Assembly (NCBI RefSeq): GCF_002844555.1
Contig: NZ_PJNI01000001.1
Location: 124,001 to 188,000, forward strand
Source of the DNA: Brumimicrobium salinarum
GTDB taxonomy: Bacteria; Bacteroidota; Bacteroidia; Flavobacteriales_D; Crocinitomicaceae
DNA: 64,000 nucleotides
Direction: 5' to 3'
Shown: one piece after another, positions 1-64,000 of the stretch
Layout: each line of letters starts with the position of its first letter
How positions within the stretch are numbered: the stretch's first letter is position 1
The notes under the pieces: model-generated
What the model was told of the DNA's origin: nothing
Databases searched by the model: none
Seen by the model: only the letters and a program-made list of their open reading frames with translations
Made by a program: the position numbers and the translations under genes

Positions 1-25
1 CATGATTTTAATAATTTTAAAATTT

Positions 26-1240
26 TTATTTTTTAAGAACCCAAGAAGAGAAGTCTTTCTCCATCAATCGGTTACGCAACTCTTGCATTTGAGATGAACT
101 TGATGCATCACCTGCAGAAACGCGATGTAAACCTCCTTTAACATCCACTTCGTAAGCATCAAATCCTTGTGCTTTTAGGGATTCAATGATTTCATTTGCA
201 TTAGTAGGATTACTGAAACAACCAACTATTGCATGGAATTGATTTCTTTTAAGAGTCGATTCTTTTCGGTTAGACTTTACTTTTTCAACATCTTTTGCGT
301 CTGCTTTTTTTCGCCTTACGTTGATATAAAAATCATCATCTATCGGAAATGAAAAAACAGGTGTTGATGAGCTTAAATTTTCAGTAATCGTTTGAAAAGA
401 ATCTTGTGTCTGAATTGAGTCTATCCCTAAAGGAGTTGGATTCACTTCAGGAATATAACGTTCTTCAGCTGAAGTTTCAAATGGATTAAAATCAGTTGTA
501 TAAACAACACCTGATTGAAGCACGTCGGTTTTCATAGGAATCCAATAACTGTAAAAAAGAACAGGCACTAGAGCTGCAACAGCAGTATATTTTATAACCT
601 TGCTAATTATTTTTCGCGTTGTAATTCCATTTGAGGAAGGATGAACGACTTCTTTTCCTGCAGGTATTGGAGCAACACCTTTTGATTCTGTTTTTTCAGC
701 TTTTGGAAGAGGTGAAACCGTTTTTGTAACTGGCTTTTGCACTTCCCGTGTTGGAGCTTCTTCTGTAGCAGGCACTGTTTCAACAGATTCTACTACTTTT
801 TTATCAGCATCATTTTCAGTCTCCTCAGCAACAAACTGAACCATTCCCATTCCGTAAGACGAAAGTAAGAGATTGAAAAAACGATCTTGTTCAAATGCAA
901 TTTTACCTGCATTATTAATATAGAGAAATCCTACATTATTGAATGAAACACGCTTTCCTGCATTGAGGTGCTCCTTCACTTTTTGTACTTCAACTCCGAT
1001 TATTTTATTTGCTTCATCATAAGAAATAGACTGGCTATTAGCTAAATGATGGACTAATAATCCGTCATTATTGGTGAGGTTTTTATTGAAGTTTATTGCT
1101 TTTTTAGGCGGAGTAACCAACCCTTTTTCTATGTCGACATGTGCAGACACACTATTTGCAATAAATCCACCCAATGAAGGGATTACTACGCAATTATTGC
1201 GTAATAGTAATGTCCCGAGTATAGTATCCAAATGAGTCAT
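26..1240 (-). CDS. HU-CCDC81-like and SPOR domain membrane protein
   Basis: A 404-residue protein. Residues about 1-135 look like the paired CCDC81-type prokaryotic HU domains found in Bacteroidota envelope proteins. A single hydrophobic segment follows at about 217-234, and the last ~73 residues (332-404) form a SPOR domain (FHAIVGCFSNPTNANEII), a fold that binds denuded peptidoglycan at division sites. The order suggests a cytoplasmic HU-like head, one membrane pass and a periplasmic SPOR domain, so it may link the cell interior to septal wall; that role is inference. A TAnnTTTG box lies 6 bases upstream of the ATG, supporting this start. It is followed downstream by the left edge of the window. 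Confidence 0.85.
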   Translation of the reverse strand: MTHLDTILGTLLLRNNCVVIPSLGGFIANSVSAHVDIEKGLVTPPKKAINFNKNLTNNDGLLVHHLANSQSISYDEANKIIGVEVQKVKEHLNAGKRVSFNNVGFLYINNAGKIAFEQDRFFNLLLSSYGMGMVQFVAEETENDADKKVVESVETVPATEEAPTREVQKPVTKTVSPLPKAEKTESKGVAPIPAGKEVVHPSSNGITTRKIISKVIKYTAVAALVPVLFYSYWIPMKTDVLQSGVVYTTDFNPFETSAEERYIPEVNPTPLGIDSIQTQDSFQTITENLSSSTPVFSFPIDDDFYINVRRKKADAKDVEKVKSNRKESTLKRNQFHAIVGCFSNPTNANEIIESLKAQGFDAYEVDVKGGLHRVSAGDASSSSQMQELRNRLMEKDFSSWVLKK

Positions 1241-1245
1241 ATAAA

Positions 1246-1253
1246 CAAAGATA
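1246..1253 (-). promoter_or_regulatory. -7 promoter box of the SPOR protein gene
   Basis: On the minus strand this reads TATCTTTG, an exact match to the Bacteroidota -7 consensus TAnnTTTG. The ATG at 1240 is only 6 bases downstream, so the transcript would have a very short leader. No convincing -33 TTTG was seen. Confidence 0.5.
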
Positions 1254-1299
1254 CGTATTTTAATATTTAAAGTTTCGGATAAGACCGTTAAAATTAACA

Positions 1300-1321
1300 G
1301 AAAAAAACAGTCTCCTGTTAA
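1300..1321 (-). terminator. Probable intrinsic terminator after kdsB
   Basis: On the minus strand a short stem AACAG/CTGTT with a GAGA loop is followed by a run of seven T. It lies about 20 bases past the kdsB stop codon. The stem is only 5 bp, so the call is moderate. Confidence 0.4.
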
Positions 1322-1341
1322 TCAACTATGAATCTGATGCT

Positions 1342-2067
1342 TCACACCTTTAACTGCTTCAAAACAGCATCAACATCTTCAGGAGTATCAATATTAGGAG
1401 TTTCAATTTGGGTTTCCATCACACGAATTTTATAACCGTAAAACATCCATCTTAACTGCTCTAAACTTTCTGTTTTCTCCAATTTTGTTGGCGTTAATTT
1501 TACCAATTCCTTAAGCACAACAGATCTAAAACCGTACAAACCTATGTGCTTTAAAAAAGGATATTCTTCTGTATTTCTTTGATATGGAATTGCACTTCTA
1601 GAAAAATAAAGCGCATCAGACTGTTGGTCTAACACAATTTTTATCCGATTAGGATCTTGGATGTCACTTTCATTAATCTTTGGGGAACCCAATGTTGCAA
1701 TTTGCACGTTTGGATCATCAAAAGCTTCAATCAAAACACGTAATTGTTCGACATTAACTAAAGGCTCGTCTCCTTGAATATTTACAACGATATCATATTC
1801 ATCATATTCCTGAAGAACCTCTCCACAGCGATCTGTTCCACTGTCATGCGACTCATCGGTTAAAATAGCTTTTCCGTCAAAAGAGGCTACATGATTCGCA
1901 ATACGATCATCATCGGTTGCAACAACCACCTCTTCAAAAAGACCAGATTGCATTACACCTTCCCAAACCCTTTGAACCATACTTTTTCCAGCTAAGTCAA
2001 TCATTGGCTTGCCTGGAAAACGTGTTGAGGCATAACGAGCGGGGATAATGGCGAGTTTTTTCATCAT
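1342..2067 (-). CDS. kdsB: 3-deoxy-manno-octulosonate cytidylyltransferase
   Basis: 241 residues, the usual KdsB length. It activates Kdo with CTP to CMP-Kdo for the inner core of lipopolysaccharide, in the cytoplasm. The N-terminus carries the nucleotide-binding signature IIPARYASTRFPGKP, and QGDEPLV follows near the middle, both typical of KdsB. Two tandem ATG codons open the frame (2065-2067 and 2062-2064); homologues usually begin with a single Met before KK, so the second is equally possible. It is transcribed alone and divergently from dprA across a 130-base gap. Confidence 0.95.
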   Translation of the reverse strand: MMKKLAIIPARYASTRFPGKPMIDLAGKSMVQRVWEGVMQSGLFEEVVVATDDDRIANHVASFDGKAILTDESHDSGTDRCGEVLQEYDEYDIVVNIQGDEPLVNVEQLRVLIEAFDDPNVQIATLGSPKINESDIQDPNRIKIVLDQQSDALYFSRSAIPYQRNTEEYPFLKHIGLYGFRSVVLKELVKLTPTKLEKTESLEQLRWMFYGYKIRVMETQIETPNIDTPEDVDAVLKQLKV

Positions 2068-2197
2068 AACATTTTCTATATGTGAAGTGAATATTCAAAA
2101 AGTATTAAGTTCAATATTAGAAAAAAACTTGAACATAAGTTTCGTTTTAAGATTAAAAAACTTAACTTAGAATTACCTAAATTAAAAAAATACAATT

Positions 2198-3309
2198 TTG
2201 AAAAACAACCATCTTAATCACCAAGTGGCATTAACCCGAATGAATGGCATTGGTTCTAAAAATGCCAAAATGTTAATCGCTTATTTGGGCTGTGAATCAC
2301 GAGTTTTTGACAAAAACCTACGGCTTCAGACAGATATTCCTGGATTTGGCAAAGAACGCTATCGTGCGCTTGATAGGGAAAAAGCTTTACGAGAAGCTGC
2401 TCCAATTGTTGAGTTTGTCGAAAAAAACAATATAAATACAACTTTCTTTACGGAGAAAAGCTATCCTAGAAGATTAAAAGAATGCGCAGATAGTCCAATT
2501 CTACTGTATCACAAAGGAAATATTGATTTTAATGCTAAAAAGACAATTGCCATTGTAGGAACGCGCAACATGACAAGTTATGGAAAACAATTAATAAATG
2601 AATTAATTGCTAGTATTTCGCCTTACAATGTGCAAGTAATTTCTGGACTTGCTCTGGGCGTAGACGGATATACACACAAAAAATGTTTAGAACATGGTGT
2701 TCCAACAATTGGCGTTTTAGGACATGGACTAGACAGAATATACCCAAACTTACATCAGAAATTAGCAAAAAAATGCTAACGACAGATGGCTGTGGCCTCA
2801 TTACCGAATTTCCTCACAATACGAAACCCGATCGAGAAAACTTCCCGCAACGCAATCGCATTGTAGCAGGAATGACAGATGCAACCATTGTTATTGAAAG
2901 TGGTGAAAAAGGAGGTTCTTTAATTACTGCCCATCTAGCCAATGACTACAGCAGAGATGTTTTTGCTTTTCCTGGGAATATTGACCGACCATTTTCGAAA
3001 GGTTGTAATCATTTGATTTCAAATAATAAAGCGCATTTAATCACCAGTGGAAAAGATTTAGTTCGTTTAATGGAATGGGAAAAAGAATCCAATGAGAAAA
3101 GTGTTCAAACCAATTTGTTTGAAGGGCTTGAGGGAGATGAGAAAACAATCGTTAAAACAATCAAAGAATTTGAAAAAATTTCTTTAGATGTACTTTCAGT
3201 TCGTATGAAAAAACCAGTTCACTTACTAAGTAGTTTACTACTCGGATTAGAATTAAAAGGCGTTGTTATGAGTTTACCAGGGAAAAAATATGCCTTGAGT
3301 AGACTTTAA
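2198..3309 (+). CDS. dprA: DNA processing protein DprA, frame broken at an A7 run
   Basis: Two overlapping frames together make one DprA of about 371 residues. DprA loads RecA onto incoming single-stranded DNA in natural transformation. The first part (2198-2779) has the Rossmann-type core with GTRNMTSYG and the GVDGYTH motif. The rest continues in the -1 frame from about 2773 with LITEFP, ENFPQRNRIVAG and EKGGSLITA, then a C-terminal winged-helix domain. The switch falls exactly at A7 (2767-2773), read gcA AAA AAA tgc taa: a stop follows one codon later in frame 0, and slipping back one base restores the protein. One missing A would also explain it. The start is a TTG at 2198, since no ATG precedes the conserved N-terminus. 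Confidence 0.85.
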
Positions 3310-3313
3310 ATGC

Positions 3314-3345
3314 AAAAAAGCAATAAGAATTCTTATTGCTTTTTT
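3314..3345. terminator. Bidirectional terminator between dprA and bacilliredoxin gene
   Basis: A perfect 32-base palindrome: A6, GCAATAAGAATTCTTATTGC, T6. It lies between two convergent genes and has A and T tracts on both sides, so it can end transcription from either direction. Confidence 0.85.
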
Positions 3346-3387
3346 GTGTTCATCAAATAACTAACAATTATAAACGAGCTTTAGCTA

Positions 3388-3804
3388 TTAAGCAAACTCT
3401 TTATATGCTTGTTGTAAATTTTCAGAAATCATTTCTGCCGTAACACCCTCAATGTGGTGACGTTCTAAGAAATGAACAAGTTTACCATTTTTAAAAACAG
3501 CAATACATGGAGACGATGGTGGATAAGGCAAAAAATAATTTCTTGCTTGTTGTGTTGCTTCGCTATCTACACCAGCAAAAACAGTGGCCATTGCATCTGG
3601 TTTAATCTCTGAATTTTTTAAAGAGTCTTTTACACCCGGACGCATATTTCCAGCTGCACAACCGCATACGCTGTTTACAACCATTAATAAAGTTCCTTCT
3701 GTATTTTTAACTATATTATCTACTTCTTCAGGGGTTGTTAATTCTTGAAAGCCCACAGAAGTCAAATCTTCTTTCATCGGAGCTACTAATTCTGGAGGAT
3801 ACAT
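3388..3804 (-). CDS. Bacilliredoxin, BrxA/BrxB (YphP/YqiW) family
   Basis: 138 residues, as usual for the family formerly called DUF1094. The redox motif is CGC at residues 47-49 inside VVNSVCGCAAGNMRPG, the CxC signature of bacilliredoxins. In Bacillus these remove bacillithiol from mixed disulfides on proteins; Bacteroidota homologues probably act in thiol repair in the cytoplasm, but the low-molecular-weight thiol here is not shown. The gene stands alone, has its own TACCTTTG promoter box and shares a terminator with dprA. Confidence 0.9.
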   Translation of the reverse strand: MYPPELVAPMKEDLTSVGFQELTTPEEVDNIVKNTEGTLLMVVNSVCGCAAGNMRPGVKDSLKNSEIKPDAMATVFAGVDSEATQQARNYFLPYPPSSPCIAVFKNGKLVHFLERHHIEGVTAEMISENLQQAYKEFA

Positions 3805-3835
3805 AATTTTAAATTTTATGATTCATAATTAAGTA

Positions 3836-3843
3836 CAAAGGTA
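3836..3843 (-). promoter_or_regulatory. -7 promoter box of bacilliredoxin gene
   Basis: Minus-strand sequence TACCTTTG matches TAnnTTTG exactly and lies 31 bases upstream of the ATG at 3804. Confidence 0.5.
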
Positions 3844-3901
3844 AGAAGCAAAAATGGAAAAATTGAACTTTTAAATTTAATTCTTCAGATACTGAACATT
3901 A

Positions 3902-4951
3902 TCACTTTTTAAAATGCTTTTTATAAAAACGCTGTATATCAACTTCTTTATCTAACGGAGCTTTACCCATTAAGTATTTAACGAATGCATCTGCGAAATA
4001 CGGTGCCAACATATACCCCTTTGCACCTAGTCCATTAAAAATAAACAAGTCTTTATATTGAGGATGTTCTCCAAGCATAGGTCGTCGGTCGGCAGCTGTT
4101 GGTCTGATCCCTGCTTCGTGTCCAACAACTTCAATAATGGCTGTGCTTAAACCTTCATAACGCTCAAGTAACGCCTCTCTGGCTCCTTGTGTGGGTTCTG
4201 TGCTTTTTGTATCCCAAGCGTAGGTTGATCCGAGTTTAAAATCACCGTTTTTCGTAGGTAAGACAAAGCATTTACGATTCAGAATTTCATCTTCTCGAAA
4301 GTCGCTTGAGTTAATCGTTAACACTTCTCCTTTAGCATTTTTAAAGGGTAAATAGCCAAAGAACGGATTATCTTCTCCTTGAAATCCTTCAGCGAAAACA
4401 AGTTGTGTATAAGCTTTAGAATCATAGGTTTTATTCTCCACATCTAGTGCGGAATAATCGAAATTATCATATTGGAGACAATCTTTTTGTATAAAATACC
4501 TGTGATTTGCCTCCATAAAGGTTTTAGCATCAATATATCCAGGTGTAGAAATAAAAGCATTTCCAAAGTTGTCTTTTAAATAGTTAGGTGTAGTTTCAGA
4601 GCGTTCAATGGGGTTTACAAAATTGGCGTATTGCGGATTATTCAATCTTTCAATCCATAACGCTCTTTCATGTTCAGAAGCAAAAGCTCTACGCAACCGA
4701 ATTGGAAATAAAAATTTTTCTTCGATTTTTTCTTCAACCTGCGCATAAAATTGATTCAAGAAAGGAATTAACTCATCAGCTTTCCAAGATTTAATCATTC
4801 TACGGAAAGTCATTGGATTAATCATTCCCGCAGCAACTTTAGAGCTGTGATTTTGATTGCAATCAATAATTTTAAAGTCAATGTTTTGCTGCTCGAGTGT
4901 ATGCCCCAAGCAAATACCAGATAGTCCACCACCAACAATAAGTACGCTCAA
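3902..4951 (-). CDS. FAD-dependent oxidoreductase, DAO family
   Basis: 349 residues. The N-terminus SVLIVGGGLSGICLGHTL is a classical FAD-binding Rossmann motif (GxGxxG), and VAAGMINPMTFRRM resembles the glycine/D-amino-acid oxidase (DAO) family. A second FAD-contacting stretch occurs near the C-terminus (FNGLGAKGYMLAPYFAD). The substrate cannot be read from the sequence; deamination of an amino acid or amine is the family expectation. It lies 12 bases downstream of the M23 peptidase gene and is probably co-transcribed with it, although no functional link is evident. Confidence 0.8.
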   Translation of the reverse strand: MSVLIVGGGLSGICLGHTLEQQNIDFKIIDCNQNHSSKVAAGMINPMTFRRMIKSWKADELIPFLNQFYAQVEEKIEEKFLFPIRLRRAFASEHERALWIERLNNPQYANFVNPIERSETTPNYLKDNFGNAFISTPGYIDAKTFMEANHRYFIQKDCLQYDNFDYSALDVENKTYDSKAYTQLVFAEGFQGEDNPFFGYLPFKNAKGEVLTINSSDFREDEILNRKCFVLPTKNGDFKLGSTYAWDTKSTEPTQGAREALLERYEGLSTAIIEVVGHEAGIRPTAADRRPMLGEHPQYKDLFIFNGLGAKGYMLAPYFADAFVKYLMGKAPLDKEVDIQRFYKKHFKK

Positions 4952-4963
4952 AATAATAATTTT

Positions 4964-6262
4964 TTAAAGCTCAGGTTCATCAACTGAAACCAACCTAAGA
5001 TTGTTGATTTCTCGATCTAATCTTTCCTTGAGTGGAACAATATGCTCCAAATAAAGTGGTTTCACTTCTTCTTTCATAGGTTCTGACTTTGGGAATTTTT
5101 CGGCCCTGTGATTAATTTGTCGACCATTTTTCCAAAAACGGTAACAAACGTGAGGTCCAGTAGCTGCACCTGTAGAACCCACATATCCAATCACATCACC
5201 TTGAGCAACACGCACACCGGGACGAATACCGTCTGCTATTTTACTCATGTGCAGATATTGTGTGTCGTATGTTTTATTATGTCTTATTTTCACATAAATT
5301 CCATTACCTCGACTTCGTGAGGCCTTAGAAATCGTTCCGTCTGCCGTAGCCAAGATTGGCGTTCCTGTTGGCGCCGCATAATCAGTTCCTAAATGGGGAC
5401 GTCTTGTTTTGTAAATGGGATGCAAACGATTCATATTAAACGCTGAACTAATTCTAGAGAACTTCAATGGAGACATCAAAAACGGTCGTTTCATGTCATT
5501 TCCTAGTTCATCATAAAATCCAGAAACCTCACCAGTAGAATCGGTATAATTAAAAGCGTAAAGCCCTGTATTGGCATGTTCAAACCAAACATATTTTATT
5601 TTATCAACGGAGTAAGGCTGACCATCAATGCTTTTCTCATCATAGACAACAACAAATTTATCTCCAACTTGCAATTTAAAGAAATCAACACTCCAGGCAT
5701 ATACACCTTCTATGGCATCAGTTAAAGACGCTGCCATTCTGTAAGTTTCAAAGTTTTTACCCATCTCAGCAGAAAGGTTAGAATTTTTTTCAATAACTCC
5801 GCTCACCATTTTTTCTGTCGTTTCAATAGGTCGATATTCCTTTCGTATATCTACAGAATCGCTATTAAAATCAAATGATATATAAGAAAAGGCATCAGGT
5901 TGATAAATTAAGTGAGAAGGAATGTTGCTTGTATCACTTTTTGCTCGAAAAGTCATAAATGGTTTCCCTGCTAAAATATATTTCAATCCGATCAAACTAT
6001 CCTTCATGCGTTCGGCAGTAGAATTAATTGTGTATTGATTAACTTCAAAAGCTGCGAATAGATCATTCCATGTCCACCCTTTTTGCACCGTATCATATTT
6101 GACCTCGTAATCCTCTAAATCGAAACCAAAAAACAATTCTTTTTCTACCACAACAGAATCTTTTACGGCTAAGGGTTCTGCTTCTACTTTTTTAGACTGA
6201 CTGCAGCTGGAAAATATTATTGAAATTAAAATAAAAAATATAAATGCGTATACGTATCTCAT
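4964..6262 (-). CDS. M23 family peptidoglycan metallopeptidase, lipoprotein
   Basis: 432 residues, starting with a lipoprotein signal peptide ending FSSC (lipidated Cys20). The C-terminal M23/LytM domain (about 265-385) has HLGTD (His290, Asp294) and QYLHMS (His338), then GPHVCYRF in place of the usual HxH: His371 is kept but the last zinc ligand is Cys373. The enzyme probably cuts peptide crosslinks in the cell wall from the periplasmic side of a membrane. The Cys could still bind zinc; I recall similar HxC forms in other Bacteroidota, but this was not checked. The long N-terminal part (about 50-260) resembles the regulatory domains in front of M23 in this phylum. Confidence 0.88.
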   Translation of the reverse strand: MRYVYAFIFFILISIIFSSCSQSKKVEAEPLAVKDSVVVEKELFFGFDLEDYEVKYDTVQKGWTWNDLFAAFEVNQYTINSTAERMKDSLIGLKYILAGKPFMTFRAKSDTSNIPSHLIYQPDAFSYISFDFNSDSVDIRKEYRPIETTEKMVSGVIEKNSNLSAEMGKNFETYRMAASLTDAIEGVYAWSVDFFKLQVGDKFVVVYDEKSIDGQPYSVDKIKYVWFEHANTGLYAFNYTDSTGEVSGFYDELGNDMKRPFLMSPLKFSRISSAFNMNRLHPIYKTRRPHLGTDYAAPTGTPILATADGTISKASRSRGNGIYVKIRHNKTYDTQYLHMSKIADGIRPGVRVAQGDVIGYVGSTGAATGPHVCYRFWKNGRQINHRAEKFPKSEPMKEEVKPLYLEHIVPLKERLDREINNLRLVSVDEPEL

Positions 6263-6428
6263 AATGAGTTCTTTCTAAATATGGCGATCAACTTACATTT
6301 CTTCATTACACTTCACGACGAATTGAAATAAAGGATAAATCCGTCGCAAAATTAATGACTTTATGACTTTTAACGATGGATAATAGATAAAAGTTACAAA
6401 TATTTTAATTTCAATGGCTTTGAAATAT

Positions 6429-6436
6429 TAACTTTG
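6429..6436 (+). promoter_or_regulatory. -7 promoter box of purD
   Basis: TAACTTTG matches TAnnTTTG exactly and ends 19 bases upstream of the purD ATG at 6456. No clear -33 element at the expected distance. Confidence 0.5.
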
Positions 6437-6455
6437 TGCTTCAAATTTCAAGGCA

Positions 6456-7739
6456 ATGAATATATTACTTTTGGGTTCAGGTGGAAGAGAGCATGCATTG
6501 GCATGGAAAATATCAAGGAGCAGTTCTTTAGAAGCCTTGTATATAGCACCAGGAAATGCAGGCACAAAACAGTTTGGCAAAAACATATCGATTGACCCAA
6601 CTGACTTTGAAGCAGTGAAGAAAGAAGTAATCGACAATAAAATCAATATGGTGGTTGTAGGTCCTGAAGCACCACTTGTTAATGGAATAGCTGATTTTTT
6701 TGCTGAAGATGAACAACTCAAAAACGTTGCGGTTATAGGTCCCAACAAAGAAGCAGCGCAATTAGAGGGCAGTAAAGATTTCGCCAAAGCGTTTATGAAT
6801 AAACACAATATTCCGACTGCGAAACATAAAACATTTACTAAAGCTACCATAAAGGAGGGTTTTGCTTTTTTAGACACTTTAAAACCACCTTATGTTTTAA
6901 AAGCAGATGGTTTAGCAGCTGGCAAAGGAGTTTTAATCTTATCAGATTTACATGAAGCCAAAAAAGAATTTTCTTCGATGCTTTTAGACAATAAATTTGG
7001 AGGTGCTGGTGCTCAGGTAGTTATTGAAGAATTCTTAAAAGGTGTAGAAATGTCAACTTTTGTAATTACAGATGGAGATGGATTTAAGGTTTTACCCGAA
7101 GCAAAAGACTACAAGCGCATTGGCGAAAAGGACACGGGATTAAACACTGGCGGAATGGGTGCTGTGTCTCCTGTTCCATTTGCAGAGGGTAAATTTTCGG
7201 ACAAAGTTTACAATCAAATCATTGTTCCCACAATCAAAGGATTAAAAGCTGACAAAATAAAATACAAAGGATTCATTTTCATAGGAATAATTAACGTTAA
7301 CGGTGAACCATACGTAATTGAGTACAATTGTCGTTTAGGTGATCCAGAAACGGAAGTTATTTTACCAAGATTGAGATCCGATTTAATTGATCTTTTTGAA
7401 GGAGTTGCAACCAACACATTATCAGAACGTGATGTTGAATTTGATCCAAGATCAGCGGCAACGGTTATGATGGTTTCAGGCGGATATCCTGAAAAGTATG
7501 AGAAAGGTAAAACGATCTATGGCTTAAATGCAGCAACCGAAAGCCTTATCTTTCATGCAGGAACAGCCTCCGATGGACCAGCAGTAAGAACTGCCGGCGG
7601 TCGAGTGCTTGCAGTTACCTCATTTGGAAAAGACATTGAAACCGCAGTTGAAAACACTTATGAAAGTATTTCAAATATTGAATTCGAAAATGCTTATTTT
7701 AGAAAAGATATTGGTAAGGATTTATTCAAATCTAATTAA
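6456..7739 (+). CDS. purD: Phosphoribosylamine-glycine ligase
   Basis: 427 residues, normal for PurD. It joins phosphoribosylamine with glycine using ATP to give GAR, the second step of purine synthesis. The N-terminus MNILLLGSGGREHALAWKI is diagnostic, with the ATP-grasp fold following (KADGLAAGKGV, EFLKGVEMS, NTGGMGAVSP, EYNCRLGDPE). No domain fusion to other pur enzymes is present. It is monocistronic or leads into the CNNM gene 30 bases downstream. The unrelated neighbour on the left is divergent. Confidence 0.97.
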   Translation: MNILLLGSGGREHALAWKISRSSSLEALYIAPGNAGTKQFGKNISIDPTDFEAVKKEVIDNKINMVVVGPEAPLVNGIADFFAEDEQLKNVAVIGPNKEAAQLEGSKDFAKAFMNKHNIPTAKHKTFTKATIKEGFAFLDTLKPPYVLKADGLAAGKGVLILSDLHEAKKEFSSMLLDNKFGGAGAQVVIEEFLKGVEMSTFVITDGDGFKVLPEAKDYKRIGEKDTGLNTGGMGAVSPVPFAEGKFSDKVYNQIIVPTIKGLKADKIKYKGFIFIGIINVNGEPYVIEYNCRLGDPETEVILPRLRSDLIDLFEGVATNTLSERDVEFDPRSAATVMMVSGGYPEKYEKGKTIYGLNAATESLIFHAGTASDGPAVRTAGGRVLAVTSFGKDIETAVENTYESISNIEFENAYFRKDIGKDLFKSN

Positions 7740-7769
7740 TTATTAATATTTTAGAGCTGATTGTATTTT

Positions 7770-9035
7770 ATGGACCCCAATAGTTTAATTATTATTCTTG
7801 TTGCATTAGCAGCCTCCGCTTTTTTCTCAGGTATGGAGATTGCTTTTATTAGTGCCAACAAATTAAAAATTGAGCTCGATAATCAAAAAGGAATTCTTTC
7901 AGGTAAAATTCTTTCCAACTTCGTTAAACACGACAGTCGTTTTATTGCAACCATGCTTTTGGGAAATAATATTGCGCTTGTTGTTTATGGAATATGGATG
8001 GCGCAAATCATGGAGCCTTGGATTATTTCATTCATTGGGAATAACGAAGCATTAATTCTCATCATACAAACTTTGCTCTCTACATTACTCATCTTATTCA
8101 CTGCTGAGTTCTTACCCAAAGCTACTTTTCAAATTAATCCCAACCGTGTTCTTCAATTTTTATCCTTTCCTCTATTCATCTTATATACCCTACTCTATCC
8201 GTTAACCATCTTCACTATGATCATCAGCAACGGTTTATTGCGTATTTTTGGTATGAATACAAAAAATGGCGAAGTTGTATTTTCAAAAATCGATCTAGAT
8301 GATTATGTCAGAGACTTAAACGACAGAATGGAGGAAGAGGGAGAACTCGACAATGAGATGCAAATCCTTCAAAACGCGATTGGATTTTCAGAGGTAAAAG
8401 CGCGAGATTGTATGATTCCACGTACAGATATTGTGGCATTAGACATAGAAGAAACAATTGAAACTTTAAGAACAAGATTCATTGACACCGGATTATCAAA
8501 AATATTAATTTATCGAGATACAATAGATAATATAATCGGTTATGTTCATAGCTTTGAGTTATTCAAGAAGCCTACACGAATTAAAGAGATATTGATTCCG
8601 ATTGCATTTGTTCCTGAAGCTGTTTTGGCCAAGGATTTATTGGAATTATTTGCAAAACAGCATGGAAATATTGCAGTTGTCGTTGATGAATACGGCGGAA
8701 CATCAGGATTAATCACAATAGAAGATGTTGTAGAAGAGATATTTGGTGACATTGAAGACGAACATGATGTTGATGAATTATTAGAACAACAAATTGATGA
8801 GACCACTTATTTATTTTCTGCAAGACAAGATATCGATTACCTCAATGAAGTATATAATCTTGAATTAGAAGAGTCTTCCGAATACGAAACCTTGGGAGGA
8901 TTAGTTTTACACTACTTAGAGTCAATTCCAGAGGAAGGAACAATTTTAGAATTAGAGAAATACAGCATGCGAATTGAGGCAGTTAGTGATCGAAGAATTG
9001 AAATTATTAGACTCAAGACTACTATAAATGATTAA
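7770..9035 (+). CDS. CNNM/CBS/CorC-HlyC domain membrane protein (GldE-like)
   Basis: About 421 residues. An N-terminal CNNM transmembrane domain (about 1-185, several hydrophobic segments) is followed by a CBS pair (about 195-330, with ARDCMIPRTDI and VVDEYGGTSGLITIEDVVEEI) and a CorC_HlyC C-terminal domain. Such proteins transport or sense divalent cations such as Mg; the Flavobacterium gliding protein GldE belongs to the same family, but its usual neighbours gldD and ssb are absent, so I do not assign gldE. The ATG at 7770 is preferred over a TTG three codons upstream. Confidence 0.85.
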   Translation: MDPNSLIIILVALAASAFFSGMEIAFISANKLKIELDNQKGILSGKILSNFVKHDSRFIATMLLGNNIALVVYGIWMAQIMEPWIISFIGNNEALILIIQTLLSTLLILFTAEFLPKATFQINPNRVLQFLSFPLFILYTLLYPLTIFTMIISNGLLRIFGMNTKNGEVVFSKIDLDDYVRDLNDRMEEEGELDNEMQILQNAIGFSEVKARDCMIPRTDIVALDIEETIETLRTRFIDTGLSKILIYRDTIDNIIGYVHSFELFKKPTRIKEILIPIAFVPEAVLAKDLLELFAKQHGNIAVVVDEYGGTSGLITIEDVVEEIFGDIEDEHDVDELLEQQIDETTYLFSARQDIDYLNEVYNLELEESSEYETLGGLVLHYLESIPEEGTILELEKYSMRIEAVSDRRIEIIRLKTTIND

Positions 9036-9115
9036 GAATGTGTTTTTATGCTTGCTTATCCTTTCATAATTTGATACATAATATTATATTCGCAACCTTA
9101 AATTAAACAAAACAA

Positions 9116-11314
9116 ATGGCTTTAATTGGAAAAATACGTGAAAAATCGTGGCTATTAATTGCAGTAATTGGTATTGCAATGCTAGCATTTATCATTGGTG
9201 ACTTCAACTCTGGCGGTGGTGGACCACAAGAAGATGTTTACGGAATAGGAACTGTAAATGGTGAAAAAGTAGAAGAAAAAAAGTATGAAGAGTTTCTTAA
9301 TAACGCAAGAAACAACATCATGCAATCTAAACAACAGCAAAATCCGAACGAACAACCAAAATATACGGAAGAAGACGAGAAAAATGCAAAACGTCAAGCA
9401 TGGCAAACAATTGTAAATGCCAATTTGATGGACAAAGAATATGAAAGCATTGGACTTGTTGTAGATGAATATGAGGTAGATAATGTATTATATGGCAAGA
9501 ATGGTTATTCTCCATCGTCTATTTCAATGCAATTTAAAGATTCTGTAACAGGAGAATTTGCACCAGACCAATTAGAAACTGCACTTTCTAACTTAATGAA
9601 CTCTGATCGTCCGCAAGACATTCAGCAGTACAATGACATTATGGAATACGTACGACAAGTACGTTTAGAGGAAAAATACAATGCATTACTAACTGCTGGG
9701 GTTCATTCTACAACACTTGAAGGGAAACATGAGTATGAAGCTAATAAAACAGTTAAAAACGTCACTTATGTTTATCAGAACTTCACAAAAGTTCCCAACG
9801 ATGCGATTGACGAGCCTACAGAAGAAGAACTGAAAAATTATTTCGAAGCGCATAAGAATGATGAGAAATACAAGCAAAAGGCAAGTAGAAAAATAGCGTA
9901 CTTCTCAATACCTATTCAACCCAGTGGAGAGGATTCTTTAAAAGCAGTAGACCTTTTAACGAAAATCAAACCGAAGTTTGAATCAGCGAAAAATGATTCA
10001 ATTTTTGTGATGCGTTTTAGCGACGTTAAACAATATGCTAATGATTCTACAATGATGGCGCGTCCGGTAGGAAGTAATAAACCAGGGCCAAAATATCCAA
10101 GAACAATAGCAGAAGAAGTGGAGTCAGCTGAAAAAGGAGACGTGATAGGTCCTTATGTTGCTCAAGATGGTGCTAAACTTTCGAAAGTAATAGGATTTGG
10201 AGAAGAAAAAACAGCTACGGTGCGTCATATTTTATTGAACGCTGGAACTCCAGAAGAATTTGATGCAGCTCAAAATAAGGCTGACAGTATTAAGAACGTT
10301 ATTCTTTCCAAAAACAACTTTGAAGAGATGGTAACAGCGTTTAGTGAAGATCCAGGATCAGTTTCAAATGGTGGTCGATATGAGAAATTCACACCAGGAA
10401 CAATGGTACCTGAATTTAATGATTTTTCATTTGAACGACCAATTGGCACATTAGGAACGGTAAAAACAAGTTACGGGATTCATATTGTTGAAGTTTTAGA
10501 ACGTGAAAATACGAAAAGACCAATCCTAGCCAATATTGTAAAAGCAGTTGAAGCAACTAAATCAACGGCTGATCAAGTAAACAGTCAAGCTTCAAATTAC
10601 ATTTATCAAATTGATGATAGTTTACAAAACAAAACACTCAGTGAAAAAGTAGAGGCATTTAATAATTTTGCAGTTGCGGAAGGCTACACTGTTCGTTCTG
10701 CTGTTTCATCAGATGAAAATCCAGGCGTTAACGGATTTAATGAAATTGCTGAAGGTCGAATATTGCGTTTGGCTTATCAAGACGATATAGTAGCGGGACA
10801 GATTAGTTCTTCTCCAATTCGTGATCAAAATCGTATTATTGTTGCGATGGTTGCAGATGTAATTGAGGATGGTACGCCAAGGTTTGAAACAGTTAAGGAT
10901 CAAATTCGAGCTGCTGTTAGAAAAGAAAAACAAGCTCAATATTTGATCGATCAAATGCTTGGCAAAGAGGATTTACAAGCGCTATCCAACGAGATGGGGG
11001 CTAAATTAGAAACGGAAGGATTAACATTCTCAGCAAGCAATGTTGCTGTAGGAAGGGAACCACAAATAATTGGTACAGCATTTTCTGGATTAGCAGATGG
11101 TGAAATGTCCGTTCCTGTGAAAGGATCAAATGGCGTATTTGTTTTACGAGTAGATCAAACAACGCCTGCAGAAGAAACAACTGATTTTTCAGCAGAAAGA
11201 GATCAACTTAAAAATCAATACAAATCATCTATACAAAGTCAATTTAGAAATGCTTTGAATAACTCAGCAGACGTGATTGACAATAGAAAACTTAGAAGAT
11301 ACGGGATTAGATAG
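9116..11314 (+). CDS. Peptidyl-prolyl isomerase, PpiD/SurA-like membrane-anchored foldase
   Basis: 732 residues. It opens MALIGKIREKSWLLIAVIGI, a short cytoplasmic tail and one membrane anchor (about 12-30), then a SurA_N-like chaperone region and a parvulin domain at about 366-468 (TVRHILLNAG, FSEDPGSVSNGG, SYGIHIVEV). The C-terminal ~250 residues are again chaperone-like. By homology it helps outer-membrane and secreted proteins fold in the periplasm, anchored in the inner membrane. It follows the CNNM gene with an 80-base gap and ends at a strong terminator. Confidence 0.88.
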   Translation: MALIGKIREKSWLLIAVIGIAMLAFIIGDFNSGGGGPQEDVYGIGTVNGEKVEEKKYEEFLNNARNNIMQSKQQQNPNEQPKYTEEDEKNAKRQAWQTIVNANLMDKEYESIGLVVDEYEVDNVLYGKNGYSPSSISMQFKDSVTGEFAPDQLETALSNLMNSDRPQDIQQYNDIMEYVRQVRLEEKYNALLTAGVHSTTLEGKHEYEANKTVKNVTYVYQNFTKVPNDAIDEPTEEELKNYFEAHKNDEKYKQKASRKIAYFSIPIQPSGEDSLKAVDLLTKIKPKFESAKNDSIFVMRFSDVKQYANDSTMMARPVGSNKPGPKYPRTIAEEVESAEKGDVIGPYVAQDGAKLSKVIGFGEEKTATVRHILLNAGTPEEFDAAQNKADSIKNVILSKNNFEEMVTAFSEDPGSVSNGGRYEKFTPGTMVPEFNDFSFERPIGTLGTVKTSYGIHIVEVLERENTKRPILANIVKAVEATKSTADQVNSQASNYIYQIDDSLQNKTLSEKVEAFNNFAVAEGYTVRSAVSSDENPGVNGFNEIAEGRILRLAYQDDIVAGQISSSPIRDQNRIIVAMVADVIEDGTPRFETVKDQIRAAVRKEKQAQYLIDQMLGKEDLQALSNEMGAKLETEGLTFSASNVAVGREPQIIGTAFSGLADGEMSVPVKGSNGVFVLRVDQTTPAEETTDFSAERDQLKNQYKSSIQSQFRNALNNSADVIDNRKLRRYGIR

Positions 11315-11331
11315 TCTAATTTATTTTTCAT

Positions 11332-11366
11332 AAAAACCGTTCAGACTTTATATCTGAACGGTTTTT
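11332..11366 (+). terminator. Strong intrinsic terminator after the foldase gene
   Basis: Stem AAAAACCGTTCAGA / TCTGAACGGTTTTT (14 bp) with a 7-base loop and a T run. The symmetry extends outward in imperfect form to about 11320-11381 (TTTATTTTTCAT against ATGAAAAATAAA), with two extra T in the right arm. Confidence 0.85.
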
Positions 11367-11387
11367 TTATGAAAAATAAATAATTAC

Positions 11388-11540
11388 GAATTGGATAATT
11401 ATGAATTACGAATTGTTGGCTTAGTTGTAGTTTTTACCGTAAAATTAATACTAGAATTTTAACCTTGTAAGTTCGTATAAACAGAACTAAATCCGAATTA
11501 TCAATTACGAGCTATAATTCGTAATTGAATAATTCATACT
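11388..11540. repeat. AT-rich ATTACGAATT repeat region
   Basis: The region between the foldase terminator and ansA carries several copies of ATTACGAATT and AATTATGAATT, and inverted copies near the right end (AATTCGTAATTG, GAATAATTCAT), giving an imperfect inverted repeat. Related short strings (GAATTATGAA, GAATTCATAATTCAT) occur near 52630, 61477 and 61874. No coding potential was seen. It may be a degenerate dispersed repeat. Confidence 0.35.
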
Positions 11541-11543
11541 TAA

Positions 11544-12563
11544 TCACTCTCCCACTAAAGAAACTTGCATTAAGCGCTTGATTTCCTCTGTATCTGAATA
11601 ATTACCCAATAAATGCATAATCTTAGTTATTGCAGCTTCTGTAGTCATATCACCACCACTCACAACACCAATTTCTTTTAAGGCCGTACTATTGGCATAT
11701 TTTCCTTGAGAAACACTACCAGAAGAACATTGCGTAATGTTAATGACAATTCCTCCTAAGTCAATATAAGACTTTAACATATTATAAAAGTCAGTATTAT
11801 TGGGCACATTTCCAGCACCAAAAGATTCAATGACGACGGCTTTTACAAGGTTTATGTCAAACATACTTTTGTATACCTTAGTTGAAAAACCAGGAAAAAT
11901 CTTCATTAAAGCCACCCGGTCATCCATATCGTAGTAAACTTTTAATCCATTTAATTTCGAATGATAAAATGCAGAAGAGTTATACTTTATGTCTACACCT
12001 GCAACAGCAAGGTTCAGATAGTTTGGAGATATAAATGCCTCAAATGCGTGTGCAGAGACTTTAGAAGTCCGATTGCCGCGATACAATGAATACTCGAAGT
12101 AAATTGCTACCTCTTGTATAACACTCTCGTTATGTTCATCTTTAGAAGCTGCAATTTCTATAGAAGTAATCAGATTTTCTTTTCCATCCGTACGGATTGT
12201 ACCAATAGGTAACTGAGATCCTGTTAATATTACAGGCTTCTTTAATCCTTGTAGCATGAAACTTAACGCACTTGCCGTAAAAGCCATGGTGTCGGAACCA
12301 TGTAAAACAACGAATCCATCAAAAGCGTCATAATTCTCTTTGACAACCTCAGCGATATCTTGCCAGATTTCAGGATTCATATCTGAAGAATCTATTGGCA
12401 TCCCTAATGATACAACCTTTAAATCTGTATTTATTCGAGAAAGTTCTGGAATTTGGTCACTTAAATGATCGAAATCAAAAGCCATTAAAGCTCCAGTTTC
12501 AGGGTCTTCAATCATTCCTATTGTTCCTCCTGTATAAATTAATAATACCCTTGATTGTTTCAT
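11544..12563 (-). CDS. ansA: Type I asparaginase
   Basis: 339 residues, the length of cytoplasmic type I asparaginases; no signal peptide. It hydrolyses L-asparagine to aspartate and ammonia. Both threonine motifs are visible: YTGGTIGM at residues 10-17 (Thr14) and LHGSDTMA (Thr92 with Asp91). It is the last gene of the hemJ-tatD-ansA run, with only 3 bases between the tatD stop and this ATG, so co-transcription is near certain. No functional tie to TatD is evident. Confidence 0.93.
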   Translation of the reverse strand: MKQSRVLLIYTGGTIGMIEDPETGALMAFDFDHLSDQIPELSRINTDLKVVSLGMPIDSSDMNPEIWQDIAEVVKENYDAFDGFVVLHGSDTMAFTASALSFMLQGLKKPVILTGSQLPIGTIRTDGKENLITSIEIAASKDEHNESVIQEVAIYFEYSLYRGNRTSKVSAHAFEAFISPNYLNLAVAGVDIKYNSSAFYHSKLNGLKVYYDMDDRVALMKIFPGFSTKVYKSMFDINLVKAVVIESFGAGNVPNNTDFYNMLKSYIDLGGIVINITQCSSGSVSQGKYANSTALKEIGVVSGGDMTTEAAITKIMHLLGNYSDTEEIKRLMQVSLVGE

Positions 12564-12566
12564 TTC

Positions 12567-13342
12567 CTAAGCATTAATTTTAAATACTTCCAAAGCATTT
12601 TGCGTTGTTATTCTTCCTATTTCTTTTTCGTCGACACTATAAATATCAGAAAGTTTTTTTGCAATTTGAGGAATGTATGCGCTCTCATTTCTTTTTCCCC
12701 TGAAAGGAGTTGGAGCTAAATACGGAGCGTCAGTTTCTAATACAATGTGCTTTAAATCTATATTTTGAATTGCCTTGTCAACTCCGCTATTTTTAAAAGT
12801 CACCACACCACCAATTCCCAATTTAAATCCTCCATAATTCAGGATGCGATTAGCTTGTTCTTCTGTACCAGTAAAACAATGAAAAACACCAAAAAGGTTA
12901 TCGTCATTTTCTTGATCAAGCACCTCAAATATTTCATCAAAAGCATCTCTACAATGAATAACAATTGGCAATTTTTCTTCTTTTGCCCAATTTATATGCG
13001 CTCGAAAAGATTCAGTTTGTTCTTTCTGCAAACTTTTATCCCAATACAAATCAATTCCAATTTCCCCAATCGCAATATGGTGACCTTTCTTGAAATATGT
13101 TTTTATTTCTTCAAATTGTGATTCCCAATCTTTAATTACATCACAAGGATGAATTCCCATCATAGCATAGCATGTATCTGGATAATCAGCAACTAATTGT
13201 TCCATTTTTTTATGGAAGAAATATCAATATTTGGGAGAAAAAGTTTCTTTACACCATTGTCTATGGCGCGTTTTATCATTTCATCTCTGTCCTCATCAAA
13301 TTGGTCTGCATAGAGGTGCGCGTGTGTATCGATATATGTCAT
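12567..13342 (-). CDS. tatD: TatD family metal-dependent hydrolase, frame broken at an A7 run
   Basis: Two minus-strand frames together give about 257 residues, the usual TatD size. The N-terminal piece (13342 to 13193, 49 codons) starts MTYIDTHAHLYADQF with the metal-binding HxH and stops soon after KKWNN. The rest (12567-13205) has GIHPCD, AIGEIGIDLYWD, IHCRDAF, FHCFTG and LETDAPYLAP. They join at A7 (13205-13211 as T on the plus strand), read atA AAA AAA tgg; shifting -1, or one extra A, restores the protein. TatD enzymes are 3'-5' DNA exonucleases or D-aminoacyl-tRNA-type hydrolases. The ATG overlaps the hemJ TGA by 4 bases. Confidence 0.85.
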
Positions 13343-13878
13343 TGTTTCTTAATTCTGTATCGTTTGTAAATTTTTATTCCAATCATGAGGGCTACCGCAA
13401 CGGCAAAAAAGCCAACTGTTCCATAAATCCAATTGAGACTATTTTTCATGCTTACTAAGAAGACAATCGCTACCAAAGCCAAAGTTGCAACTTCGTTCCA
13501 CAAGCGTAGTTTATTGGAATTCCATTTAAAAATATTCTTATTTAATCTGCTCATGATTCTCTGACAAACAAAGTGATAAACGAGTAATAGCACGACAAAA
13601 GTTAATTTGAGATGCATCCACGGCATTTTGAGTAAAGCAGGATTCACAATTAACATAGAAATTCCAAAGACCAGGGTAAGAATCATCGCTGGAGTTGTAA
13701 TAATCCACCACAATTTTTTCTCCATAATCTTAAATTGTGCACTTAAAATATTCTTCTCTTCTTCGCTTTTATCTTGCGCCTCGGTATGATAAATGAACAA
13801 ACGCACAATGTAAAATAATCCAGCAAACCAGCTGACCATAAAAATAATGTGCAATGCTTTTAATACTGTATAACTCAT
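13339..13878 (-). CDS. hemJ: Protoporphyrinogen oxidase HemJ (CopD-like)
   Basis: About 179 residues with four or five hydrophobic segments. The opening MSYTVLKALHIIFMVSW followed by AGLFYIVRLFIYH is typical of HemJ (UPF0093), which oxidises protoporphyrinogen IX in the inner membrane for haem synthesis. The conserved His of LKALHI and the WMHLKL stretch are present. An ATG at 13878 is preferred over a TTG three codons upstream. Its stop overlaps the tatD ATG (ATGA), so it heads the operon. A second haem gene, hemD, is found at 18718-19470. Confidence 0.85.
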   Translation of the reverse strand: MSYTVLKALHIIFMVSWFAGLFYIVRLFIYHTEAQDKSEEEKNILSAQFKIMEKKLWWIITTPAMILTLVFGISMLIVNPALLKMPWMHLKLTFVVLLLVYHFVCQRIMSRLNKNIFKWNSNKLRLWNEVATLALVAIVFLVSMKNSLNWIYGTVGFFAVAVALMIGIKIYKRYRIKKQ

Positions 13879-14007
13879 GACCAGCAAAGTTAAGGGATTC
13901 TTTATTATTTATACTAAAAGAAGCGGAATTCTCCTTGATGGGACTTAAAATGAAAGTCTGCGATGAATAATGTGGGGTATGCTTATCAATTTATCAAATG
14001 CTTGTAT

Positions 14008-14015
14008 TAATTTTG
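14008..14015 (+). promoter_or_regulatory. -7 promoter box of the thioesterase gene
   Basis: TAATTTTG matches TAnnTTTG. It overlaps the upstream in-frame ATG at 13998 and lies 12 bases before the ATG at 14028, which argues that 14028 is the real start. Confidence 0.45.
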
Positions 14016-14027
14016 TATAAAAAAGTA

Positions 14028-14540
14028 ATGAAAGGAAAAACACCTTCAGCATCAAAGACCATCACCACAAAAATTGTTTTACCCAACGACACCAATCCAC
14101 ATGGAAACTTATTTGGAGGAGCACTTCTCGGTTGGATGGATGTCACCGCTGCTATTTGTGCGCAAAGACATAGCCGCAGAGTTGTTGTTACTGCATCAGT
14201 GAATAATGTATCCTTTGGGTCAGCCATTAAGGAATCTGATGTCGTTACTGTAGAGGCAAGTATTTCTCGTGCTTTTACAAGCTCAATGGAGATTTTTATC
14301 GATGTTTTTGTTGAAAATCAAGTTTCTGGTGAGCGCATTAAACACAGTGAAGCTATTTACACTTTTGTTGCAGTGGATCAAAATGGAGGAGCTATTTCGG
14401 TACCGCCTTTAATTCCAGAAACCGATGAAGAAAAAGAACGTTTCGAAGGTGCATTGAGAAGAAAACAATTGAGTTTAATCTTAGCTGGAAAAATGAATCC
14501 ACAAGATGCTACCGAACTTAAGAAACTATTTTTACCCTAA
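14028..14540 (+). CDS. Acyl-CoA thioesterase, hotdog fold
   Basis: 170 residues from the preferred ATG (MKGKTPSASKTITTKIVLP). The stretch NPHGNLFGGALLGWMDVTA is the YciA/BFIT acyl-CoA hydrolase signature (catalytic Asn/Asp region of the hotdog fold). It hydrolyses acyl-CoA to fatty acid and CoA in the cytoplasm; chain-length preference cannot be told. An ATG at 13998 would add ten residues but overlaps the promoter box. The gene is convergent with the unknown envelope operon, only 7 bases away. Confidence 0.9.
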   Translation: MKGKTPSASKTITTKIVLPNDTNPHGNLFGGALLGWMDVTAAICAQRHSRRVVVTASVNNVSFGSAIKESDVVTVEASISRAFTSSMEIFIDVFVENQVSGERIKHSEAIYTFVAVDQNGGAISVPPLIPETDEEKERFEGALRRKQLSLILAGKMNPQDATELKKLFLP

Positions 14541-14547
14541 GCAAAAA

Positions 14548-15852
14548 TTACCAAAAAGAGGAAAGTGAAAAATCAGGATTCAGATTTATTTTTTCAAGAA
14601 AAACTCTTCCTTTGATGTGTCTCTGAGAGTGTTGTTTTAAATAAAAATAGCCCTTAAACATTTTGTGATTAGCTTGAATAAAAGCAAGGTTTTGATGAGA
14701 TATAAACTGCTTTTTAAAAGCATCAACACTTGCTATTACCCCTCCTTTTTCATTTTTCATGTCCATTGGTGGCAATAATGCAATTTGAACCTCATTATCA
14801 GTAACTTTTATGTTTTTCAAATGATTTAAACTCGTTTTAAAACGTTTGAAACTGCTTATTTTCCAATAAATACCAATATCTGGAAGGCTATCTATCTTAA
14901 CATTTTTCTTTTCTATTTGATTAAAGTTCTCATCAAAAACAGTCGTAATCGAGACGGACTTACGCGCTACTTTTCCACCCATTTGAAGACTTGCCACTCC
15001 TTCCCAACAACGTATAAAATCAGAGTTTAGAAAAGTACTTTTTACAAATAAATTCGCGATGCCTTGAGTTAAAAACTTATTATCATATTGGTTCCAAGTT
15101 TTAAGATTAATGTTCGTATAAGCCGTTAAATTATCAATGGATGATTCATGAATTGGTAGAGAATCTTTTTGAAGCTGTAAAGGGTGTTTTTTCACAGTTA
15201 CCCAATCAAAATTAATCGCAAATCCACTTTGGTCGTATCCAAAATTAAAGGTAGCATAATCCGAAGTGTCCAGATAATCACCTCCCCTCATATTAATCAC
15301 ACCACAGTTTGATTTGTCAAGCTTGGATTTTATAACATCTTGAAGGGGTTGATCATTTGAAGTTGTATCAGACAGTAGACTTCCTGGCCAAGTTACAATA
15401 GCGTACCGGGTATATTTCTGTAAGCGATGTTGTCCGTCATTTGATTGATAAACATCATATTCATTTGATTTATTAGATTCAGCTCGGAAAAAAGTATTCA
15501 AAAACGTATTAAACTTCGAAGAGTCCACAATTTCAATATACAACTGACTTGTATTACTAATTGAAGTAGTAAAATAGCATTCTTGTAAATTTAATCCCGC
15601 ACTACTTATAGCTTTTTTGGCTTGTCCGACAGCGAACCGATGCGCAAATTCAATATCACTTTTTTTGCTAAAATTGGAAAAGTCATTAAACAACTTAAGC
15701 AAATTAACATTAACAACCACATCAGCCGCCTTTACCTCATCAATAAGTGTAAAGGAGCTAGACTTGGAATTGTTCATTTTCAATTCAAGCAATAAAACAA
15801 CTGAAAAAAATAAAAGAAAAAATGCTAATGCTATTTTAAGATAAAATCTCAT
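14548..15852 (-). CDS. Membrane-anchored envelope protein of unknown function
   Basis: 434 residues. The N-terminal 25 residues are strongly hydrophobic (IALAFFLLFFSVVLLLEL) and act as a signal anchor; the rest appears to lie in the periplasm. It has no motif I recognise. The phrase VVVNVNLLKLFNDF near the start resembles the opening of the 626-residue partner (VFEIDLGKF), so the two may share a fold, perhaps related to DUF4836-type proteins; this is a weak visual impression. The ATG overlaps the stop of the upstream gene by 4 bases, so the two are translationally coupled. Confidence 0.7.
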   Translation of the reverse strand: MRFYLKIALAFFLLFFSVVLLLELKMNNSKSSSFTLIDEVKAADVVVNVNLLKLFNDFSNFSKKSDIEFAHRFAVGQAKKAISSAGLNLQECYFTTSISNTSQLYIEIVDSSKFNTFLNTFFRAESNKSNEYDVYQSNDGQHRLQKYTRYAIVTWPGSLLSDTTSNDQPLQDVIKSKLDKSNCGVINMRGGDYLDTSDYATFNFGYDQSGFAINFDWVTVKKHPLQLQKDSLPIHESSIDNLTAYTNINLKTWNQYDNKFLTQGIANLFVKSTFLNSDFIRCWEGVASLQMGGKVARKSVSITTVFDENFNQIEKKNVKIDSLPDIGIYWKISSFKRFKTSLNHLKNIKVTDNEVQIALLPPMDMKNEKGGVIASVDAFKKQFISHQNLAFIQANHKMFKGYFYLKQHSQRHIKGRVFLEKINLNPDFSLSSFW

Positions 15853-17729
15853 TTTTGATCTAACTTATAAATCTCATTGATAAATTCGAGTAAAAAATAC
15901 GCACCATTATCAAATTTATCATTTGTTTCAAAATCTAAACTAATAATCATTTCATTTTTCTTTATATCACTTACTTGAATCTCAGCTTTAGCCGTTTTAT
16001 CCCCAAAATGTGAAATAATATCTATATCATCTTTTAAATCATAAAGCGATTGAACATCTTGATATATTTTAGTGAAATCCATATATCCATAAACCGATTT
16101 CGCCTCATTTGCATTTTTAATGACTGATTTTTTAAAACTGTTATTTTTAAAGCCATCTGGATTGTCCCTTACAACAGATTCGTCATTTGATATTAGAATC
16201 ATACCTTCCTTTACGGCAATATAATAAGGAAATCCAATTCCATAAGGATCTTGTTTTATCACGTAATAGTCATTTTTATGAGACAGAACAGGGTCTTGAA
16301 ACTTTGTAAATGCATTCAGGTATTTTTCCAACAAAAATGATTTCTCATTAGAAATAGCCATGGTCAACATAGGAATGCGATCCATGTAAGTGGTGTCTAC
16401 TTCGGTATATTCAAAAGTTTCATTATCATATTCGTAAGAGATTTTAGATAATTCAACTTCTTTTATACCACCATAAGCAACCAACATTTGTGGTGGATAC
16501 ACAGAAGCCAAAACCTCCATATTGATAAACTCATCAACCGTTGCCCAAATGGCTGCACCGATTGCTTCGTCAGGATCATCAGATTTTTCTAACTTTGGTA
16601 AATAAACATCCTTAATAGCTTGATACGCATCAAAAGTGTTAAAATTATAGACAAAGAATCCTTGTGAATCTTTAGAAAGATAGTCTAATAAAATTGGATT
16701 TAATGTTTGATCATTTGCAGCCTGTAAAGCTTCTCCTAGGTGGTCAGAAGAACGAGAAACCCAATCGACCTCAATCCCTTCTTTTGTGAAATTGAGATAG
16801 GCATATTGTTTTAAATTTGCATATTCATTATATAAAAGATTCCCAAAAGGTTTGTGCCGAATTGAAGAAAAGTTATCTGGACTGTATATTGGATTAAAAT
16901 AGAACTTGGCGTCTGCTACCGTTTTACTTACCTTTTTAAATACTTTATCATTAGATATTAAATTATTTTTGGTATTCGAAATTGATTGTAATTGTTTGTT
17001 TATAAAGTCCGCTTTCTCTACATTCATAAGTGAATCGACAACAAAATCAAATCGTTCCTTGCGTTTAAGGTATAATTGCTCTTCATCTGAGACAATTTCT
17101 GGCGAATCTGGTACTTCTTCAACAACCTCCATCTCTTCGGACTCTACAATAGTTTCCTCGTTAGGCTCTTCGAAATCAGGAATTGACTCTTTATACGGGC
17201 TATAATAATCATTAGACCAATATGGATTAGGAACCGTCCATCCATTTTTTTCATACAATCGTTCTGCTTGATATCTAAACTCATGGTGTTTCCAATTAAC
17301 ATCAGAAATTAAGCAAACATCATGAGCAATAATAATTGTTGTTCCTTCAGCTACAATAGGTTGATCATTGTTTAGCAATCTTTGTTCTTCTGCATTAAAC
17401 AATTGTAGAAAATCGAGTTTATTCTTAATCGGAAGAACAACAGAAGTTGAAGAATAATTGTCATCAGCGATGCTATAGATAATGAGCTTTTTTTTATGAT
17501 CAATTCCTAGTTGATTTAAATCGTTTACTTCAGCACTTCTTCCGTATAATTCCTTCAACATAGATTGCACAACTTCAAATCGATTTAACTCTTGTACAGG
17601 TACAGATTTACCGAATTTACCTAAGTCAATTTCAAAGACAGAGTAAACAGAGTCGGGAATATATTGACTTTGACCAAGGGCTATTCCAAAAATAAAAGTA
17701 AAACAAGTGGCTAATAATGTATTTTTCAT
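15849..17729 (-). CDS. Secreted envelope protein of unknown function
   Basis: 626 residues with a clear signal peptide (MKNTLLATCFTFIFGIALGQ). The body begins SQYIPDSVYSVFEIDLGKFG, somewhat like DUF4836 proteins. An acidic, low-complexity stretch lies around residues 190-220 (EEPNEETIVESEEMEVVEE), perhaps a flexible linker. No catalytic motif is seen. It is the middle gene of a three-gene run: 38 bases after the lipoprotein gene and overlapping the next by 4 bases. The three probably work together in the envelope. Confidence 0.7.
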   Translation of the reverse strand: MKNTLLATCFTFIFGIALGQSQYIPDSVYSVFEIDLGKFGKSVPVQELNRFEVVQSMLKELYGRSAEVNDLNQLGIDHKKKLIIYSIADDNYSSTSVVLPIKNKLDFLQLFNAEEQRLLNNDQPIVAEGTTIIIAHDVCLISDVNWKHHEFRYQAERLYEKNGWTVPNPYWSNDYYSPYKESIPDFEEPNEETIVESEEMEVVEEVPDSPEIVSDEEQLYLKRKERFDFVVDSLMNVEKADFINKQLQSISNTKNNLISNDKVFKKVSKTVADAKFYFNPIYSPDNFSSIRHKPFGNLLYNEYANLKQYAYLNFTKEGIEVDWVSRSSDHLGEALQAANDQTLNPILLDYLSKDSQGFFVYNFNTFDAYQAIKDVYLPKLEKSDDPDEAIGAAIWATVDEFINMEVLASVYPPQMLVAYGGIKEVELSKISYEYDNETFEYTEVDTTYMDRIPMLTMAISNEKSFLLEKYLNAFTKFQDPVLSHKNDYYVIKQDPYGIGFPYYIAVKEGMILISNDESVVRDNPDGFKNNSFKKSVIKNANEAKSVYGYMDFTKIYQDVQSLYDLKDDIDIISHFGDKTAKAEIQVSDIKKNEMIISLDFETNDKFDNGAYFLLEFINEIYKLDQK

Positions 17730-17767
17730 GTAAACGTATTTAATTAAGTTTTTAACAAGAAGTTCTT

Positions 17768-18475
17768 TTAAGGATTGGTAAATATTTTATAATTCAACAA
17801 TTCAGGATTTTTGATTATCTCTTGTGGATTAAGTTTAAGCATAACTGCTTTATTGTTTTTTGCAATTATTGCCTGACTTGAACTGACTTTTTGAACGGGT
17901 TTTTCAAATCGTTGAATAAACACAAATTTTCCTTCAGACAGTCGGCCATAGTCTTTGTCTTTCTGTAAATCGTTTTTCATACGATTGGTAATAAAAGAAC
18001 CAAAAAACCGCGTATAAACATGGTCGTTATAAGTTAAGCGAATGTTCTCAATATTTTTAGAGGTTTGATTTTTATTAATCGATGCCCCTAAGGAAACTAA
18101 GCTATTTTTAAGATGGTTTAAAGATGCAAAATCACAGGAAAGGTTCACAATCCAATTTGTGGTATTCAAATCACCTTCAACATTGGTAATTCCCTGTTGA
18201 ATAGATAATTCTTGAAGATACTCCTTGAATTTTTCTTTAAGTTGTGTTTTCGAAGGTACTTTTTTACCATCAATGGAGTCCAAAGCCATAATGGCATTAA
18301 CTCGGGTGGTACTTGAGCTTAAATTGAGCGTGACTTTGTAAGTTCCAGATCCGTCGCTATTTATTTTTGTATCCTCGATCAATTCAATACATGATGAAAA
18401 CGTCAATACAGCTACGACTACTATTAAAATCCGGATTAAATTCAATTTTAAATTTTTTTGATAAAAATAATACAT
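17768..18475 (-). CDS. Lipoprotein of unknown function
   Basis: 235 residues. A signal peptide ends LTFSSC with Cys29 as the lipidation site. The mature part begins IELIEDTKINSDGSGTYKVT, reminiscent of small beta-rich lipoproteins whose opening strand reports a noise-like DGSG turn, but no family can be named. It is the first gene of the three-gene operon that ends at 14548. A Met-Tyr-Tyr start is the only ATG before the signal peptide. Confidence 0.7.
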   Translation of the reverse strand: MYYFYQKNLKLNLIRILIVVVAVLTFSSCIELIEDTKINSDGSGTYKVTLNLSSSTTRVNAIMALDSIDGKKVPSKTQLKEKFKEYLQELSIQQGITNVEGDLNTTNWIVNLSCDFASLNHLKNSLVSLGASINKNQTSKNIENIRLTYNDHVYTRFFGSFITNRMKNDLQKDKDYGRLSEGKFVFIQRFEKPVQKVSSSQAIIAKNNKAVMLKLNPQEIIKNPELLNYKIFTNP

Positions 18476-18717
18476 ATTCCTTTAATGACCAGCAAGATGC
18501 AAAAAAAAACATAATCCTGAATGCTAACTATGGATCAAGAGTTTTCAGAAACACATCGTTCCTTCGGGATTAATAGTCAGTATACAACTTGAGAAGTTAT
18601 ATTATCAGAAAATAATATTAATCACTACGTAAATTTTGAGACATACCTTTATCTATTGTTTAGATAAATTCAAATCAACATTTAATTTCATGTTAAAAGA
18701 ATCGAACAAAAAGTTTT
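18476..18717. other. Non-coding gap upstream of the envelope operon
   Basis: About 240 bases between the convergent-order minus-strand genes hemD and the lipoprotein gene. It presumably holds the promoter of the envelope operon. I see no exact TAnnTTTG box; a T-rich stretch with TATGTTTTTT on the minus strand is only a poor candidate. No ORF, repeat or terminator stands out. Confidence 0.4.
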
Positions 18718-19470
18718 TTATTTTTTGGCTTTCTTTTGACTTTTAATATGTTGCTCAATCGCCATAGACATCGAAGGGATTTTTGGCTGTGGTGCGTGAA
18801 TATCCAATCTTAAATTATTATCAACGATCGCTTTTGCTGTTGTGGGTCCAAAGGCAGCAATCAAGGTGTTATTTTGTTTAAAATCAGGGAAGTTTTTCAG
18901 TAAAGACTCTATTCCTGATGGAGAAAAGAACACCAAAACATCGTACTGAACACTTTCTAAGTCAGATAAATCTGAAGCAACAGTTCTGTAAAGCACAACC
19001 TTTTTATAGTTAATTTTTTCTTTGTCTAAGGCCTTTGGGATACTATCTCTAAGGATATCAGAACATGGCAATAAAAAAGTTTCTTTCTTATGCTTTTTTA
19101 TTGAATCCATCAAATCGATAATGGTTTGTTTTCCAAAGAAAATCTTTCTTTTTCTGTACGTTACATACTTTTGCAAGTAGAAAGCTACCGCTTCAGAAAT
19201 ACAAAAATACTTCATTGAAGTAGGAACTTCAAACCTACATTCTTCAGCCATACGAAAATAATGGTCTGCCGCAGTTTTAGAGGTTAAAATAACAGCAGTA
19301 TGCTCTGCATAATTTACTTTTTGGTCTCTAAACTCAGCCTTATCAACACCTTCTACATGAATAAAAGGTCTGAAATCAACTTGAAGGTCATAATTTTCAG
19401 CTAATGACAGATAAGGATTTTTATTATTTTCTGGTTCCGGCTGTGATACTAAAATTGTTCGAATACTCAA
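18718..19470 (-). CDS. hemD: Uroporphyrinogen-III synthase
   Basis: 250 residues, typical of HemD. It cyclises hydroxymethylbilane to uroporphyrinogen III in tetrapyrrole synthesis. HemD sequences are poorly conserved; the call rests on the opening RTILVSQPEPENN, the two-domain spacing with AVILTSKTAADHY and VLVFFSPSGIESLL, and AAFGPTTAKAI near the end. Its upstream neighbour is a DUF4271 gene, an arrangement I recall as common in Bacteroidota. The C-terminus is lysine rich. Confidence 0.88.
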   Translation of the reverse strand: MSIRTILVSQPEPENNKNPYLSLAENYDLQVDFRPFIHVEGVDKAEFRDQKVNYAEHTAVILTSKTAADHYFRMAEECRFEVPTSMKYFCISEAVAFYLQKYVTYRKRKIFFGKQTIIDLMDSIKKHKKETFLLPCSDILRDSIPKALDKEKINYKKVVLYRTVASDLSDLESVQYDVLVFFSPSGIESLLKNFPDFKQNNTLIAAFGPTTAKAIVDNNLRLDIHAPQPKIPSMSMAIEQHIKSQKKAKK

Positions 19471-19505
19471 AATCTAGCAGTAATTTAGTTCCTAATTAAC
19501 TCGAA

Positions 19506-20180
19506 TTAATCAATGAAATTAGGGCTTAGCAGATGATACATAACAACTACTGGCCATATTTCCAAGCCGCAAAGATATAAAATTATATAATACCACACCA
19601 CTTTATTTCGAATAGCAATAAGAATTCCTCTAAAAACCCTAATTATACTCAACAAAACGAAAATGAACAATATACTTTTGAATACAGTCTCCGAAAGGTT
19701 TGGATTAAGAATCCAAATAAGCAAAACAGGGATTAGCAACAAACCTATAACATGGGCAATATAATTAATGAGGAATATATTATTGTACAACCTTTTTAAT
19801 TCACCACTGATCAATCCAGTAAAAAATAAAACAAAGAGTTGCAAAAAATAGTAAGCTATGGGTAATAGCATCAAAATAAAATGCTGATTTTCTTTATAAG
19901 ATAAAATCATATAAACAGCAATTGCTGATGTTAGAAAGTAATTAAGCAACAACACCCAATTGGTTGTACCAAAAAAACGCAGCTCTTTTTTAGAAAATGG
20001 AACAGATGAAAAAGAATTAAAGAATGCCAGTCTGATATTATGAAAAGCATCTTCCTTCTGATATTTTAAAATTGCTAGAATAACCAAGGTGAATACCAAC
20101 ACATAAATAATCCAATTAGGAAACATTTCATTTCGAAAGATTAACTCGTATTCATTCATGGTATTGCTAACAATTTGCAA
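19506..20180 (-). CDS. DUF4271 family membrane protein
   Basis: 224 residues with about five or six hydrophobic segments. Placement directly upstream of hemD, transcribed with it across a 35-base gap, and the pattern FRNEMFPNWIIYVLVFTLV fit the Bacteroidota DUF4271 family. Function is unknown. The conservation of the neighbourhood suggests a link to haem or envelope biology, but nothing in the sequence shows it. Confidence 0.75.
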   Translation of the reverse strand: MQIVSNTMNEYELIFRNEMFPNWIIYVLVFTLVILAILKYQKEDAFHNIRLAFFNSFSSVPFSKKELRFFGTTNWVLLLNYFLTSAIAVYMILSYKENQHFILMLLPIAYYFLQLFVLFFTGLISGELKRLYNNIFLINYIAHVIGLLLIPVLLIWILNPNLSETVFKSILFIFVLLSIIRVFRGILIAIRNKVVWYYIILYLCGLEIWPVVVMYHLLSPNFID

Positions 20181-20281
20181 GATTTGTGATTATCCCGACT
20201 TAATAATGACTTTAAAATTACAAAAATATAATAACCAACGTTTCTATCAGAATATTTATCGATAAAGAGAAGATAATTCAG

Positions 20282-20289
20282 TAAATTTG
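20282..20289 (+). promoter_or_regulatory. -7 promoter box of the acyl-CoA dehydrogenase gene
   Basis: TAAATTTG matches TAnnTTTG and ends 20 bases before the ATG at 20310. Confidence 0.5.
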
Positions 20290-20309
20290 GGGTCAAACAA
20301 AAAAATTAA

Positions 20310-21509
20310 ATGAAAACAGACTTATATACACACCCAGATTATTATTCAATGGACGATTTACTGTCTGATGAACACAAATTAATACGCGATACAGCAAGAG
20401 ATTGGGTTAAAAAAGAAGTTTCTCCAATAATCGATGAGCATTATGAAAAAGCAACTTTTCCAATGCACATTTTAAGTGGATTAGGAGAAATTGGCGCATT
20501 TGGTCCATACATTCCAGAGGAATATGGCGGGCCAGGATTAGATCAAATTTCCTATGGTTTAATCATGCAGGAATTAGAGCGTTGTGATAGTGGATTAAGA
20601 TCTACAGCTTCAGTTCAAAGTTCGCTCGTAATGTATCCAATTTACAAGTACGGTTCTGAAGAGCAAAAACAAAAATACTTACCTAAATTAGCCACAGGAG
20701 AAATGATTGGGTGTTTTGGTTTAACAGAGCCAGATTATGGTTCTGACCCAGGAAATATGGTCTCTAATTTTAAAGATAAGGGCGATCATTACCTCTTGAA
20801 TGGAGCGAAAATGTGGATATCTAATGCACCATTTGCAGATATTGCCGTTGTATGGGCAAAAAATGAAGAAGGAAGAATTCATGGATTAATCGTAGAGCGG
20901 GGAATGGAAGGTTTTTCAACACCTGAAATGCATGGTAAACTATCGTTACGTGCTTCTGCAACTGGAGAATTAATTTTCGATAATGTAAAAATTCCAAAAG
21001 AGAACCTACTCCCAGGAAGAAGCGGTCTTGGCGCTCCACTTTCATGCTTAGATTCTGCAAGATTTGGTATTGCTTGGGGGGCTTTGGGGGCTGCTATGGA
21101 TTGTTATGATCAAGCATTACGTTATTCAAAAGAAAGAAAACAATTCAACGTTCCAATTGGTGCTTTTCAGTTAATGCAAAAAAAATTAGCAGAAATGATT
21201 ACGGAAATTACAAAAGCGCAATTATTAACGCTTCGTTTAGGACAGCTCAGAAATGAAGGAAAAGCAACTTCTGCTCAAATTTCGATGGCCAAAAGAAATA
21301 ATGTCGAGATTGCACTAAATATAGCTAGAGAAGCACGTCAAATGCACGGTGGAATGGGAATTACATCAGAATATTCTATGATGCGTCACATGGCTAATTT
21401 AGAATCTGTAGTTACCTATGAAGGTACACACGATATCCATTTATTGATAACAGGAATGGACGTTACAGGAATTCCAGCATTTACGCGTGAAATGCCTGAA
21501 AAAAAATAG
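20310..21509 (+). CDS. Acyl-CoA dehydrogenase, glutaryl-CoA dehydrogenase type
   Basis: 399 residues. The protein has the standard ACAD order: helical N-domain, middle beta domain (CFGLTEPDYGSDPGNM) and C-terminal domain with RQMHGGMGI and the catalytic Glu in VVTYEGTHDIH (about Glu371). The YEGT/HD motif and overall look are those of glutaryl-CoA dehydrogenases, which oxidise and decarboxylate glutaryl-CoA in lysine and tryptophan breakdown, passing electrons to ETF. Some Bacteroidota relatives may use other acyl-CoAs. It is a single gene with its own promoter and terminator. Confidence 0.88.
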   Translation: MKTDLYTHPDYYSMDDLLSDEHKLIRDTARDWVKKEVSPIIDEHYEKATFPMHILSGLGEIGAFGPYIPEEYGGPGLDQISYGLIMQELERCDSGLRSTASVQSSLVMYPIYKYGSEEQKQKYLPKLATGEMIGCFGLTEPDYGSDPGNMVSNFKDKGDHYLLNGAKMWISNAPFADIAVVWAKNEEGRIHGLIVERGMEGFSTPEMHGKLSLRASATGELIFDNVKIPKENLLPGRSGLGAPLSCLDSARFGIAWGALGAAMDCYDQALRYSKERKQFNVPIGAFQLMQKKLAEMITEITKAQLLTLRLGQLRNEGKATSAQISMAKRNNVEIALNIAREARQMHGGMGITSEYSMMRHMANLESVVTYEGTHDIHLLITGMDVTGIPAFTREMPEKK

Positions 21510-21588
21510 ACTTGGTAAGAAAACGCTAAAATCTTCGTTATGCTGCTTTATAACGATTGTGTATTAAAGCGTCAGATAATCATAAATT

Positions 21589-21619
21589 AAAAGAGTGAAA
21601 CAATTGTTTTGCTCTTTTT
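21589..21619 (+). terminator. Terminator after the acyl-CoA dehydrogenase gene
   Basis: AAAAGAGTGAAAC / GTTTTGCTCTTTT forms a 13-bp stem (two G-U wobbles) with an AATT loop, followed by T5. It lies about 80 bases past the stop codon. Confidence 0.65.
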
Positions 21620-21655
21620 CTTTTTGGTCAATTTTGAACAATTAATTCATATTTC

Positions 21656-21687
21656 TTTGCAATTAATCTAGGATAATATTATTTTTG
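21656..21687 (+). promoter_or_regulatory. Full Bacteroidota promoter for the tRNA gene
   Basis: TTTG (21656-21659), a spacer of 20 bases, then TATTTTTG (21680-21687). Both boxes match the consensus TTTG-N17-23-TAnnTTTG, with the tRNA starting 40 bases downstream. Confidence 0.8.
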
Positions 21688-21727
21688 CAATCGCTTTAAC
21701 GCAATTTAATATTGAATTATAGAAAAT

Positions 21728-21801
21728 GGTCCTATAACTCAGCTGGTTAGAGTATCTGACTCATAATCAGAAAGCCCCTGGTTCGAGTCCAGGTGGGACC
21801 A
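21728..21801 (+). tRNA. tRNA with CAT anticodon (elongator Met or Ile2)
   Basis: A complete cloverleaf of 74 bases. The acceptor stem GGTCCTA pairs with TGGGACC, the anticodon stem TCTGA/TCAGA carries the loop CTCATAA with anticodon CAT, and the T-arm holds GGTTCGAGTCC. CCA is not encoded. A fully paired first base pair and no three G-C pairs in the anticodon stem exclude an initiator. Whether this is elongator tRNA-Met or the lysidine-modified tRNA-Ile cannot be decided by eye. Confidence 0.9.
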
Positions 21802-21812
21802 CATTAAAAATG

Positions 21813-21842
21813 AAGCACTTACAGAAATGTAGGTGCTTTTTT
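21813..21842 (+). terminator. Terminator after the tRNA
   Basis: AAGCACTTACA / TGTAGGTGCTT with a short loop and a run of T, starting 11 bases past the tRNA. Confidence 0.8.
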
Positions 21843-21977
21843 GTTTAATACGCTGCCTAAATCAAGATCTTTGAAACCTTTTTCCATATTCAACTGTTCA
21901 AAATTATCTCCAATCCAGTAAAAAGAACGGTAAACATTGTCGAACTTTGTATAGAATGAATCAAATAATTAAAAAAC

Positions 21978-22940
21978 ATGCGTGTATTTATTTCTATTCT
22001 TGTCATAGCAATTGGATTAGGAGCTTGTGTTCCAGCTAAAAAGTATAATGACTTATTAGCAAAGGAGAAAAAATGTAGTGAAGAACTTAAAAAGTTTAAA
22101 ACTTCCTCTTTAGACAATGAAGCGAAGCTAAAAACAGCACAAACACGCATGAACATAATGGAAAAAGACATTTCTCAATTAAAAGCAGACACTTCAGATT
22201 TAGGACATAAGTACCGTTCTTTACAATCAAAATACAAACAAGCCATTTCTATGGGTGCTGATTTTGAGAAAAAACTAGATGAGATAAAAGATAGCGATGC
22301 CAAACATTTGGCAAGAATGAGAGCAGATTTAGAAGCAAAAATAATAGAAACACAAAGAAAAGAAGATGCTTTGATGACCCTTGAAAAAGAGTTGAAAAAG
22401 AAGCAGTTACTTCTTGCCGAACGTGAACAAAGAGTTGCTGAACTTGAAGAAATTATACAACGGCAGGAAATGGCAGTAAAAGCTTTAGAAAGTAAAATTG
22501 CTCAAGCATTAAGAGGGTTTGAAGACAAAGGATTGAAAGTTGAAGAACGCAATGGGAAAATTTATGTAAGTTTAGAAGCTAAGTTATTATTTGCTTCAGG
22601 AAGCACCGTTGTGGAAGCTGAAGGAAGAAAAGCAATTATAGAATTAGCAAAAGCCATAGAAAACGAGAATGACCTAGAGATCATCGTAGAAGGACATACG
22701 GATACTGACCGACTGGCGAGTGCTTCACATCCAAAAAACAATTGGGAGTTATCTGTACTTCGTGCTACATCTGTTGTGTCAATTATGACAGAAAACTCAA
22801 GTGTAAACCCTGAAATTCTATCCGCTTCTGGTCGTTCAGAATTTCATCCTGTTGATCCTAGTGACAAAGCAAAAAACCGCAGAATAGAGGTGATTATTGC
22901 GCCGAGGTTAGATGCTTTATTTGAGTTGATTTCTAAATAG
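21978..22940 (+). CDS. OmpA family lipoprotein with coiled coil
   Basis: 320 residues. The signal peptide ends GLGAC, with Cys17 as the lipidation site. A long charged coiled coil (about 25-190) precedes an OmpA peptidoglycan-binding domain (about 200-315; EIIVEGHTDTD, AKNRRIEVII). It probably sits in the outer membrane and tethers it to the wall. A similar architecture (lipid anchor, coiled coil, OmpA) occurs in many Bacteroidota. It is a single gene; the next gene is convergent. Confidence 0.87.
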   Translation: MRVFISILVIAIGLGACVPAKKYNDLLAKEKKCSEELKKFKTSSLDNEAKLKTAQTRMNIMEKDISQLKADTSDLGHKYRSLQSKYKQAISMGADFEKKLDEIKDSDAKHLARMRADLEAKIIETQRKEDALMTLEKELKKKQLLLAEREQRVAELEEIIQRQEMAVKALESKIAQALRGFEDKGLKVEERNGKIYVSLEAKLLFASGSTVVEAEGRKAIIELAKAIENENDLEIIVEGHTDTDRLASASHPKNNWELSVLRATSVVSIMTENSSVNPEILSASGRSEFHPVDPSDKAKNRRIEVIIAPRLDALFELISK

Positions 22941-23085
22941 TGACTAGCCGGTAACATAGCAAATTTAAAAATGATTCTCAAAATTTATGTAATTTGTAAA
23001 AGTTGTCTGTTTCCTACCAATCACTAAGTAGTTTTTAATTTGAAAGTGTGAAAAGTAATTCAAAATTCAGGTTCAAAAAACCCAC

Positions 23086-25524
23086 TTACTTCAACACAAA
23101 CACAATAGCAATTATCTTTTTACTCACGCAAACCTCGCCTTGAGAAAGCGCGTGTTCCCATTTTGGCATTGATCTAATGGAGCGTTTGACTTCTTTATCA
23201 ATTTCGGCATTCACTCCTTTGAGAATTCTGATATCAGTTAAGCTTCCATCTTTTTGTACCGTAAACCTAACATACATTTTGTGGGGTTTTCCACCTTCCT
23301 CAATTCTGGATTCTACTATGTTTTCCGCTATCCATTCCTCCATTGCTTCTTTTCCTCCAGGAAATTTAGCTTCTACATCTGGAAACTCAATCACCTTTGG
23401 AACGGGTGTAAGTTCGGGAAATTCTTGTTCGTATTCGGGTACTCTTGGCTCATCCCAAGGATAGCGTTGTCTGCTGTAGTTTATTTTCGCTCCGGATTTA
23501 TTAAGAACCGCCAATTTGAGCGCATCCTGATTTGAATAATCGCTCAATCTATACATTAAATCATTACAATTCACTGCTTTCAAATTATTGAAATGAGCCA
23601 ATTCACTCCAATTGAAACTTTCTATTTCTTCTTCAGTTAATCTTAACCGAATAGAGGTCAAGCTTTTGATTTCTCGCTTTTCAACCCAACCATTAAAATT
23701 TAAATCATTTCGAAGGGCCACTTTAATCAATTGCTTTTCTGTTAAATTGATGCGAGGATTATACTGGATTACACCATTCACTACTTTTTCTGTGAGTGTT
23801 AAGTTTTCATTTTCATCATAATAATAGATAAAGCCATTATAGAGTTCAAAATGTTTGAAATTTCCTTTTTCTACAACAGACATTCCATTTTGTAAATCTT
23901 TCGGCCTTTCAATCGAAGTGTTAACATCTAAAACATCTAGTTGAGCAACTTTATAAAGACTCCTAATTTCAGCGAGTTGCTTATTCTTGAAAATTAGTTT
24001 ACTCCAATTTCCTTTTCTTCCTCCTATAATCTGGTTCTCTATCTCCTCAGAGTAATTGATGCTTGCACTCAACCCATTCCTTAATTCATAACTTTTAGAT
24101 TTAAGGAATCCGTTTTCGTGGTAAAATATCCCAATTTCATCACCTTGCTGAATGCGCTTTTCTTTGTCCTTCAAATAAAAGTATCCTCGTATTCCCCCAT
24201 AATCATGCAGGTAGACCATGTTCACGGTATCTCCCTTATCATAAATATAATTTTTCCAAGCAACAGCACGGAAATCACTTATTGATTCTTTTAAATTAGA
24301 AGGAATATGAATTGCTTCGGTTTCATTGGATTTCTGCGTAATCCACAATCCTGTTTTTCGGCCTTCAAGATCAATGAGGTTAATCTGATTTCCCTGTTTT
24401 TCATTTTTAGTAAGAACATTATCTCTTTTTCCATCAATAATCTGACTCGAAAACAGCAATCTTTTTCTTGAAGAATAATAGTTGACAAAACCATCTTTAA
24501 GTTGATAACCTTGAAATGTTCCTGTGTGCTCTGCGTATTGAGAATATCCAATTTGTGGAAAAAACTTGATTCGTGTGATTTCTCCATTGTCATAGTAAAT
24601 AATCCTGCTATTGTTGATTGTGCTGTCTTTAATTGTTTTGGATAATAGCTGATTACATTGAAGAGAATCATATTCTTTAATGATGGACGCATTGAGAAAG
24701 ACTTCTTTTTGGAGACATCCATTTTGAAAGTAATAACTCACATAAGGAACTTCGGTAGAAAAACGTTCTTTTCCAGACTTATATTTTCGGTTTCCATTGG
24801 GGTAATATTCTGTGAGAATTCCTTCATCATCCCACGTCTTTTTCAAATAACCCGACTGATCAAATTCCTCTTTAATAATTCCATTTCTTTTGTATTCTTT
24901 AAAACGAACTGTTCCATCTTCATAAAATCGGATTTTAACAGGAATTGAGTCTTCTGCTCCGTTCTTATAAATTGCTTGTCTCGATTGTTCCTTTTCGAGC
25001 TGAATTTTCAGATGTTCTTCACGCTTCCTTTTTGCTTTTTCTTCTTGAACTCTTTCCAACGCCTCTTCTTGACGACTAAGTTCAAGTGAATCTATAAATT
25101 GACCTTTCGTTGAAACCGAAAAATACTGCATATTCAAATTGGAGCCACTTCTATACTGCAAAGTGATAGAACGGTTAAACGGACCATGTCTTCTTGCCCA
25201 TTTGGCATATAAATGAATCGTATCATTGGGCATAACCAATCTACTCGGCTCCATTCCATCCAAAAACCAATAAAGTGGATGATTTCGACTTCCTACTCTA
25301 TGAATCAGAATAGAATCTGCGCTGTTATTTATTACATGAGCACGACATTTTTCGTAGCCATAGATCTTGCCAAAACTAATAGATTGGGCTGTATCACTCT
25401 TCAAGTAGAAATAGTAATCGACCCTATCTTTGGAGTATTCATATTGTCGATTTTCAGGCAGATCAACTTGTGCACAAAGAAAATTACTCATCAGTAATGT
25501 AAATAAGAGTTTAACTATTTTCAT
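23086..25524 (-). CDS. Secreted TonB-C-terminal protein with Ig-like and MORN-type repeats
   Basis: 812 residues. A signal peptide (MKIVKLLFTLLMSNFLCAQ) is followed by a DUF1573-like beta domain (about 20-140), a charged coiled stretch, then MORN/YwqK-type repeats (KNGIIKEEFDQSGYLKKTWD, YYPNGNRKYKSG) across about 190-600, and a TonB C-terminal domain at about 715-812 (VEAKFPGGKEAMEEWI, VRFTVQKDGSLTDIRIL). There is no transmembrane anchor besides the signal peptide, unlike classical TonB. It resembles the 32414-33085 TonB only in the last ~90 residues. No ExbB/ExbD partner lies nearby. Function is unclear. Confidence 0.8.
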   Translation of the reverse strand: MKIVKLLFTLLMSNFLCAQVDLPENRQYEYSKDRVDYYFYLKSDTAQSISFGKIYGYEKCRAHVINNSADSILIHRVGSRNHPLYWFLDGMEPSRLVMPNDTIHLYAKWARRHGPFNRSITLQYRSGSNLNMQYFSVSTKGQFIDSLELSRQEEALERVQEEKAKRKREEHLKIQLEKEQSRQAIYKNGAEDSIPVKIRFYEDGTVRFKEYKRNGIIKEEFDQSGYLKKTWDDEGILTEYYPNGNRKYKSGKERFSTEVPYVSYYFQNGCLQKEVFLNASIIKEYDSLQCNQLLSKTIKDSTINNSRIIYYDNGEITRIKFFPQIGYSQYAEHTGTFQGYQLKDGFVNYYSSRKRLLFSSQIIDGKRDNVLTKNEKQGNQINLIDLEGRKTGLWITQKSNETEAIHIPSNLKESISDFRAVAWKNYIYDKGDTVNMVYLHDYGGIRGYFYLKDKEKRIQQGDEIGIFYHENGFLKSKSYELRNGLSASINYSEEIENQIIGGRKGNWSKLIFKNKQLAEIRSLYKVAQLDVLDVNTSIERPKDLQNGMSVVEKGNFKHFELYNGFIYYYDENENLTLTEKVVNGVIQYNPRINLTEKQLIKVALRNDLNFNGWVEKREIKSLTSIRLRLTEEEIESFNWSELAHFNNLKAVNCNDLMYRLSDYSNQDALKLAVLNKSGAKINYSRQRYPWDEPRVPEYEQEFPELTPVPKVIEFPDVEAKFPGGKEAMEEWIAENIVESRIEEGGKPHKMYVRFTVQKDGSLTDIRILKGVNAEIDKEVKRSIRSMPKWEHALSQGEVCVSKKIIAIVFVLK

Positions 25525-25600
25525 GTACTTTAAAAATAAAGAGAATGCTGGAAAGGTGGCACTAATTAACTATACATTAACGAAATAAGAAGCCTTTTTG

Positions 25601-25647
25601 AATAAAGTATGCTACCGCGAGATTTCACCTCGTGGACATACTTTATT
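25601..25647 (-). terminator. Hairpin downstream of the ABC exporter operon
   Basis: AATAAAGTATG at the left and CATACTTTATT at the right form an 11-bp stem, with a second, imperfect stem inside (CGAG/CTCG around ATTTCAC). It sits directly past the permease stop. A hairpin of this size could be a terminator or a dispersed palindrome. Confidence 0.55.
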
Positions 25648-26451
25648 TTACAAATCTCTTTTCTTCAAGGTGAAATAAGCTATCAAAAAGAATACCAGCA
25701 TATAAGCCAAACAAAGTGCAAAGTTTATAGGAGTATCTAGGATATATGGAACATTTCCGCTACGTTCTTGTCCAGCTGCTATCATTTCTTTTAAAATTGG
25801 AAATGGCGTTAATTTTGAAAACGCGTTTAACGGCATAAATGCATAAATTAATTGAAACCCACCGTATGCCAGTATTAATCCAAGGATTGTTTCTGAGATA
25901 AAAGACAGGATAAAAATCGTAATTGAAACAGCTGTTTTTCTTAAAAGAACAGTGAGAAAAAAAGCAAAACTGAAATAGCATAAGGTTTGCAAAAAATAAT
26001 AGGCAATGCTCTCAACACCCTCTAAAACAGTTGCATCTGAAGTAGTATTTACCAGACCAAAAATAAGCCCAGTTATAAACGTGTACAATGTTATGATCAA
26101 TGAGAAAGAAAGCAACACCAAAAACTTACTAAATATAGCTTGTCGAATAGATAAACCGTCAATTACGTGCTGCCGAAATGTTTTATAATTGTATTCATTA
26201 CTAATGACAATGACGGCTAAAACGCCCATCATTACGTTAAAATAACTCGAGGCGTAAACCGCAATTGGCCACACATCAGGGAATTGAAGCGCCGACCAAT
26301 CTTTTGGTAAAAATGGTCCCATAAAATTGGTTATAAATGATGAGATGGCATAAATTGCAAGAGGTGAAATAACCGCATAAATAAGAAAAATAGCCCGTAA
26401 AGACTTTAATTTCCTCAGTTTCAAATATTCTATTCTAATTAGTTTTTTCAT
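25648..26451 (-). CDS. ABC transporter permease subunit
   Basis: 267 residues, about six membrane segments, starting MKKLIRIEYLKLRKLKSLRA. This basic, Leu-rich opening and a long first loop are typical of ABC-2 type permeases of the exporter kind. Its ATG overlaps the end of the ATP-binding gene by 4 bases. The pair would form an efflux or export system of unknown substrate. A periplasmic or adaptor protein is not found beside it. Confidence 0.88.
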   Translation of the reverse strand: MKKLIRIEYLKLRKLKSLRAIFLIYAVISPLAIYAISSFITNFMGPFLPKDWSALQFPDVWPIAVYASSYFNVMMGVLAVIVISNEYNYKTFRQHVIDGLSIRQAIFSKFLVLLSFSLIITLYTFITGLIFGLVNTTSDATVLEGVESIAYYFLQTLCYFSFAFFLTVLLRKTAVSITIFILSFISETILGLILAYGGFQLIYAFMPLNAFSKLTPFPILKEMIAAGQERSGNVPYILDTPINFALCLAYMLVFFLIAYFTLKKRDL

Positions 26452-27344
26452 TGGTTAATGATTTCTAAGAATGTAGATTCTAAATTTTTCCTGTGCACCG
26501 CTAAAGCATTTAAATAAATTCCTTTTTCAGCAATCATTTGATTTACCTGCGCGGCAGATGTTTTTTCGTTTACACTGATTAAAATGCCATCGTCTTCTGA
26601 TCGAACCAAATTAATGTCAGTTATTTCTGCTATGCAATCCAATAACTTTTGTGGATTATCAGCATTTATTTTTAAGATTTTCTCCTGAAGCATTAATTCA
26701 TCTAAGGTACCTTCAGTAATTAAAGAACCATCTTTTAAAATAGCCACATGCGTACACATTTTTTCAATCTCATCTAAAATATGAGATGCGATAATAATGG
26801 TTTTACCTTCCTTTGCAATATTTAAAATTAATGATCTAATTTCAGCTATTCCTTGTGGATCTAAACCATTAGTAGGTTCATCGAGAACAAGAACTTCGGG
26901 ATCGGCTAAAATTGCACTAGCGATAGCTAACCTCTGTTTCATTCCCAAAGAAAATGCTTTAAATTTGGTTTTTCTTCTCTCCCATAAATCAACACGTTCC
27001 AAAACTTTTTGAATGCGTACTGAAATATTTTTTAATGATTTTATTTCAGCAACGATTTTTAAATTATCAACTGCATTGAGGTAAGGATAGAAATTCGGAG
27101 TTTCTAATAAAGCTCCAATATTTTGACGATTTTCATCTAAAGATCCATTCTCAAACCAATTAAAATCACCGGCATCAGGTTTTATTACGCCAAGTAAGAT
27201 TCCTAAAGTTGTTGTTTTACCACTTCCATTTGGCCCGAGAATACCATAAATTTGACCTTTTTGCACACTAATGTTCAAGTCTTTTAGCGCATGTGTGTTT
27301 TTATATGATTTTTTTAAACCGCTCGTTGATAAAATTTCATTCAT
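26448..27344 (-). CDS. ABC transporter ATP-binding protein
   Basis: 298 residues. Walker A GPNGSGKTT, signature FSLGMKQRL, Walker B VLVLDEPTNGLDP and the switch His in IASHIL are all visible. The C-terminal ~80 residues (after the ATPase core) are typical of the CcmA/DrrA-type exporters. It energises the permease encoded immediately downstream, with 4-base overlap. The gene has a 370-base upstream gap that contains nested inverted repeats. Confidence 0.92.
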   Translation of the reverse strand: MNEILSTSGLKKSYKNTHALKDLNISVQKGQIYGILGPNGSGKTTTLGILLGVIKPDAGDFNWFENGSLDENRQNIGALLETPNFYPYLNAVDNLKIVAEIKSLKNISVRIQKVLERVDLWERRKTKFKAFSLGMKQRLAIASAILADPEVLVLDEPTNGLDPQGIAEIRSLILNIAKEGKTIIIASHILDEIEKMCTHVAILKDGSLITEGTLDELMLQEKILKINADNPQKLLDCIAEITDINLVRSEDDGILISVNEKTSAAQVNQMIAEKGIYLNALAVHRKNLESTFLEIINQ

Positions 27345-27392
27345 GTAGCAAAATTTAGGTTAAAAATAAGCTAATTTATTTAACCCACTTTG

Positions 27393-27630
27393 TTAACCCG
27401 GATTATTCATGCATTTAATTTTAAATCTATTCTAGGCACAAGACCTAAAGTAATATATGTATATTTCGCGGGGCTTGTAACGACGAATAGATCAAAATTA
27501 AATCAAAATCTTACAAATACACAAATACCCAAAAATGGGTTTCTCAAATTTTACAGGAGATACAGTTAAAATACTGACTTACAGATGTTAATATTCTTAA
27601 ACTTTAAGATTGGTGAATAATTCGGGTTAA
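27393..27630. repeat. Nested inverted repeats, MITE-like
   Basis: The outer pair is TTAACCCGGATTATTCA (27393-27409) and, inverted, TGAATAATTCGGGTTAA (27614-27630), 17 bp with one mismatch. Inside, ATTTAATTTTAAATCTATTC (27413-27432) matches GAATAGATCAAAATTAAAT (27485-27503) inverted, with one gap. A small hairpin ACCCAAAAATGGGT lies at about 27529-27542. No ORF was seen within. It fills most of the 370-base gap between the ABC genes and the RemB-like gene. It could be a miniature mobile element or a regulatory structure. Confidence 0.55.
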
Positions 27631-27714
27631 GGAGACTATTTTTTGATCTTCAGTAGTGCTCAAAAGTTGCTGATCTTAAATTTGAAAATCAAGAGATTGC
27701 TTCATCAGTGAAAA

Positions 27715-29220
27715 TCAGAATCCGAACGAATAATCATTCCATAAATTACTTCTTATTCCACCGTAAACAAAAAACTGATGCTTGAAATTGGCCGTATTTC
27801 CATTTTGAAACTCAACTCCTGGTCTTATGAACAACTCAATTCGCATTTTTTCAAAAACTTGGTAGTTTAATTCAGTTGAAAAATGAAAACGATTTAATTT
27901 ACCATTTCCTCCAATTCTGTATCCGTACTCATAAGGCCGATCAGTATATGGTTGATAGATATCTGCACCAAAAGAAAGACTATCATTTGCGTCTTGGCCA
28001 CCTTGTTGTACGAAAAAGAACTGTGGTTTCAAATGTAATTTGGGGGTGAATTCAAAGGCCATTTCAGTATACAACTCAACAAAATTTGCTCCTAAAGGAT
28101 GAGCCAATGAACGCCCCTGATTACCATAATTTGTACTTAAATTAAGATGCGAATACGTAAATGGTCGAGCAAAATTTAACTCTATAAGCCATTTCATTTT
28201 TGTGTTTTGAAGACTGTTTTCACCTTTCACACCCAATTGACCACTGTATTTATTTGCCCACCATCTACTTCGAGTAATTAATTCACGAAACACAAAATCA
28301 TCTATTGCAAATTGTCCATAGATCATAAATTTTGTAAACTCGTAACTTAAATTAAGCCCTAACAATAACCTGTCCTGCGATCCCAGGGCATACTCACTTG
28401 GTCGATAAAATAAAAACGGATTCAAATAAGTAACGTCATAACCGCGATTCATCAGCGTGTCTTTTGGAGCAAAAACAACCGATTCAAAAATACCAACTTG
28501 AAAACGTTTTGTGATTTTAAAATTAAAGAAATGCGTTGAAGCGAACTTTCGTTTCAATCCTTCATAGGGATTTTCTTTAAAGAATTGAAATAAATTACTC
28601 ACCTCAATACGCCAAAACTGAGTTCTTAATTGAGCAAATGGATAAGGAGCTCCATAATCAGAAAGAAGTAATGACCTTTTTCCATGGCCTATAAAGTTTT
28701 GATCGATTCCCGCTTGAATATTCAAAAAAGTATAAGGTGTGTAGCTCAAGCGAATTTTAGGTTGTAATCCTATTTGAGATCCAGCATTATGATTATTCAA
28801 AAAAAACGTTTTATATACTTCGTGATATGAAGGTTGTGCAATTCCGCTTTCAAGATAATTCCCTGTTAATAGTATTCGTGCATAAAGTTGATCATTCCAA
28901 TGTCCGGAGAAACCAAAACCTCCACCGCTAACAAATGAATATTGTTTGTTCTGCTCAGAAAGAAGTGCTCCTGCAACATGCACAACAGGAAAAAAATCTA
29001 TTCCAAAAGTGTTTTTATTCTTAGAGGTAGATGTGTGTATAGGTAGTCCAAACAAAGGAGAGGACTTTAGGTTTGGTAAAATGGGATTAGACAAAGATAA
29101 TGTATCATCAAAAAAGGTGTCTTCATTTAGTAAACCAACTGAAGCTGATCTAACATGGTTTTCTTGCGCATTGATCGCTGAAAAAAAACATATTATGGAT
29201 ATGTAAAACAATGTGCGCAT
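27715..29220 (-). CDS. RemB-like outer-membrane protein, copy 1
   Basis: 501 residues with a signal peptide ending INAQ. The remainder looks like an outer-membrane beta-barrel: many alternating hydrophobic strands and a C-terminal aromatic residue (SFGF). The motif GHGKRSLLLSDYG is shared with the neighbour at 29220-30788, where it reads GYGHRSLLLSDNS. This motif and length fit RemB, a protein needed for gliding in Flavobacterium johnsoniae; identity is a recognition from memory. Its ATG overlaps the previous stop by one base (TAATG), so the two are coupled. Confidence 0.7.
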   Translation of the reverse strand: MRTLFYISIICFFSAINAQENHVRSASVGLLNEDTFFDDTLSLSNPILPNLKSSPLFGLPIHTSTSKNKNTFGIDFFPVVHVAGALLSEQNKQYSFVSGGGFGFSGHWNDQLYARILLTGNYLESGIAQPSYHEVYKTFFLNNHNAGSQIGLQPKIRLSYTPYTFLNIQAGIDQNFIGHGKRSLLLSDYGAPYPFAQLRTQFWRIEVSNLFQFFKENPYEGLKRKFASTHFFNFKITKRFQVGIFESVVFAPKDTLMNRGYDVTYLNPFLFYRPSEYALGSQDRLLLGLNLSYEFTKFMIYGQFAIDDFVFRELITRSRWWANKYSGQLGVKGENSLQNTKMKWLIELNFARPFTYSHLNLSTNYGNQGRSLAHPLGANFVELYTEMAFEFTPKLHLKPQFFFVQQGGQDANDSLSFGADIYQPYTDRPYEYGYRIGGNGKLNRFHFSTELNYQVFEKMRIELFIRPGVEFQNGNTANFKHQFFVYGGIRSNLWNDYSFGF

Positions 29221-30788
29221 TAAAAATCAAAGTATTGGTTATTAATCGCTGTACGCATTCCAATTGTTAGGGACCCGTTTGCTGTTGTTGGTGACAAATC
29301 TGTACTGCTTTCTCTATAATGTCCAGCTAAGAAAACTCTTAGTTGTGTAGCAGGGTTAACAACATATCCCAACTTAAAGTGTCCATTCAAAACACGTGTA
29401 AAATCATTGGGAGAAATAACTAGTTTTGATTCAAACAGCTGTGATTTATTCGTCATGGGTTGATGTGCATCGTAAAAAACGGCAGCAACTTCTGTAAAAA
29501 AACCCTTCCATTCGTAATTTAGTCTTATAACGACTTCCTTAAAGCCGTTACCTAAGGTGTGAGCTAGCGGTAAATTAAAATGTGTGTATGCCAAACGGGG
29601 ATTGTTCGCTGCATATAAAGTTTTATTTGCATGATTATATTCAGCTTGAAAATGTAATTTTTTTACTCCAAAGACATTTGCATTGCGGTATCCCAATTGA
29701 AAACCAAAAGCTTTATTTTTAAAATCATCAGTTACTGTTTGCAGATAAACAAGATGTTTTGGGTGAAAGCGCCAACCGATATTAACTCCTAATAAGTTTT
29801 TTAAGTCGGATATTTCGCTCCCGTTTAAAGCAGTATTAATGCCAATTAATGGTTGATAAAAATAAGGATTTACGCGTTGACTAGATGTAGCTTCGTCCCT
29901 CAAATAGACAGTAGATTCAAAAACACCGATAGACAAAGTAGGTATGGGCTTATAGTTTAGGTAATGCACGCCAATTCCCTTTCTTTCATAAGGAGCTTCA
30001 ATCAAGTTTGTGTGTACTTTACGAATTAAGTTAAGCTGTTTTCCACGCATCAATGTGTAAGATAGTTTAGGAGTAATTTTCCAATCGATAGAAAGATGCG
30101 TATAATTAAATGAATTATCAGATAACAATAAAGATCGATGTCCATACCCAAAAAACCTTGGCGCATTTCCGAATTGAAACGTTAACTTATCATTAGGAGT
30201 AAGTCGCACATAGCTGACCGAAGATGCGTAATCGAAACCATTAACTTTAAAAGGTTTTGTTCTTCCTCCACCAGGGATTACAGCATTCGTTTGCGTATAA
30301 ACACCATTTTTGGGATAATACTCTCCGCGATCTGTAAAATAATCGGTTTGATAAGCTAAATACCTTCCTTGATTTTCGAAAAACGCAGTATAAAATGAAA
30401 ATATATTTTGAATGTGTCCTTGCGCTTGAACGCCACGGGTATTTTGAAAGATGTAGTTAGCACCTTCATTTAGAACATCCTTTCCAATTGATAAATTCAA
30501 TACGGGATCAACTGCTAACAAAAAATGTTTCCCTGTAGGTTGAATAAAATGTTCTTGAAACAGCTTCCGATAAATCCATGTTCGCGTGGTGTCTTTTTTG
30601 GGAAAATCAACTTGAGCTTCTGAATACGAAACAGGAAAAAAACCTTCTCCTAGCATGTCAGAATGAGCGGCTGATAATATAATTTGATCTTTAACATTAC
30701 TAGATATCGGTAACAGAATTTCTTGACTAAAAATTGAGCTTTTAATCAACAAGATTGATATCAGAAGAAGTAAGTTAAATTTTTTCAT
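29220..30788 (-). CDS. RemB-like outer-membrane protein, copy 2
   Basis: 522 residues; signal peptide ending IFSQ. It is a paralogue of the 501-residue neighbour: same order, the shared SLLLSD motif, and similar strand-turn patterns (for instance IGVFESTVYLRDE against VGIFESVVFAPKD). Sequence identity is low by eye. It is probably an outer-membrane barrel and a second RemB-like protein. It starts inside the end of cysQ (14-base overlap) and is cotranscribed. Confidence 0.7.
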   Translation of the reverse strand: MKKFNLLLLISILLIKSSIFSQEILLPISSNVKDQIILSAAHSDMLGEGFFPVSYSEAQVDFPKKDTTRTWIYRKLFQEHFIQPTGKHFLLAVDPVLNLSIGKDVLNEGANYIFQNTRGVQAQGHIQNIFSFYTAFFENQGRYLAYQTDYFTDRGEYYPKNGVYTQTNAVIPGGGRTKPFKVNGFDYASSVSYVRLTPNDKLTFQFGNAPRFFGYGHRSLLLSDNSFNYTHLSIDWKITPKLSYTLMRGKQLNLIRKVHTNLIEAPYERKGIGVHYLNYKPIPTLSIGVFESTVYLRDEATSSQRVNPYFYQPLIGINTALNGSEISDLKNLLGVNIGWRFHPKHLVYLQTVTDDFKNKAFGFQLGYRNANVFGVKKLHFQAEYNHANKTLYAANNPRLAYTHFNLPLAHTLGNGFKEVVIRLNYEWKGFFTEVAAVFYDAHQPMTNKSQLFESKLVISPNDFTRVLNGHFKLGYVVNPATQLRVFLAGHYRESSTDLSPTTANGSLTIGMRTAINNQYFDF

Positions 30789-31604
30789 TAATAAATGGAT
30801 CTAATGACAAGTCAAGTATTTGATGAAAAGCGATAAAATGAGGGTTTTTCAGGTTGGCCTTATTGTATACCAAAGGAAGTCCCGTTTCAAGGTTTATTAC
30901 CTGTCCTCCTAATGCTTCATAAATCGCTTGTCCAGCAGCAATATCCCATTCCATAGTTGGTGCAAATCGTGGATAAACATCTGCATTTTGATTAACTAAT
31001 TCAAAAAACTTGAGGGCCGAACCCATGGCTTGCGCTACGACTTTACCCTTATTTTTTTCAATATGATCTACTAACTTTTGAAGATTTCCAGAATAATGAC
31101 TTCTTGAAGAAATCATTCTCAACGGCTGATTGACAGTTTTAAATCGATTTAACGTTCTCCATTTTAAAGGGTTTAATGCATCTTCGTAAGTAGTTTGAAA
31201 TGCTCCTATTTTTGTGATCCGATTATAATTTCTTTGTTTACAGGCGACGCAATTAAACCAAACACAGGCTGATTATTTTCAATCAGTGCAATATTAATAA
31301 CAAATTCGCCATTTTTCTTTAAGAATTCTTTTGTACCGTCTAAAGGATCAACACACCAAGATTTTTCCCAATGTTGTCGAACATTAAAAGGTTTTTTCTC
31401 TAGTTCTTCGCCAGTAATAGGAATACCTGTTGTTGCGAGATGTTTTTGAATAATTTTTGAAGATTTAAAATCGGCAATGGTAACTGGACTTCCGTCTTCC
31501 TTATCAATTCGCTCAAAATCACCCGCATAAACATCCATAATAGCTGTTGAAGCTTCAAGTGCAGCTTGAATAACGATTTTATATTGATTGAAAAAATTAT
31601 TCAT
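30775..31604 (-). CDS. cysQ: 3'(2'),5'-bisphosphate nucleotidase, frame broken near an A5 run
   Basis: About 275 residues if joined. The first part (31604 to 31206) has GEELEKKPF and VDPLDGTKEF, the metal-binding motif of the inositol monophosphatase fold. It stops at GSQK (31206-31208). In the -1 frame the coding continues KIGAFQTTYEDALNPLKW, then RMISSRSHYSGNL and TMEWDIAAGQAIYEA, the second conserved motif. One base is missing at A5 (T5 on the plus strand, 31209-31213). CysQ removes PAP from sulfate assimilation. It overlaps deoC by 8 bases. Confidence 0.82.
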
Positions 31605-32325
31605 TCATTAAATTTGAAACCAATGAACTAGCACCAATGCGCAGTGTGTTTGGATCAACAAAATCTTTTCCCAAATGTTTTTCAACGACTTCTAAATAAG
31701 CTAATGCGTCTTCATAGGTGCGAACACCACCACTTATTTTTAGTCCTACTTTTTGAGATGAAGGCAAATCAGCAATTACCTTAGCCATTGTTTCAACAGC
31801 CTCAATACTTGCACCAGGAAAATCTTTTCCCGTTGATGTTTTTATAAAATCTGCACCTCCTTCAATAGCTAATTCACTTGCTTTTTTAATTCTTTCGGCG
31901 GTTTTTAAATATCCCGTCTCTAAAATAACCTTCAAATTCCGTTTAGGCATCAGGCCTTTATAGGCTTGAACTTCTTCAACTACATGGGCATAGTTTCCAC
32001 TATCGAAAGCGCCTAGATTAAGCACAATATCTACTTCATCAACACCTGCTTCTAGGGCGAGTTCACACTCATTAAGTCGGGTTGATAAAAAGCCTTGTGC
32101 ATTTGGAAAGTTTCCAGCCACAACTGCAACATTAACTTTAGATTTTTCAAGTTTTTTAACGGCTAAGCTAGAGAAATTAGGAAACAAACATACAGCAGCT
32201 ACAGGAAATCCCTTTTGCTCAAAGCTCAATGCTTGCTCTAAAAAGTCATTAATAGATGTTTCAGCATCAAAAGCATTTAAGGAGGTTAAATCTACTAAAG
32301 CGCAAACTTCTTTTTTTGTGTACAT
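31597..32325 (-). CDS. deoC: Deoxyribose-phosphate aldolase
   Basis: 242 residues, usual size. It cleaves 2-deoxyribose 5-phosphate to glyceraldehyde 3-phosphate and acetaldehyde in nucleoside catabolism. DFIKTSTGKDFPGAS holds the Schiff-base Lys, and GLKISGGVRT the second catalytic Lys; the opening EVCALVDLTSLN fits too. It overlaps the cysQ start by 8 bases and leads the deoC-cysQ-RemB-like-RemB-like run. The TonB terminator precedes it. Confidence 0.94.
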   Translation of the reverse strand: MYTKKEVCALVDLTSLNAFDAETSINDFLEQALSFEQKGFPVAAVCLFPNFSSLAVKKLEKSKVNVAVVAGNFPNAQGFLSTRLNECELALEAGVDEVDIVLNLGAFDSGNYAHVVEEVQAYKGLMPKRNLKVILETGYLKTAERIKKASELAIEGGADFIKTSTGKDFPGASIEAVETMAKVIADLPSSQKVGLKISGGVRTYEDALAYLEVVEKHLGKDFVDPNTLRIGASSLVSNLMNE

Positions 32326-32365
32326 TTTAAGTGAATTATAAAGTTACAAAGTATAAAATTTCGAT

Positions 32366-32397
32366 TAAAAAAAAAGCCTATCGAATGATAGACTTTC
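32366..32397 (-). terminator. Terminator after tonB
   Basis: On the minus strand a 10-bp stem AAAGTCTATC / GATAGGCTTT (one G-U pair) with an ATTC loop, then a run of nine T. It starts 17 bases past the stop codon of the TonB gene. Confidence 0.8.
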
Positions 32398-32413
32398 AAT
32401 TATATTAAATGAC

Positions 32414-33085
32414 TTATTGCAGAATAAAATTAATCGGTATTCTACATCTTGCTCTTACCGCTTCTCCTTTAGATTCAGCAGGTTTCCATTTTGGCATTGA
32501 ACGAACAACACGTTTTGCTTCCAAATCAATTTCTTTCGACACACCTCTTAAAATCTTCACTTGTTCTATAGAGCCATCTTTATTCACAACAAATTCAATA
32601 AATACACGTCCGGCATCACCAAGCTCCATTGCTATTTCAGGATATTTAATGTTTTCTGCCAAGAACTTTTTCATTGCTGCGGTTCCACCTGGGAATCCTG
32701 CCTCAACATCTGGGTATTCAACAATCTCGGCAGGAGGTGCTGGAGCTTCAGGTTCATCAGGAATTTCTTCAGTTTCTACTTGTTGCTGTTCATCCTCATC
32801 TTTATTTTCTGCCAATTCTATCTCTTCACTTGGTTCTGGAGGTGTTTCTAATTGCTCTACCTCTGGCGGTTCATTTTCAACAATCTCTTCCTCTTCTTCA
32901 ATGACCTCATTCTCCTCAGGAATATCTTTCACTTCCTGATCATCTTTTCCATCGTTTACAATCTCCACTTCGTTTTTGTACGAAAAGGAAAGCGTAATAA
33001 GACTTCCAACAATAAAGAAACCTAAGAAAAGAAGCGGCAAACGCATTCGTTCATTATCGTAATCTGGATTTTTTTTAACTGCCAT
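32414..33085 (-). CDS. TonB energy transducer
   Basis: 223 residues. A basic N-terminus and one membrane segment (about 16-34) are followed by an acidic and proline-rich spacer (EEEEEIVENEPPEVEQLETP, PEAPAPPAE) and a TonB C-terminal domain (about 130-223; VEAGFPGGTAAMKKFL, IEFVVNKDGSIEQVKIL). It would transmit proton-motive energy to outer-membrane receptors. The spacer is rich in Glu and Pro as usual for Bacteroidota TonBs. ExbB and ExbD are not nearby. It is a single gene. Confidence 0.9.
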   Translation of the reverse strand: MAVKKNPDYDNERMRLPLLFLGFFIVGSLITLSFSYKNEVEIVNDGKDDQEVKDIPEENEVIEEEEEIVENEPPEVEQLETPPEPSEEIELAENKDEDEQQQVETEEIPDEPEAPAPPAEIVEYPDVEAGFPGGTAAMKKFLAENIKYPEIAMELGDAGRVFIEFVVNKDGSIEQVKILRGVSKEIDLEAKRVVRSMPKWKPAESKGEAVRARCRIPINFILQ

Positions 33086-33132
33086 AACTATAAATTTTAT
33101 TCGATGTTCAAATATTTAAGCAAAAATCGTTC

Positions 33133-33516
33133 CTAAAATTCAATCTTATATTCTTGATAAATTAATTTGAATAAAACGATTCCAAAAATACAACCAATTC
33201 CATTAGCAATCAAGTCGAGGACTTCAAAATTTCTTGAAACAATGACAAATTCTTGAATTAATTCAACGATAAAACTAATGGAAAAGCTACCAAAAAGACT
33301 GATTTTTAAGGCATGATTTCGTAAAAAGTGAGAAATATTTTGTCTTCTTAAACCAATCGACCAAAACAAACTTTGCAATAAGTACATTACAAAATGGGCT
33401 AACTTATCCACACCTTCAAACTGAAACTCTCTCAAGTTTACGTTTGAACTCGGTACTAAACTAACCACTACTACAAAAGACGTCCAAACAAGACTGGGTA
33501 AAATAAATCTTAACAC
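33133..33516 (-). CDS. VanZ family membrane protein
   Basis: 127 residues, four hydrophobic segments. The phrase VDKLAHFVMYLLQSLFW is the VanZ signature (DKxxHxxxY), and VELIQEFV fits the family. VanZ-like proteins affect teicoplanin resistance in Gram-positives; the role here is unknown. It lies 6 bases downstream of gcvH and is probably cotranscribed, an arrangement I recall in Bacteroidota. Confidence 0.85.
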   Translation of the reverse strand: MLRFILPSLVWTSFVVVVSLVPSSNVNLREFQFEGVDKLAHFVMYLLQSLFWSIGLRRQNISHFLRNHALKISLFGSFSISFIVELIQEFVIVSRNFEVLDLIANGIGCIFGIVLFKLIYQEYKIEF

Positions 33517-33522
33517 AAGTTT

Positions 33523-33900
33523 TTAACCTATCATCTCTTTATACGCCTCAGCACTCATCAGTTCATCAAGTGCATCTGTATCTGAAGTTTTTACTTTTAT
33601 CATCCAACCTTCTCCGTACGGATCAGAGTTAACCAATTCTGGATTAGCCTCTAGCTCTTCGTTGAAAGTAACAACCTCTCCTGTAACAGGCATAAATAAA
33701 TCAGAAACTGTTTTCACGGCTTCAATAGAACCAAAAACTTCTTCTTTTTCGAGTGTTTCTCCTTCTGTCTCTACTTCTACAAAAACAATATCACCAAGCT
33801 CACTTTGAGCAAAGTCTGTAACCCCAATTGTTACCACATCTCCTTCAACCAAACACCATTCATGGTCTTTCGTATACTTTAAATCCGCAGGTATATTCAT
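33523..33900 (-). CDS. gcvH: Glycine cleavage system H protein
   Basis: 125 residues. The lipoyl lysine lies in [13 protein letters not shown] (Lys63), the classic position. H protein carries the aminomethyl group between the P, T and L proteins. Neither gcvP nor gcvT is in the window, so this is the stand-alone form common in Bacteroidota. A TACATTTG box lies 20 bases upstream. Confidence 0.96.
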
Positions 33901-33919
33901 TATAATTTATTTTTAAATC

Positions 33920-33927
33920 CAAATGTA
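33920..33927 (-). promoter_or_regulatory. -7 promoter box of gcvH
   Basis: Minus-strand TACATTTG matches TAnnTTTG and ends 19 bases before the ATG at 33900. Confidence 0.5.
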
Positions 33928-34094
33928 AAATTTTTAAATCAAATTACTCGATTTTTTACAAATAAATTAGTGTTTTCAATGGTTTTGGGTAAAATGGATG
34001 ATACATCACTTAGTCTATTCCCATCTAATGATTAGACATTAAAGCTTTTCGTGCCAAAAAACTATAAATTGTATAAGTCATTGATACAATTTTA

Positions 34095-34102
34095 TATTTT
34101 TG
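34095..34102 (+). promoter_or_regulatory. -7 promoter box of prfB
   Basis: TATTTTTG matches TAnnTTTG and ends 5 bases before the ATG at 34108; a TTG at 34069-34071 lies 23 bases upstream as a possible -33 element. Confidence 0.5.
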
Positions 34103-34107
34103 CAGAT

Positions 34108-35193
34108 ATGGTGAATACTGACCAAATAAATACCCTCAAAACACGCACGAATAAATTATTCGAATATCTTTCTATTGACGAAAAGAAGAGGAAAATTCAT
34201 GAAAATGAATTGAAAGCTCAAGATCCAACATTTTGGGACGACCCGAAGAAGGCTGAAATTGTTTTAAAACAAAACAGACAACTTAAATTTTGGGTAGAAG
34301 CTATTGCTACGCTTAATCAGCAGATAGAAGACCTAGAGGTTTTACTTGAGTTTTTTAACGAGGGCTCAGGCTCACAAGAAGAAATTGAATTGCTTCATAC
34401 TGAAATCACAGAAAAGGTGGAAGAACTTGAATTAAAAAACATGCTTTCGGGCGAGGAAGATAATCTTAATGCTGTATTGCAGATTACCGCAGGAGCAGGA
34501 GGAACAGAAAGCTGTGATTGGGCAAGCATGTTGTTAAGAATGTATTTGATGTGGGGAGAGAAAAACGGCTACAAACTAAAGGAGCTTAACTACCAAGAAG
34601 GCGATGTTGCGGGTATAAAAACAGTAACCATTGAATTTGATGGTGATTTTGCGTTTGGTTATTTAAAGGGTGAAAATGGTGTTCATCGTTTGGTGCGTAT
34701 TTCTCCTTTTGATTCAAACGCTAAACGACACACCTCTTTCGCTTCTGTTTATGTTTATCCCCTAGTAGATGATTCAATAGAAATTGAAATAAATCCAGCT
34801 GAAATTACTTTCGAAACATTTAGATCTGGTGGTAAAGGTGGACAAAATGTAAACAAAGTGGAAACCGCGGTTAGATTACGTCACGAACCTTCAGGAATCG
34901 TAATCGAAAATTCAGAATCTCGTTCACAATTAGGTAATAAAGAAAAAGCAATGCAATTGTTAAAATCTCAGTTATATGAATTAGAGTTGAGAAAAAGACA
35001 AGAAAAAAGAGCTGAAATTGAATCAGAAAAGAAGAATATAGAATGGGGCTCACAGATTAGAAATTACATTATGCACCCTTATAAATTAGTAAAAGATGTG
35101 CGCACCGGTCATGAATCTGGAAATGTAGATGACGTGATGGATGGTGATATCAATTCATTTTTAAAAGCGTATTTAATGGAATTTGGCGCTTAA
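34108..35193 (+). CDS. prfB: Peptide chain release factor 2
   Basis: About 361 residues from the ATG at 34108. The GGQ loop (SGGKGGQNVNK) and the SPF codon-recognition tripeptide (RISPFDSN) identify RF2, which releases peptides at UAA and UGA. The segment corresponding to the well-known E. coli frameshift site reads through without interruption (LFEYLSIDEKKR, codons for Leu-Ser-Ile-Asp); no in-frame TGA or CTTTGA is present. A GTG at 34051 would add 19 poorly conserved residues and overlaps the promoter box, so it is rejected. Confidence 0.94.
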   Translation: MVNTDQINTLKTRTNKLFEYLSIDEKKRKIHENELKAQDPTFWDDPKKAEIVLKQNRQLKFWVEAIATLNQQIEDLEVLLEFFNEGSGSQEEIELLHTEITEKVEELELKNMLSGEEDNLNAVLQITAGAGGTESCDWASMLLRMYLMWGEKNGYKLKELNYQEGDVAGIKTVTIEFDGDFAFGYLKGENGVHRLVRISPFDSNAKRHTSFASVYVYPLVDDSIEIEINPAEITFETFRSGGKGGQNVNKVETAVRLRHEPSGIVIENSESRSQLGNKEKAMQLLKSQLYELELRKRQEKRAEIESEKKNIEWGSQIRNYIMHPYKLVKDVRTGHESGNVDDVMDGDINSFLKAYLMEFGA

Positions 35194-35242
35194 CTTACGA
35201 AAGAGTCAATTATATTTTGTATAATTAAAAAAACACAATAAC

Positions 35243-36232
35243 ATGTCTGAAGAAACGGAAAACAATCAAGCAACAAACAATCCAGAAGAAAAGAAGTCAT
35301 CAGCAGGTATTTGGATTCTCATCACTGTTTTAGCCCTACTTGGCGCTGGTGTATTGGGGTGGATGTACTCTAAAGAATCGAGTGCATACGAAAGTTGCCA
35401 AACGACAAACGCACAACTCGAAAAAGAAATGAAATCCATGAATGAAGCATTAGGTGGATACATTGAAGGAGCAACTAATGATCTGAGAACAGATTTTCAG
35501 CAAATGCTAAAAACCTATGATCAATTGATTGAAAAAGATGCCTCGAAATCTGATAGTTTACAAGCCCAAAAAGACAGTATTAATGTACTTCTTGCTAAAT
35601 TAAAAGACAATCGTAACCGGAGTTATTATGAAATTGGACAACTCAAAAAGAGAAATGAGCGTTTGCGTGAAATCATGAATCGATACCTTATAACGATTGA
35701 TTCTTTAAACACTTTAAATGTTGATTTAACATCAAGACTTGATCAAAAAAGTTCAGAATTAGATCAAACTCAGAGTGAAAGAGATGAATTGAGAAAACAA
35801 AATGAACAAAATGCGGAGTTACTAACCAAGGGTGCAAAATTAAACGCCTTTAACTTTAAAAGTGAAGGTTTACGCTATGCAACATTCGGAGGAAATACCA
35901 AAAGCGTAAATAGAGCGGGAAGAACAGAAATTCTTTCCAGTACCTTTACCATTGGTGAAAATAAAATTGCGCGTCCGGGTAATAAAACAATTTACATGCA
36001 AATTACCGATCCAAACGGACAAGTAATATACAGGCGTCCAAATGATGTAACGCAGGTTGCAGGAAGCGAAATTTTATATACGGGTAAAAGAGAAATCAAT
36101 TACCAAGGCCAATTGTTAGATATGACTATTGTTTACAATTTGGAAGGTAATGAAATTCCGAGTGGAAATTACATAGTGAAAATATTTGCAGACGGAGCAT
36201 TAATAGGGAAAGACACTTTCACATTAAAATAA
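35243..36232 (+). CDS. Coiled-coil membrane protein of unknown function
   Basis: 329 residues. A hydrophilic N-terminal tail (about 1-22), one membrane segment (about 23-42), then a long coiled coil (about 48-200), and a beta-rich C-terminal domain (about 205-329) with KTIYMQITDPNGQVIYRRP and SGNYIVKIFADG. The topology is Nin with a large periplasmic part. Relatives in Bacteroidota are often labelled by loose coiled-coil similarity only; I cannot name a function. The next gene begins 2 bases past its stop and is probably coupled. Confidence 0.7.
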   Translation: MSEETENNQATNNPEEKKSSAGIWILITVLALLGAGVLGWMYSKESSAYESCQTTNAQLEKEMKSMNEALGGYIEGATNDLRTDFQQMLKTYDQLIEKDASKSDSLQAQKDSINVLLAKLKDNRNRSYYEIGQLKKRNERLREIMNRYLITIDSLNTLNVDLTSRLDQKSSELDQTQSERDELRKQNEQNAELLTKGAKLNAFNFKSEGLRYATFGGNTKSVNRAGRTEILSSTFTIGENKIARPGNKTIYMQITDPNGQVIYRRPNDVTQVAGSEILYTGKREINYQGQLLDMTIVYNLEGNEIPSGNYIVKIFADGALIGKDTFTLK

Positions 36233-36234
36233 AA

Positions 36235-36627
36235 ATGTGGAGTAAATTTAGTTATTTATCATATTTAGCATCATTGGCATTCTTGCTGATGATGCTTTTT
36301 CGTTTTAACCCATTAAATCTGTATAATTTTGATTTAATCTGTATATTAGGTCTGTATGCATTTGGACTCATTGGATTTGTATTTTCTATTCTATCCGTGT
36401 TTCTAGACAAGAGAAAAAGCAAAAAGAATCCATATCAAAGCTTTGTTGCTTATATGGGAATGATACTTGTTTTTACAGGTATAGTTTTTAGATTAATGCA
36501 TTGGCCCTTCCAGCTCCTATTTCTTCTTGGTGGACTAGTATTAATTGTCATTTCATATTTTATCAAAAAGGAGAAGCCTAATTCAAAAAACGATCTACTC
36601 GATGATCAATTGATGGATGAGCAATGA
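36235..36627 (+). CDS. Small GldL-like membrane protein
   Basis: 130 residues with four hydrophobic segments. The stretch GMILVFTGIVFRLMHWPFQ resembles the first membrane segment of GldL (ALFKIMHWPG), a T9SS and gliding motor component. It lacks the long C-terminal cytoplasmic domain of true GldL. It starts 2 bases past the coiled-coil gene, so both proteins may act in one membrane complex. The GldL likeness is from one motif only; the function is unknown. Confidence 0.65.
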   Translation: MWSKFSYLSYLASLAFLLMMLFRFNPLNLYNFDLICILGLYAFGLIGFVFSILSVFLDKRKSKKNPYQSFVAYMGMILVFTGIVFRLMHWPFQLLFLLGGLVLIVISYFIKKEKPNSKNDLLDDQLMDEQ

Positions 36628-36762
36628 GACATAATTAAAAAAGCCAAAATTTTTCACAAAATTGATTTCATATCAGAGCAGGCACTACGCTCAACCACAT
36701 CATATTAACTAATAAACGCTATGTTTTAACACGATAATTTCTATTATCATCAGTTAAATGAA

Positions 36763-36770
36763 TATTTTTG
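36763..36770 (+). promoter_or_regulatory. -7 promoter box of the SCO gene
   Basis: TATTTTTG matches TAnnTTTG and ends 16 bases before the ATG at 36787. Confidence 0.5.
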
Positions 36771-36786
36771 TATCAAAATAAATGTC

Positions 36787-37449
36787 ATGAGGGTTTTAAT
36801 AACAGTAATCATTCTAATTGCTGGGATTTTCACAGCTTACTATTTAACCAAAACATCGATGGAAAGGAGGAGGCTTCCTGTAATACAACCCAGAGATGTA
36901 AATTCCGAGATGATTAATCCCGAACTTGCTCATATTGGTATCGGTCATAGAATAGGAGATTTTGAATTTAAAAATCAAAATGGCGAGAAAGTCACCCTAC
37001 AAGATGTCGAAGATAAAGTATTTGTGGCAGAATATTTCTTCACTACTTGTTTAACAATCTGTCCTGTAATGACAGAAGAAATGACGCGAGTTCAAAAGCG
37101 ATTTAAAAACAATGATGAAGTGAAAATACTCAGTTTCACAGTTGATCCGGAGCATGATTCTGTTGAAGTGATGCGCGCGTATGCAAGTGAACATGGAGCG
37201 GTAGATGGTCAATGGCATTTTTTAACAGGAAAAAAAGAAAACTTGTATAAGCTTGCTCGGAATTCATTTTTCGTTTTAAAACCCGCTGAGGCCAGGAACT
37301 TAGGTGATGCTGGATCAGACTTCATCCATACCAATAACTTTGTTTTGGTTGATAAAGAATTGAGAATACGTGGCTATTACGATGGAACGAGTACAGAAGA
37401 AGTGGATATTCTAATGGACGATATTGATATCTTATTAAAAGAAAAATAG
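36787..37449 (+). CDS. SCO1/SenC family copper protein
   Basis: 220 residues. A hydrophobic N-terminus (VLITVIILIAGIFTAYYL) anchors the protein in the membrane. The thioredoxin fold carries the CxxxC copper motif (TTCLTICPVM) and a later His in FIHTNNFVLVD. SCO proteins deliver copper to the CuA site of cytochrome oxidase. No oxidase gene is nearby. The gene has its own promoter. Confidence 0.92.
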   Translation: MRVLITVIILIAGIFTAYYLTKTSMERRRLPVIQPRDVNSEMINPELAHIGIGHRIGDFEFKNQNGEKVTLQDVEDKVFVAEYFFTTCLTICPVMTEEMTRVQKRFKNNDEVKILSFTVDPEHDSVEVMRAYASEHGAVDGQWHFLTGKKENLYKLARNSFFVLKPAEARNLGDAGSDFIHTNNFVLVDKELRIRGYYDGTSTEEVDILMDDIDILLKEK

Positions 37450-37496
37450 ATGTAAAATCAATTACATCTATTCAAAATATTTGATAAGCTACTTAA

Positions 37497-37637
37497 TTAT
37501 TGCTGAGCTAAATCATTTTGTTCTTGTTGTGTTTTAATATCTCCATAAGCATCACAATTGGCTTTTGAGGAACCACATGAAGAAATTAGAGAAATAAAAA
37601 ATACTGAGATGATAGCCGCTGGCACAATTCTTTTCAT
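37497..37637 (-). CDS. 46-residue lipoprotein
   Basis: An ORF of 47 codons (ATG at 37637, TAA at 37497). It encodes a textbook lipoprotein: KRIVPAAIISVFFISLI, then SSC (Cys21) and GSSKANCDAYGD, with a glutamine-rich tail to residue 46. The CDAYG sequence resembles very small Bacteroidota lipoproteins I have seen; the identity is not certain. It is convergent with the SCO gene (48 bases apart). Function unknown. The compact signal peptide and lipobox make chance unlikely. Confidence 0.75.
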   Translation of the reverse strand: MKRIVPAAIISVFFISLISSCGSSKANCDAYGDIKTQQEQNDLAQQ

Positions 37638-37769
37638 AGCTTTATTTAGTTTTTATTGTTGTTTGTTGGCGTAAATATATAGATTCTAATGAAAGATAAA
37701 GAATTATTTTATGTTGATTTAAAAAAATAAAAGAAATATTTGAATAAAAATCACGTTAATTCCTGTTAA

Positions 37770-39461
37770 ATGATACGTCTATTAACACTTCTTGTACTTT
37801 TTTTGCCTTTTTATTTTTTTGGGCAAAAAAATCTATACTTGTCATTTAATGATCAAAAAATCAAATCTATTCAAAGAAAAATTAAGAAAACCTTTGAATC
37901 TAAACAAGAAATAGCCGAATATTTAAATAAAATAAGATATAAAGCCATCAAAAAAGGATATGTTTTAGCCTCGATAGATACTTTATATTATTCAAACGAC
38001 ACAGCTTATGTTCGCTTTTACTTGGGAGAGGTTTTTAAGAGAATTGAAATCAAAGTAAATAAAAACGACCAAAACATTGTTCGGGGAACACCTCGAATTA
38101 ATGAACGATTTCTTTCCAAACTTCCATTTAAACCAAGAGAAGTGAAAGATGTACTATTACGACTGAATGAATACTTAAACGAAAATGGTTATCCTTTTTC
38201 TAAAGTCTATTTAAAAATCGACACCTTAAAAGAGCATGTTTCTTATGCCCAACTTCATATTGAAAAAGGTCCCTTTATAACCCTAAAAGAAATACATATC
38301 CGCGGTGAATCTAAAGTTAGAGAAAAGTATATATTCAATGCGCTATCAATTAAAGAGGGAGACCCTTATAATGAAAGTATTCTTAGCAATATCTCTTCGA
38401 AGATAGATCAAATTCAATTCGTAAAAGAAATCAAACCTCATGAGATTCTTTTCACTCCAGAAGGGGCAGACCTTTATTTATATCTAGAAAGTGTTCCTGT
38501 GAGTTTAATTAATGGAATTGTAGGATTGCAACCCAATCCAATAACAGAAAAAACTACTGTTACAGGAGATGTTCGATTGAAGCTATTAAATATCGTCAAA
38601 AGAGGTGAAGAATTAAAAATTAATTGGAAAAGTTTACAACCCAAGACACAGGAATTAAATTTAGGATTTAATTTTCCTTTTTTATTTAACACACCATTTG
38701 GAATTGATACTGAATTTGATTTATACAAACAAGATAGCACGTTTTTAACTACAAATTTACAATTGGGAATTCGGTATTTCTTGACAGGAGGAAGTTATTT
38801 AAAGGCTTTTTATACTGCAGAAAACTCAAATTTATTATCAGGAGCTAACAATTCTTTATCAAATAATTTTTCAACCGTGTCTAGCAATCGCTATGGACTT
38901 GGAATAGTACACAACAATTTAGATTACTTACCTAACCCAAGCAAAGGCCTAACTATTGATATGGATGCTTCAGTTGGTAATCGTAAAAGTCGACCAATTC
39001 AGTCTGATTCAACAACAAATGCAACAGTTTTCAAAGCAGAGTTTCATATTGCCTATTACGTTCCAATTACGCCAAGAAATGTGCTTAAATTGGCCAATAC
39101 AACCCAATCATATTATGCACCAAGAATTTATGAGAACGAACTCTTCAGATTTGGAGGGCTAAAACATCAGAGGGGTTTTAATGAAGAAGTGCTTTTTGCA
39201 ACAACCACTTCAACATTTACCTTAGAATATCGTTTTTTAGTAGATAAAAATTCTCATGCATTTGCATTTTTTGATCAATCCTTTTATGAGAATAATGCCA
39301 AGGACTATACTCAAGATCAACCTTTTGGATTTGGAGCAGGATTTAGTTTTGGTACCAATCTAGGCATTTTCTCTATCTCTTATGCCTTGGGAAAGCAATT
39401 TAACAATGATATTCAATTGAGAGATGGGAAAGTCCACTTTGGGTATATTGCCTATTTTTAA
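37770..39461 (+). CDS. BamA/TamA-like Omp85 outer-membrane protein
   Basis: 563 residues. A signal peptide (LLTLLVLFLPFYFFG) is followed by POTRA-type modules (about 20-250; ITLKEIHIRGESKVREKYIF, FKRIEIKV) and a C-terminal beta-barrel ending in Phe. The barrel has the ELFRFGGLKHQRGFNE motif typical of Omp85. It is shorter than BamA (fewer POTRA domains), so a TamA-like or surface-antigen role in outer-membrane assembly or secretion is likely. The partner TamB is not in the window. Confidence 0.85.
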   Translation: MIRLLTLLVLFLPFYFFGQKNLYLSFNDQKIKSIQRKIKKTFESKQEIAEYLNKIRYKAIKKGYVLASIDTLYYSNDTAYVRFYLGEVFKRIEIKVNKNDQNIVRGTPRINERFLSKLPFKPREVKDVLLRLNEYLNENGYPFSKVYLKIDTLKEHVSYAQLHIEKGPFITLKEIHIRGESKVREKYIFNALSIKEGDPYNESILSNISSKIDQIQFVKEIKPHEILFTPEGADLYLYLESVPVSLINGIVGLQPNPITEKTTVTGDVRLKLLNIVKRGEELKINWKSLQPKTQELNLGFNFPFLFNTPFGIDTEFDLYKQDSTFLTTNLQLGIRYFLTGGSYLKAFYTAENSNLLSGANNSLSNNFSTVSSNRYGLGIVHNNLDYLPNPSKGLTIDMDASVGNRKSRPIQSDSTTNATVFKAEFHIAYYVPITPRNVLKLANTTQSYYAPRIYENELFRFGGLKHQRGFNEEVLFATTTSTFTLEYRFLVDKNSHAFAFFDQSFYENNAKDYTQDQPFGFGAGFSFGTNLGIFSISYALGKQFNNDIQLRDGKVHFGYIAYF

Positions 39462-39598
39462 AATAAAACCATATAAATTTCATGAACTTAACTTGCGCTG
39501 CGAAAGGAGTTAACAAAAAGAAGCAAATTTAGTTATTAAAAATAAAAAACAGAGACAACAAGTTGTGTTCTCATTACCTCCGTTCATTAAATTTCAAT

Positions 39599-42034
39599 TT
39601 ATTGAATAATAATTCGTATAGTTTCTGTCATTTTCTGCGTTTGAAGTTTTACAAAGTAAACTCCTGGTTGTGCATTCAAATGAAAATCATTCAAGTAGTT
39701 ATTGATTTTATCCTGATAAATTATCTTTCCATTAATCGAAACAATTGAGAGTTTTAATTCTTCATCTGTGTCATTTCCATCTATTGCAAGAGTGAAATTA
39801 CCATTCGATGGATTGGGATAAACAATTGCTGAAAAATCAGTATTCTCAAATTCTACAACATCTGTCGTTCCATCACCAAATCCATTATTTGGGTCTCCTG
39901 TTCCATCACCAGGGTTAAAGATTGGGCTTGGTCTATTTGATCTTGATGAATTGTAATCCTGTGCTTTTCCAAAAGTAGCGGTACAACCACCAGCTGTTGG
40001 GATTACCTCAATAATATAATCTACTTCCGTTGCTCCTGCAGGCAAGATATCTGTATAAGTAGGAAAATCTGTAACTGCAATATTCCCATCTACAGTCTGC
40101 CATCCATCAACATCTGTACCTCTGTGCAAAGCATAAGTAAAGTAATCCAATCCTTCGTAATTATCCCACGACAAAATTTTCTCATCTTGACTTTGACCAT
40201 CATTCATAACTAAGTGTATGGTTTTGTGCTTTCGGGATAATCTACTCTCACCTCCACATTCATTAACAGCAGAGATTAAATAAGACCATGAACGCGTTTC
40301 TGGTGAGGCAATGACATCATTAAAAACTGAAATATTATCAAAATCTACAGAGTCAACGAAATCATATTGATTAGTTGATGGGTTCTTCCGGTATATATTA
40401 TAGAAATCTATATTGTCAGGATTATTAAAGTCTTTTTCCCAAACTACAAGGTTCGTATTTGTAGCTGTATCAACAGTTACAATACAAATTTCTGGGTTAT
40501 AATCAAATTGGGTATTACCTACAGTAATTTCATATTCAGTTGCACATCCATTATCTTGATTTACTGTAAGTTCATATTCTCCTTTCGACAATCCGTTCAA
40601 CATCATACCTGTATTTCCGTTCCCCCACTCAACACCTGTTATTGTCGAATTAGCAGCTGGATACATAGAAGTAATCTCTATTTCTCCATTATTTAAGCCA
40701 CAGTCTGCATTTTTAACATTAAAGAATGCTTCAGGTGCGTCAGTTGGTCGTAAAAAATATTCTTGAGTTGCCTCACATCCTAAAATATCAGTAACTTTTA
40801 AACGGTATGAACCTGCTGATAAATTAAAAATTTCTGAAGACGTTTCTCCCGTACTCCATTCAAAAGTATAAGGAGCAGCTCCGTTTGTAGCATTGAAACC
40901 TTCGAATTTACCATCATTGCTATGACAATCAGAAGGAGTAACAGCATTGTAAAAATAAAAATCAAAAGGATTTGAAGGTTCGGCAACAGTAAAACTCTTT
41001 ACTGATTGGCACCCATCATCCAAATCTGTTACTGTTACGGTATACTCACCAGCAGATAAGTCTGAAATGTTAGGGGTGTTTTTACCTGACAACCATATTG
41101 TTCTATAGTTGCCACTTCCTCCACTAATATCCAAATCTATGGAACCAGAAGCACCTCCTTTACATCTTACATTATTTATTGTGCCACTAATTGCTAAGCC
41201 TGTATTCTCAACAACAATTGTCTTATGGGCGCTGCAACCCTCCGTATTCAATGCATTAAATGTGTATTCACCTGGATATAAATTAGAAATATTTTCACTG
41301 ACATTTCCATTGTTCCAATATCCTTGGTAACTTAAAGTAGATGATACTGAAACATCGATTGAACCATCGGTTTGTTCACATGAAGAATGATTAACATTAT
41401 CAATAGTTATTGTCGGTGATTCGGTTAAATAAAGCGTTTCATTTGTTACATGTACACAACCATTTGTGTCAGTATAAAAATAATCAAAATTGATTGAAGT
41501 AAGATTAGCTCCATAATTTTCTTTCAACTGATAAACATTTAAAAAGTCTTCAGGGCCTATGTTTTCTTCGCTTGGATAAACAACAAATGTCCCCCCTTTT
41601 GGAGTTAAAAGATCACCTAATTTAAGTTGTGTTTCACTTTCACAAGCTGCGTTTTCAAGCAGATTAAAACTAGGAATCTCACCTATTTTTACTTCAAAGG
41701 TATACAATAAACTTCCTTGAAAATCATCAATAATACTTGCTTCTATTAAAGAAGTCCCCGTAAATCCATTAACAGGCTCTATCTTAATTATAGATTTTCC
41801 CACATCATTTATATAGGAATAGCTTTGTATTTCACTATTATTTACCGATAAATTGCCAATATAGACAGAATCACCTGGGGTGTTCGGCGTAAATATTATA
41901 TTATCAACAGCTATCGATTGTCCATAAGAATTTGGACAAACTGTTACGATATCAAAGGATGCTACATCAATTTGTGCTTTGATATTCTCTGATATAATTG
42001 AAAATAAAACGAATAAAGTAAGAATTTTTTTCAT
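39599..42034 (-). CDS. T9SS-secreted protein with SprB-like repeats
   Basis: 811 residues. A signal peptide (MKKILTLFVLFSIISENIKA) is followed by several SprB-like repeats (GEYTVTVTDLDDGC, GSYRLKVTDILGC, GEYTFNALNTEGC), then fibronectin-like segments, a Gly/Asp-rich linker, and a type A T9SS tail (IVYPNPSNGNFTLAIDG to the end, with GVYFVKLQT). SprB-like repeats occur on gliding adhesins. The protein probably leaves through T9SS and stays on the surface. It is divergent from the SpoIIE gene; a promoter box (TAGGTTTG) lies 45 bases upstream. Confidence 0.88.
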   Translation of the reverse strand: MKKILTLFVLFSIISENIKAQIDVASFDIVTVCPNSYGQSIAVDNIIFTPNTPGDSVYIGNLSVNNSEIQSYSYINDVGKSIIKIEPVNGFTGTSLIEASIIDDFQGSLLYTFEVKIGEIPSFNLLENAACESETQLKLGDLLTPKGGTFVVYPSEENIGPEDFLNVYQLKENYGANLTSINFDYFYTDTNGCVHVTNETLYLTESPTITIDNVNHSSCEQTDGSIDVSVSSTLSYQGYWNNGNVSENISNLYPGEYTFNALNTEGCSAHKTIVVENTGLAISGTINNVRCKGGASGSIDLDISGGSGNYRTIWLSGKNTPNISDLSAGEYTVTVTDLDDGCQSVKSFTVAEPSNPFDFYFYNAVTPSDCHSNDGKFEGFNATNGAAPYTFEWSTGETSSEIFNLSAGSYRLKVTDILGCEATQEYFLRPTDAPEAFFNVKNADCGLNNGEIEITSMYPAANSTITGVEWGNGNTGMMLNGLSKGEYELTVNQDNGCATEYEITVGNTQFDYNPEICIVTVDTATNTNLVVWEKDFNNPDNIDFYNIYRKNPSTNQYDFVDSVDFDNISVFNDVIASPETRSWSYLISAVNECGGESRLSRKHKTIHLVMNDGQSQDEKILSWDNYEGLDYFTYALHRGTDVDGWQTVDGNIAVTDFPTYTDILPAGATEVDYIIEVIPTAGGCTATFGKAQDYNSSRSNRPSPIFNPGDGTGDPNNGFGDGTTDVVEFENTDFSAIVYPNPSNGNFTLAIDGNDTDEELKLSIVSINGKIIYQDKINNYLNDFHLNAQPGVYFVKLQTQKMTETIRIIIQ

Positions 42035-42079
42035 GATAATTGTTTAAGTATGGTTTATCAATTGATAATTAAACTTTTA

Positions 42080-42087
42080 CAAACCTA
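42080..42087 (-). promoter_or_regulatory. -7 promoter box of the T9SS adhesin gene
   Basis: Minus-strand TAGGTTTG matches TAnnTTTG; the ATG at 42034 is about 45 bases downstream. Confidence 0.5.
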
Positions 42088-42177
42088 CACAAAAGCAAGT
42101 TAAAAAATGAATAAAAGACAAAAAATATTGAACTTATGAATCATAATTGTGAAAATGATATCTATATTTACAACGCT

Positions 42178-45100
42178 ATGAGAACATTCTATTATCTTAT
42201 TCTATTTGCAGGTATTAGCTTATTTACCGACCACTGTTTTGGTCAAAGAATAAATGTTTTAGATAAATATCAAATATACAATTACAATAATGATGAGTTT
42301 AACTCTACCATACAAATTTGGGATGGAGAACAACTGAATAATGGTAGTTATGTATTTGGTAATGATAAAAAGCTACTTCACTTTGATGGAGAAGATTGGA
42401 CGCACATTTCAAATCAATTAGAAGACACAATTCAAGAAGGATACAATAAAGTATTTTCAATTTTTAAATCTTCCGATGAGCAAATTTACATTGGTAAAAA
42501 AAGTATGTTTGGCAAGTTGATTTATGACAGTCTAGGACGAACTTTATTTCAACCTATTATTTCCGATTCCTCCTTATCTGATATTTGGTCGATTTATGAA
42601 ACAAACAATAAAGAAATTGTTTTCACAACACTTAAAGACATCGTTGTTTACAACGCTGATCAACACACTTTTACTACACATAATTTATCTGAAAAACACG
42701 GTGATATTGATTTAGAAAATAGTGTTCAGGTTGGGAATGGGATGCTTATTACTTTCTCAAAAGTGATTGATGTGAATAAACGCAAAGAAAAGTTTGTTTA
42801 TCATTTTGACTTTAACACGCTACAATTTCATCAATTAAACACCAAAATAGATGTACGCGCCAGCTATAATATTAACAATAAAATATTTGTTGTTGACTTT
42901 GAAGGTAGTGTTTTTAAGTACAATAAAAAAGAACAAAAGTTAATACATAAGAACACCTTATCATATCAGCAAAATGAAATCCGTGTCAATCAAATTTTAT
43001 TAAAACAGGATATTTTATGGGTAGCTACCGAAAACCACGGAGTGATTACTTTCAATAAAAATGGAATAATGATTCGATCCATTTCTAGTCTTGATGGATT
43101 ACAAGATAATAATGTTTTTAGAATGTTTTTTGACAATGCCGAAAACTTATGGTTAGCATTAGACAATGGAATTTCCGTAATTAATCTCAATACGCCTTTA
43201 TCCTTTTATGCAAACGAGGACGGTATTGATGGAGCAGTGGAAACTTTTATAAACATGGGAGACAGTTTGTTTATGCTTGCTTCAAGATCTGGTGTGTTTA
43301 TAAGTGAAAGAGAAAGAGAAAATATAATTTTTAAAAATACGAACACCATAGAAGAGGCAGCTTATGATATTAAACGCTTCCAAACAGATTACGGTGAAAG
43401 AATAGCAGTTGTAGGTTACAATGGTATTTATGATGTAACGGAATATGCTGAAAAAGCCAAGGTAATGGCTACAAGCATATATGGATGGGAATTAACCCCT
43501 TCACCTTTCAAAGCCAATCAATTATTTATAGGAGGTGAGAATTTTATTGGACGATTTACTTTTACCCCAGAACAAACTTGGAAATTCGAAAAAATAAAAG
43601 AAACGAGTGCCGATATTATCAAATTCGCCTTTCACAACAATCTACTCTATTTTAGTGTTAAAGGAGAAGGTATTTTTACCATCAACAAACAGGATAAAAT
43701 AGAGAAAGTAAATTTAGCAGAAGGATTAAACATAAGTTCATCTCACTTTTACTTAGAAACACATCAAAGCAATGTCTATGCAGGCTATAACCAAGGTTTA
43801 CTAAAATTAAACGAGAATAAACAGCAGTTTGAGGAGATTTTCCCTATTGGATTAGATGGTAAGAAGTTTGATCTCAATTTTCATCGTTTATATAGTCATC
43901 CTTCAACAAATGAATTAATTGCCGTTGTTTTTAACGAAACGCCAAACAACAATAGTAAACATGTAGGTTTTATCGAGAAATCAGACACAACCTACCGTTG
44001 GAGACCTTTAGCAATTAATGTACTTAAGAATGGAATCATATATGACATCAGTGCCAATGAAAAAAACATCTTTTTTGCACTTAATACAGGTTTTGCCTCA
44101 CTAAACAGGTCAAATTTAGACAAAACGAACAAAAAATGGAACGTTTATATTTCCAAGATAGAGGTAAACAATACTCCACTGATTTATAATGCAAGTGAAA
44201 GTGATGCTCTACAACCTGTAAAACATGGTAGAAGTATACGATTTGAAGTTCGAGGTGATCGTTTTTTTGGAAACAATAAAATACAATATCGTTTTCGTTT
44301 AAAAGGAATTTCTGATCGTTGGTCCAACTATGAAAGTAACAGTTTTAAAATTTACGACCAACTGCCAGCCGGAACATATACATTAGAATTCCAAGGTATC
44401 AACCAGTATACAACAGAAAGTGAAATTGGGAGCTACACTTTTGTTATTTTACCCCCTTGGTATCTAACATGGTGGGCTTATTTACTTTATGTTATACTTT
44501 TTGTTTTAATTATTTACTTGGTTACAAAGGTGAGTATTTACCGTATAAAGCAAAAAAACAAGAGTTTAGAGAATATTGTTAATGAAAGAACAAAAGAAAT
44601 TGCGGAAAAGAACAAAACACTAGAACATCAAAAAAATGAAATTTCAGAAATCAACTCTGACCTACTAGGTAGTATTAACTATGCCAAAAGAATACAGAAT
44701 ACAATCCTACCTTCAAAAACCAACCTCGACAACATGTTTAAATCCTATTTCGTTCTCTATCTGCCTAAGGATATTGTTTCGGGAGATTTCTATTGGGCTC
44801 AAAAATTTGATGAGCAATTGATTTGGGCAGCTGTTGATTGCACTGGTCATGGTGTTCCTGGCGCATTCGTAAGTATTGTTGGAAATAATACACTTATTCG
44901 CGCTACTAAAGAGTTTGGATTAAGAAATCCTGCCAAAATTCTTGACAAACAAAGAGAGCTCGTTATAGAGGCTTTCAAAAATGAAGGTCACCAACACGTG
45001 AAAGACGGAATGGATTTGGCATTAGTTGCACTTAACCCAAAGACCTTACAACTAGAATATGCAGGTGCTAATAATCCGCTTGTCATTGTTAGAAATAAAG

Positions 45101-45405
45101 AGATCATCGAATTTAAAGCAGATAAACAACCTATCGGAGAATTTGTAAAAATGAAACCTTTTACCAATCAAACCATTCAACTTCAAACGGGAGATTGTAT
45201 TTATCTATACTCGGATGGTTTTGTGGATCAATTTGGTGGAGATAAAAATAAAAAGTTCAAATCGAAACCATTCAAAAAACTACTTTGTGAAATATCTCAC
45301 CTGCCCATGGAGCAGCAACATAAAGCATTAAAAGAAGCTTTAGACAATTGGCGTGGTGATCAAGCACAAGTAGATGATATCTGTATTTTTGGTGTGCGAA
45401 TTTAA
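42178..45405 (+). CDS. Propeller-sensor SpoIIE-type phosphatase
   Basis: 1075 residues from the ATG at 42178 (signal peptide RTFYYLILFAGISLFT, then a mature propeller). Residues about 20-680 form two-component-regulator propeller repeats, then a Y_Y_Y Ig-like domain, a membrane segment (about 765-787), a coiled coil and a C-terminal SpoIIE/PP2C domain (about 830-1075; DIVSGDFYW, DCTGHGVPGAFVSIVG, YSDGFVDQFGG). It looks like a membrane sensor whose periplasmic propeller controls a cytoplasmic Ser/Thr phosphatase. Classical hybrids have a histidine kinase at this place. An ATG at 42136 would disturb the signal peptide. A terminator follows. Confidence 0.88.
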   Translation: MRTFYYLILFAGISLFTDHCFGQRINVLDKYQIYNYNNDEFNSTIQIWDGEQLNNGSYVFGNDKKLLHFDGEDWTHISNQLEDTIQEGYNKVFSIFKSSDEQIYIGKKSMFGKLIYDSLGRTLFQPIISDSSLSDIWSIYETNNKEIVFTTLKDIVVYNADQHTFTTHNLSEKHGDIDLENSVQVGNGMLITFSKVIDVNKRKEKFVYHFDFNTLQFHQLNTKIDVRASYNINNKIFVVDFEGSVFKYNKKEQKLIHKNTLSYQQNEIRVNQILLKQDILWVATENHGVITFNKNGIMIRSISSLDGLQDNNVFRMFFDNAENLWLALDNGISVINLNTPLSFYANEDGIDGAVETFINMGDSLFMLASRSGVFISERERENIIFKNTNTIEEAAYDIKRFQTDYGERIAVVGYNGIYDVTEYAEKAKVMATSIYGWELTPSPFKANQLFIGGENFIGRFTFTPEQTWKFEKIKETSADIIKFAFHNNLLYFSVKGEGIFTINKQDKIEKVNLAEGLNISSSHFYLETHQSNVYAGYNQGLLKLNENKQQFEEIFPIGLDGKKFDLNFHRLYSHPSTNELIAVVFNETPNNNSKHVGFIEKSDTTYRWRPLAINVLKNGIIYDISANEKNIFFALNTGFASLNRSNLDKTNKKWNVYISKIEVNNTPLIYNASESDALQPVKHGRSIRFEVRGDRFFGNNKIQYRFRLKGISDRWSNYESNSFKIYDQLPAGTYTLEFQGINQYTTESEIGSYTFVILPPWYLTWWAYLLYVILFVLIIYLVTKVSIYRIKQKNKSLENIVNERTKEIAEKNKTLEHQKNEISEINSDLLGSINYAKRIQNTILPSKTNLDNMFKSYFVLYLPKDIVSGDFYWAQKFDEQLIWAAVDCTGHGVPGAFVSIVGNNTLIRATKEFGLRNPAKILDKQRELVIEAFKNEGHQHVKDGMDLALVALNPKTLQLEYAGANNPLVIVRNKEIIEFKADKQPIGEFVKMKPFTNQTIQLQTGDCIYLYSDGFVDQFGGDKNKKFKSKPFKKLLCEISHLPMEQQHKALKEALDNWRGDQAQVDDICIFGVRI

Positions 45406-45416
45406 TGCGTGCAAAT

Positions 45417-45448
45417 AAAAAAATCCGTGAATAATCACGGATTTTTTT
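45417..45448. terminator. Bidirectional terminator between the phosphatase and xth genes
   Basis: AAAAAAATCCGTGA / TCACGGATTTTTTT, 14 bp with an ATAA loop, symmetric, between convergent genes. Confidence 0.9.
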
Positions 45449-45466
45449 ATTTTAAACTTCACTGAT

Positions 45467-46231
45467 TTATTTTAATTCTATCATAACTGGACAATGATCA
45501 GATCCCATGATATCATTTAAAATTTCTGCAGATTTCACTTGATCTTTCAAAGTTTTACTAACCAAGAAATAATCGATTCTCCAGCCTACATTTCTCGAAC
45601 GTGCCCCACCACGGTAACTCCACCAGGAATATTTCACCTCATCTGGGTTAAAATAACGAAACGTGTCGATAAATCCTGCATTGATAAAAGCATCCATGCC
45701 ATCAATTTCCTTTTGAGTAAATCCAGCATGTTTATCATAATTTGCTTTTGGCCTAGCCAAATCTATCTCTCTATGAGCAACATTAAAATCACCACAAACA
45801 ATTACAGGTTTTTTTGCTTCAAGTTCTTTAAGAAATTTCAAAAATGATGCGTCCCAAGTCGTTCTGTAATCTAATCGTTTTAATGCACTTCCTGAATTGG
45901 GAACATAGACAACGACTACAAAAAAATCTTTGTATTCTGCAGCAATTACTCGTCCCTCTTGATCGTGCTCTTCTACTCCAATATCATAAATTACATCTAA
46001 AGGTTTTTCTTTACTCAAAATAGCCGTTCCAGAATATCCTTTTTTCACTGCAGAATTAGCAATAATATGATAATCTGTAAAAGGCGTAAGTGCTTCTTTA
46101 ACCTGATCGTCTTGTGCTTTTGTTTCTTGCAAACATAAAATATCAGGATTCAGTTCCTCCATATCTGTTTGGAAATCTTTTTTCATAATGGCGCGAATAC
46201 CATTCACATTAAAAGAAACTAACTTCATCAT
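45467..46231 (-). CDS. xth: Exodeoxyribonuclease III
   Basis: 254 residues. Motifs SFNVNGIRA, LQETKAQDDQV, CGDFNVAHREIDLA, WRIDYFLVS and GSDHCPVMIEL are those of the ExoIII/AP endonuclease family, including metal- and phosphate-binding residues. It repairs abasic sites and removes 3' blocks. A second in-frame ATG one codon later (46228) may be the start. The upstream gene is the reductase, 33 bases away. Confidence 0.95.
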   Translation of the reverse strand: MMKLVSFNVNGIRAIMKKDFQTDMEELNPDILCLQETKAQDDQVKEALTPFTDYHIIANSAVKKGYSGTAILSKEKPLDVIYDIGVEEHDQEGRVIAAEYKDFFVVVVYVPNSGSALKRLDYRTTWDASFLKFLKELEAKKPVIVCGDFNVAHREIDLARPKANYDKHAGFTQKEIDGMDAFINAGFIDTFRYFNPDEVKYSWWSYRGGARSRNVGWRIDYFLVSKTLKDQVKSAEILNDIMGSDHCPVMIELK

Positions 46232-46264
46232 TATCTTAGTTTTATTTACGTTATCAAGAAACTT

Positions 46265-47275
46265 CTAAAATCCTTGAACTCCGTTTACTGTTGTATATTT
46301 TAAAATATTCTTTTTATCAGGGTGAATTCTCGCAAAAGCAGATTGTACAGCAATCGTACCTTCATGAAAACCACATAAAATTAGTTTTAATTTTCCTTGA
46401 TAGGTGTTTACATCACCAATAGCATAAATACCTGGAATGTTAGTAGAGTAGTCAGTTGTATCAACTTTTATTGCATTTTTTTCGATATCTAATCCCCAAT
46501 CTGCAATTGGGCCCAATGATGGTTTCAAACCAAATAAAGGAATAAAATGATCTGTTTCAACAACTTCTTCACCTTCCTTTTTATGCTTGATAGTTACATT
46601 TTCCACTTTTCCTTCACCTCCTATACCTACAACCTCACGGTCAGTAAGCAATTTTATTTTTCCTGCTTCCGCTAAATCCATTACTTTTTGAACAGAGTCC
46701 AAATGACCACGGAAAGAGCTTCTTCTGTGCACTAAAGAAACAGATTTCGCAATTTCTTTCTCTACTAAAAAGATAGCCCAATCTAAGGCTGAATCACCTC
46801 CACCAGCGATCACGCAGTCTTTTCCGCGATAAAACTCTGGATCTTTTATAATATATTCAACACCTTTTCCTTCATAATTTGCAAGGTTTTCAATAGGTGG
46901 TTTCCTAGGTTCAAAAACACCAAGACCTCCTGCAATCATAACGATTGGAGCTTCATGTTGTGTTCCTTTATCTGTGGTAACGATAAATTTATCTTCAGCT
47001 ACTTTATCGATCTTAACAGCTGCCTCACCTAAGGTAAACCCAGGCTTAAAGGGTGCTGCTTGTTCCATCAGGTTATCCACCAATTCTCCTGCTAACACAG
47101 AAGGAAATCCTGGAATATCATAAATTGGTTTTTTTGGATAAATTTCAGCACACTGTCCTCCCGGAATAGGCAATGAGTCTATCAAATGACATTTCAATTT
47201 TAGTAAACCTGCTTCGAAAATGGTAAAAAGTCCTACGGGACCCGCTCCAATTATTATTATATCCGTTTTAATCAT
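46265..47275 (-). CDS. Ferredoxin-NADP reductase type flavoprotein
   Basis: 336 residues. FAD motif IIIGAGPVGLFTIFEA, NADP motif CVIAGGGDSALDWAIF and a YAIGDVNTYQGK FAD contact make it a TrxB-fold protein without the redox CxxC, i.e. the thioredoxin-reductase-like ferredoxin-NADP reductase (YumC-like). It would transfer electrons between NADPH and ferredoxin. A good promoter (TAATTTTG) precedes it; xth may follow in the same transcript. Confidence 0.87.
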   Translation of the reverse strand: MIKTDIIIIGAGPVGLFTIFEAGLLKLKCHLIDSLPIPGGQCAEIYPKKPIYDIPGFPSVLAGELVDNLMEQAAPFKPGFTLGEAAVKIDKVAEDKFIVTTDKGTQHEAPIVMIAGGLGVFEPRKPPIENLANYEGKGVEYIIKDPEFYRGKDCVIAGGGDSALDWAIFLVEKEIAKSVSLVHRRSSFRGHLDSVQKVMDLAEAGKIKLLTDREVVGIGGEGKVENVTIKHKKEGEEVVETDHFIPLFGLKPSLGPIADWGLDIEKNAIKVDTTDYSTNIPGIYAIGDVNTYQGKLKLILCGFHEGTIAVQSAFARIHPDKKNILKYTTVNGVQGF

Positions 47276-47298
47276 ATCTTTATTTGATCTTATTGTGT

Positions 47299-47306
47299 CA
47301 CAAAAT
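47299..47306 (-). promoter_or_regulatory. -7 promoter box of the flavoprotein gene
   Basis: Minus-strand TAATTTTG matches TAnnTTTG; a TTTG lies 16 bases further upstream. The ATG at 47275 is 23 bases downstream. Confidence 0.55.
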
Positions 47307-47394
47307 TAACTATTCTTTATGTAACAAAAAGGCACTTAGATTGTTTTCCTATAAAAGCAGGATAAAAGTCATGATTTAATAAGTGTTCATGCTT

Positions 47395-48108
47395 TTATTC
47401 AAAAATAGTTTGCATTACCGACATCGATTTTGGCGTTTTAAAACCATTAATATGGATTTTAAAATAATTTACCAGATGTTCAATTATTGTTGTACGATGT
47501 GTCTTATGAATGGTATATGCCAACACTTGTGTTTTTTTAAGGTTGAGTAGTATTTTGAGAATTTCTACAACCTCATCGTTGGCATAAAGGTGACTACTAG
47601 GTGTTCGATTAGAAATAACGCCATCTTGCAAATCAAATATCTGTCCGTTTTGATCTTCTACATTTATTCCAATCCCAATTTGATTGGCAAGTTTTAACAA
47701 GAACCAAATCGGGTAGTTGGTAAATTCATCTGACTCATCAATCCATTGTACTTCATGCTCAATAAAATGATACATGGATACGTCCTTATCACTATTTTGT
47801 AAAACTTGCGATAACACCTCTGTCATAAAAAATGCCAAACCACTTTTTAAAGGATGAAAAGGCAGACTTTTAGGAACAAAAAGCGCATTTACCTCGCTTA
47901 CTTTTCCTAAATCACTATCTTTTCTTCTATAAGCTGAAATTTCGACAATACTTAATGCCTGCAATATATTTCCCTTTTTATGCTTTCGCTTTCCTCCTTG
48001 AAAAATATAGGCTTGAAATCCGCTTTCTAGGGTAAAGAACTGTAATATTAGACTGGTTTCGCTATAATTCAGCTTTTTTAATAAAATACCGCTTTCAACT
48101 GTTTTCAT
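47395..48108 (-). CDS. recO: DNA repair protein RecO
   Basis: 237 residues. The N-terminal OB fold (KTVESGILLKKLNYSETSLI, FTLESGFQAYIFQGGKRKHK) and helical C-terminus fit RecO, which helps RecA load in recombination repair. The family zinc-binding cysteines are not evident here. It overlaps porZ by 4 bases (ATGA), the recO-porZ order seen in Bacteroidota. Confidence 0.9.
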   Translation of the reverse strand: MKTVESGILLKKLNYSETSLILQFFTLESGFQAYIFQGGKRKHKKGNILQALSIVEISAYRRKDSDLGKVSEVNALFVPKSLPFHPLKSGLAFFMTEVLSQVLQNSDKDVSMYHFIEHEVQWIDESDEFTNYPIWFLLKLANQIGIGINVEDQNGQIFDLQDGVISNRTPSSHLYANDEVVEILKILLNLKKTQVLAYTIHKTHRTTIIEHLVNYFKIHINGFKTPKSMSVMQTIFE

Positions 48109-50435
48109 CGAGATTGATTAATCAGCACTACTTTTCCCACTTTTCTTCCTTTAAATTCGGGGTCATCAACGCTTGTCCAAATTAAGTAAACTCCAGTTGC
48201 AGCACGTTCACCTTCGAGTGTATTTCCATTCCAGGTAGCTGTTCCTCCGTTAGATTTTGTTCTATACACCAACTTCCCTGAAACGTCCGTTATCTTAACA
48301 TCAGAATCATAGGCAATTCCTTGTATAGTTATTGGACCTAAGTAATCAGGTTGAACAGGATTTGGAAAAACTTTGACATTAGTATATTCAATATCACCTT
48401 GTGTTGCATCTGAACGATAAGAAATCATTCCATCTTCTGTGATAAAATACACTTCTCCATTCTCTTGGTCAATGGCTATGTCGAGAATTGTATTACTCAA
48501 CAAAGGACTATTTTCGGCTGTAAAATTCCGTTCCACAGATAAACCGTCAGGTGATAATAAAAAGACACCGGAACTAGCTGTGCCAATCCATTTTCTATTT
48601 GCTCCATCAATTTGTATGGCAGTAATATGCGTAGTACCCAAAACAATTTCAACATATTCACCAAACTCAATTAAAAGTTTTTGAAAGTTATATTGACCAG
48701 CTGAAGCATCAAAAACACCGCTAGAATTATAAAGGACACGCATTCCTTCAGGTGTTCCGACCCAAATATTATTATCGAAATCTGCAGCGATGGCTTCTAT
48801 AGTTGAAGATGGTAACGCACCAGAATTTGGTCCAGTTGTTAATATTTTAGAGCGATCATCTCCTGCATCTGATATGCTTTCACCATGATCAAATGCCACA
48901 ACGCCTAAACCTTTAACACCCATCCACTTGGTTTCATTTCCATCGATTATTAATCGTTGGGTATATTTATTCTTCACCGAAGTACTCAGGTTGAAATCAT
49001 ACCAAACCCCTTCATTTGAGTAAACTTTTAAAGGTTTTTCTGCATTTGAATTGAGTACCCATAAATTACCTTGATCATCATATTGAATATCAGAAATGTT
49101 TGCCCATCCTACATTGCTTGTTTCCTCTATTAAACTATTAGAAAAAGAAAAAGTATCTGTAACTACATTGTTTTTTGTGATAACTAAAGGAATTGTAGAA
49201 AGCGTTCCAAAAGCTACTACCTCTGTATCTTTCGGATTAATACTTGTAGAAATAAAATCCCAAATATTTTTTCCTGCAATCATGTTTGAACCATTAACAG
49301 TTACCGAATTCCATTTCCCTTCAGAAAAAATCGCTCCACCATCTTGATTAAAAAGTGGTCCACCAAAACTCGTCAAACCACCATTAGCAATAGAAAGCTT
49401 CCCTTTTTCCCATGAAGCTCGAAAAGCAGAATTATATCTTGGGCCTTCAAAATTTATTTGTGTTGAACTAAAAGCATTGGGGGCTTTAATTAATCCCCAG
49501 CTACCATCAGCAATGTAATAGTTTCCATCATAGAATTCTACATTGCGAGGATTTGGAAAGCCACCACTTTGGTATTGATAAATATTTTCTTGGAGCGCAA
49601 GGTTTTCATCATAAACCAAAACAGATCCAGCGGTAGACAGTATTAATTTGTTTTTATCAGCGTTCACACCATTTATTTCAATTTCATCAAATTGGGCAAC
49701 CGGAATATTGTTTTCGAGCGTAAAAAGGGTATCTAAACTGTAATTATCATCGTTGTAGCAAAAAGTTAAATGATTTTTAAAAGCCTCAATTTCCGTATAA
49801 GCACCACTTGCCGTATAATCTGGTACGCTTTGAATCTTCCTCCATTGATTTGCATCAGCTAAAAAATTATTATTTTCATTGCTCACATAAATTGCAGATG
49901 AAGTAAGGGCGTAAACACTATCTTGAAAAAAAGCAAGGTCGATAATATTTCGATCAGTCAAAGAAGGATTATAAGTATCTTTTACTTCTTTTTTGTTTAG
50001 GTTTACAACAACGATTCCAACGCCTGTTGAAACATAAGCAAAACCTTGTTTTACTACTATCCGATTAATTCTTTTTACTCCATTTATGGAAGATTGAAGA
50101 ATTGCAGGTAGATTATAAATTGTATTGTTTTTAAGAAGGTCAATGTTTCCATTTTCATATCCAATAATAACATTTGAAGTATTTGGATCGTAGGCTATTG
50201 AAGAAGGCGACACGTCTGATAAGTAATTTGCAGCTGTCCAAATTGTTTGCTCTCCAGCTTCCATATCATATTCTAACAGTCCATTCTTAAGAATGGTATA
50301 TATGGCATCTTTTCCTTTAACCACATCAATAGCGGTATTTGGGGAAATATGCATTCTCCATTGCTCCATACCCACTTGTGCAAAACCTACATATTGAAAA
50401 ACAAAGGTGAGCAATAAATATCCAATTTTTTTCAT
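48105..50435 (-). CDS. porZ: Type IX secretion system protein PorZ
   Basis: 776 residues, about the length of Porphyromonas PorZ. Signal peptide, two seven-bladed propeller-like regions (EQWRMHISPNTAIDVVKGKD, IAYDPNTSNVIIGYENGNID; WVGTPEGMRVLYN), and a C-terminal T9SS-type domain (VFPNPVQPDYLGPITI, GVYLIW). PorZ is a surface part of the attachment complex that handles A-LPS and CTD cargo. Its presence next to recO supports the call. It also shows that this organism has T9SS, consistent with the CTD proteins elsewhere in the window. Confidence 0.88.
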   Translation of the reverse strand: MKKIGYLLLTFVFQYVGFAQVGMEQWRMHISPNTAIDVVKGKDAIYTILKNGLLEYDMEAGEQTIWTAANYLSDVSPSSIAYDPNTSNVIIGYENGNIDLLKNNTIYNLPAILQSSINGVKRINRIVVKQGFAYVSTGVGIVVVNLNKKEVKDTYNPSLTDRNIIDLAFFQDSVYALTSSAIYVSNENNNFLADANQWRKIQSVPDYTASGAYTEIEAFKNHLTFCYNDDNYSLDTLFTLENNIPVAQFDEIEINGVNADKNKLILSTAGSVLVYDENLALQENIYQYQSGGFPNPRNVEFYDGNYYIADGSWGLIKAPNAFSSTQINFEGPRYNSAFRASWEKGKLSIANGGLTSFGGPLFNQDGGAIFSEGKWNSVTVNGSNMIAGKNIWDFISTSINPKDTEVVAFGTLSTIPLVITKNNVVTDTFSFSNSLIEETSNVGWANISDIQYDDQGNLWVLNSNAEKPLKVYSNEGVWYDFNLSTSVKNKYTQRLIIDGNETKWMGVKGLGVVAFDHGESISDAGDDRSKILTTGPNSGALPSSTIEAIAADFDNNIWVGTPEGMRVLYNSSGVFDASAGQYNFQKLLIEFGEYVEIVLGTTHITAIQIDGANRKWIGTASSGVFLLSPDGLSVERNFTAENSPLLSNTILDIAIDQENGEVYFITEDGMISYRSDATQGDIEYTNVKVFPNPVQPDYLGPITIQGIAYDSDVKITDVSGKLVYRTKSNGGTATWNGNTLEGERAATGVYLIWTSVDDPEFKGRKVGKVVLINQSR

Positions 50436-50619
50436 ACTGAATTGAAAACGCTATTTTTCTATTAATATTTGAAATTCTGCTTTAAATATAAGGAATTTCA
50501 ATTGTGGGGATTCTGTTTTACAGAATGAATTTCAAATTTTACGACAATTTAATCTCCTATAGACTTGATGATTTTGATAAAGTGAAAGTAAATCTATTTC
50601 CTTTTAGTAACTTTATAGC

Positions 50620-51897
50620 ATGAAATTTACAGACCTCAAATTAAACGAGCAATTATTAGAAGCAATTGGATACATGGGTTTCGAAAAAGCCACTCCAATT
50701 CAAGCTAAAGCCATTCCTGAAATCCTTCAAGGTAAAGACATTATTGGTTGCGCCCAAACAGGTACAGGGAAAACAGGAGCTTTCGTATTGCCGATCTTAC
50801 ATAAGATTGCAGAACAACCTACTGATAAAATAAACACATTAATCATTGTTCCAACGCGAGAATTAGCCGTTCAGATTGAGCAACAAATTCAAGGTTTGTC
50901 TTATTTTATTTCTGTGAGTTCGAAAGCCATTTATGGCGGAGGTGACGGTAAAGATTGGTCAGAACAAAAGGAAGCTTTGGTGAATGGTACAAATATTATT
51001 GTTGCTACTCCTGGAAAACTACTTTCTCATCTTAAAATGGGATATACTGATTTTTCATCTTTACAGCATTTAATTTTGGATGAAGCGGATCGTATGTTAG
51101 ACATGGGATTTATTGATGATCTCACATTAATTTTCAAAAAACTTCCTAAAAAACGACAAAATTTAATGTTTAGTGCCACTATGGCCAAGGAAATAAGAAA
51201 GTTTGCAAGAACATTACTAACGGATCCAGTAGAGATTAACTTAGCACTTTCAAAACCAGCCAAAGGAGTTAAACAATCTGTTTATCTGTGTTTTGATGAG
51301 CAAAAAAACCCATTAATTAAATCACTTCTTCAAGAAAGAAAAAGTTATAAGAGAATTATAATATTTAGCTCCACCAAAGAAAAGGTTGGCACGATCGTTA
51401 AATACCTTAAGAAAAACAATTTTAAGGCAAGTGGGATTTCATCTAACCTTGCCCAAGAAGAAAGAGAGGAAGTTTTACGCGGATTTAAGTCAGGAAGAAT
51501 TGCGCTTCTTGTTGCAACGGATGTGATGAGTCGAGGAATAGACATTAAAGAAATTAACATGGTTATTAATTACGATGTCCCTCGTGATGCTGAAGATTAT
51601 GTACATCGTGTAGGAAGGACGGCTCGTGCCAATACCAAGGGAGAAGCTGTTTCTTTAATCAATCCCAAGGATATGTCTAAGCTTTCAAAAATCCAACGAT
51701 TAATTGAAGCAAAAATTCCAATGTTGGATTTACCTGATGAACTTGGTGAGGGTCCAAAATGGAAAGAAAAATCACATAACCATAAAAAAAGTAAAAACTC
51801 AAAACATAGGAATTCTAAAAAAAGAAAATCAACCCCTAAAAAGAACCACTCCTCAAATTCAAAATCGAATAATAAACCTTCAAAGGATAAAAAGTAA
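50620..51897 (+). CDS. DEAD-box RNA helicase
   Basis: 425 residues. Q motif GFEKATPIQAKAIP, Walker A AQTGTGKTG, DEAD (LDEADRMLDM), SAT (FSATMAK) and YVHRVGRTAR are all present. The last ~45 residues are a Lys/Ser-rich basic tail (HKKSKNSKHRNSKKRKS), likely for RNA binding. It belongs to the RhlE-like group that unwinds structured RNA, for example in ribosome assembly. A lipoprotein gene starts 2 bases after its stop. Confidence 0.94.
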   Translation: MKFTDLKLNEQLLEAIGYMGFEKATPIQAKAIPEILQGKDIIGCAQTGTGKTGAFVLPILHKIAEQPTDKINTLIIVPTRELAVQIEQQIQGLSYFISVSSKAIYGGGDGKDWSEQKEALVNGTNIIVATPGKLLSHLKMGYTDFSSLQHLILDEADRMLDMGFIDDLTLIFKKLPKKRQNLMFSATMAKEIRKFARTLLTDPVEINLALSKPAKGVKQSVYLCFDEQKNPLIKSLLQERKSYKRIIIFSSTKEKVGTIVKYLKKNNFKASGISSNLAQEEREEVLRGFKSGRIALLVATDVMSRGIDIKEINMVINYDVPRDAEDYVHRVGRTARANTKGEAVSLINPKDMSKLSKIQRLIEAKIPMLDLPDELGEGPKWKEKSHNHKKSKNSKHRNSKKRKSTPKKNHSSNSKSNNKPSKDKK

Positions 51898-51899
51898 AG

Positions 51900-52547
51900 A
51901 TGAAAAAGATTGTTTTTATATTCTGCGCAGTACAGATTTTGGTTTCTTGTACAAATGAACGAAATCATAAAGAAGAAGTTAAGAAAGAATCAGAGAAAAC
52001 GGTAAAAGAAACAGAAAACGGTAATTTAGATAGTTTGCCAAATGCTAAATGGAACGGTGAATACATGAAAATTGAAGATACAGACGAACCACCGAGAAGA
52101 AAACAAAGTTTAGGTTCAGAATACTTCAATATGGGTAAAGTTGATTTCAAAATTGGAGAATATCATTTGGATATTAAAATGTTCAAAAAGAAAAAGAATA
52201 TATTAACTTTTACAACACAAAGTGTCACTGCTTTGATAAAAAGTGCTTTTAATGATCAAATCAAGCTCCACTTTGTAAAAGAAAATATCGTGAGTCAACC
52301 GAAAGGAAAGTTTATTGTAGACTCAAAACAACAAAAAAACAAGTCTGTATCAATGACTTTAAAAACAGGAAATAATCAATCATTTGTTTTAGAAGAAGGT
52401 GAAGGAGAAATTATAGAATTCTCACCGCGTTTAGGAACACTCAATGTAAAAATAAAAGGTGTTTTTATAGATAAAAATGGCGAAAAACATAAAGGTACAG
52501 GTAAAATTAATATGAATTTCGAAGGCGCTACAATGACAGCAATTTAG
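51900..52547 (+). CDS. Lipoprotein of unknown function
   Basis: 215 residues. A signal peptide ends ILVSC (Cys17). A charged, Lys/Glu-rich linker leads to a beta-rich domain of about 150 residues. No known motif was found. It starts 2 bases after the helicase stop, so translation may be coupled, although a functional relation to the helicase is not plausible from sequence. Confidence 0.7.
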   Translation: MKKIVFIFCAVQILVSCTNERNHKEEVKKESEKTVKETENGNLDSLPNAKWNGEYMKIEDTDEPPRRKQSLGSEYFNMGKVDFKIGEYHLDIKMFKKKKNILTFTTQSVTALIKSAFNDQIKLHFVKENIVSQPKGKFIVDSKQQKNKSVSMTLKTGNNQSFVLEEGEGEIIEFSPRLGTLNVKIKGVFIDKNGEKHKGTGKINMNFEGATMTAI

Positions 52548-52639
52548 AATACTATTAGCCTTATTAATCATAAACGATCAATGCTACATAGAGAAGTACA
52601 CAATTCATCACCTTGTCCGTCCCCTGACGAATTCATAAT

Positions 52640-53848
52640 TCATCCTTCATAATTATCCAAGCTCCAATGAAAATCCTCCTCCATCAAAGGCATTTTCCTC
52701 CAATTAAGCCCCTCCCCATAAATCGTCCATCCAAAAACTTCAGATTTAATTTCTAGACTTTTATCATCTTCTGAATAGTTGTATTCTAATTCAATTTTCA
52801 CTCCGTCGTAATCAGTTAAAATCAATTGGTTTTCTAAAACCTCTAGTTTATAATCTTCCATGGAATCGTCTGCGTATTGAAAGATGAAATAATGTTGTCG
52901 GTGAATAAAAAATCGTTTGATATCGAAGTTTTCTGGTAATCCTTTTGATTTAGAAATTGAGATTTCATACGCACCATGCAGAGGGTTTCTGGGGACAGTA
53001 TCATCGTTGTAATTTCCAGATTGAATATAAGGAAAAAGTGATTCACTGAAGATAAACAAGACAACAATTCCTTTTATTGAAAACCGAATAACTTTAGAAT
53101 AGATGAGGTTTTTATAGGTCAAATAAGGAAGCGAAGTGGATTTATTCATTACAAAAAACTGAATGATCTTTTTAATTGATGGAGCAAGCAATAACAGATT
53201 GATAAACAATAAAAAGAAAGAAAACAGTTTCACAGAAATATCGAATCCGAGATTAACAAAAAGCACATGAATCAACACTCCTGATAGAATAAAAAGCCCT
53301 AGGATTCTGGTTCGTTTAAAAAGCAACATCAAAGCGGGAATGACTTCCATTAATCCAATAAAAATATTGTAGAAATATGAAGAACCAATGGTGCTCCAAT
53401 ACAAAATGTCTTTGTCTAATTTTCCTAAAGGAGTAAAGAGCAAATTGGGTTCAGGAAGATAGAATTGTGCCTTAAAGACTTTATCAAACCCATATTTTAG
53501 CATAATCAAAGCGAGATAATAAACCAAAATCATTTTAAAAATGTTGAAGATTTTGTATTGGTGTTTCTTCCAAAATCCTGATAATTGAAGAATGCTAATA
53601 AGAAATATTGCAATTAAAAACAGTACCAAAATCAACAAATAAAAAGTTGTTGAATCAGAAGAGATTTCAGGATTTGTAATTTTAATCCACTCAAATGAAT
53701 TTCCAATGCCTAAAAGCAAATCTTCGAATAGAAATTGAGTCATTTCAGCTTGAAAATTCCAGTTTCTAAACGTAAAAGGAATGAAAATCACACCTAAAAC
53801 CCCAAATAGTAGGAAGTTTGAATATAAAAAAGACTTCGATTTGCTCAT
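52640..53848 (-). CDS. DoxX-like multipass membrane protein
   Basis: 402 residues with about eight hydrophobic segments, then a soluble C-terminal part (about 290-402). The YGFDKVFKAQFYLPEPNLL stretch is the sort of sequence seen in DoxX/HTTM-related Bacteroidota membrane proteins; the assignment to DoxX is a loose one. No active-site motif is visible. It follows the small secreted-protein gene with a 6-base gap, so the pair may work together. Confidence 0.55.
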   Translation of the reverse strand: MSKSKSFLYSNFLLFGVLGVIFIPFTFRNWNFQAEMTQFLFEDLLLGIGNSFEWIKITNPEISSDSTTFYLLILVLFLIAIFLISILQLSGFWKKHQYKIFNIFKMILVYYLALIMLKYGFDKVFKAQFYLPEPNLLFTPLGKLDKDILYWSTIGSSYFYNIFIGLMEVIPALMLLFKRTRILGLFILSGVLIHVLFVNLGFDISVKLFSFFLLFINLLLLAPSIKKIIQFFVMNKSTSLPYLTYKNLIYSKVIRFSIKGIVVLFIFSESLFPYIQSGNYNDDTVPRNPLHGAYEISISKSKGLPENFDIKRFFIHRQHYFIFQYADDSMEDYKLEVLENQLILTDYDGVKIELEYNYSEDDKSLEIKSEVFGWTIYGEGLNWRKMPLMEEDFHWSLDNYEG

Positions 53849-53854
53849 CTGTTT

Positions 53855-54298
53855 TTATTCTTCTTTAAATCCTATGAATTCTACTTCTTCTATGGGATTT
53901 GAGAAAAGTACGGGATATCCTATTCTTCCTCTTGAACGAATATAGTTTTCGGTATTTTTAGCGTTCAAGTACCTGTGATTATAAACTGTATCTGTTTTTC
54001 CTCTAAATTCTGAAGGTTTTAAATCTTTATAGCCAACGTGATAAGGATAACAAACTTTAGAAATCCTAGATTTAAAAATTGTTGTTGAATCATTTACAGC
54101 GATTACAGAATCTAAAACCATTAAATTCGTATTTCCTGGCAATCCGAAATTGGAATTTTTAATGTCAAATAAATTGTTTTTATAAGCTTTAGCAAATGAC
54201 TTTTTAGATCCGCTGTGACTTTTATGGGCAATCAATTTAGTTTGAGAATGAGCAAGGAGTCCACAAAATAAGAAGGAAATTAAAATGTACTTTTTCAT
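53855..54298 (-). CDS. Small secreted protein of unknown function
   Basis: 147 residues from the ATG at 54298 (MKKYILISFLFCGLLAHSQ, a clear signal peptide). The body has no motif I recognise; it is basic, with HKSHSGSKKSFAKAYKNN near its start. An upstream in-frame ATG at 54322 would put eight residues before the signal peptide, so 54298 is preferred. It precedes the DoxX-like gene. Confidence 0.65.
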   Translation of the reverse strand: MKKYILISFLFCGLLAHSQTKLIAHKSHSGSKKSFAKAYKNNLFDIKNSNFGLPGNTNLMVLDSVIAVNDSTTIFKSRISKVCYPYHVGYKDLKPSEFRGKTDTVYNHRYLNAKNTENYIRSRGRIGYPVLFSNPIEEVEFIGFKEE

Positions 54299-54758
54299 GA
54301 TCAATAGTTTTTGTTTCACCACTGTACAAAGAGGATTGTAAAGGGTTCAAAAATTCAGTTACGAATTCACAATTACACATTAAAATTGTATTATTGGGTT
54401 ACCAAGATAAGTCGTAATTATTTAAAAAGAGATTCCTCGTCGCCCCGAGTTCTCGGGACTCCATCGGAATGACAGGTGTTTGTTGGTTTTGGCGGGGTAA
54501 AATTTGCTCAAGCTTCGCTTGAGCAAATTTTACCCCGAATACCTCCTTATGAGCTGTCATTCCGATAGTTGTTAAAATCTAATATTTTAACAACTGAGGA
54601 ATCTCTTCTTCCTTTTTTTGATAAAGTTTAACACTAGATAAAATTAATTCATACAGTTCTCGGCTGTAATTATTGAAAAAACACAACCATAAAACTAGGA
54701 TTAACGACCTAGCTTGTAGCCCAGTTGTATTATACTTTTTTCTAGATGATAATAATTC
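54299..54758. other. Long non-coding gap with a compound palindrome
   Basis: About 460 bases between the small secreted protein and the beta-barrel gene. It contains the compound inverted-repeat element at 54427-54607. I see no ORF with a family match. The rest is AT-rich; a promoter for the secreted-protein gene probably lies at its left. Confidence 0.6.
54427..54607. repeat. Compound palindromic element (four nested stems)
   Basis: Outer repeat AAGAGATTCCTC (54427-54438) / GAGGAATCTCTT (54596-54607), 12 bp. Inside: hairpin CCCGAG-TT-CTCGGG (54444-54457), a 13-bp stem ATCGGAATGACAG / CTGTCATTCCGAT (54463-54475, 54554-54566) enclosing a 21-bp perfect hairpin starting CGGGGTAAAATTTGCTCAAG (54493-54513 with 54517-54537, 3-base loop), and a 12-bp hairpin AGTTGTTAAAAT / ATTTTAACAACT (54567-54578, 54584-54595). 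The last stems abut exactly, so the strand could fold into a multibranch structure. Similar GGAATGACAG/GAGGAATCTCTT pieces are, from memory, dispersed repeats in this phylum. Confidence 0.75.
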
Positions 54759-55499
54759 CTACTGATATTTTCCAAAAGTGTAATTTGCTCCAAGGGCGGC
54801 GTAATGAAATAATGAAAAGGTGTACACTTCATCGTTGTCTGCTCCGCCTTCTAAAACACGATATCCTGCACGAAGCTCTAGTTTTTTACTCAGATCATAT
54901 GTCACTGCAAGTAGCACATCTTCAGCACGACCTTGAGGCGCTGCTAAAGCATCTCCATCCAGTAAAATTCCGAACTTTTCTGTGGGTTTATAGCCAACTC
55001 TAAAATTGATAATGGGAACAAAACCAACGTTGTTCTTCACAGTGCTTTTATCTGTTGATTTCAATCCAATGTTTGCATCTCGAATTTTTGCTGTAAATCC
55101 TATTCCAACAATCCACTTCGGATTTTTAACGATGTCATAGCGGTAAGTTAAACGATAAGAATTGAATCTAAATTCACTTTCTAAAGGAATATTGGCAGCA
55201 AATACCTCTCCATTAAACTGAACTTCTCGATCTAAACTTCCTGTAGAATTAATCGTTAATGGTGCGTATAATAAAGAAATATTATGTCTATCAGCAATCG
55301 TATAAGTAGCGCTTAACCTAACGAAAGGTTGTGGCTTGGTTTCCAATTCCTCAGTGAGCGAAAAAAGCGTTCCTTGATCTCCCGCAATTCTCACATCGTT
55401 ATATCCACTGAAAAGCACCCCAGTTTCAGCATCTAAACTCAATTGAGCTGTTAGAATTAAATTAAAACAGCAAAAAATAAAAATTAGAATAAATTTCAT
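54759..55499 (-). CDS. Outer-membrane beta-barrel protein
   Basis: 246 residues. A signal peptide (MKFILIFIFCCFNLILTAQ) precedes alternating strands typical of a small barrel, such as VRLSATYTIADRHNISLLY and GIGFTAKIRDANIGL, and the end is ALGANYTFGKYQ. It looks like a porin or OmpW-like small barrel but has no clear family signature. It is a single gene after the compound palindrome. Confidence 0.7.
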   Translation of the reverse strand: MKFILIFIFCCFNLILTAQLSLDAETGVLFSGYNDVRIAGDQGTLFSLTEELETKPQPFVRLSATYTIADRHNISLLYAPLTINSTGSLDREVQFNGEVFAANIPLESEFRFNSYRLTYRYDIVKNPKWIVGIGFTAKIRDANIGLKSTDKSTVKNNVGFVPIINFRVGYKPTEKFGILLDGDALAAPQGRAEDVLLAVTYDLSKKLELRAGYRVLEGGADNDEVYTFSLFHYAALGANYTFGKYQ

Positions 55500-55594
55500 T
55501 GCATTATAATTTGATTACATCGTAAAAACAAAACACAATCACACTTAGTTTTATAAGCAACGGTAAATTATGTTAAACCATCGATAACAAAATT

Positions 55595-56722
55595 TTATTG
55601 AACCACAATTTTGGAATGCTTCCACTTGTTATTAATCAGCATTTTTACAAAATAAGTTCCTGATTCCACATTGATCTCATGGTTGTTCACTGCGTAATTA
55701 CTTGAAGATTTTATCTTCTTTCCTTCAATAGAATAAATCTCTACCTCATCTATATTATGTGATGTATGAATTGTAAAATTTCCTGAATTTGGATTCGGAA
55801 CTATATTTACTTCATGATTTTGGTTGTTATCCGATATTTTCAATAAAGTTTGACGGTCATATTGACTAAAAAACCTCCAGATCTCTTTACTCGCATCTAT
55901 ATCGTAATTGGTTTTATCTATGTCTGTAGAAGCTCCAGGCCATGAGTGACCTCCTTTAACAATCTTAAAATGTTCAATTGTTGCTCCATTTGATCCTCCA
56001 GAATAAAGATGCCTTTCAACCGTTGAACTATCACTAAGAACAATGTTTGGCATATAAAAAATCTGCGGTGAAGTATATGCGCCTACTTGACTAACCCAAT
56101 GTCCGACAACATAATTTACAGATGCAAAGGTTGCGTTTCCACTATAAGGAACAAGAGTATCTTCGGTACCATGAATAAACATAGCAGGAGTAGGTTTATT
56201 TGGCAAACATGTATTCACATGTATATTCAACATTGTACCAGTTACTGAAGCAATTGCAGTAACTTTATTAGATAGATTACAACCTAAAAAAACACTCATA
56301 AAGCCTCCGTTACTCATTCCAGTGGCATAAACTCTATTTTCATTGATTTCATATTGGGCAGATAATTCATCGATTAAAACAGATAAAAAACCTATATCGT
56401 CTGGTCCATTTTGTTGGAAGTAATTCCATGTTCTTAAATTATTAACATCAAGAAGTCCGTTGGGAACGACCATTATAAAATTAGCTGTATCTGCTATATC
56501 ACGAAATTCTCCGTAAGAAATCTGATGTGACATAGAGGAACCATACCCATGTAAATTTAAAACAAGTGGAACTTTTGATTGTCCTGTATAGGATTGTGGA
56601 ACATAAACAATGTATGACCTTGTCTCACCATCATACTGCATAGTTTCAATAGTTTGCGTTCCAGTTTGTGCACAACTCAAATGCAAAGTGAAAAAGAAAA
56701 GAAGAGTAATAAAATATCTCAT
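55595..56722 (-). CDS. T9SS-secreted esterase (PHB depolymerase-like)
   Basis: 375 residues. A signal peptide leads into an alpha/beta-hydrolase of the polyhydroxybutyrate-depolymerase/feruloyl-esterase type: VPLVLNLHGYGSS, nucleophile in ATGMSNGGFMS, Asp in HGTEDTLVPY, His in GGHSWPGAS. The last ~75 residues are a type A T9SS tail (IVPNPNSGNFTIHTSH, GTYFVKM). It would be exported by T9SS and hydrolyse an ester polymer. The substrate is unknown. Confidence 0.88.
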   Translation of the reverse strand: MRYFITLLFFFTLHLSCAQTGTQTIETMQYDGETRSYIVYVPQSYTGQSKVPLVLNLHGYGSSMSHQISYGEFRDIADTANFIMVVPNGLLDVNNLRTWNYFQQNGPDDIGFLSVLIDELSAQYEINENRVYATGMSNGGFMSVFLGCNLSNKVTAIASVTGTMLNIHVNTCLPNKPTPAMFIHGTEDTLVPYSGNATFASVNYVVGHWVSQVGAYTSPQIFYMPNIVLSDSSTVERHLYSGGSNGATIEHFKIVKGGHSWPGASTDIDKTNYDIDASKEIWRFFSQYDRQTLLKISDNNQNHEVNIVPNPNSGNFTIHTSHNIDEVEIYSIEGKKIKSSSNYAVNNHEINVESGTYFVKMLINNKWKHSKIVVQ

Positions 56723-56767
56723 AAAAACTACATTTAGTTATAAATTTACAAAACATAAAGGACATAC

Positions 56768-57070
56768 ATGCAAAAACTAACATTATACGAAGATGTGTTT
56801 GATGCTTTGGAGAACGGTAAATTAACTACCATTCGAAAAGGACGTAGAGATATTACTTTGGGTAAATTGTTGTTTGAAAGCACGGTAGAAGGTCGACAAA
56901 AGATTGTGGATGTTGTGACTGTTTATTATTCGCGTTTAGAAAATGTCAATATTGAGGATTTGGAAAACGACGGCTTTAAAGACCACCATGATATGTGGAA
57001 GAAAATGCAACGGTTTTATCCTGACATCACTTTAGAAGACGAAGTTACAGTAATAAGGTTCAATCATTAA
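56768..57070 (+). CDS. ASCH-domain-like small protein
   Basis: 100 residues. The pattern VFDALENGKLTTIRKGRRDI fits the ASCH (or DUF3850) fold, a PUA-related RNA-binding domain. Later LEDEVTVIRF also fits. The gene is short and alone between convergent neighbours. The function is unknown and the family call is by shape of motif only. Confidence 0.55.
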   Translation: MQKLTLYEDVFDALENGKLTTIRKGRRDITLGKLLFESTVEGRQKIVDVVTVYYSRLENVNIEDLENDGFKDHHDMWKKMQRFYPDITLEDEVTVIRFNH

Positions 57071-57109
57071 CGCCAAAGAGACAGGGCAAACCTTTAAACA
57101 CCCTGAAAA

Positions 57110-58504
57110 TCAATCTGTAACACGTAACTCTTCGATTTTTAATTCTGTGTAATTTTCTGCTACGAATTCTTCTAATCGCTTAAAGAACAATAGAATTTCT
57201 TCTTTGCTGTTTTGTGCATTTATAGTCACGAATCTAATGAAGTCATCTTCTTGGAAAGTTCCGTAACTCACCATCAATTCCGCTTTTTCGTATAATTGCG
57301 TACACAATTCTTCAGCAGGTATATTTTTGTAATTAAAACATACAGAAATAGAATCTTCGAAACTATACAATTGATAATCTGGATGATTTCTTACGTAATC
57401 TCTTGCGGTATCGGCCAAATCGAATTGATGGTCAACGATTTTTTCTAGTCCCTTTGTACCCACACTTTTCCATAAAGTCCAGAACTTTAAAGCGTCATTT
57501 CTTCTGCCACATTGCAGCGAGGTTTTTCCTGGATTGAAATCATCTTCCTCTGTTTGGAAAAGATATTCTGCTTCGTTGGCAAATGAATCGCGCAGGTGTT
57601 TTTTGTCTTTAACTACAATTAGAGAACACGTTAAAGGCGTTCCAATCATTTTGTGTGCATTAAAGCTAAAAGAATCAACGTTTTCGAGTCCTTTGAGGTG
57701 ATGCTTATATTTTCCGCTAAAGATTACAGAACCACAATAAGCACCGTCGACATGCATCCAGATCTTGTGCTTTTTAGCTACTTTCTGAATGGCTTGTACA
57801 TTATCAAAAGCACCTAAAACCGTTGTTCCAGCAGTAGCGTTAATCAAAACAGGTTGATAACCATCAGCGATATCTTTTGCGATTGCTTTGTCTAATTCTT
57901 CGGGAATCATCTCCCCTACTTTATTGACAGGAATATAGCGAACATTATTTCGGCCAATTCCTGAAAAAGAAGCATTTTTTGGAATACTGTAATGAGATTC
58001 TATCGAAGTGTAAACCGTCATTTTATGTTGAATTCCTTCGTGCCTAACCTTACTATTTGCAGCATCCCTTGCCATCAACATAGACATAAAATTGGTCATT
58101 GAGCCACCTGTAGCGAAAGTTCCATCAGCATTTTCATCCCAACCGATGATTTCACAAACCTTGCGCAGAACTACTTTCTCTACTCCAACTTGAGCACCAG
58201 CAGCTTTAAAAGTGTACATGCTATTATTGAGCAAAACAGCCAATAATTCACCAAGCACAGCCTTTTCATTTCGTCCGCCATACAATTGATTAAAGAAACC
58301 ATTTGTTGCAGTTCTAGGCGTTGCCATAACCAATTCTTTCAGTTTTTCAAGATGTGTATGGTCATCAATTCCATTTTCGACTAGCGATAAGTCAAGCTGA
58401 TCAAACAATTGATCTGCCGGAATGTAATCTACTACAGGATTTACTTTTTCATCGGCTAATAACTTTGCGGCTAAAGTTTGAAAATCGGCTAATGCTTTTT
58501 CCAT
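57110..58504 (-). CDS. PLP-dependent group II decarboxylase
   Basis: 464 residues. FNAHKMIGTP carries the PLP lysine, and INATAGTTVLGAFD and WMHVDGAYCGS are typical of the glutamate/aromatic amino-acid decarboxylase family. It decarboxylates an amino acid to an amine; whether glutamate, aspartate, cysteine sulfinate or diaminobutyrate cannot be told. It is a single gene, with a 232-base gap to the AbiE genes. Confidence 0.9.
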   Translation of the reverse strand: MEKALADFQTLAAKLLADEKVNPVVDYIPADQLFDQLDLSLVENGIDDHTHLEKLKELVMATPRTATNGFFNQLYGGRNEKAVLGELLAVLLNNSMYTFKAAGAQVGVEKVVLRKVCEIIGWDENADGTFATGGSMTNFMSMLMARDAANSKVRHEGIQHKMTVYTSIESHYSIPKNASFSGIGRNNVRYIPVNKVGEMIPEELDKAIAKDIADGYQPVLINATAGTTVLGAFDNVQAIQKVAKKHKIWMHVDGAYCGSVIFSGKYKHHLKGLENVDSFSFNAHKMIGTPLTCSLIVVKDKKHLRDSFANEAEYLFQTEEDDFNPGKTSLQCGRRNDALKFWTLWKSVGTKGLEKIVDHQFDLADTARDYVRNHPDYQLYSFEDSISVCFNYKNIPAEELCTQLYEKAELMVSYGTFQEDDFIRFVTINAQNSKEEILLFFKRLEEFVAENYTELKIEELRVTD

Positions 58505-58736
58505 ATTTTTGATGCTGTATCGAAGAACACATTTTAAAAGAATTAAAAAGTTCTATTCGAAATATATTGTCGTTTTAATGTTCTCTCAATTAGAAGCACA
58601 AAAATACGCTTTTTAGTTTAAACCAAAATGAATTACTACGTTTATGGTAGATTTATGCGCTTTGGCTTGTATGTTTTAAAAGAGGGAAAGTTTTTTTCAA
58701 TTATTGACGTTTTTCAAATAAAGAGAGGCATGTTGT

Positions 58737-59609
58737 TTATTTAGAAATACGGTGTTCTATAAAATTCATTTTTTCGATCAGGTCTTTAAAATATGTAGGA
58801 CTCCAAATGTTAAGTTGGTTCTCGTTCTCAATAAAACGGACGACATCTTCTTTAATTGAGGAAAAGGAAACCGCATCAATTTTTTCAATTAAGAGCTCTC
58901 TGATGTCTTCTGAAGTAATCGTGTTTTCTAACCAGTCGCCAGATTCTTTTGCACGACTACAGAAGTGATTTACATCTAGAGCAATTCCTTTCTTGATATA
59001 CCATTCTAAATCGTACCAATCTCTTCCTTTCACTCTGTTCTTCCATTTACGATAAAGCAAAGCGTGCAGTTTTCCAGCAAAAAGACTGGGTCGGTCAAAA
59101 CACTTTACATAAAAGGAAAATGGGCGAATTAGTAACTTCTCCTCGGTATGAAAGTCTAAAGGAGGGTTTCTGTCAATTTCAAACTTAATTTTCACCGATT
59201 TATTTGATTTTACTCCTGTTTGAGAAATAAGGTCTTCAAGAACAATCTCTTTTAATAAGGTTTCTGATTTTAAAAATGCAGAATCGATGGCTGTGTGATT
59301 TGTCTTTTTCTTTTCATTTATTGTTACCGTCATCCCCAAAGATTCAAATTCATCAATGATTGAATTAAAATAAGGTTCAAGTGAGAACTCAAGATCTGTT
59401 GTCAACAATGAAAAATCAAGGTCTTCTGAAAAACGTTCCAATCCATAAAAGATACGAAGAGCAGTTCCGCCATAGAAAGCAGCTTTTTCAAAGAAATTTG
59501 TACGTGACAATCCCGCCAATGCAATTTCCTGCATAATTTCTCTTAGCGCAGCCAATATCTCACCTTCATTTTTAGGACTATACTCCTCTATCCACTCTTT
59601 TATCATCAT
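58737..59609 (-). CDS. AbiEii/AbiGii-type nucleotidyltransferase toxin
   Basis: 290 residues. The opening has YGGTALRIFYGLERFSEDLD, the nucleotidyltransferase motif (GG...LR, then SEDLDFS) of the AbiEii toxin. The later GRDWYDLEWYIKK is the conserved RDxYDLxxY region. In the type IV toxin-antitoxin system AbiE it inhibits growth by modifying tRNA, and it blocks phage. It overlaps the antitoxin gene by 4 bases (ATGA). Confidence 0.88.
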   Translation of the reverse strand: MMIKEWIEEYSPKNEGEILAALREIMQEIALAGLSRTNFFEKAAFYGGTALRIFYGLERFSEDLDFSLLTTDLEFSLEPYFNSIIDEFESLGMTVTINEKKKTNHTAIDSAFLKSETLLKEIVLEDLISQTGVKSNKSVKIKFEIDRNPPLDFHTEEKLLIRPFSFYVKCFDRPSLFAGKLHALLYRKWKNRVKGRDWYDLEWYIKKGIALDVNHFCSRAKESGDWLENTITSEDIRELLIEKIDAVSFSSIKEDVVRFIENENQLNIWSPTYFKDLIEKMNFIEHRISK

Positions 59610-60244
59610 AATTCTCTAAGTGTTTTTATGAGCATTTCAAGACTTGCATTTTTGGGGGCATTCTCCAACCATGTTGAGATAAGATCTGTATTTAATGTTT
59701 GTAACATTTCCACATCAACTCTCAAGTCTTGCAATAAAAATGCCTTGACTTGCTTTCTACTTCTTAAATTAACTCCAGAAGTTAGAACAACCTTATCACA
59801 AATTGCTTTTTCTGGAGAAGCAATTAAAACCGTTTGTTTGTTATCGATTTCTAAGCTTTTTATACCATAAGAAAAATAAGGTGTAGGCAGTTTTTGGTAG
59901 CTAAATCTTCCAAAATGATTCTTATATGTTTTAGATAACTTTGTTGTAACAGAACTAGTTTCAACTACTCTTTCTGGAATAAAACCCCAGTAATTTAAGG
60001 CAGACTCCAAAGAAACATAACTAGGCCCTCTTAAATGGTTGGCAATTAAGAACGGATGCAAAGCATTAGCACTATAAATAGGGTTAACTGCATAAAGTCC
60101 TCTCCTCAATGAAAAAATTTCTCCTTTTTTTATTAATTCACTGATTTTATCCTTCGGACTTTTAAAATCTTTCAATAATTCTAAAATTAAATGCTTAGAA
60201 AAAGGAACATTACTCAACTCATTTAATTTCAACCTCAATTCCAT
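59606..60244 (-). CDS. AbiEi-type antitoxin / transcriptional repressor
   Basis: 212 residues. N-terminal helix-turn-helix region (LKDFKSPKDKISELIKKGEI, SLRRGLYAVNP) and a C-terminal domain with PEKAICDKVVL are typical of the AbiEi antitoxin. It would bind the operator upstream and repress its own operon, and antagonise the AbiEii toxin. The perfect inverted repeat at 60263-60285 just upstream fits an autorepression site. Confidence 0.85.
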   Translation of the reverse strand: MELRLKLNELSNVPFSKHLILELLKDFKSPKDKISELIKKGEIFSLRRGLYAVNPIYSANALHPFLIANHLRGPSYVSLESALNYWGFIPERVVETSSVTTKLSKTYKNHFGRFSYQKLPTPYFSYGIKSLEIDNKQTVLIASPEKAICDKVVLTSGVNLRSRKQVKAFLLQDLRVDVEMLQTLNTDLISTWLENAPKNASLEMLIKTLREL

Positions 60245-60262
60245 TTGTCATATTTTAATACA

Positions 60263-60285
60263 ATAATCGGAAAAAATCCGATTAT
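60263..60285. promoter_or_regulatory. Candidate AbiEi operator palindrome
   Basis: ATAATCGGA, five A, TCCGATTAT: a perfect 9-bp inverted repeat, 19 bases upstream of the AbiEi ATG at 60244. AbiEi proteins bind inverted repeats in their promoter, so this is a likely operator. It also lies within the divergent region that serves the glycosyltransferase gene. Confidence 0.6.
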
Positions 60286-60354
60286 CACCAAAATATTTTA
60301 CATTTTATTCTTGCAGTATCACAAGATATATTTTAATATCTTTACCCGTTGATT

Positions 60355-61467
60355 ATGAGGATAGGCGTTAACACACGGTTTTTATTGAAAAACAAAATGG
60401 AAGGTTTTGGGTGGTACACCTACGAAACCATGCTGAGAATTACCCAACAGCATCCGGAACATGAGTTTATTTTCTTTTTTGACCGGCCTTATGATGAAAA
60501 GTTTGTGTTTGCAGATAATGTTACGCCTGTTGTGGTCAACCCACCTGCACGTCATCCGATATTGCAGATCATTTGGTTTGATTACGCCATTCCGAGGGCC
60601 TTAAAAAAACATAAATGTGACGTTTTTGTGTCTACGGACGGTTATTTATCCTTAAAAACAGATTTGCCTCAGTTAACGGTGATGCACGACCTAAACTTTG
60701 AACATAATCCTCAAGATTTACCAAAAGTTGCGCTCAAGTTCTTAAAGAAACGCTTTCCCGTTTTTGCCAGAAAAGCAGATCGTTTATGTACTGTTTCAGA
60801 ATTTTCTAAGGCTGATATCGTAAAAACTTATGGTATTTCTCCCGATAAAATCGATGTAACTTACAACGGCGTTTCTCCTGTTTTCAAAGTGATTGATGAC
60901 AATGAAAAACAAAAAGTTCGGGAGCAATTTACCCAAGGCAAACCTTATATTGTCTTCGTTGGCGCTATTCATAAAAGAAAGAATGTTCAACGCTTAATAG
61001 CTGCTTACAAAGTTTTAAAAACACAAAACAAAATACCTCATCAATTATTAATTGTTGGCGAACCGATGTGGGACAGTCAGACAGTTGAAATTGATGAAGA
61101 ATTAAAACCATACATCCATTTTACGGGACATGTTTCTTTAGATCATCTCGCTAACATTGTTGGAGCGGCGACATGTATGGCTTTTGTAAGTTATTTCGAA
61201 GGCTTTGGTATTCCATTGGTAGAAGCTATGCAGTCTGGCGTTCCTGTTTTAGCGGGAAACCTTACGTCTTTACCCGAAATTGGCGGCGATGCGGCTCTGT
61301 ATTGCGATCCGTATTCTGTAGATTCAATACAAGAACAATTGAATTTGTTGTTGAGTGATGAAAATTTAAGAAAAGACTTGATTGTAAAAGGATTAGAAAG
61401 GGCTAAGGATTTTTCTTGGGATTATACCGCTAGGGACTTGTGGTTGGCGGTGGAGAGACTCTTTTAA
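60355..61467 (+). CDS. GT4 family glycosyltransferase
   Basis: 370 residues from the ATG at 60355 (MRIGVNTRFLLKNKMEGFGW). The GT-B fold is recognisable from YIVFVGAIHKRKNVQRLIAA, ITAA-type linkers, and the retaining GT4 signature SYFEGFGIPLVEAMQSGVPV with its EX7E. It would transfer a sugar from a nucleotide donor, perhaps to an envelope glycan. No other glycan genes are nearby, except the distant kdsB. Confidence 0.88.
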   Translation: MRIGVNTRFLLKNKMEGFGWYTYETMLRITQQHPEHEFIFFFDRPYDEKFVFADNVTPVVVNPPARHPILQIIWFDYAIPRALKKHKCDVFVSTDGYLSLKTDLPQLTVMHDLNFEHNPQDLPKVALKFLKKRFPVFARKADRLCTVSEFSKADIVKTYGISPDKIDVTYNGVSPVFKVIDDNEKQKVREQFTQGKPYIVFVGAIHKRKNVQRLIAAYKVLKTQNKIPHQLLIVGEPMWDSQTVEIDEELKPYIHFTGHVSLDHLANIVGAATCMAFVSYFEGFGIPLVEAMQSGVPVLAGNLTSLPEIGGDAALYCDPYSVDSIQEQLNLLLSDENLRKDLIVKGLERAKDFSWDYTARDLWLAVERLF

Positions 61468-61476
61468 ATAATGATG

Positions 61477-61883
61477 AATTATGAACCACTGGCGTCCGAT
61501 AAAAATTTTTCGATTATACTTCAGCCTTTATCTATTCTGTACTATGGCTTGTTTTGCGATTTTAAGGGCTTAGATTTGAGGAAAAGTATGTTCGTGGCGT
61601 TTGGGATTCCACAGCGAAAATGAGTTTTCAAGTGGAATTGCATTTCTTTGAAAAAATAACCGAAGCGCAGCGAGCTCATGACTTCCTTTGAAAAGAAATT
61701 TTGGAATAAATATAGCATGGAACTTAAGAAAATCTCATGTTGCGAAGCATTCGCCTTGGAATTCCAATGAGTTTTTTGTTTCGTTTTTTTATCAAGAAAA
61801 AAATGAAAAAGACATAGGAGATAGAGCGAAACTTTTGTTTTTGCGGTAAAGCCTTTTTAATCGGACGATAGTGAATTATGAAC
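61477..61883. mobile_element. MITE-like element with 10-bp flanking repeat
   Basis: Flanks AATTATGAAC (61477-61486 and 61874-61883) enclose 387 bp with inverted ends: CACTGGCGTCCGATAAAAA (61487-61505) and, on the other strand, CACTATCGTCCGATTAAAAA (from 61873 back to 61854). The ends differ by two bases and one gap. No transposase ORF is present within, so it looks like a non-autonomous miniature element. It fills the gap between the glycosyltransferase gene and the terminator. The flank also resembles a dispersed AATTATGAA string, so the duplication needs checking. Confidence 0.6.
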
Positions 61884-61959
61884 GATGAATTGTTGCGTGG
61901 AGTTTATCCCTTGACTCAGAGCTAAAAACTCTTGATAGTAGTCATTATGATAAGCATAA

Positions 61960-61994
61960 AAAAAGCGGTACTCCTTCTCGAAGTACCGCTTTTT
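61960..61994. terminator. Bidirectional terminator before the RND gene end
   Basis: AAAAAGCGGTACT / AGTACCGCTTTTT, 13-bp stem with 9-base loop, A and T tracts on both sides. It ends transcription of the RND gene (minus). Confidence 0.85.
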
Positions 61995-62014
61995 CTAGTA
62001 TAATTTATAAATAA

Positions 62015-64000
62015 CTAAACATTTGTTTTCAATGTCCAATTCAGCTTTTTGTAGACCCAAACTTTGAATCTATAAAGCGTTAAGTACATTGCTGGAACAA
62101 TTACAAGTGTTAGGAAGGTTGCGAATGTTAATCCGTAAATAATCGTCCATGCCATTGGCGAGAAGAACATATTGTTATCTCCACCGATGAAGATATTTGG
62201 ATCGTAATTCGTAAGCAATCCTACAAAATCAATATTAAGACCTATTGCTAACGGAAGTAAACCAAGAACGGTTGTAATCGCGGTTAGCAATACCGGACGT
62301 AAACGTACTTTTCCACCTTGAATTGTCGCTTTTAACACTTCTTCGTCTGGTTCTAAATCCGTTTCTTCCAATTTCATTTCATCTCGTTTTTCTCTTCGGA
62401 TTAAATTGGTATAGTCAATTAATACTATGGAGTTGTTTACCACAACACCAGCCAAGGAAATAATACCAATCATGGTCATCATAATCACGAAGGTTTGTCC
62501 GCTAATGGCTAATCCTAAGAATACTCCGATGAAAGAAAGTAATACCGAGAACAAAATAATTGCAGGTGTTGAATACGAGTTAAACTGCGTTACGATAATC
62601 AAAAGAATAAGGAAAACCGCAATTAAAAGGGCATTACTTAAGAATGCCATTTCTTCAGCTTGCTCATCTTGCTGACCCGTAAAGCTGTATTTCACTTCTT
62701 TCGGAAGATTATCTTCAGCAACATAATCCATCATCTTTTCTTTCAAGACTTGAACAACTTCGTTGGCGTTATATCCTTCCGTTACATCAGAAGAAATAAT
62801 CACTTTTGAAGTTTGATCTTCTCGCACAACTCCAGTATAGGAAATATTCTCTTTTGGTTCTTTAATCACACTTCGAATCGGAATGTTAAGCAATTGACCT
62901 GTGTTGTTTCTAAACATTAGTTTTTGATCCAACAAAGCATCCAAATTATAACGAGAGTTTTGCTTAAAGCGAACCACCATATCGTAGTTTTCTTCATCTT
63001 TCGTATACGTAGCGACGTCTTCACCTAACAATGCTTTACGAATTGCCATTCCAACTTGGGTTGTAGAAGCATTTAGTTTTCTCACCTGCGTACGATCTAC
63101 CTCAATTGGAATCTCAGGTCGTGTAGCTTCAACGTTCAGTTTTAACTCATCGACACCTTCTACACCCTCACGATCGAGGTATTGTTTTACCTCAGTGGCT
63201 ACAATAATTAATTCTTTGTAATCTCCCTTCTTAGTATTGATTAATTCAATATTAATTGGTGAAGCTTGAGGTGGTCCCATCTCGTTTTTCTTGATAGAAA
63301 TCTGAACATCAGCTGGTAAAATTCCTTTTAACTCATTCTGCAATTTCGTTAAAATATAACCTGTTGTATTGATAGAATCTCTGTATTGGAACTCCGTAAA
63401 GTCAATGGTGATTCTCGCCTTGTGTGGCGTATCTCCCATGTCCATTCCTTGTTCACTCGTTCCTTTTCCAACCTGAGCAATAATAGATTGAACAAGGTCT
63501 GATTTCTTAATGTTATTTGGATCAGAACCTTCAGTGTATGGACTTAAAATCTCATTGATTTTTTCTTCTACTAACAATGCTGATTTATTCGTTTCCAAAA
63601 TATCTGTTCCAATTGGATGCGTAATAAATACGTTAGCGTATTTCGGCTGATTTGAAGGGAAGAACTCTACTTTTGGCTGGTTCAGTGCAAAAACAATCAC
63701 AGAAACAATCAATAAAACGAATGTTCCAACAATAAATATAATTGGTCTTGAACCTTTTAAAGCAAAAGTTAAGAAATTCTCATACCATCTTTCCAAAACA
63801 GGTAATATTTTCTCTTGGAAAACTGCAGTTCCTGGGAAGAAAACAAAAGTATTGAGTAATGAAATTAAACCAATTAACATAACAACGTTTCCGAATGTCG
63901 TTAAATTGACCATTACCAAAGCAAAACCAACTCCAACAAAAATTAAACTATAAATTAAACTCTTCGTTTTTCTTGGCTTTCTTTCTTCAACCTTCATGTA
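62015..64000 (-). CDS. RND efflux pump permease, C-terminal part
   Basis: At least 660 residues, the C-terminal portion of an AcrB-type RND transporter (usual length about 1,050-1,150). GPPQASPINIELINTKKGDY, RTQVRKLNAS and the membrane segments AGVVVNNSIVLIDYTNLIRR, VRLRPVLLTAITTVLGLLP fit the family. The frame is open across the ATG at 63997, so the real start is beyond the right edge. It exports drugs, lipids or other envelope substrates with a membrane-fusion partner; neither partner is visible. Confidence 0.9.
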   Translation of the reverse strand, partial: YMKVEERKPRKTKSLIYSLIFVGVGFALVMVNLTTFGNVVMLIGLISLLNTFVFFPGTAVFQEKILPVLERWYENFLTFALKGSRPIIFIVGTFVLLIVSVIVFALNQPKVEFFPSNQPKYANVFITHPIGTDILETNKSALLVEEKINEILSPYTEGSDPNNIKKSDLVQSIIAQVGKGTSEQGMDMGDTPHKARITIDFTEFQYRDSINTTGYILTKLQNELKGILPADVQISIKKNEMGPPQASPINIELINTKKGDYKELIIVATEVKQYLDREGVEGVDELKLNVEATRPEIPIEVDRTQVRKLNASTTQVGMAIRKALLGEDVATYTKDEENYDMVVRFKQNSRYNLDALLDQKLMFRNNTGQLLNIPIRSVIKEPKENISYTGVVREDQTSKVIISSDVTEGYNANEVVQVLKEKMMDYVAEDNLPKEVKYSFTGQQDEQAEEMAFLSNALLIAVFLILLIIVTQFNSYSTPAIILFSVLLSFIGVFLGLAISGQTFVIMMTMIGIISLAGVVVNNSIVLIDYTNLIRREKRDEMKLEETDLEPDEEVLKATIQGGKVRLRPVLLTAITTVLGLLPLAIGLNIDFVGLLTNYDPNIFIGGDNNMFFSPMAWTIIYGLTFATFLTLVIVPAMYLTLYRFKVWVYKKLNWTLKTNV

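Follow-up and report, generated by a model that had tools for sequence, protein, structure and literature searches.

A REP-like hairpin cassette in Brumimicrobium salinarum as the probable passenger of an IS1595-type MITE

Introduction

In REPINs and BIMEs, two inverted REPs make up one long palindrome. Among insertion sequences, a target duplication of 8 bp is the usual length for the IS1595 family. REPs that bear a CGTC tag have been reported in Bacteroidetes, some of their dimers lie inside other palindromes, and the tail-to-tail arrangement is called rare for these elements in the excerpted account (PMC3733652). REP counts have also been tabulated for two Flavobacterium genomes, in the portion of a further report drawn on here (PMC12306157). 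Template switching, for its part, is marked by two-sided changes and inverted loops (PMC8794818, in excerpt), and has likewise been described for the arms and spacers of inverted repeats (PMC8604942, in excerpt).

The locus described here is assembled from parts of known kinds; as far as the literature tells, what is new is the way they combine, the tail-to-tail placement and the recurrence of loop inversion. It lies in a window of 64,000 nucleotides, the whole stretch of DNA that was analysed, from the Brumimicrobium salinarum genome (GCF_002844555.1, 86 contigs). Quite probably, the feature is the core of an IS1595-type MITE, with a REP-like hairpin cassette that travels as a passenger and is kept perfect by template switching, and we infer that no host function need be assumed for the cassette.

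A compound palindrome of two REP-like units

The feature was first reported as a compound palindrome of 181 bp (54427-54607; neither it nor its hairpins are assigned a strand), and a base-by-base check confirmed every one of its listed stems at the stated place. The outer 12-bp stem is formed by the T motif, whose left arm at 54427-54438 (minus strand, reverse complement GAGGAATCTCTT) pairs exactly with the right arm GAGGAATCTCTT at 54596-54607 (plus strand). The inner 13-bp stem is formed in the same way by the H motif, at 54463-54475 (minus strand, reverse complement CTGTCATTCCGAT) and, again as an exact partner, CTGTCATTCCGAT at 54554-54566 (plus strand). Two inverted REP-like units thereby flank a central hairpin at 54493-54537, which has perfect arms of 21 bp and a 3-nt loop that reads TTC here and GAA in other copies. 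The two remaining hairpins are the small 6-bp hairpin 1 (CCCGAG-TT-CTCGGG, 54444-54457) and hairpin 2 (54567-54595), with arms of 12 bp and a loop that is CTAAT in this copy and ATTAG in others. The exact stacking originally ascribed to these stems holds for the right-hand side, where three of them abut gapless (54566/54567 and 54595/54596), but not for the left, where 5 nt separate 54438 from 54444 and another 5 nt separate 54457 from 54463. That such packing is unlikely by chance is borne out by folding: as RNA, the palindrome reaches -96.7 kcal/mol versus -42.0 +/- 3.9 kcal/mol in 200 shuffles (z = -14, far outside the shuffles), none of which folded as well.

In its general plan the core is a cassette in which two REP-like units with TGTC tags stand inverted, tail to tail, around a perfect triloop hairpin of ~20 bp, each ~21 nt away from it. 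The pattern TGTCATTCCGA...GGAAT on both sides sets a TGTC tag beside a stem that starts with AT, as in CGTC/TGTC REPs. By inspection, the half-unit stem is 5 bp long, short of the 8-9-bp stem with a 4-5-bp loop expected of such REPs, and a longer insert, often another hairpin, separates its arms. Because of this departure in stem and loop the units are termed REP-like rather than filed as REPs. Their tags face inward in 30 of 30 aligned copies, where REP dimers are expected to be mostly head-to-head.

An IS1595-type MITE

The palindrome, although real, was drawn too narrowly. The repeated unit is a whole MITE of 331 bp at 54394-54724 (no strand assigned), plus its 8-bp duplications, with boundaries established by the alignment of eight copies from the B. 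salinarum genome and by the target duplications. The unit common to these eight copies begins TTGGGTTACCAAG and finishes ...GGTAGCCCAG. Its ends, of ~24 bp, are inverted repeats of each other and start TGGGYTACCAAG...; in the window, the left one, (T)TGGGTTACCAAGATAAGTCGTAAT, occupies 54394-54418 on the plus strand, and the right one, with reverse complement CTGGGCTACAAGCTAGGTCGTTAA, occupies 54701-54724 on the minus strand and is 1 base shorter than that of sister copies. Flanking both is the unstranded target-site duplication TTGTATTA, whose left copy at 54386-54393 is identical in all 8 of 8 bases to the right copy at 54725-54732. No ORF of at least 80 aa overlaps 54394-54724, leaving the MITE without a transposase gene.

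Copies were found in the same genome and in relatives, so that the palindrome is not a single-copy feature. Queried against the B. salinarum genome, it gave 31 matching stretches, some of which are the palindrome matched to itself on the opposite strand. The end pattern, at no more than 3 mismatches, has 21 matches in this genome versus 0 for a reversed control pattern, and is present in nine of ten Brumimicrobium genomes, with the most matches in B. glaciale (G002). An exact scan for it in GTDB r220 contigs, from which the records of the B. salinarum genome itself are possibly absent, returned 16 stretches, all of them from Brumimicrobium: B. glaciale, B. oceani and one uncultured isolate. 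Pairing of ends across the sampled loci yielded 41 candidate elements, including 12 complete ones in B. salinarum. Duplications were evaluated for 36 of the 41, drawn from five Brumimicrobium genomes, after five elements (L128, L159, L161, L167 and L168) had been excluded by eye, mostly for degenerate or misaligned ends; one of these, L128 from genome G008, has TGGG/CCCA ends and flanks without apparent duplication. Among the 36, the paired duplications match on average at 7.25 of 8 positions, with 20 exact and 29 identical at 7 or more. Shuffled partners match at a mean of 3.96 +/- 0.22, and none of 2000 shuffles produced more than 7 pairs at that level; the next 8 bases outward of the duplications match at only 2.64.

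No clean empty site was found among the five other genomes that have the flanking gene. In the two closest of them (G003 and G004, at L149 and L150) no element lies beside this gene, and the neighbourhoods have diverged and are not syntenic, which accounts for the lack of a clean empty site. A loose scan for ends at all five loci gave one match, in L150, which was taken as chance. Elsewhere in the B. salinarum genome, two MITE copies on contigs C65 and C12 (L005 and L006) have host DNA that is alike on both sides, which suggests a duplicated segment carrying the MITE.

The mobilising transposase

The complete element that matches the MITE is found in a sister genome (G007, at L120), where MITE-matching ends bound an element of 1,021 bp that has a single long ORF. 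Its product matches both DDE_Tnp_IS1595 (E 1.8e-17) and Zn_ribbon_IS1595 (E 6e-6) above cut-off, and its target duplication is TAAAGGAA. Since this insertion sequence combines the identical end type with an IS1595-family transposase, the window element is assigned as an IS1595-type MITE. Such a transposase would act in trans on the MITE ends. This step is put conditionally because no intact IS1595 transposase with MITE ends was found in the 86 contigs of B. salinarum, and because B. glaciale yielded no IS1595 hit despite having the most end matches. The sole B. salinarum relative of the L120 transposase (L141, C76:75666-76529) is another IS1595-family transposase, with 40% identity to it and one in-frame stop; it has no MITE ends and is seemingly flanked by a different end, GAATTCCCCA. 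In genome G004, two elements of near-IS length (L121, 932 bp, and L122, 923 bp) have MITE-type ends and no transposase ORF that could be seen; they are possibly decayed insertion sequences or larger passengers.

The original prediction offered mobility by a REP-type transposase and looked to a genomic TnpA-REP for support. The element would then be a REPIN or BIME, two inverted REPs moved by a RAYT (TnpA-REP), a reading that draws on the resemblance of the half-unit to CGTC/TGTC-tagged REPs and on the four RAYT-like genes among the six Y1_Tnp genes of B. salinarum. Yet none of these genes carries the paired unit. A search with the PF01797 profile gave 39 Y1_Tnp hits across the ten genomes of the genus, and a motif scan allowing at most 1 mismatch in H and none in T found 0 of the 39 with paired H and T at their ends, on which ground the REP-transposase link was rejected. 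The 39 hits include 10 loci with a lone H-like match; that at L012 lies ~0.1 kb past the ORF and is absent from its twin L011. The cassette nearest to any Y1 hit is ~0.8 kb from a broken fragment, in genome G009. Moreover, the RAYT flanks at L011, L013 and L014 have another hairpin, and MITE copies show 8-bp target duplications and DDE-type ends. Mobility by a REP transposase is accordingly unsupported, and we regard it as very improbable; an IS1595-family DDE transposase is what the ends, the target duplications and the complete element with matching ends indicate. This ties REP-like palindromes, for which a REP transposase would be the usual assumption, to a MITE of the DDE type. The four RAYT-like genes themselves (L011-L014) lie on contigs C5, C76 and C65, two copies being ~2 kb apart on C5; L011, L013 and L014, of 185 aa, share ends with the hairpin CTACCACGAGATGAAATCTCGCGGTAGCGGGG, which is likely a separate REP family.

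The cassette as a passenger

The cassette occurs both inside the MITE and without MITE ends, and the MITE tolerates its loss. Several B. salinarum copies lack either the central hairpin or one of the two halves, and since some derivatives without the central hairpin retain target duplications, the palindrome looks like a passenger. A single deletion junction is common to two such derivatives, L007 and L008/L053, which occupy different sites and have duplications of 6/8 and 8/8, so that either the deleted copy has probably moved or the identical deletion arose twice. A second MITE group in the same genome (L037, L038 and L039) has the identical plan with different stem letters and, judged by eye, different spacers as well; cassettes with different letters in two MITE groups would reflect at least two uptakes. 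Among elements of G002 and G004 with MITE-type ends, some have interiors unrelated to the palindrome. MITEs with matching ends and other palindrome-rich interiors (CCACAGAGTGG motifs) were seen at L123-L126 in these two genomes, and one end type seems to carry several palindrome cargoes.

Cassette geometry was measured on 32 copies. This hairpin set excludes L129:408-667, L049 and L028, which are complete elements or dimers with H arms and no central hairpin, as well as L157, which is truncated but has a perfect hairpin. Under 3-nt loop scoring, the spacers measure 18-25 nt to the left and 19-24 nt to the right of the central hairpin. In alignment A1, which holds 30 of the 32 after omission of two G002 copies with insertions, the H-to-H length is near-constant at 102-110 nt. 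A covariance model, R1, was built from 23 copies, A1 less seven near-identical ones; with at most 13 candidates scored in each genome, its copy numbers are lower bounds. With R1, 13 of 299 genomes sampled from the order proved to contain the cassette, comprising seven of ten in the genus, four others in the family and two in another family; among 296 genomes sampled from the phylum, B. salinarum alone matched. The REP-like half-unit alone is wider, in 60 of these 296 genomes, against 0 for the reversed pattern in the control columns listed. Of 20 further R1 hits retrieved, 15 (11 of 14 outside the genus and four of six within) proved to have perfect hairpin arms of at least 12 bp; hits from outside the genus differ considerably in their hairpin letters and have loops of 3-7 nt. 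At one locus in G003 (L165, C7:88300-90900), several cassette copies form a tandem array with a 303-bp period, indicating that local duplication also spreads cassettes.

Stem perfection and loop inversion

The central hairpin is almost free of mismatches. Across the 32 copies, 603 of 608 of its inner pairs are Watson-Crick, and the inner 19 pairs are perfect in 29, a count that includes class B copies picked for perfection. Among the 30 aligned copies, the whole structure pairs in 93.4% of cells, which falls to 34-51% when partners are slid by 1-3 columns. For the central helix alone the paired share is 99.1%, with 10 of its 16 pairs changed on both sides. Counted per sequence and not per event, the central helix has 62 two-sided cells versus 1 one-sided and 4 unpaired, while the outer and inner stems sum to 16 two-sided versus 18 one-sided; the Fisher p of 2e-9 for this comparison is overstated, as related sequences are treated as independent. 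Pairing in the 13 class B rows is inflated, since these were found by searching for perfect hairpins; the 17 MITE rows, for which a perfect hairpin was not required, give 24 two-sided versus 1 one-sided and 4 unpaired. Of 500 shuffles, 7 attained the observed value of one covariation measure, further pair types. The compensatory stem changes that the original prediction had named as a check are therefore present, and its description as a structured repeat stands, the element being multicopy with pairing kept through two-sided changes.

Such a pattern is what one might read as a structured regulatory or processed RNA, with stems selected since the transcript folds, and the folding z of -14, the strong two-sided changes and the conserved spacing all lend themselves to that reading. 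The central helix, however, is almost devoid of G-U or one-sided intermediates (1 vs 62), loop orientation flips, and internal deletions are tolerated. Nor is there an Rfam match at the gathering score: in 53500-55600, the six matches at E up to 1 are all microRNA models far below gathering. Gene orientation shows no clear preference at 42 hand-picked loci. An RNA function is, on this evidence, decidedly unlikely, and what keeps the hairpins perfect would seem to be errors in DNA copying, not the making of a useful RNA.

Otherwise near-identical copies have central loops in both orientations, TTC/GAA, TAC/GTA and TCC/GGA, and the loop of hairpin 2 likewise occurs as CTAAT/ATTAG. With the central hairpin and the tip of hairpin 2 set aside, 15 copies give a best tree on which the central loop must have changed 5 times and the hairpin 2 loop 2 times; of the 5 central-loop changes, well-supported branches force at least 2. 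Both signs expected of template switching, two-sided changes without intermediates and loop inversion, are found here, and from them we infer the copying event itself: the strand would fold during replication, and one hairpin arm would be copied from the other. Template switching of this kind would keep the stems perfect while flipping the loops, and it probably offers the best explanation of the two-sided variation together with the loop flips. It does not obviously explain, on its own, the near-constant H-to-H spacing.

The main alternative to template switching is selection for DNA symmetry, which in a strict form could also give few one-sided changes. The palindrome would then be a protein-binding cruciform or a BIME-like nucleoid or gyrase site, and its two-fold symmetry, the ~21-nt spacers on both sides and the 29 of 32 perfect inner hairpins are what such a site might look like; the loop flips, too, indicate that the arms truly pair in DNA, and lend indirect support to a cruciform or hairpin at the DNA level. 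Against a selected site stand the patchy spread (13 of 299 genomes in the order, one of 296 in the phylum) and arm sequences that differ strongly between groups, because of which any protein binding would have to be specific for shape. Judged from sequence, such a site seems unlikely, and template switching is retained as the preferred account of the perfect stems.

Genomic setting

Both genes beside the window MITE are on the minus strand and gave no Pfam match. The stop of the one at 54759-55499 is 34 bp away from the MITE, which in turn precedes the ATG of the other, at 54298, by 95 bp. A bidirectional transcription terminator or mRNA 3'-end stabiliser might be imagined at such a place, and by eye the outer stem is often preceded by A-rich and followed by T-rich DNA, but no terminator-like site was found in 54200-54900 and gene orientation shows no clear bias, so that we give this function hardly any credence. 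With a simple ORF caller and the 42 loci hand-picked for long enough flanks, 20 MITE copies fall in 12 tandem, 6 convergent and 2 divergent settings, and 22 cassette-only copies in 10 tandem, 5 convergent and 3 divergent ones, the last 4 being 2 within an ORF and 2 at the edge of a contig; for the other gaps of those loci the counts are 12 tandem, 4 convergent and 2 divergent. The same scan as the terminator search returned 6 promoter-like sites versus 2.4 expected. The MITE could affect the promoter of the gene starting at 54298.

Comparison with known systems

No description of the MITE or the cassette was found in titles and abstracts of the open-licence literature, a weak absence, and among the titles listed for the H motif none looked related. 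It is conceivable, if doubtful, that the cassette forms an element class of its own, one that is set by its geometry and not by its letters, regenerates in situ through template switching and has been taken on as cargo by DDE transposons time and again. If that were true, perfect 'compensatory' evolution would be a mutational by-product, and a warning against reading covariation as RNA function. A dispersed natural family with both two-sided stem changes and loop flips offers a test of RNA selection against replication errors as the source of covariation, and thus bears on the calling of structured RNAs from alignments.

Among described systems, the CGTC-tagged REPs, as excerpted (PMC3733652), are alike in the TGTC tag, the AT-starting stem and the occurrence of dimers; the cassette differs from them in its tail-to-tail arrangement, its 5-bp ATTCC/GGAAT stem with an insert, and the perfect hairpin of ~20 bp between the partners. 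IS1595 (ISXO2-like) insertion sequences and their MITEs share the inverted ends matching a complete insertion sequence, the 8-bp duplications and the lack of an own gene, but the interior here is a REP-hairpin-REP palindrome also found outside the MITE, and not a decayed transposase gene. With REPINs and BIMEs the cassette shares a long palindrome formed by two inverted REPs; unlike them, it was found without a linked RAYT, and its carrier is a DDE-type MITE. In the manner of its variation the cassette resembles the template-switch hairpins (PMC8794818), which, in the excerpt, also change at several compensating positions at once and have their loops completely inverted. Those are RNA genes, including rRNA, whereas here the changes occur in a dispersed bacterial repeat, with loop flips in two hairpins of one element family.
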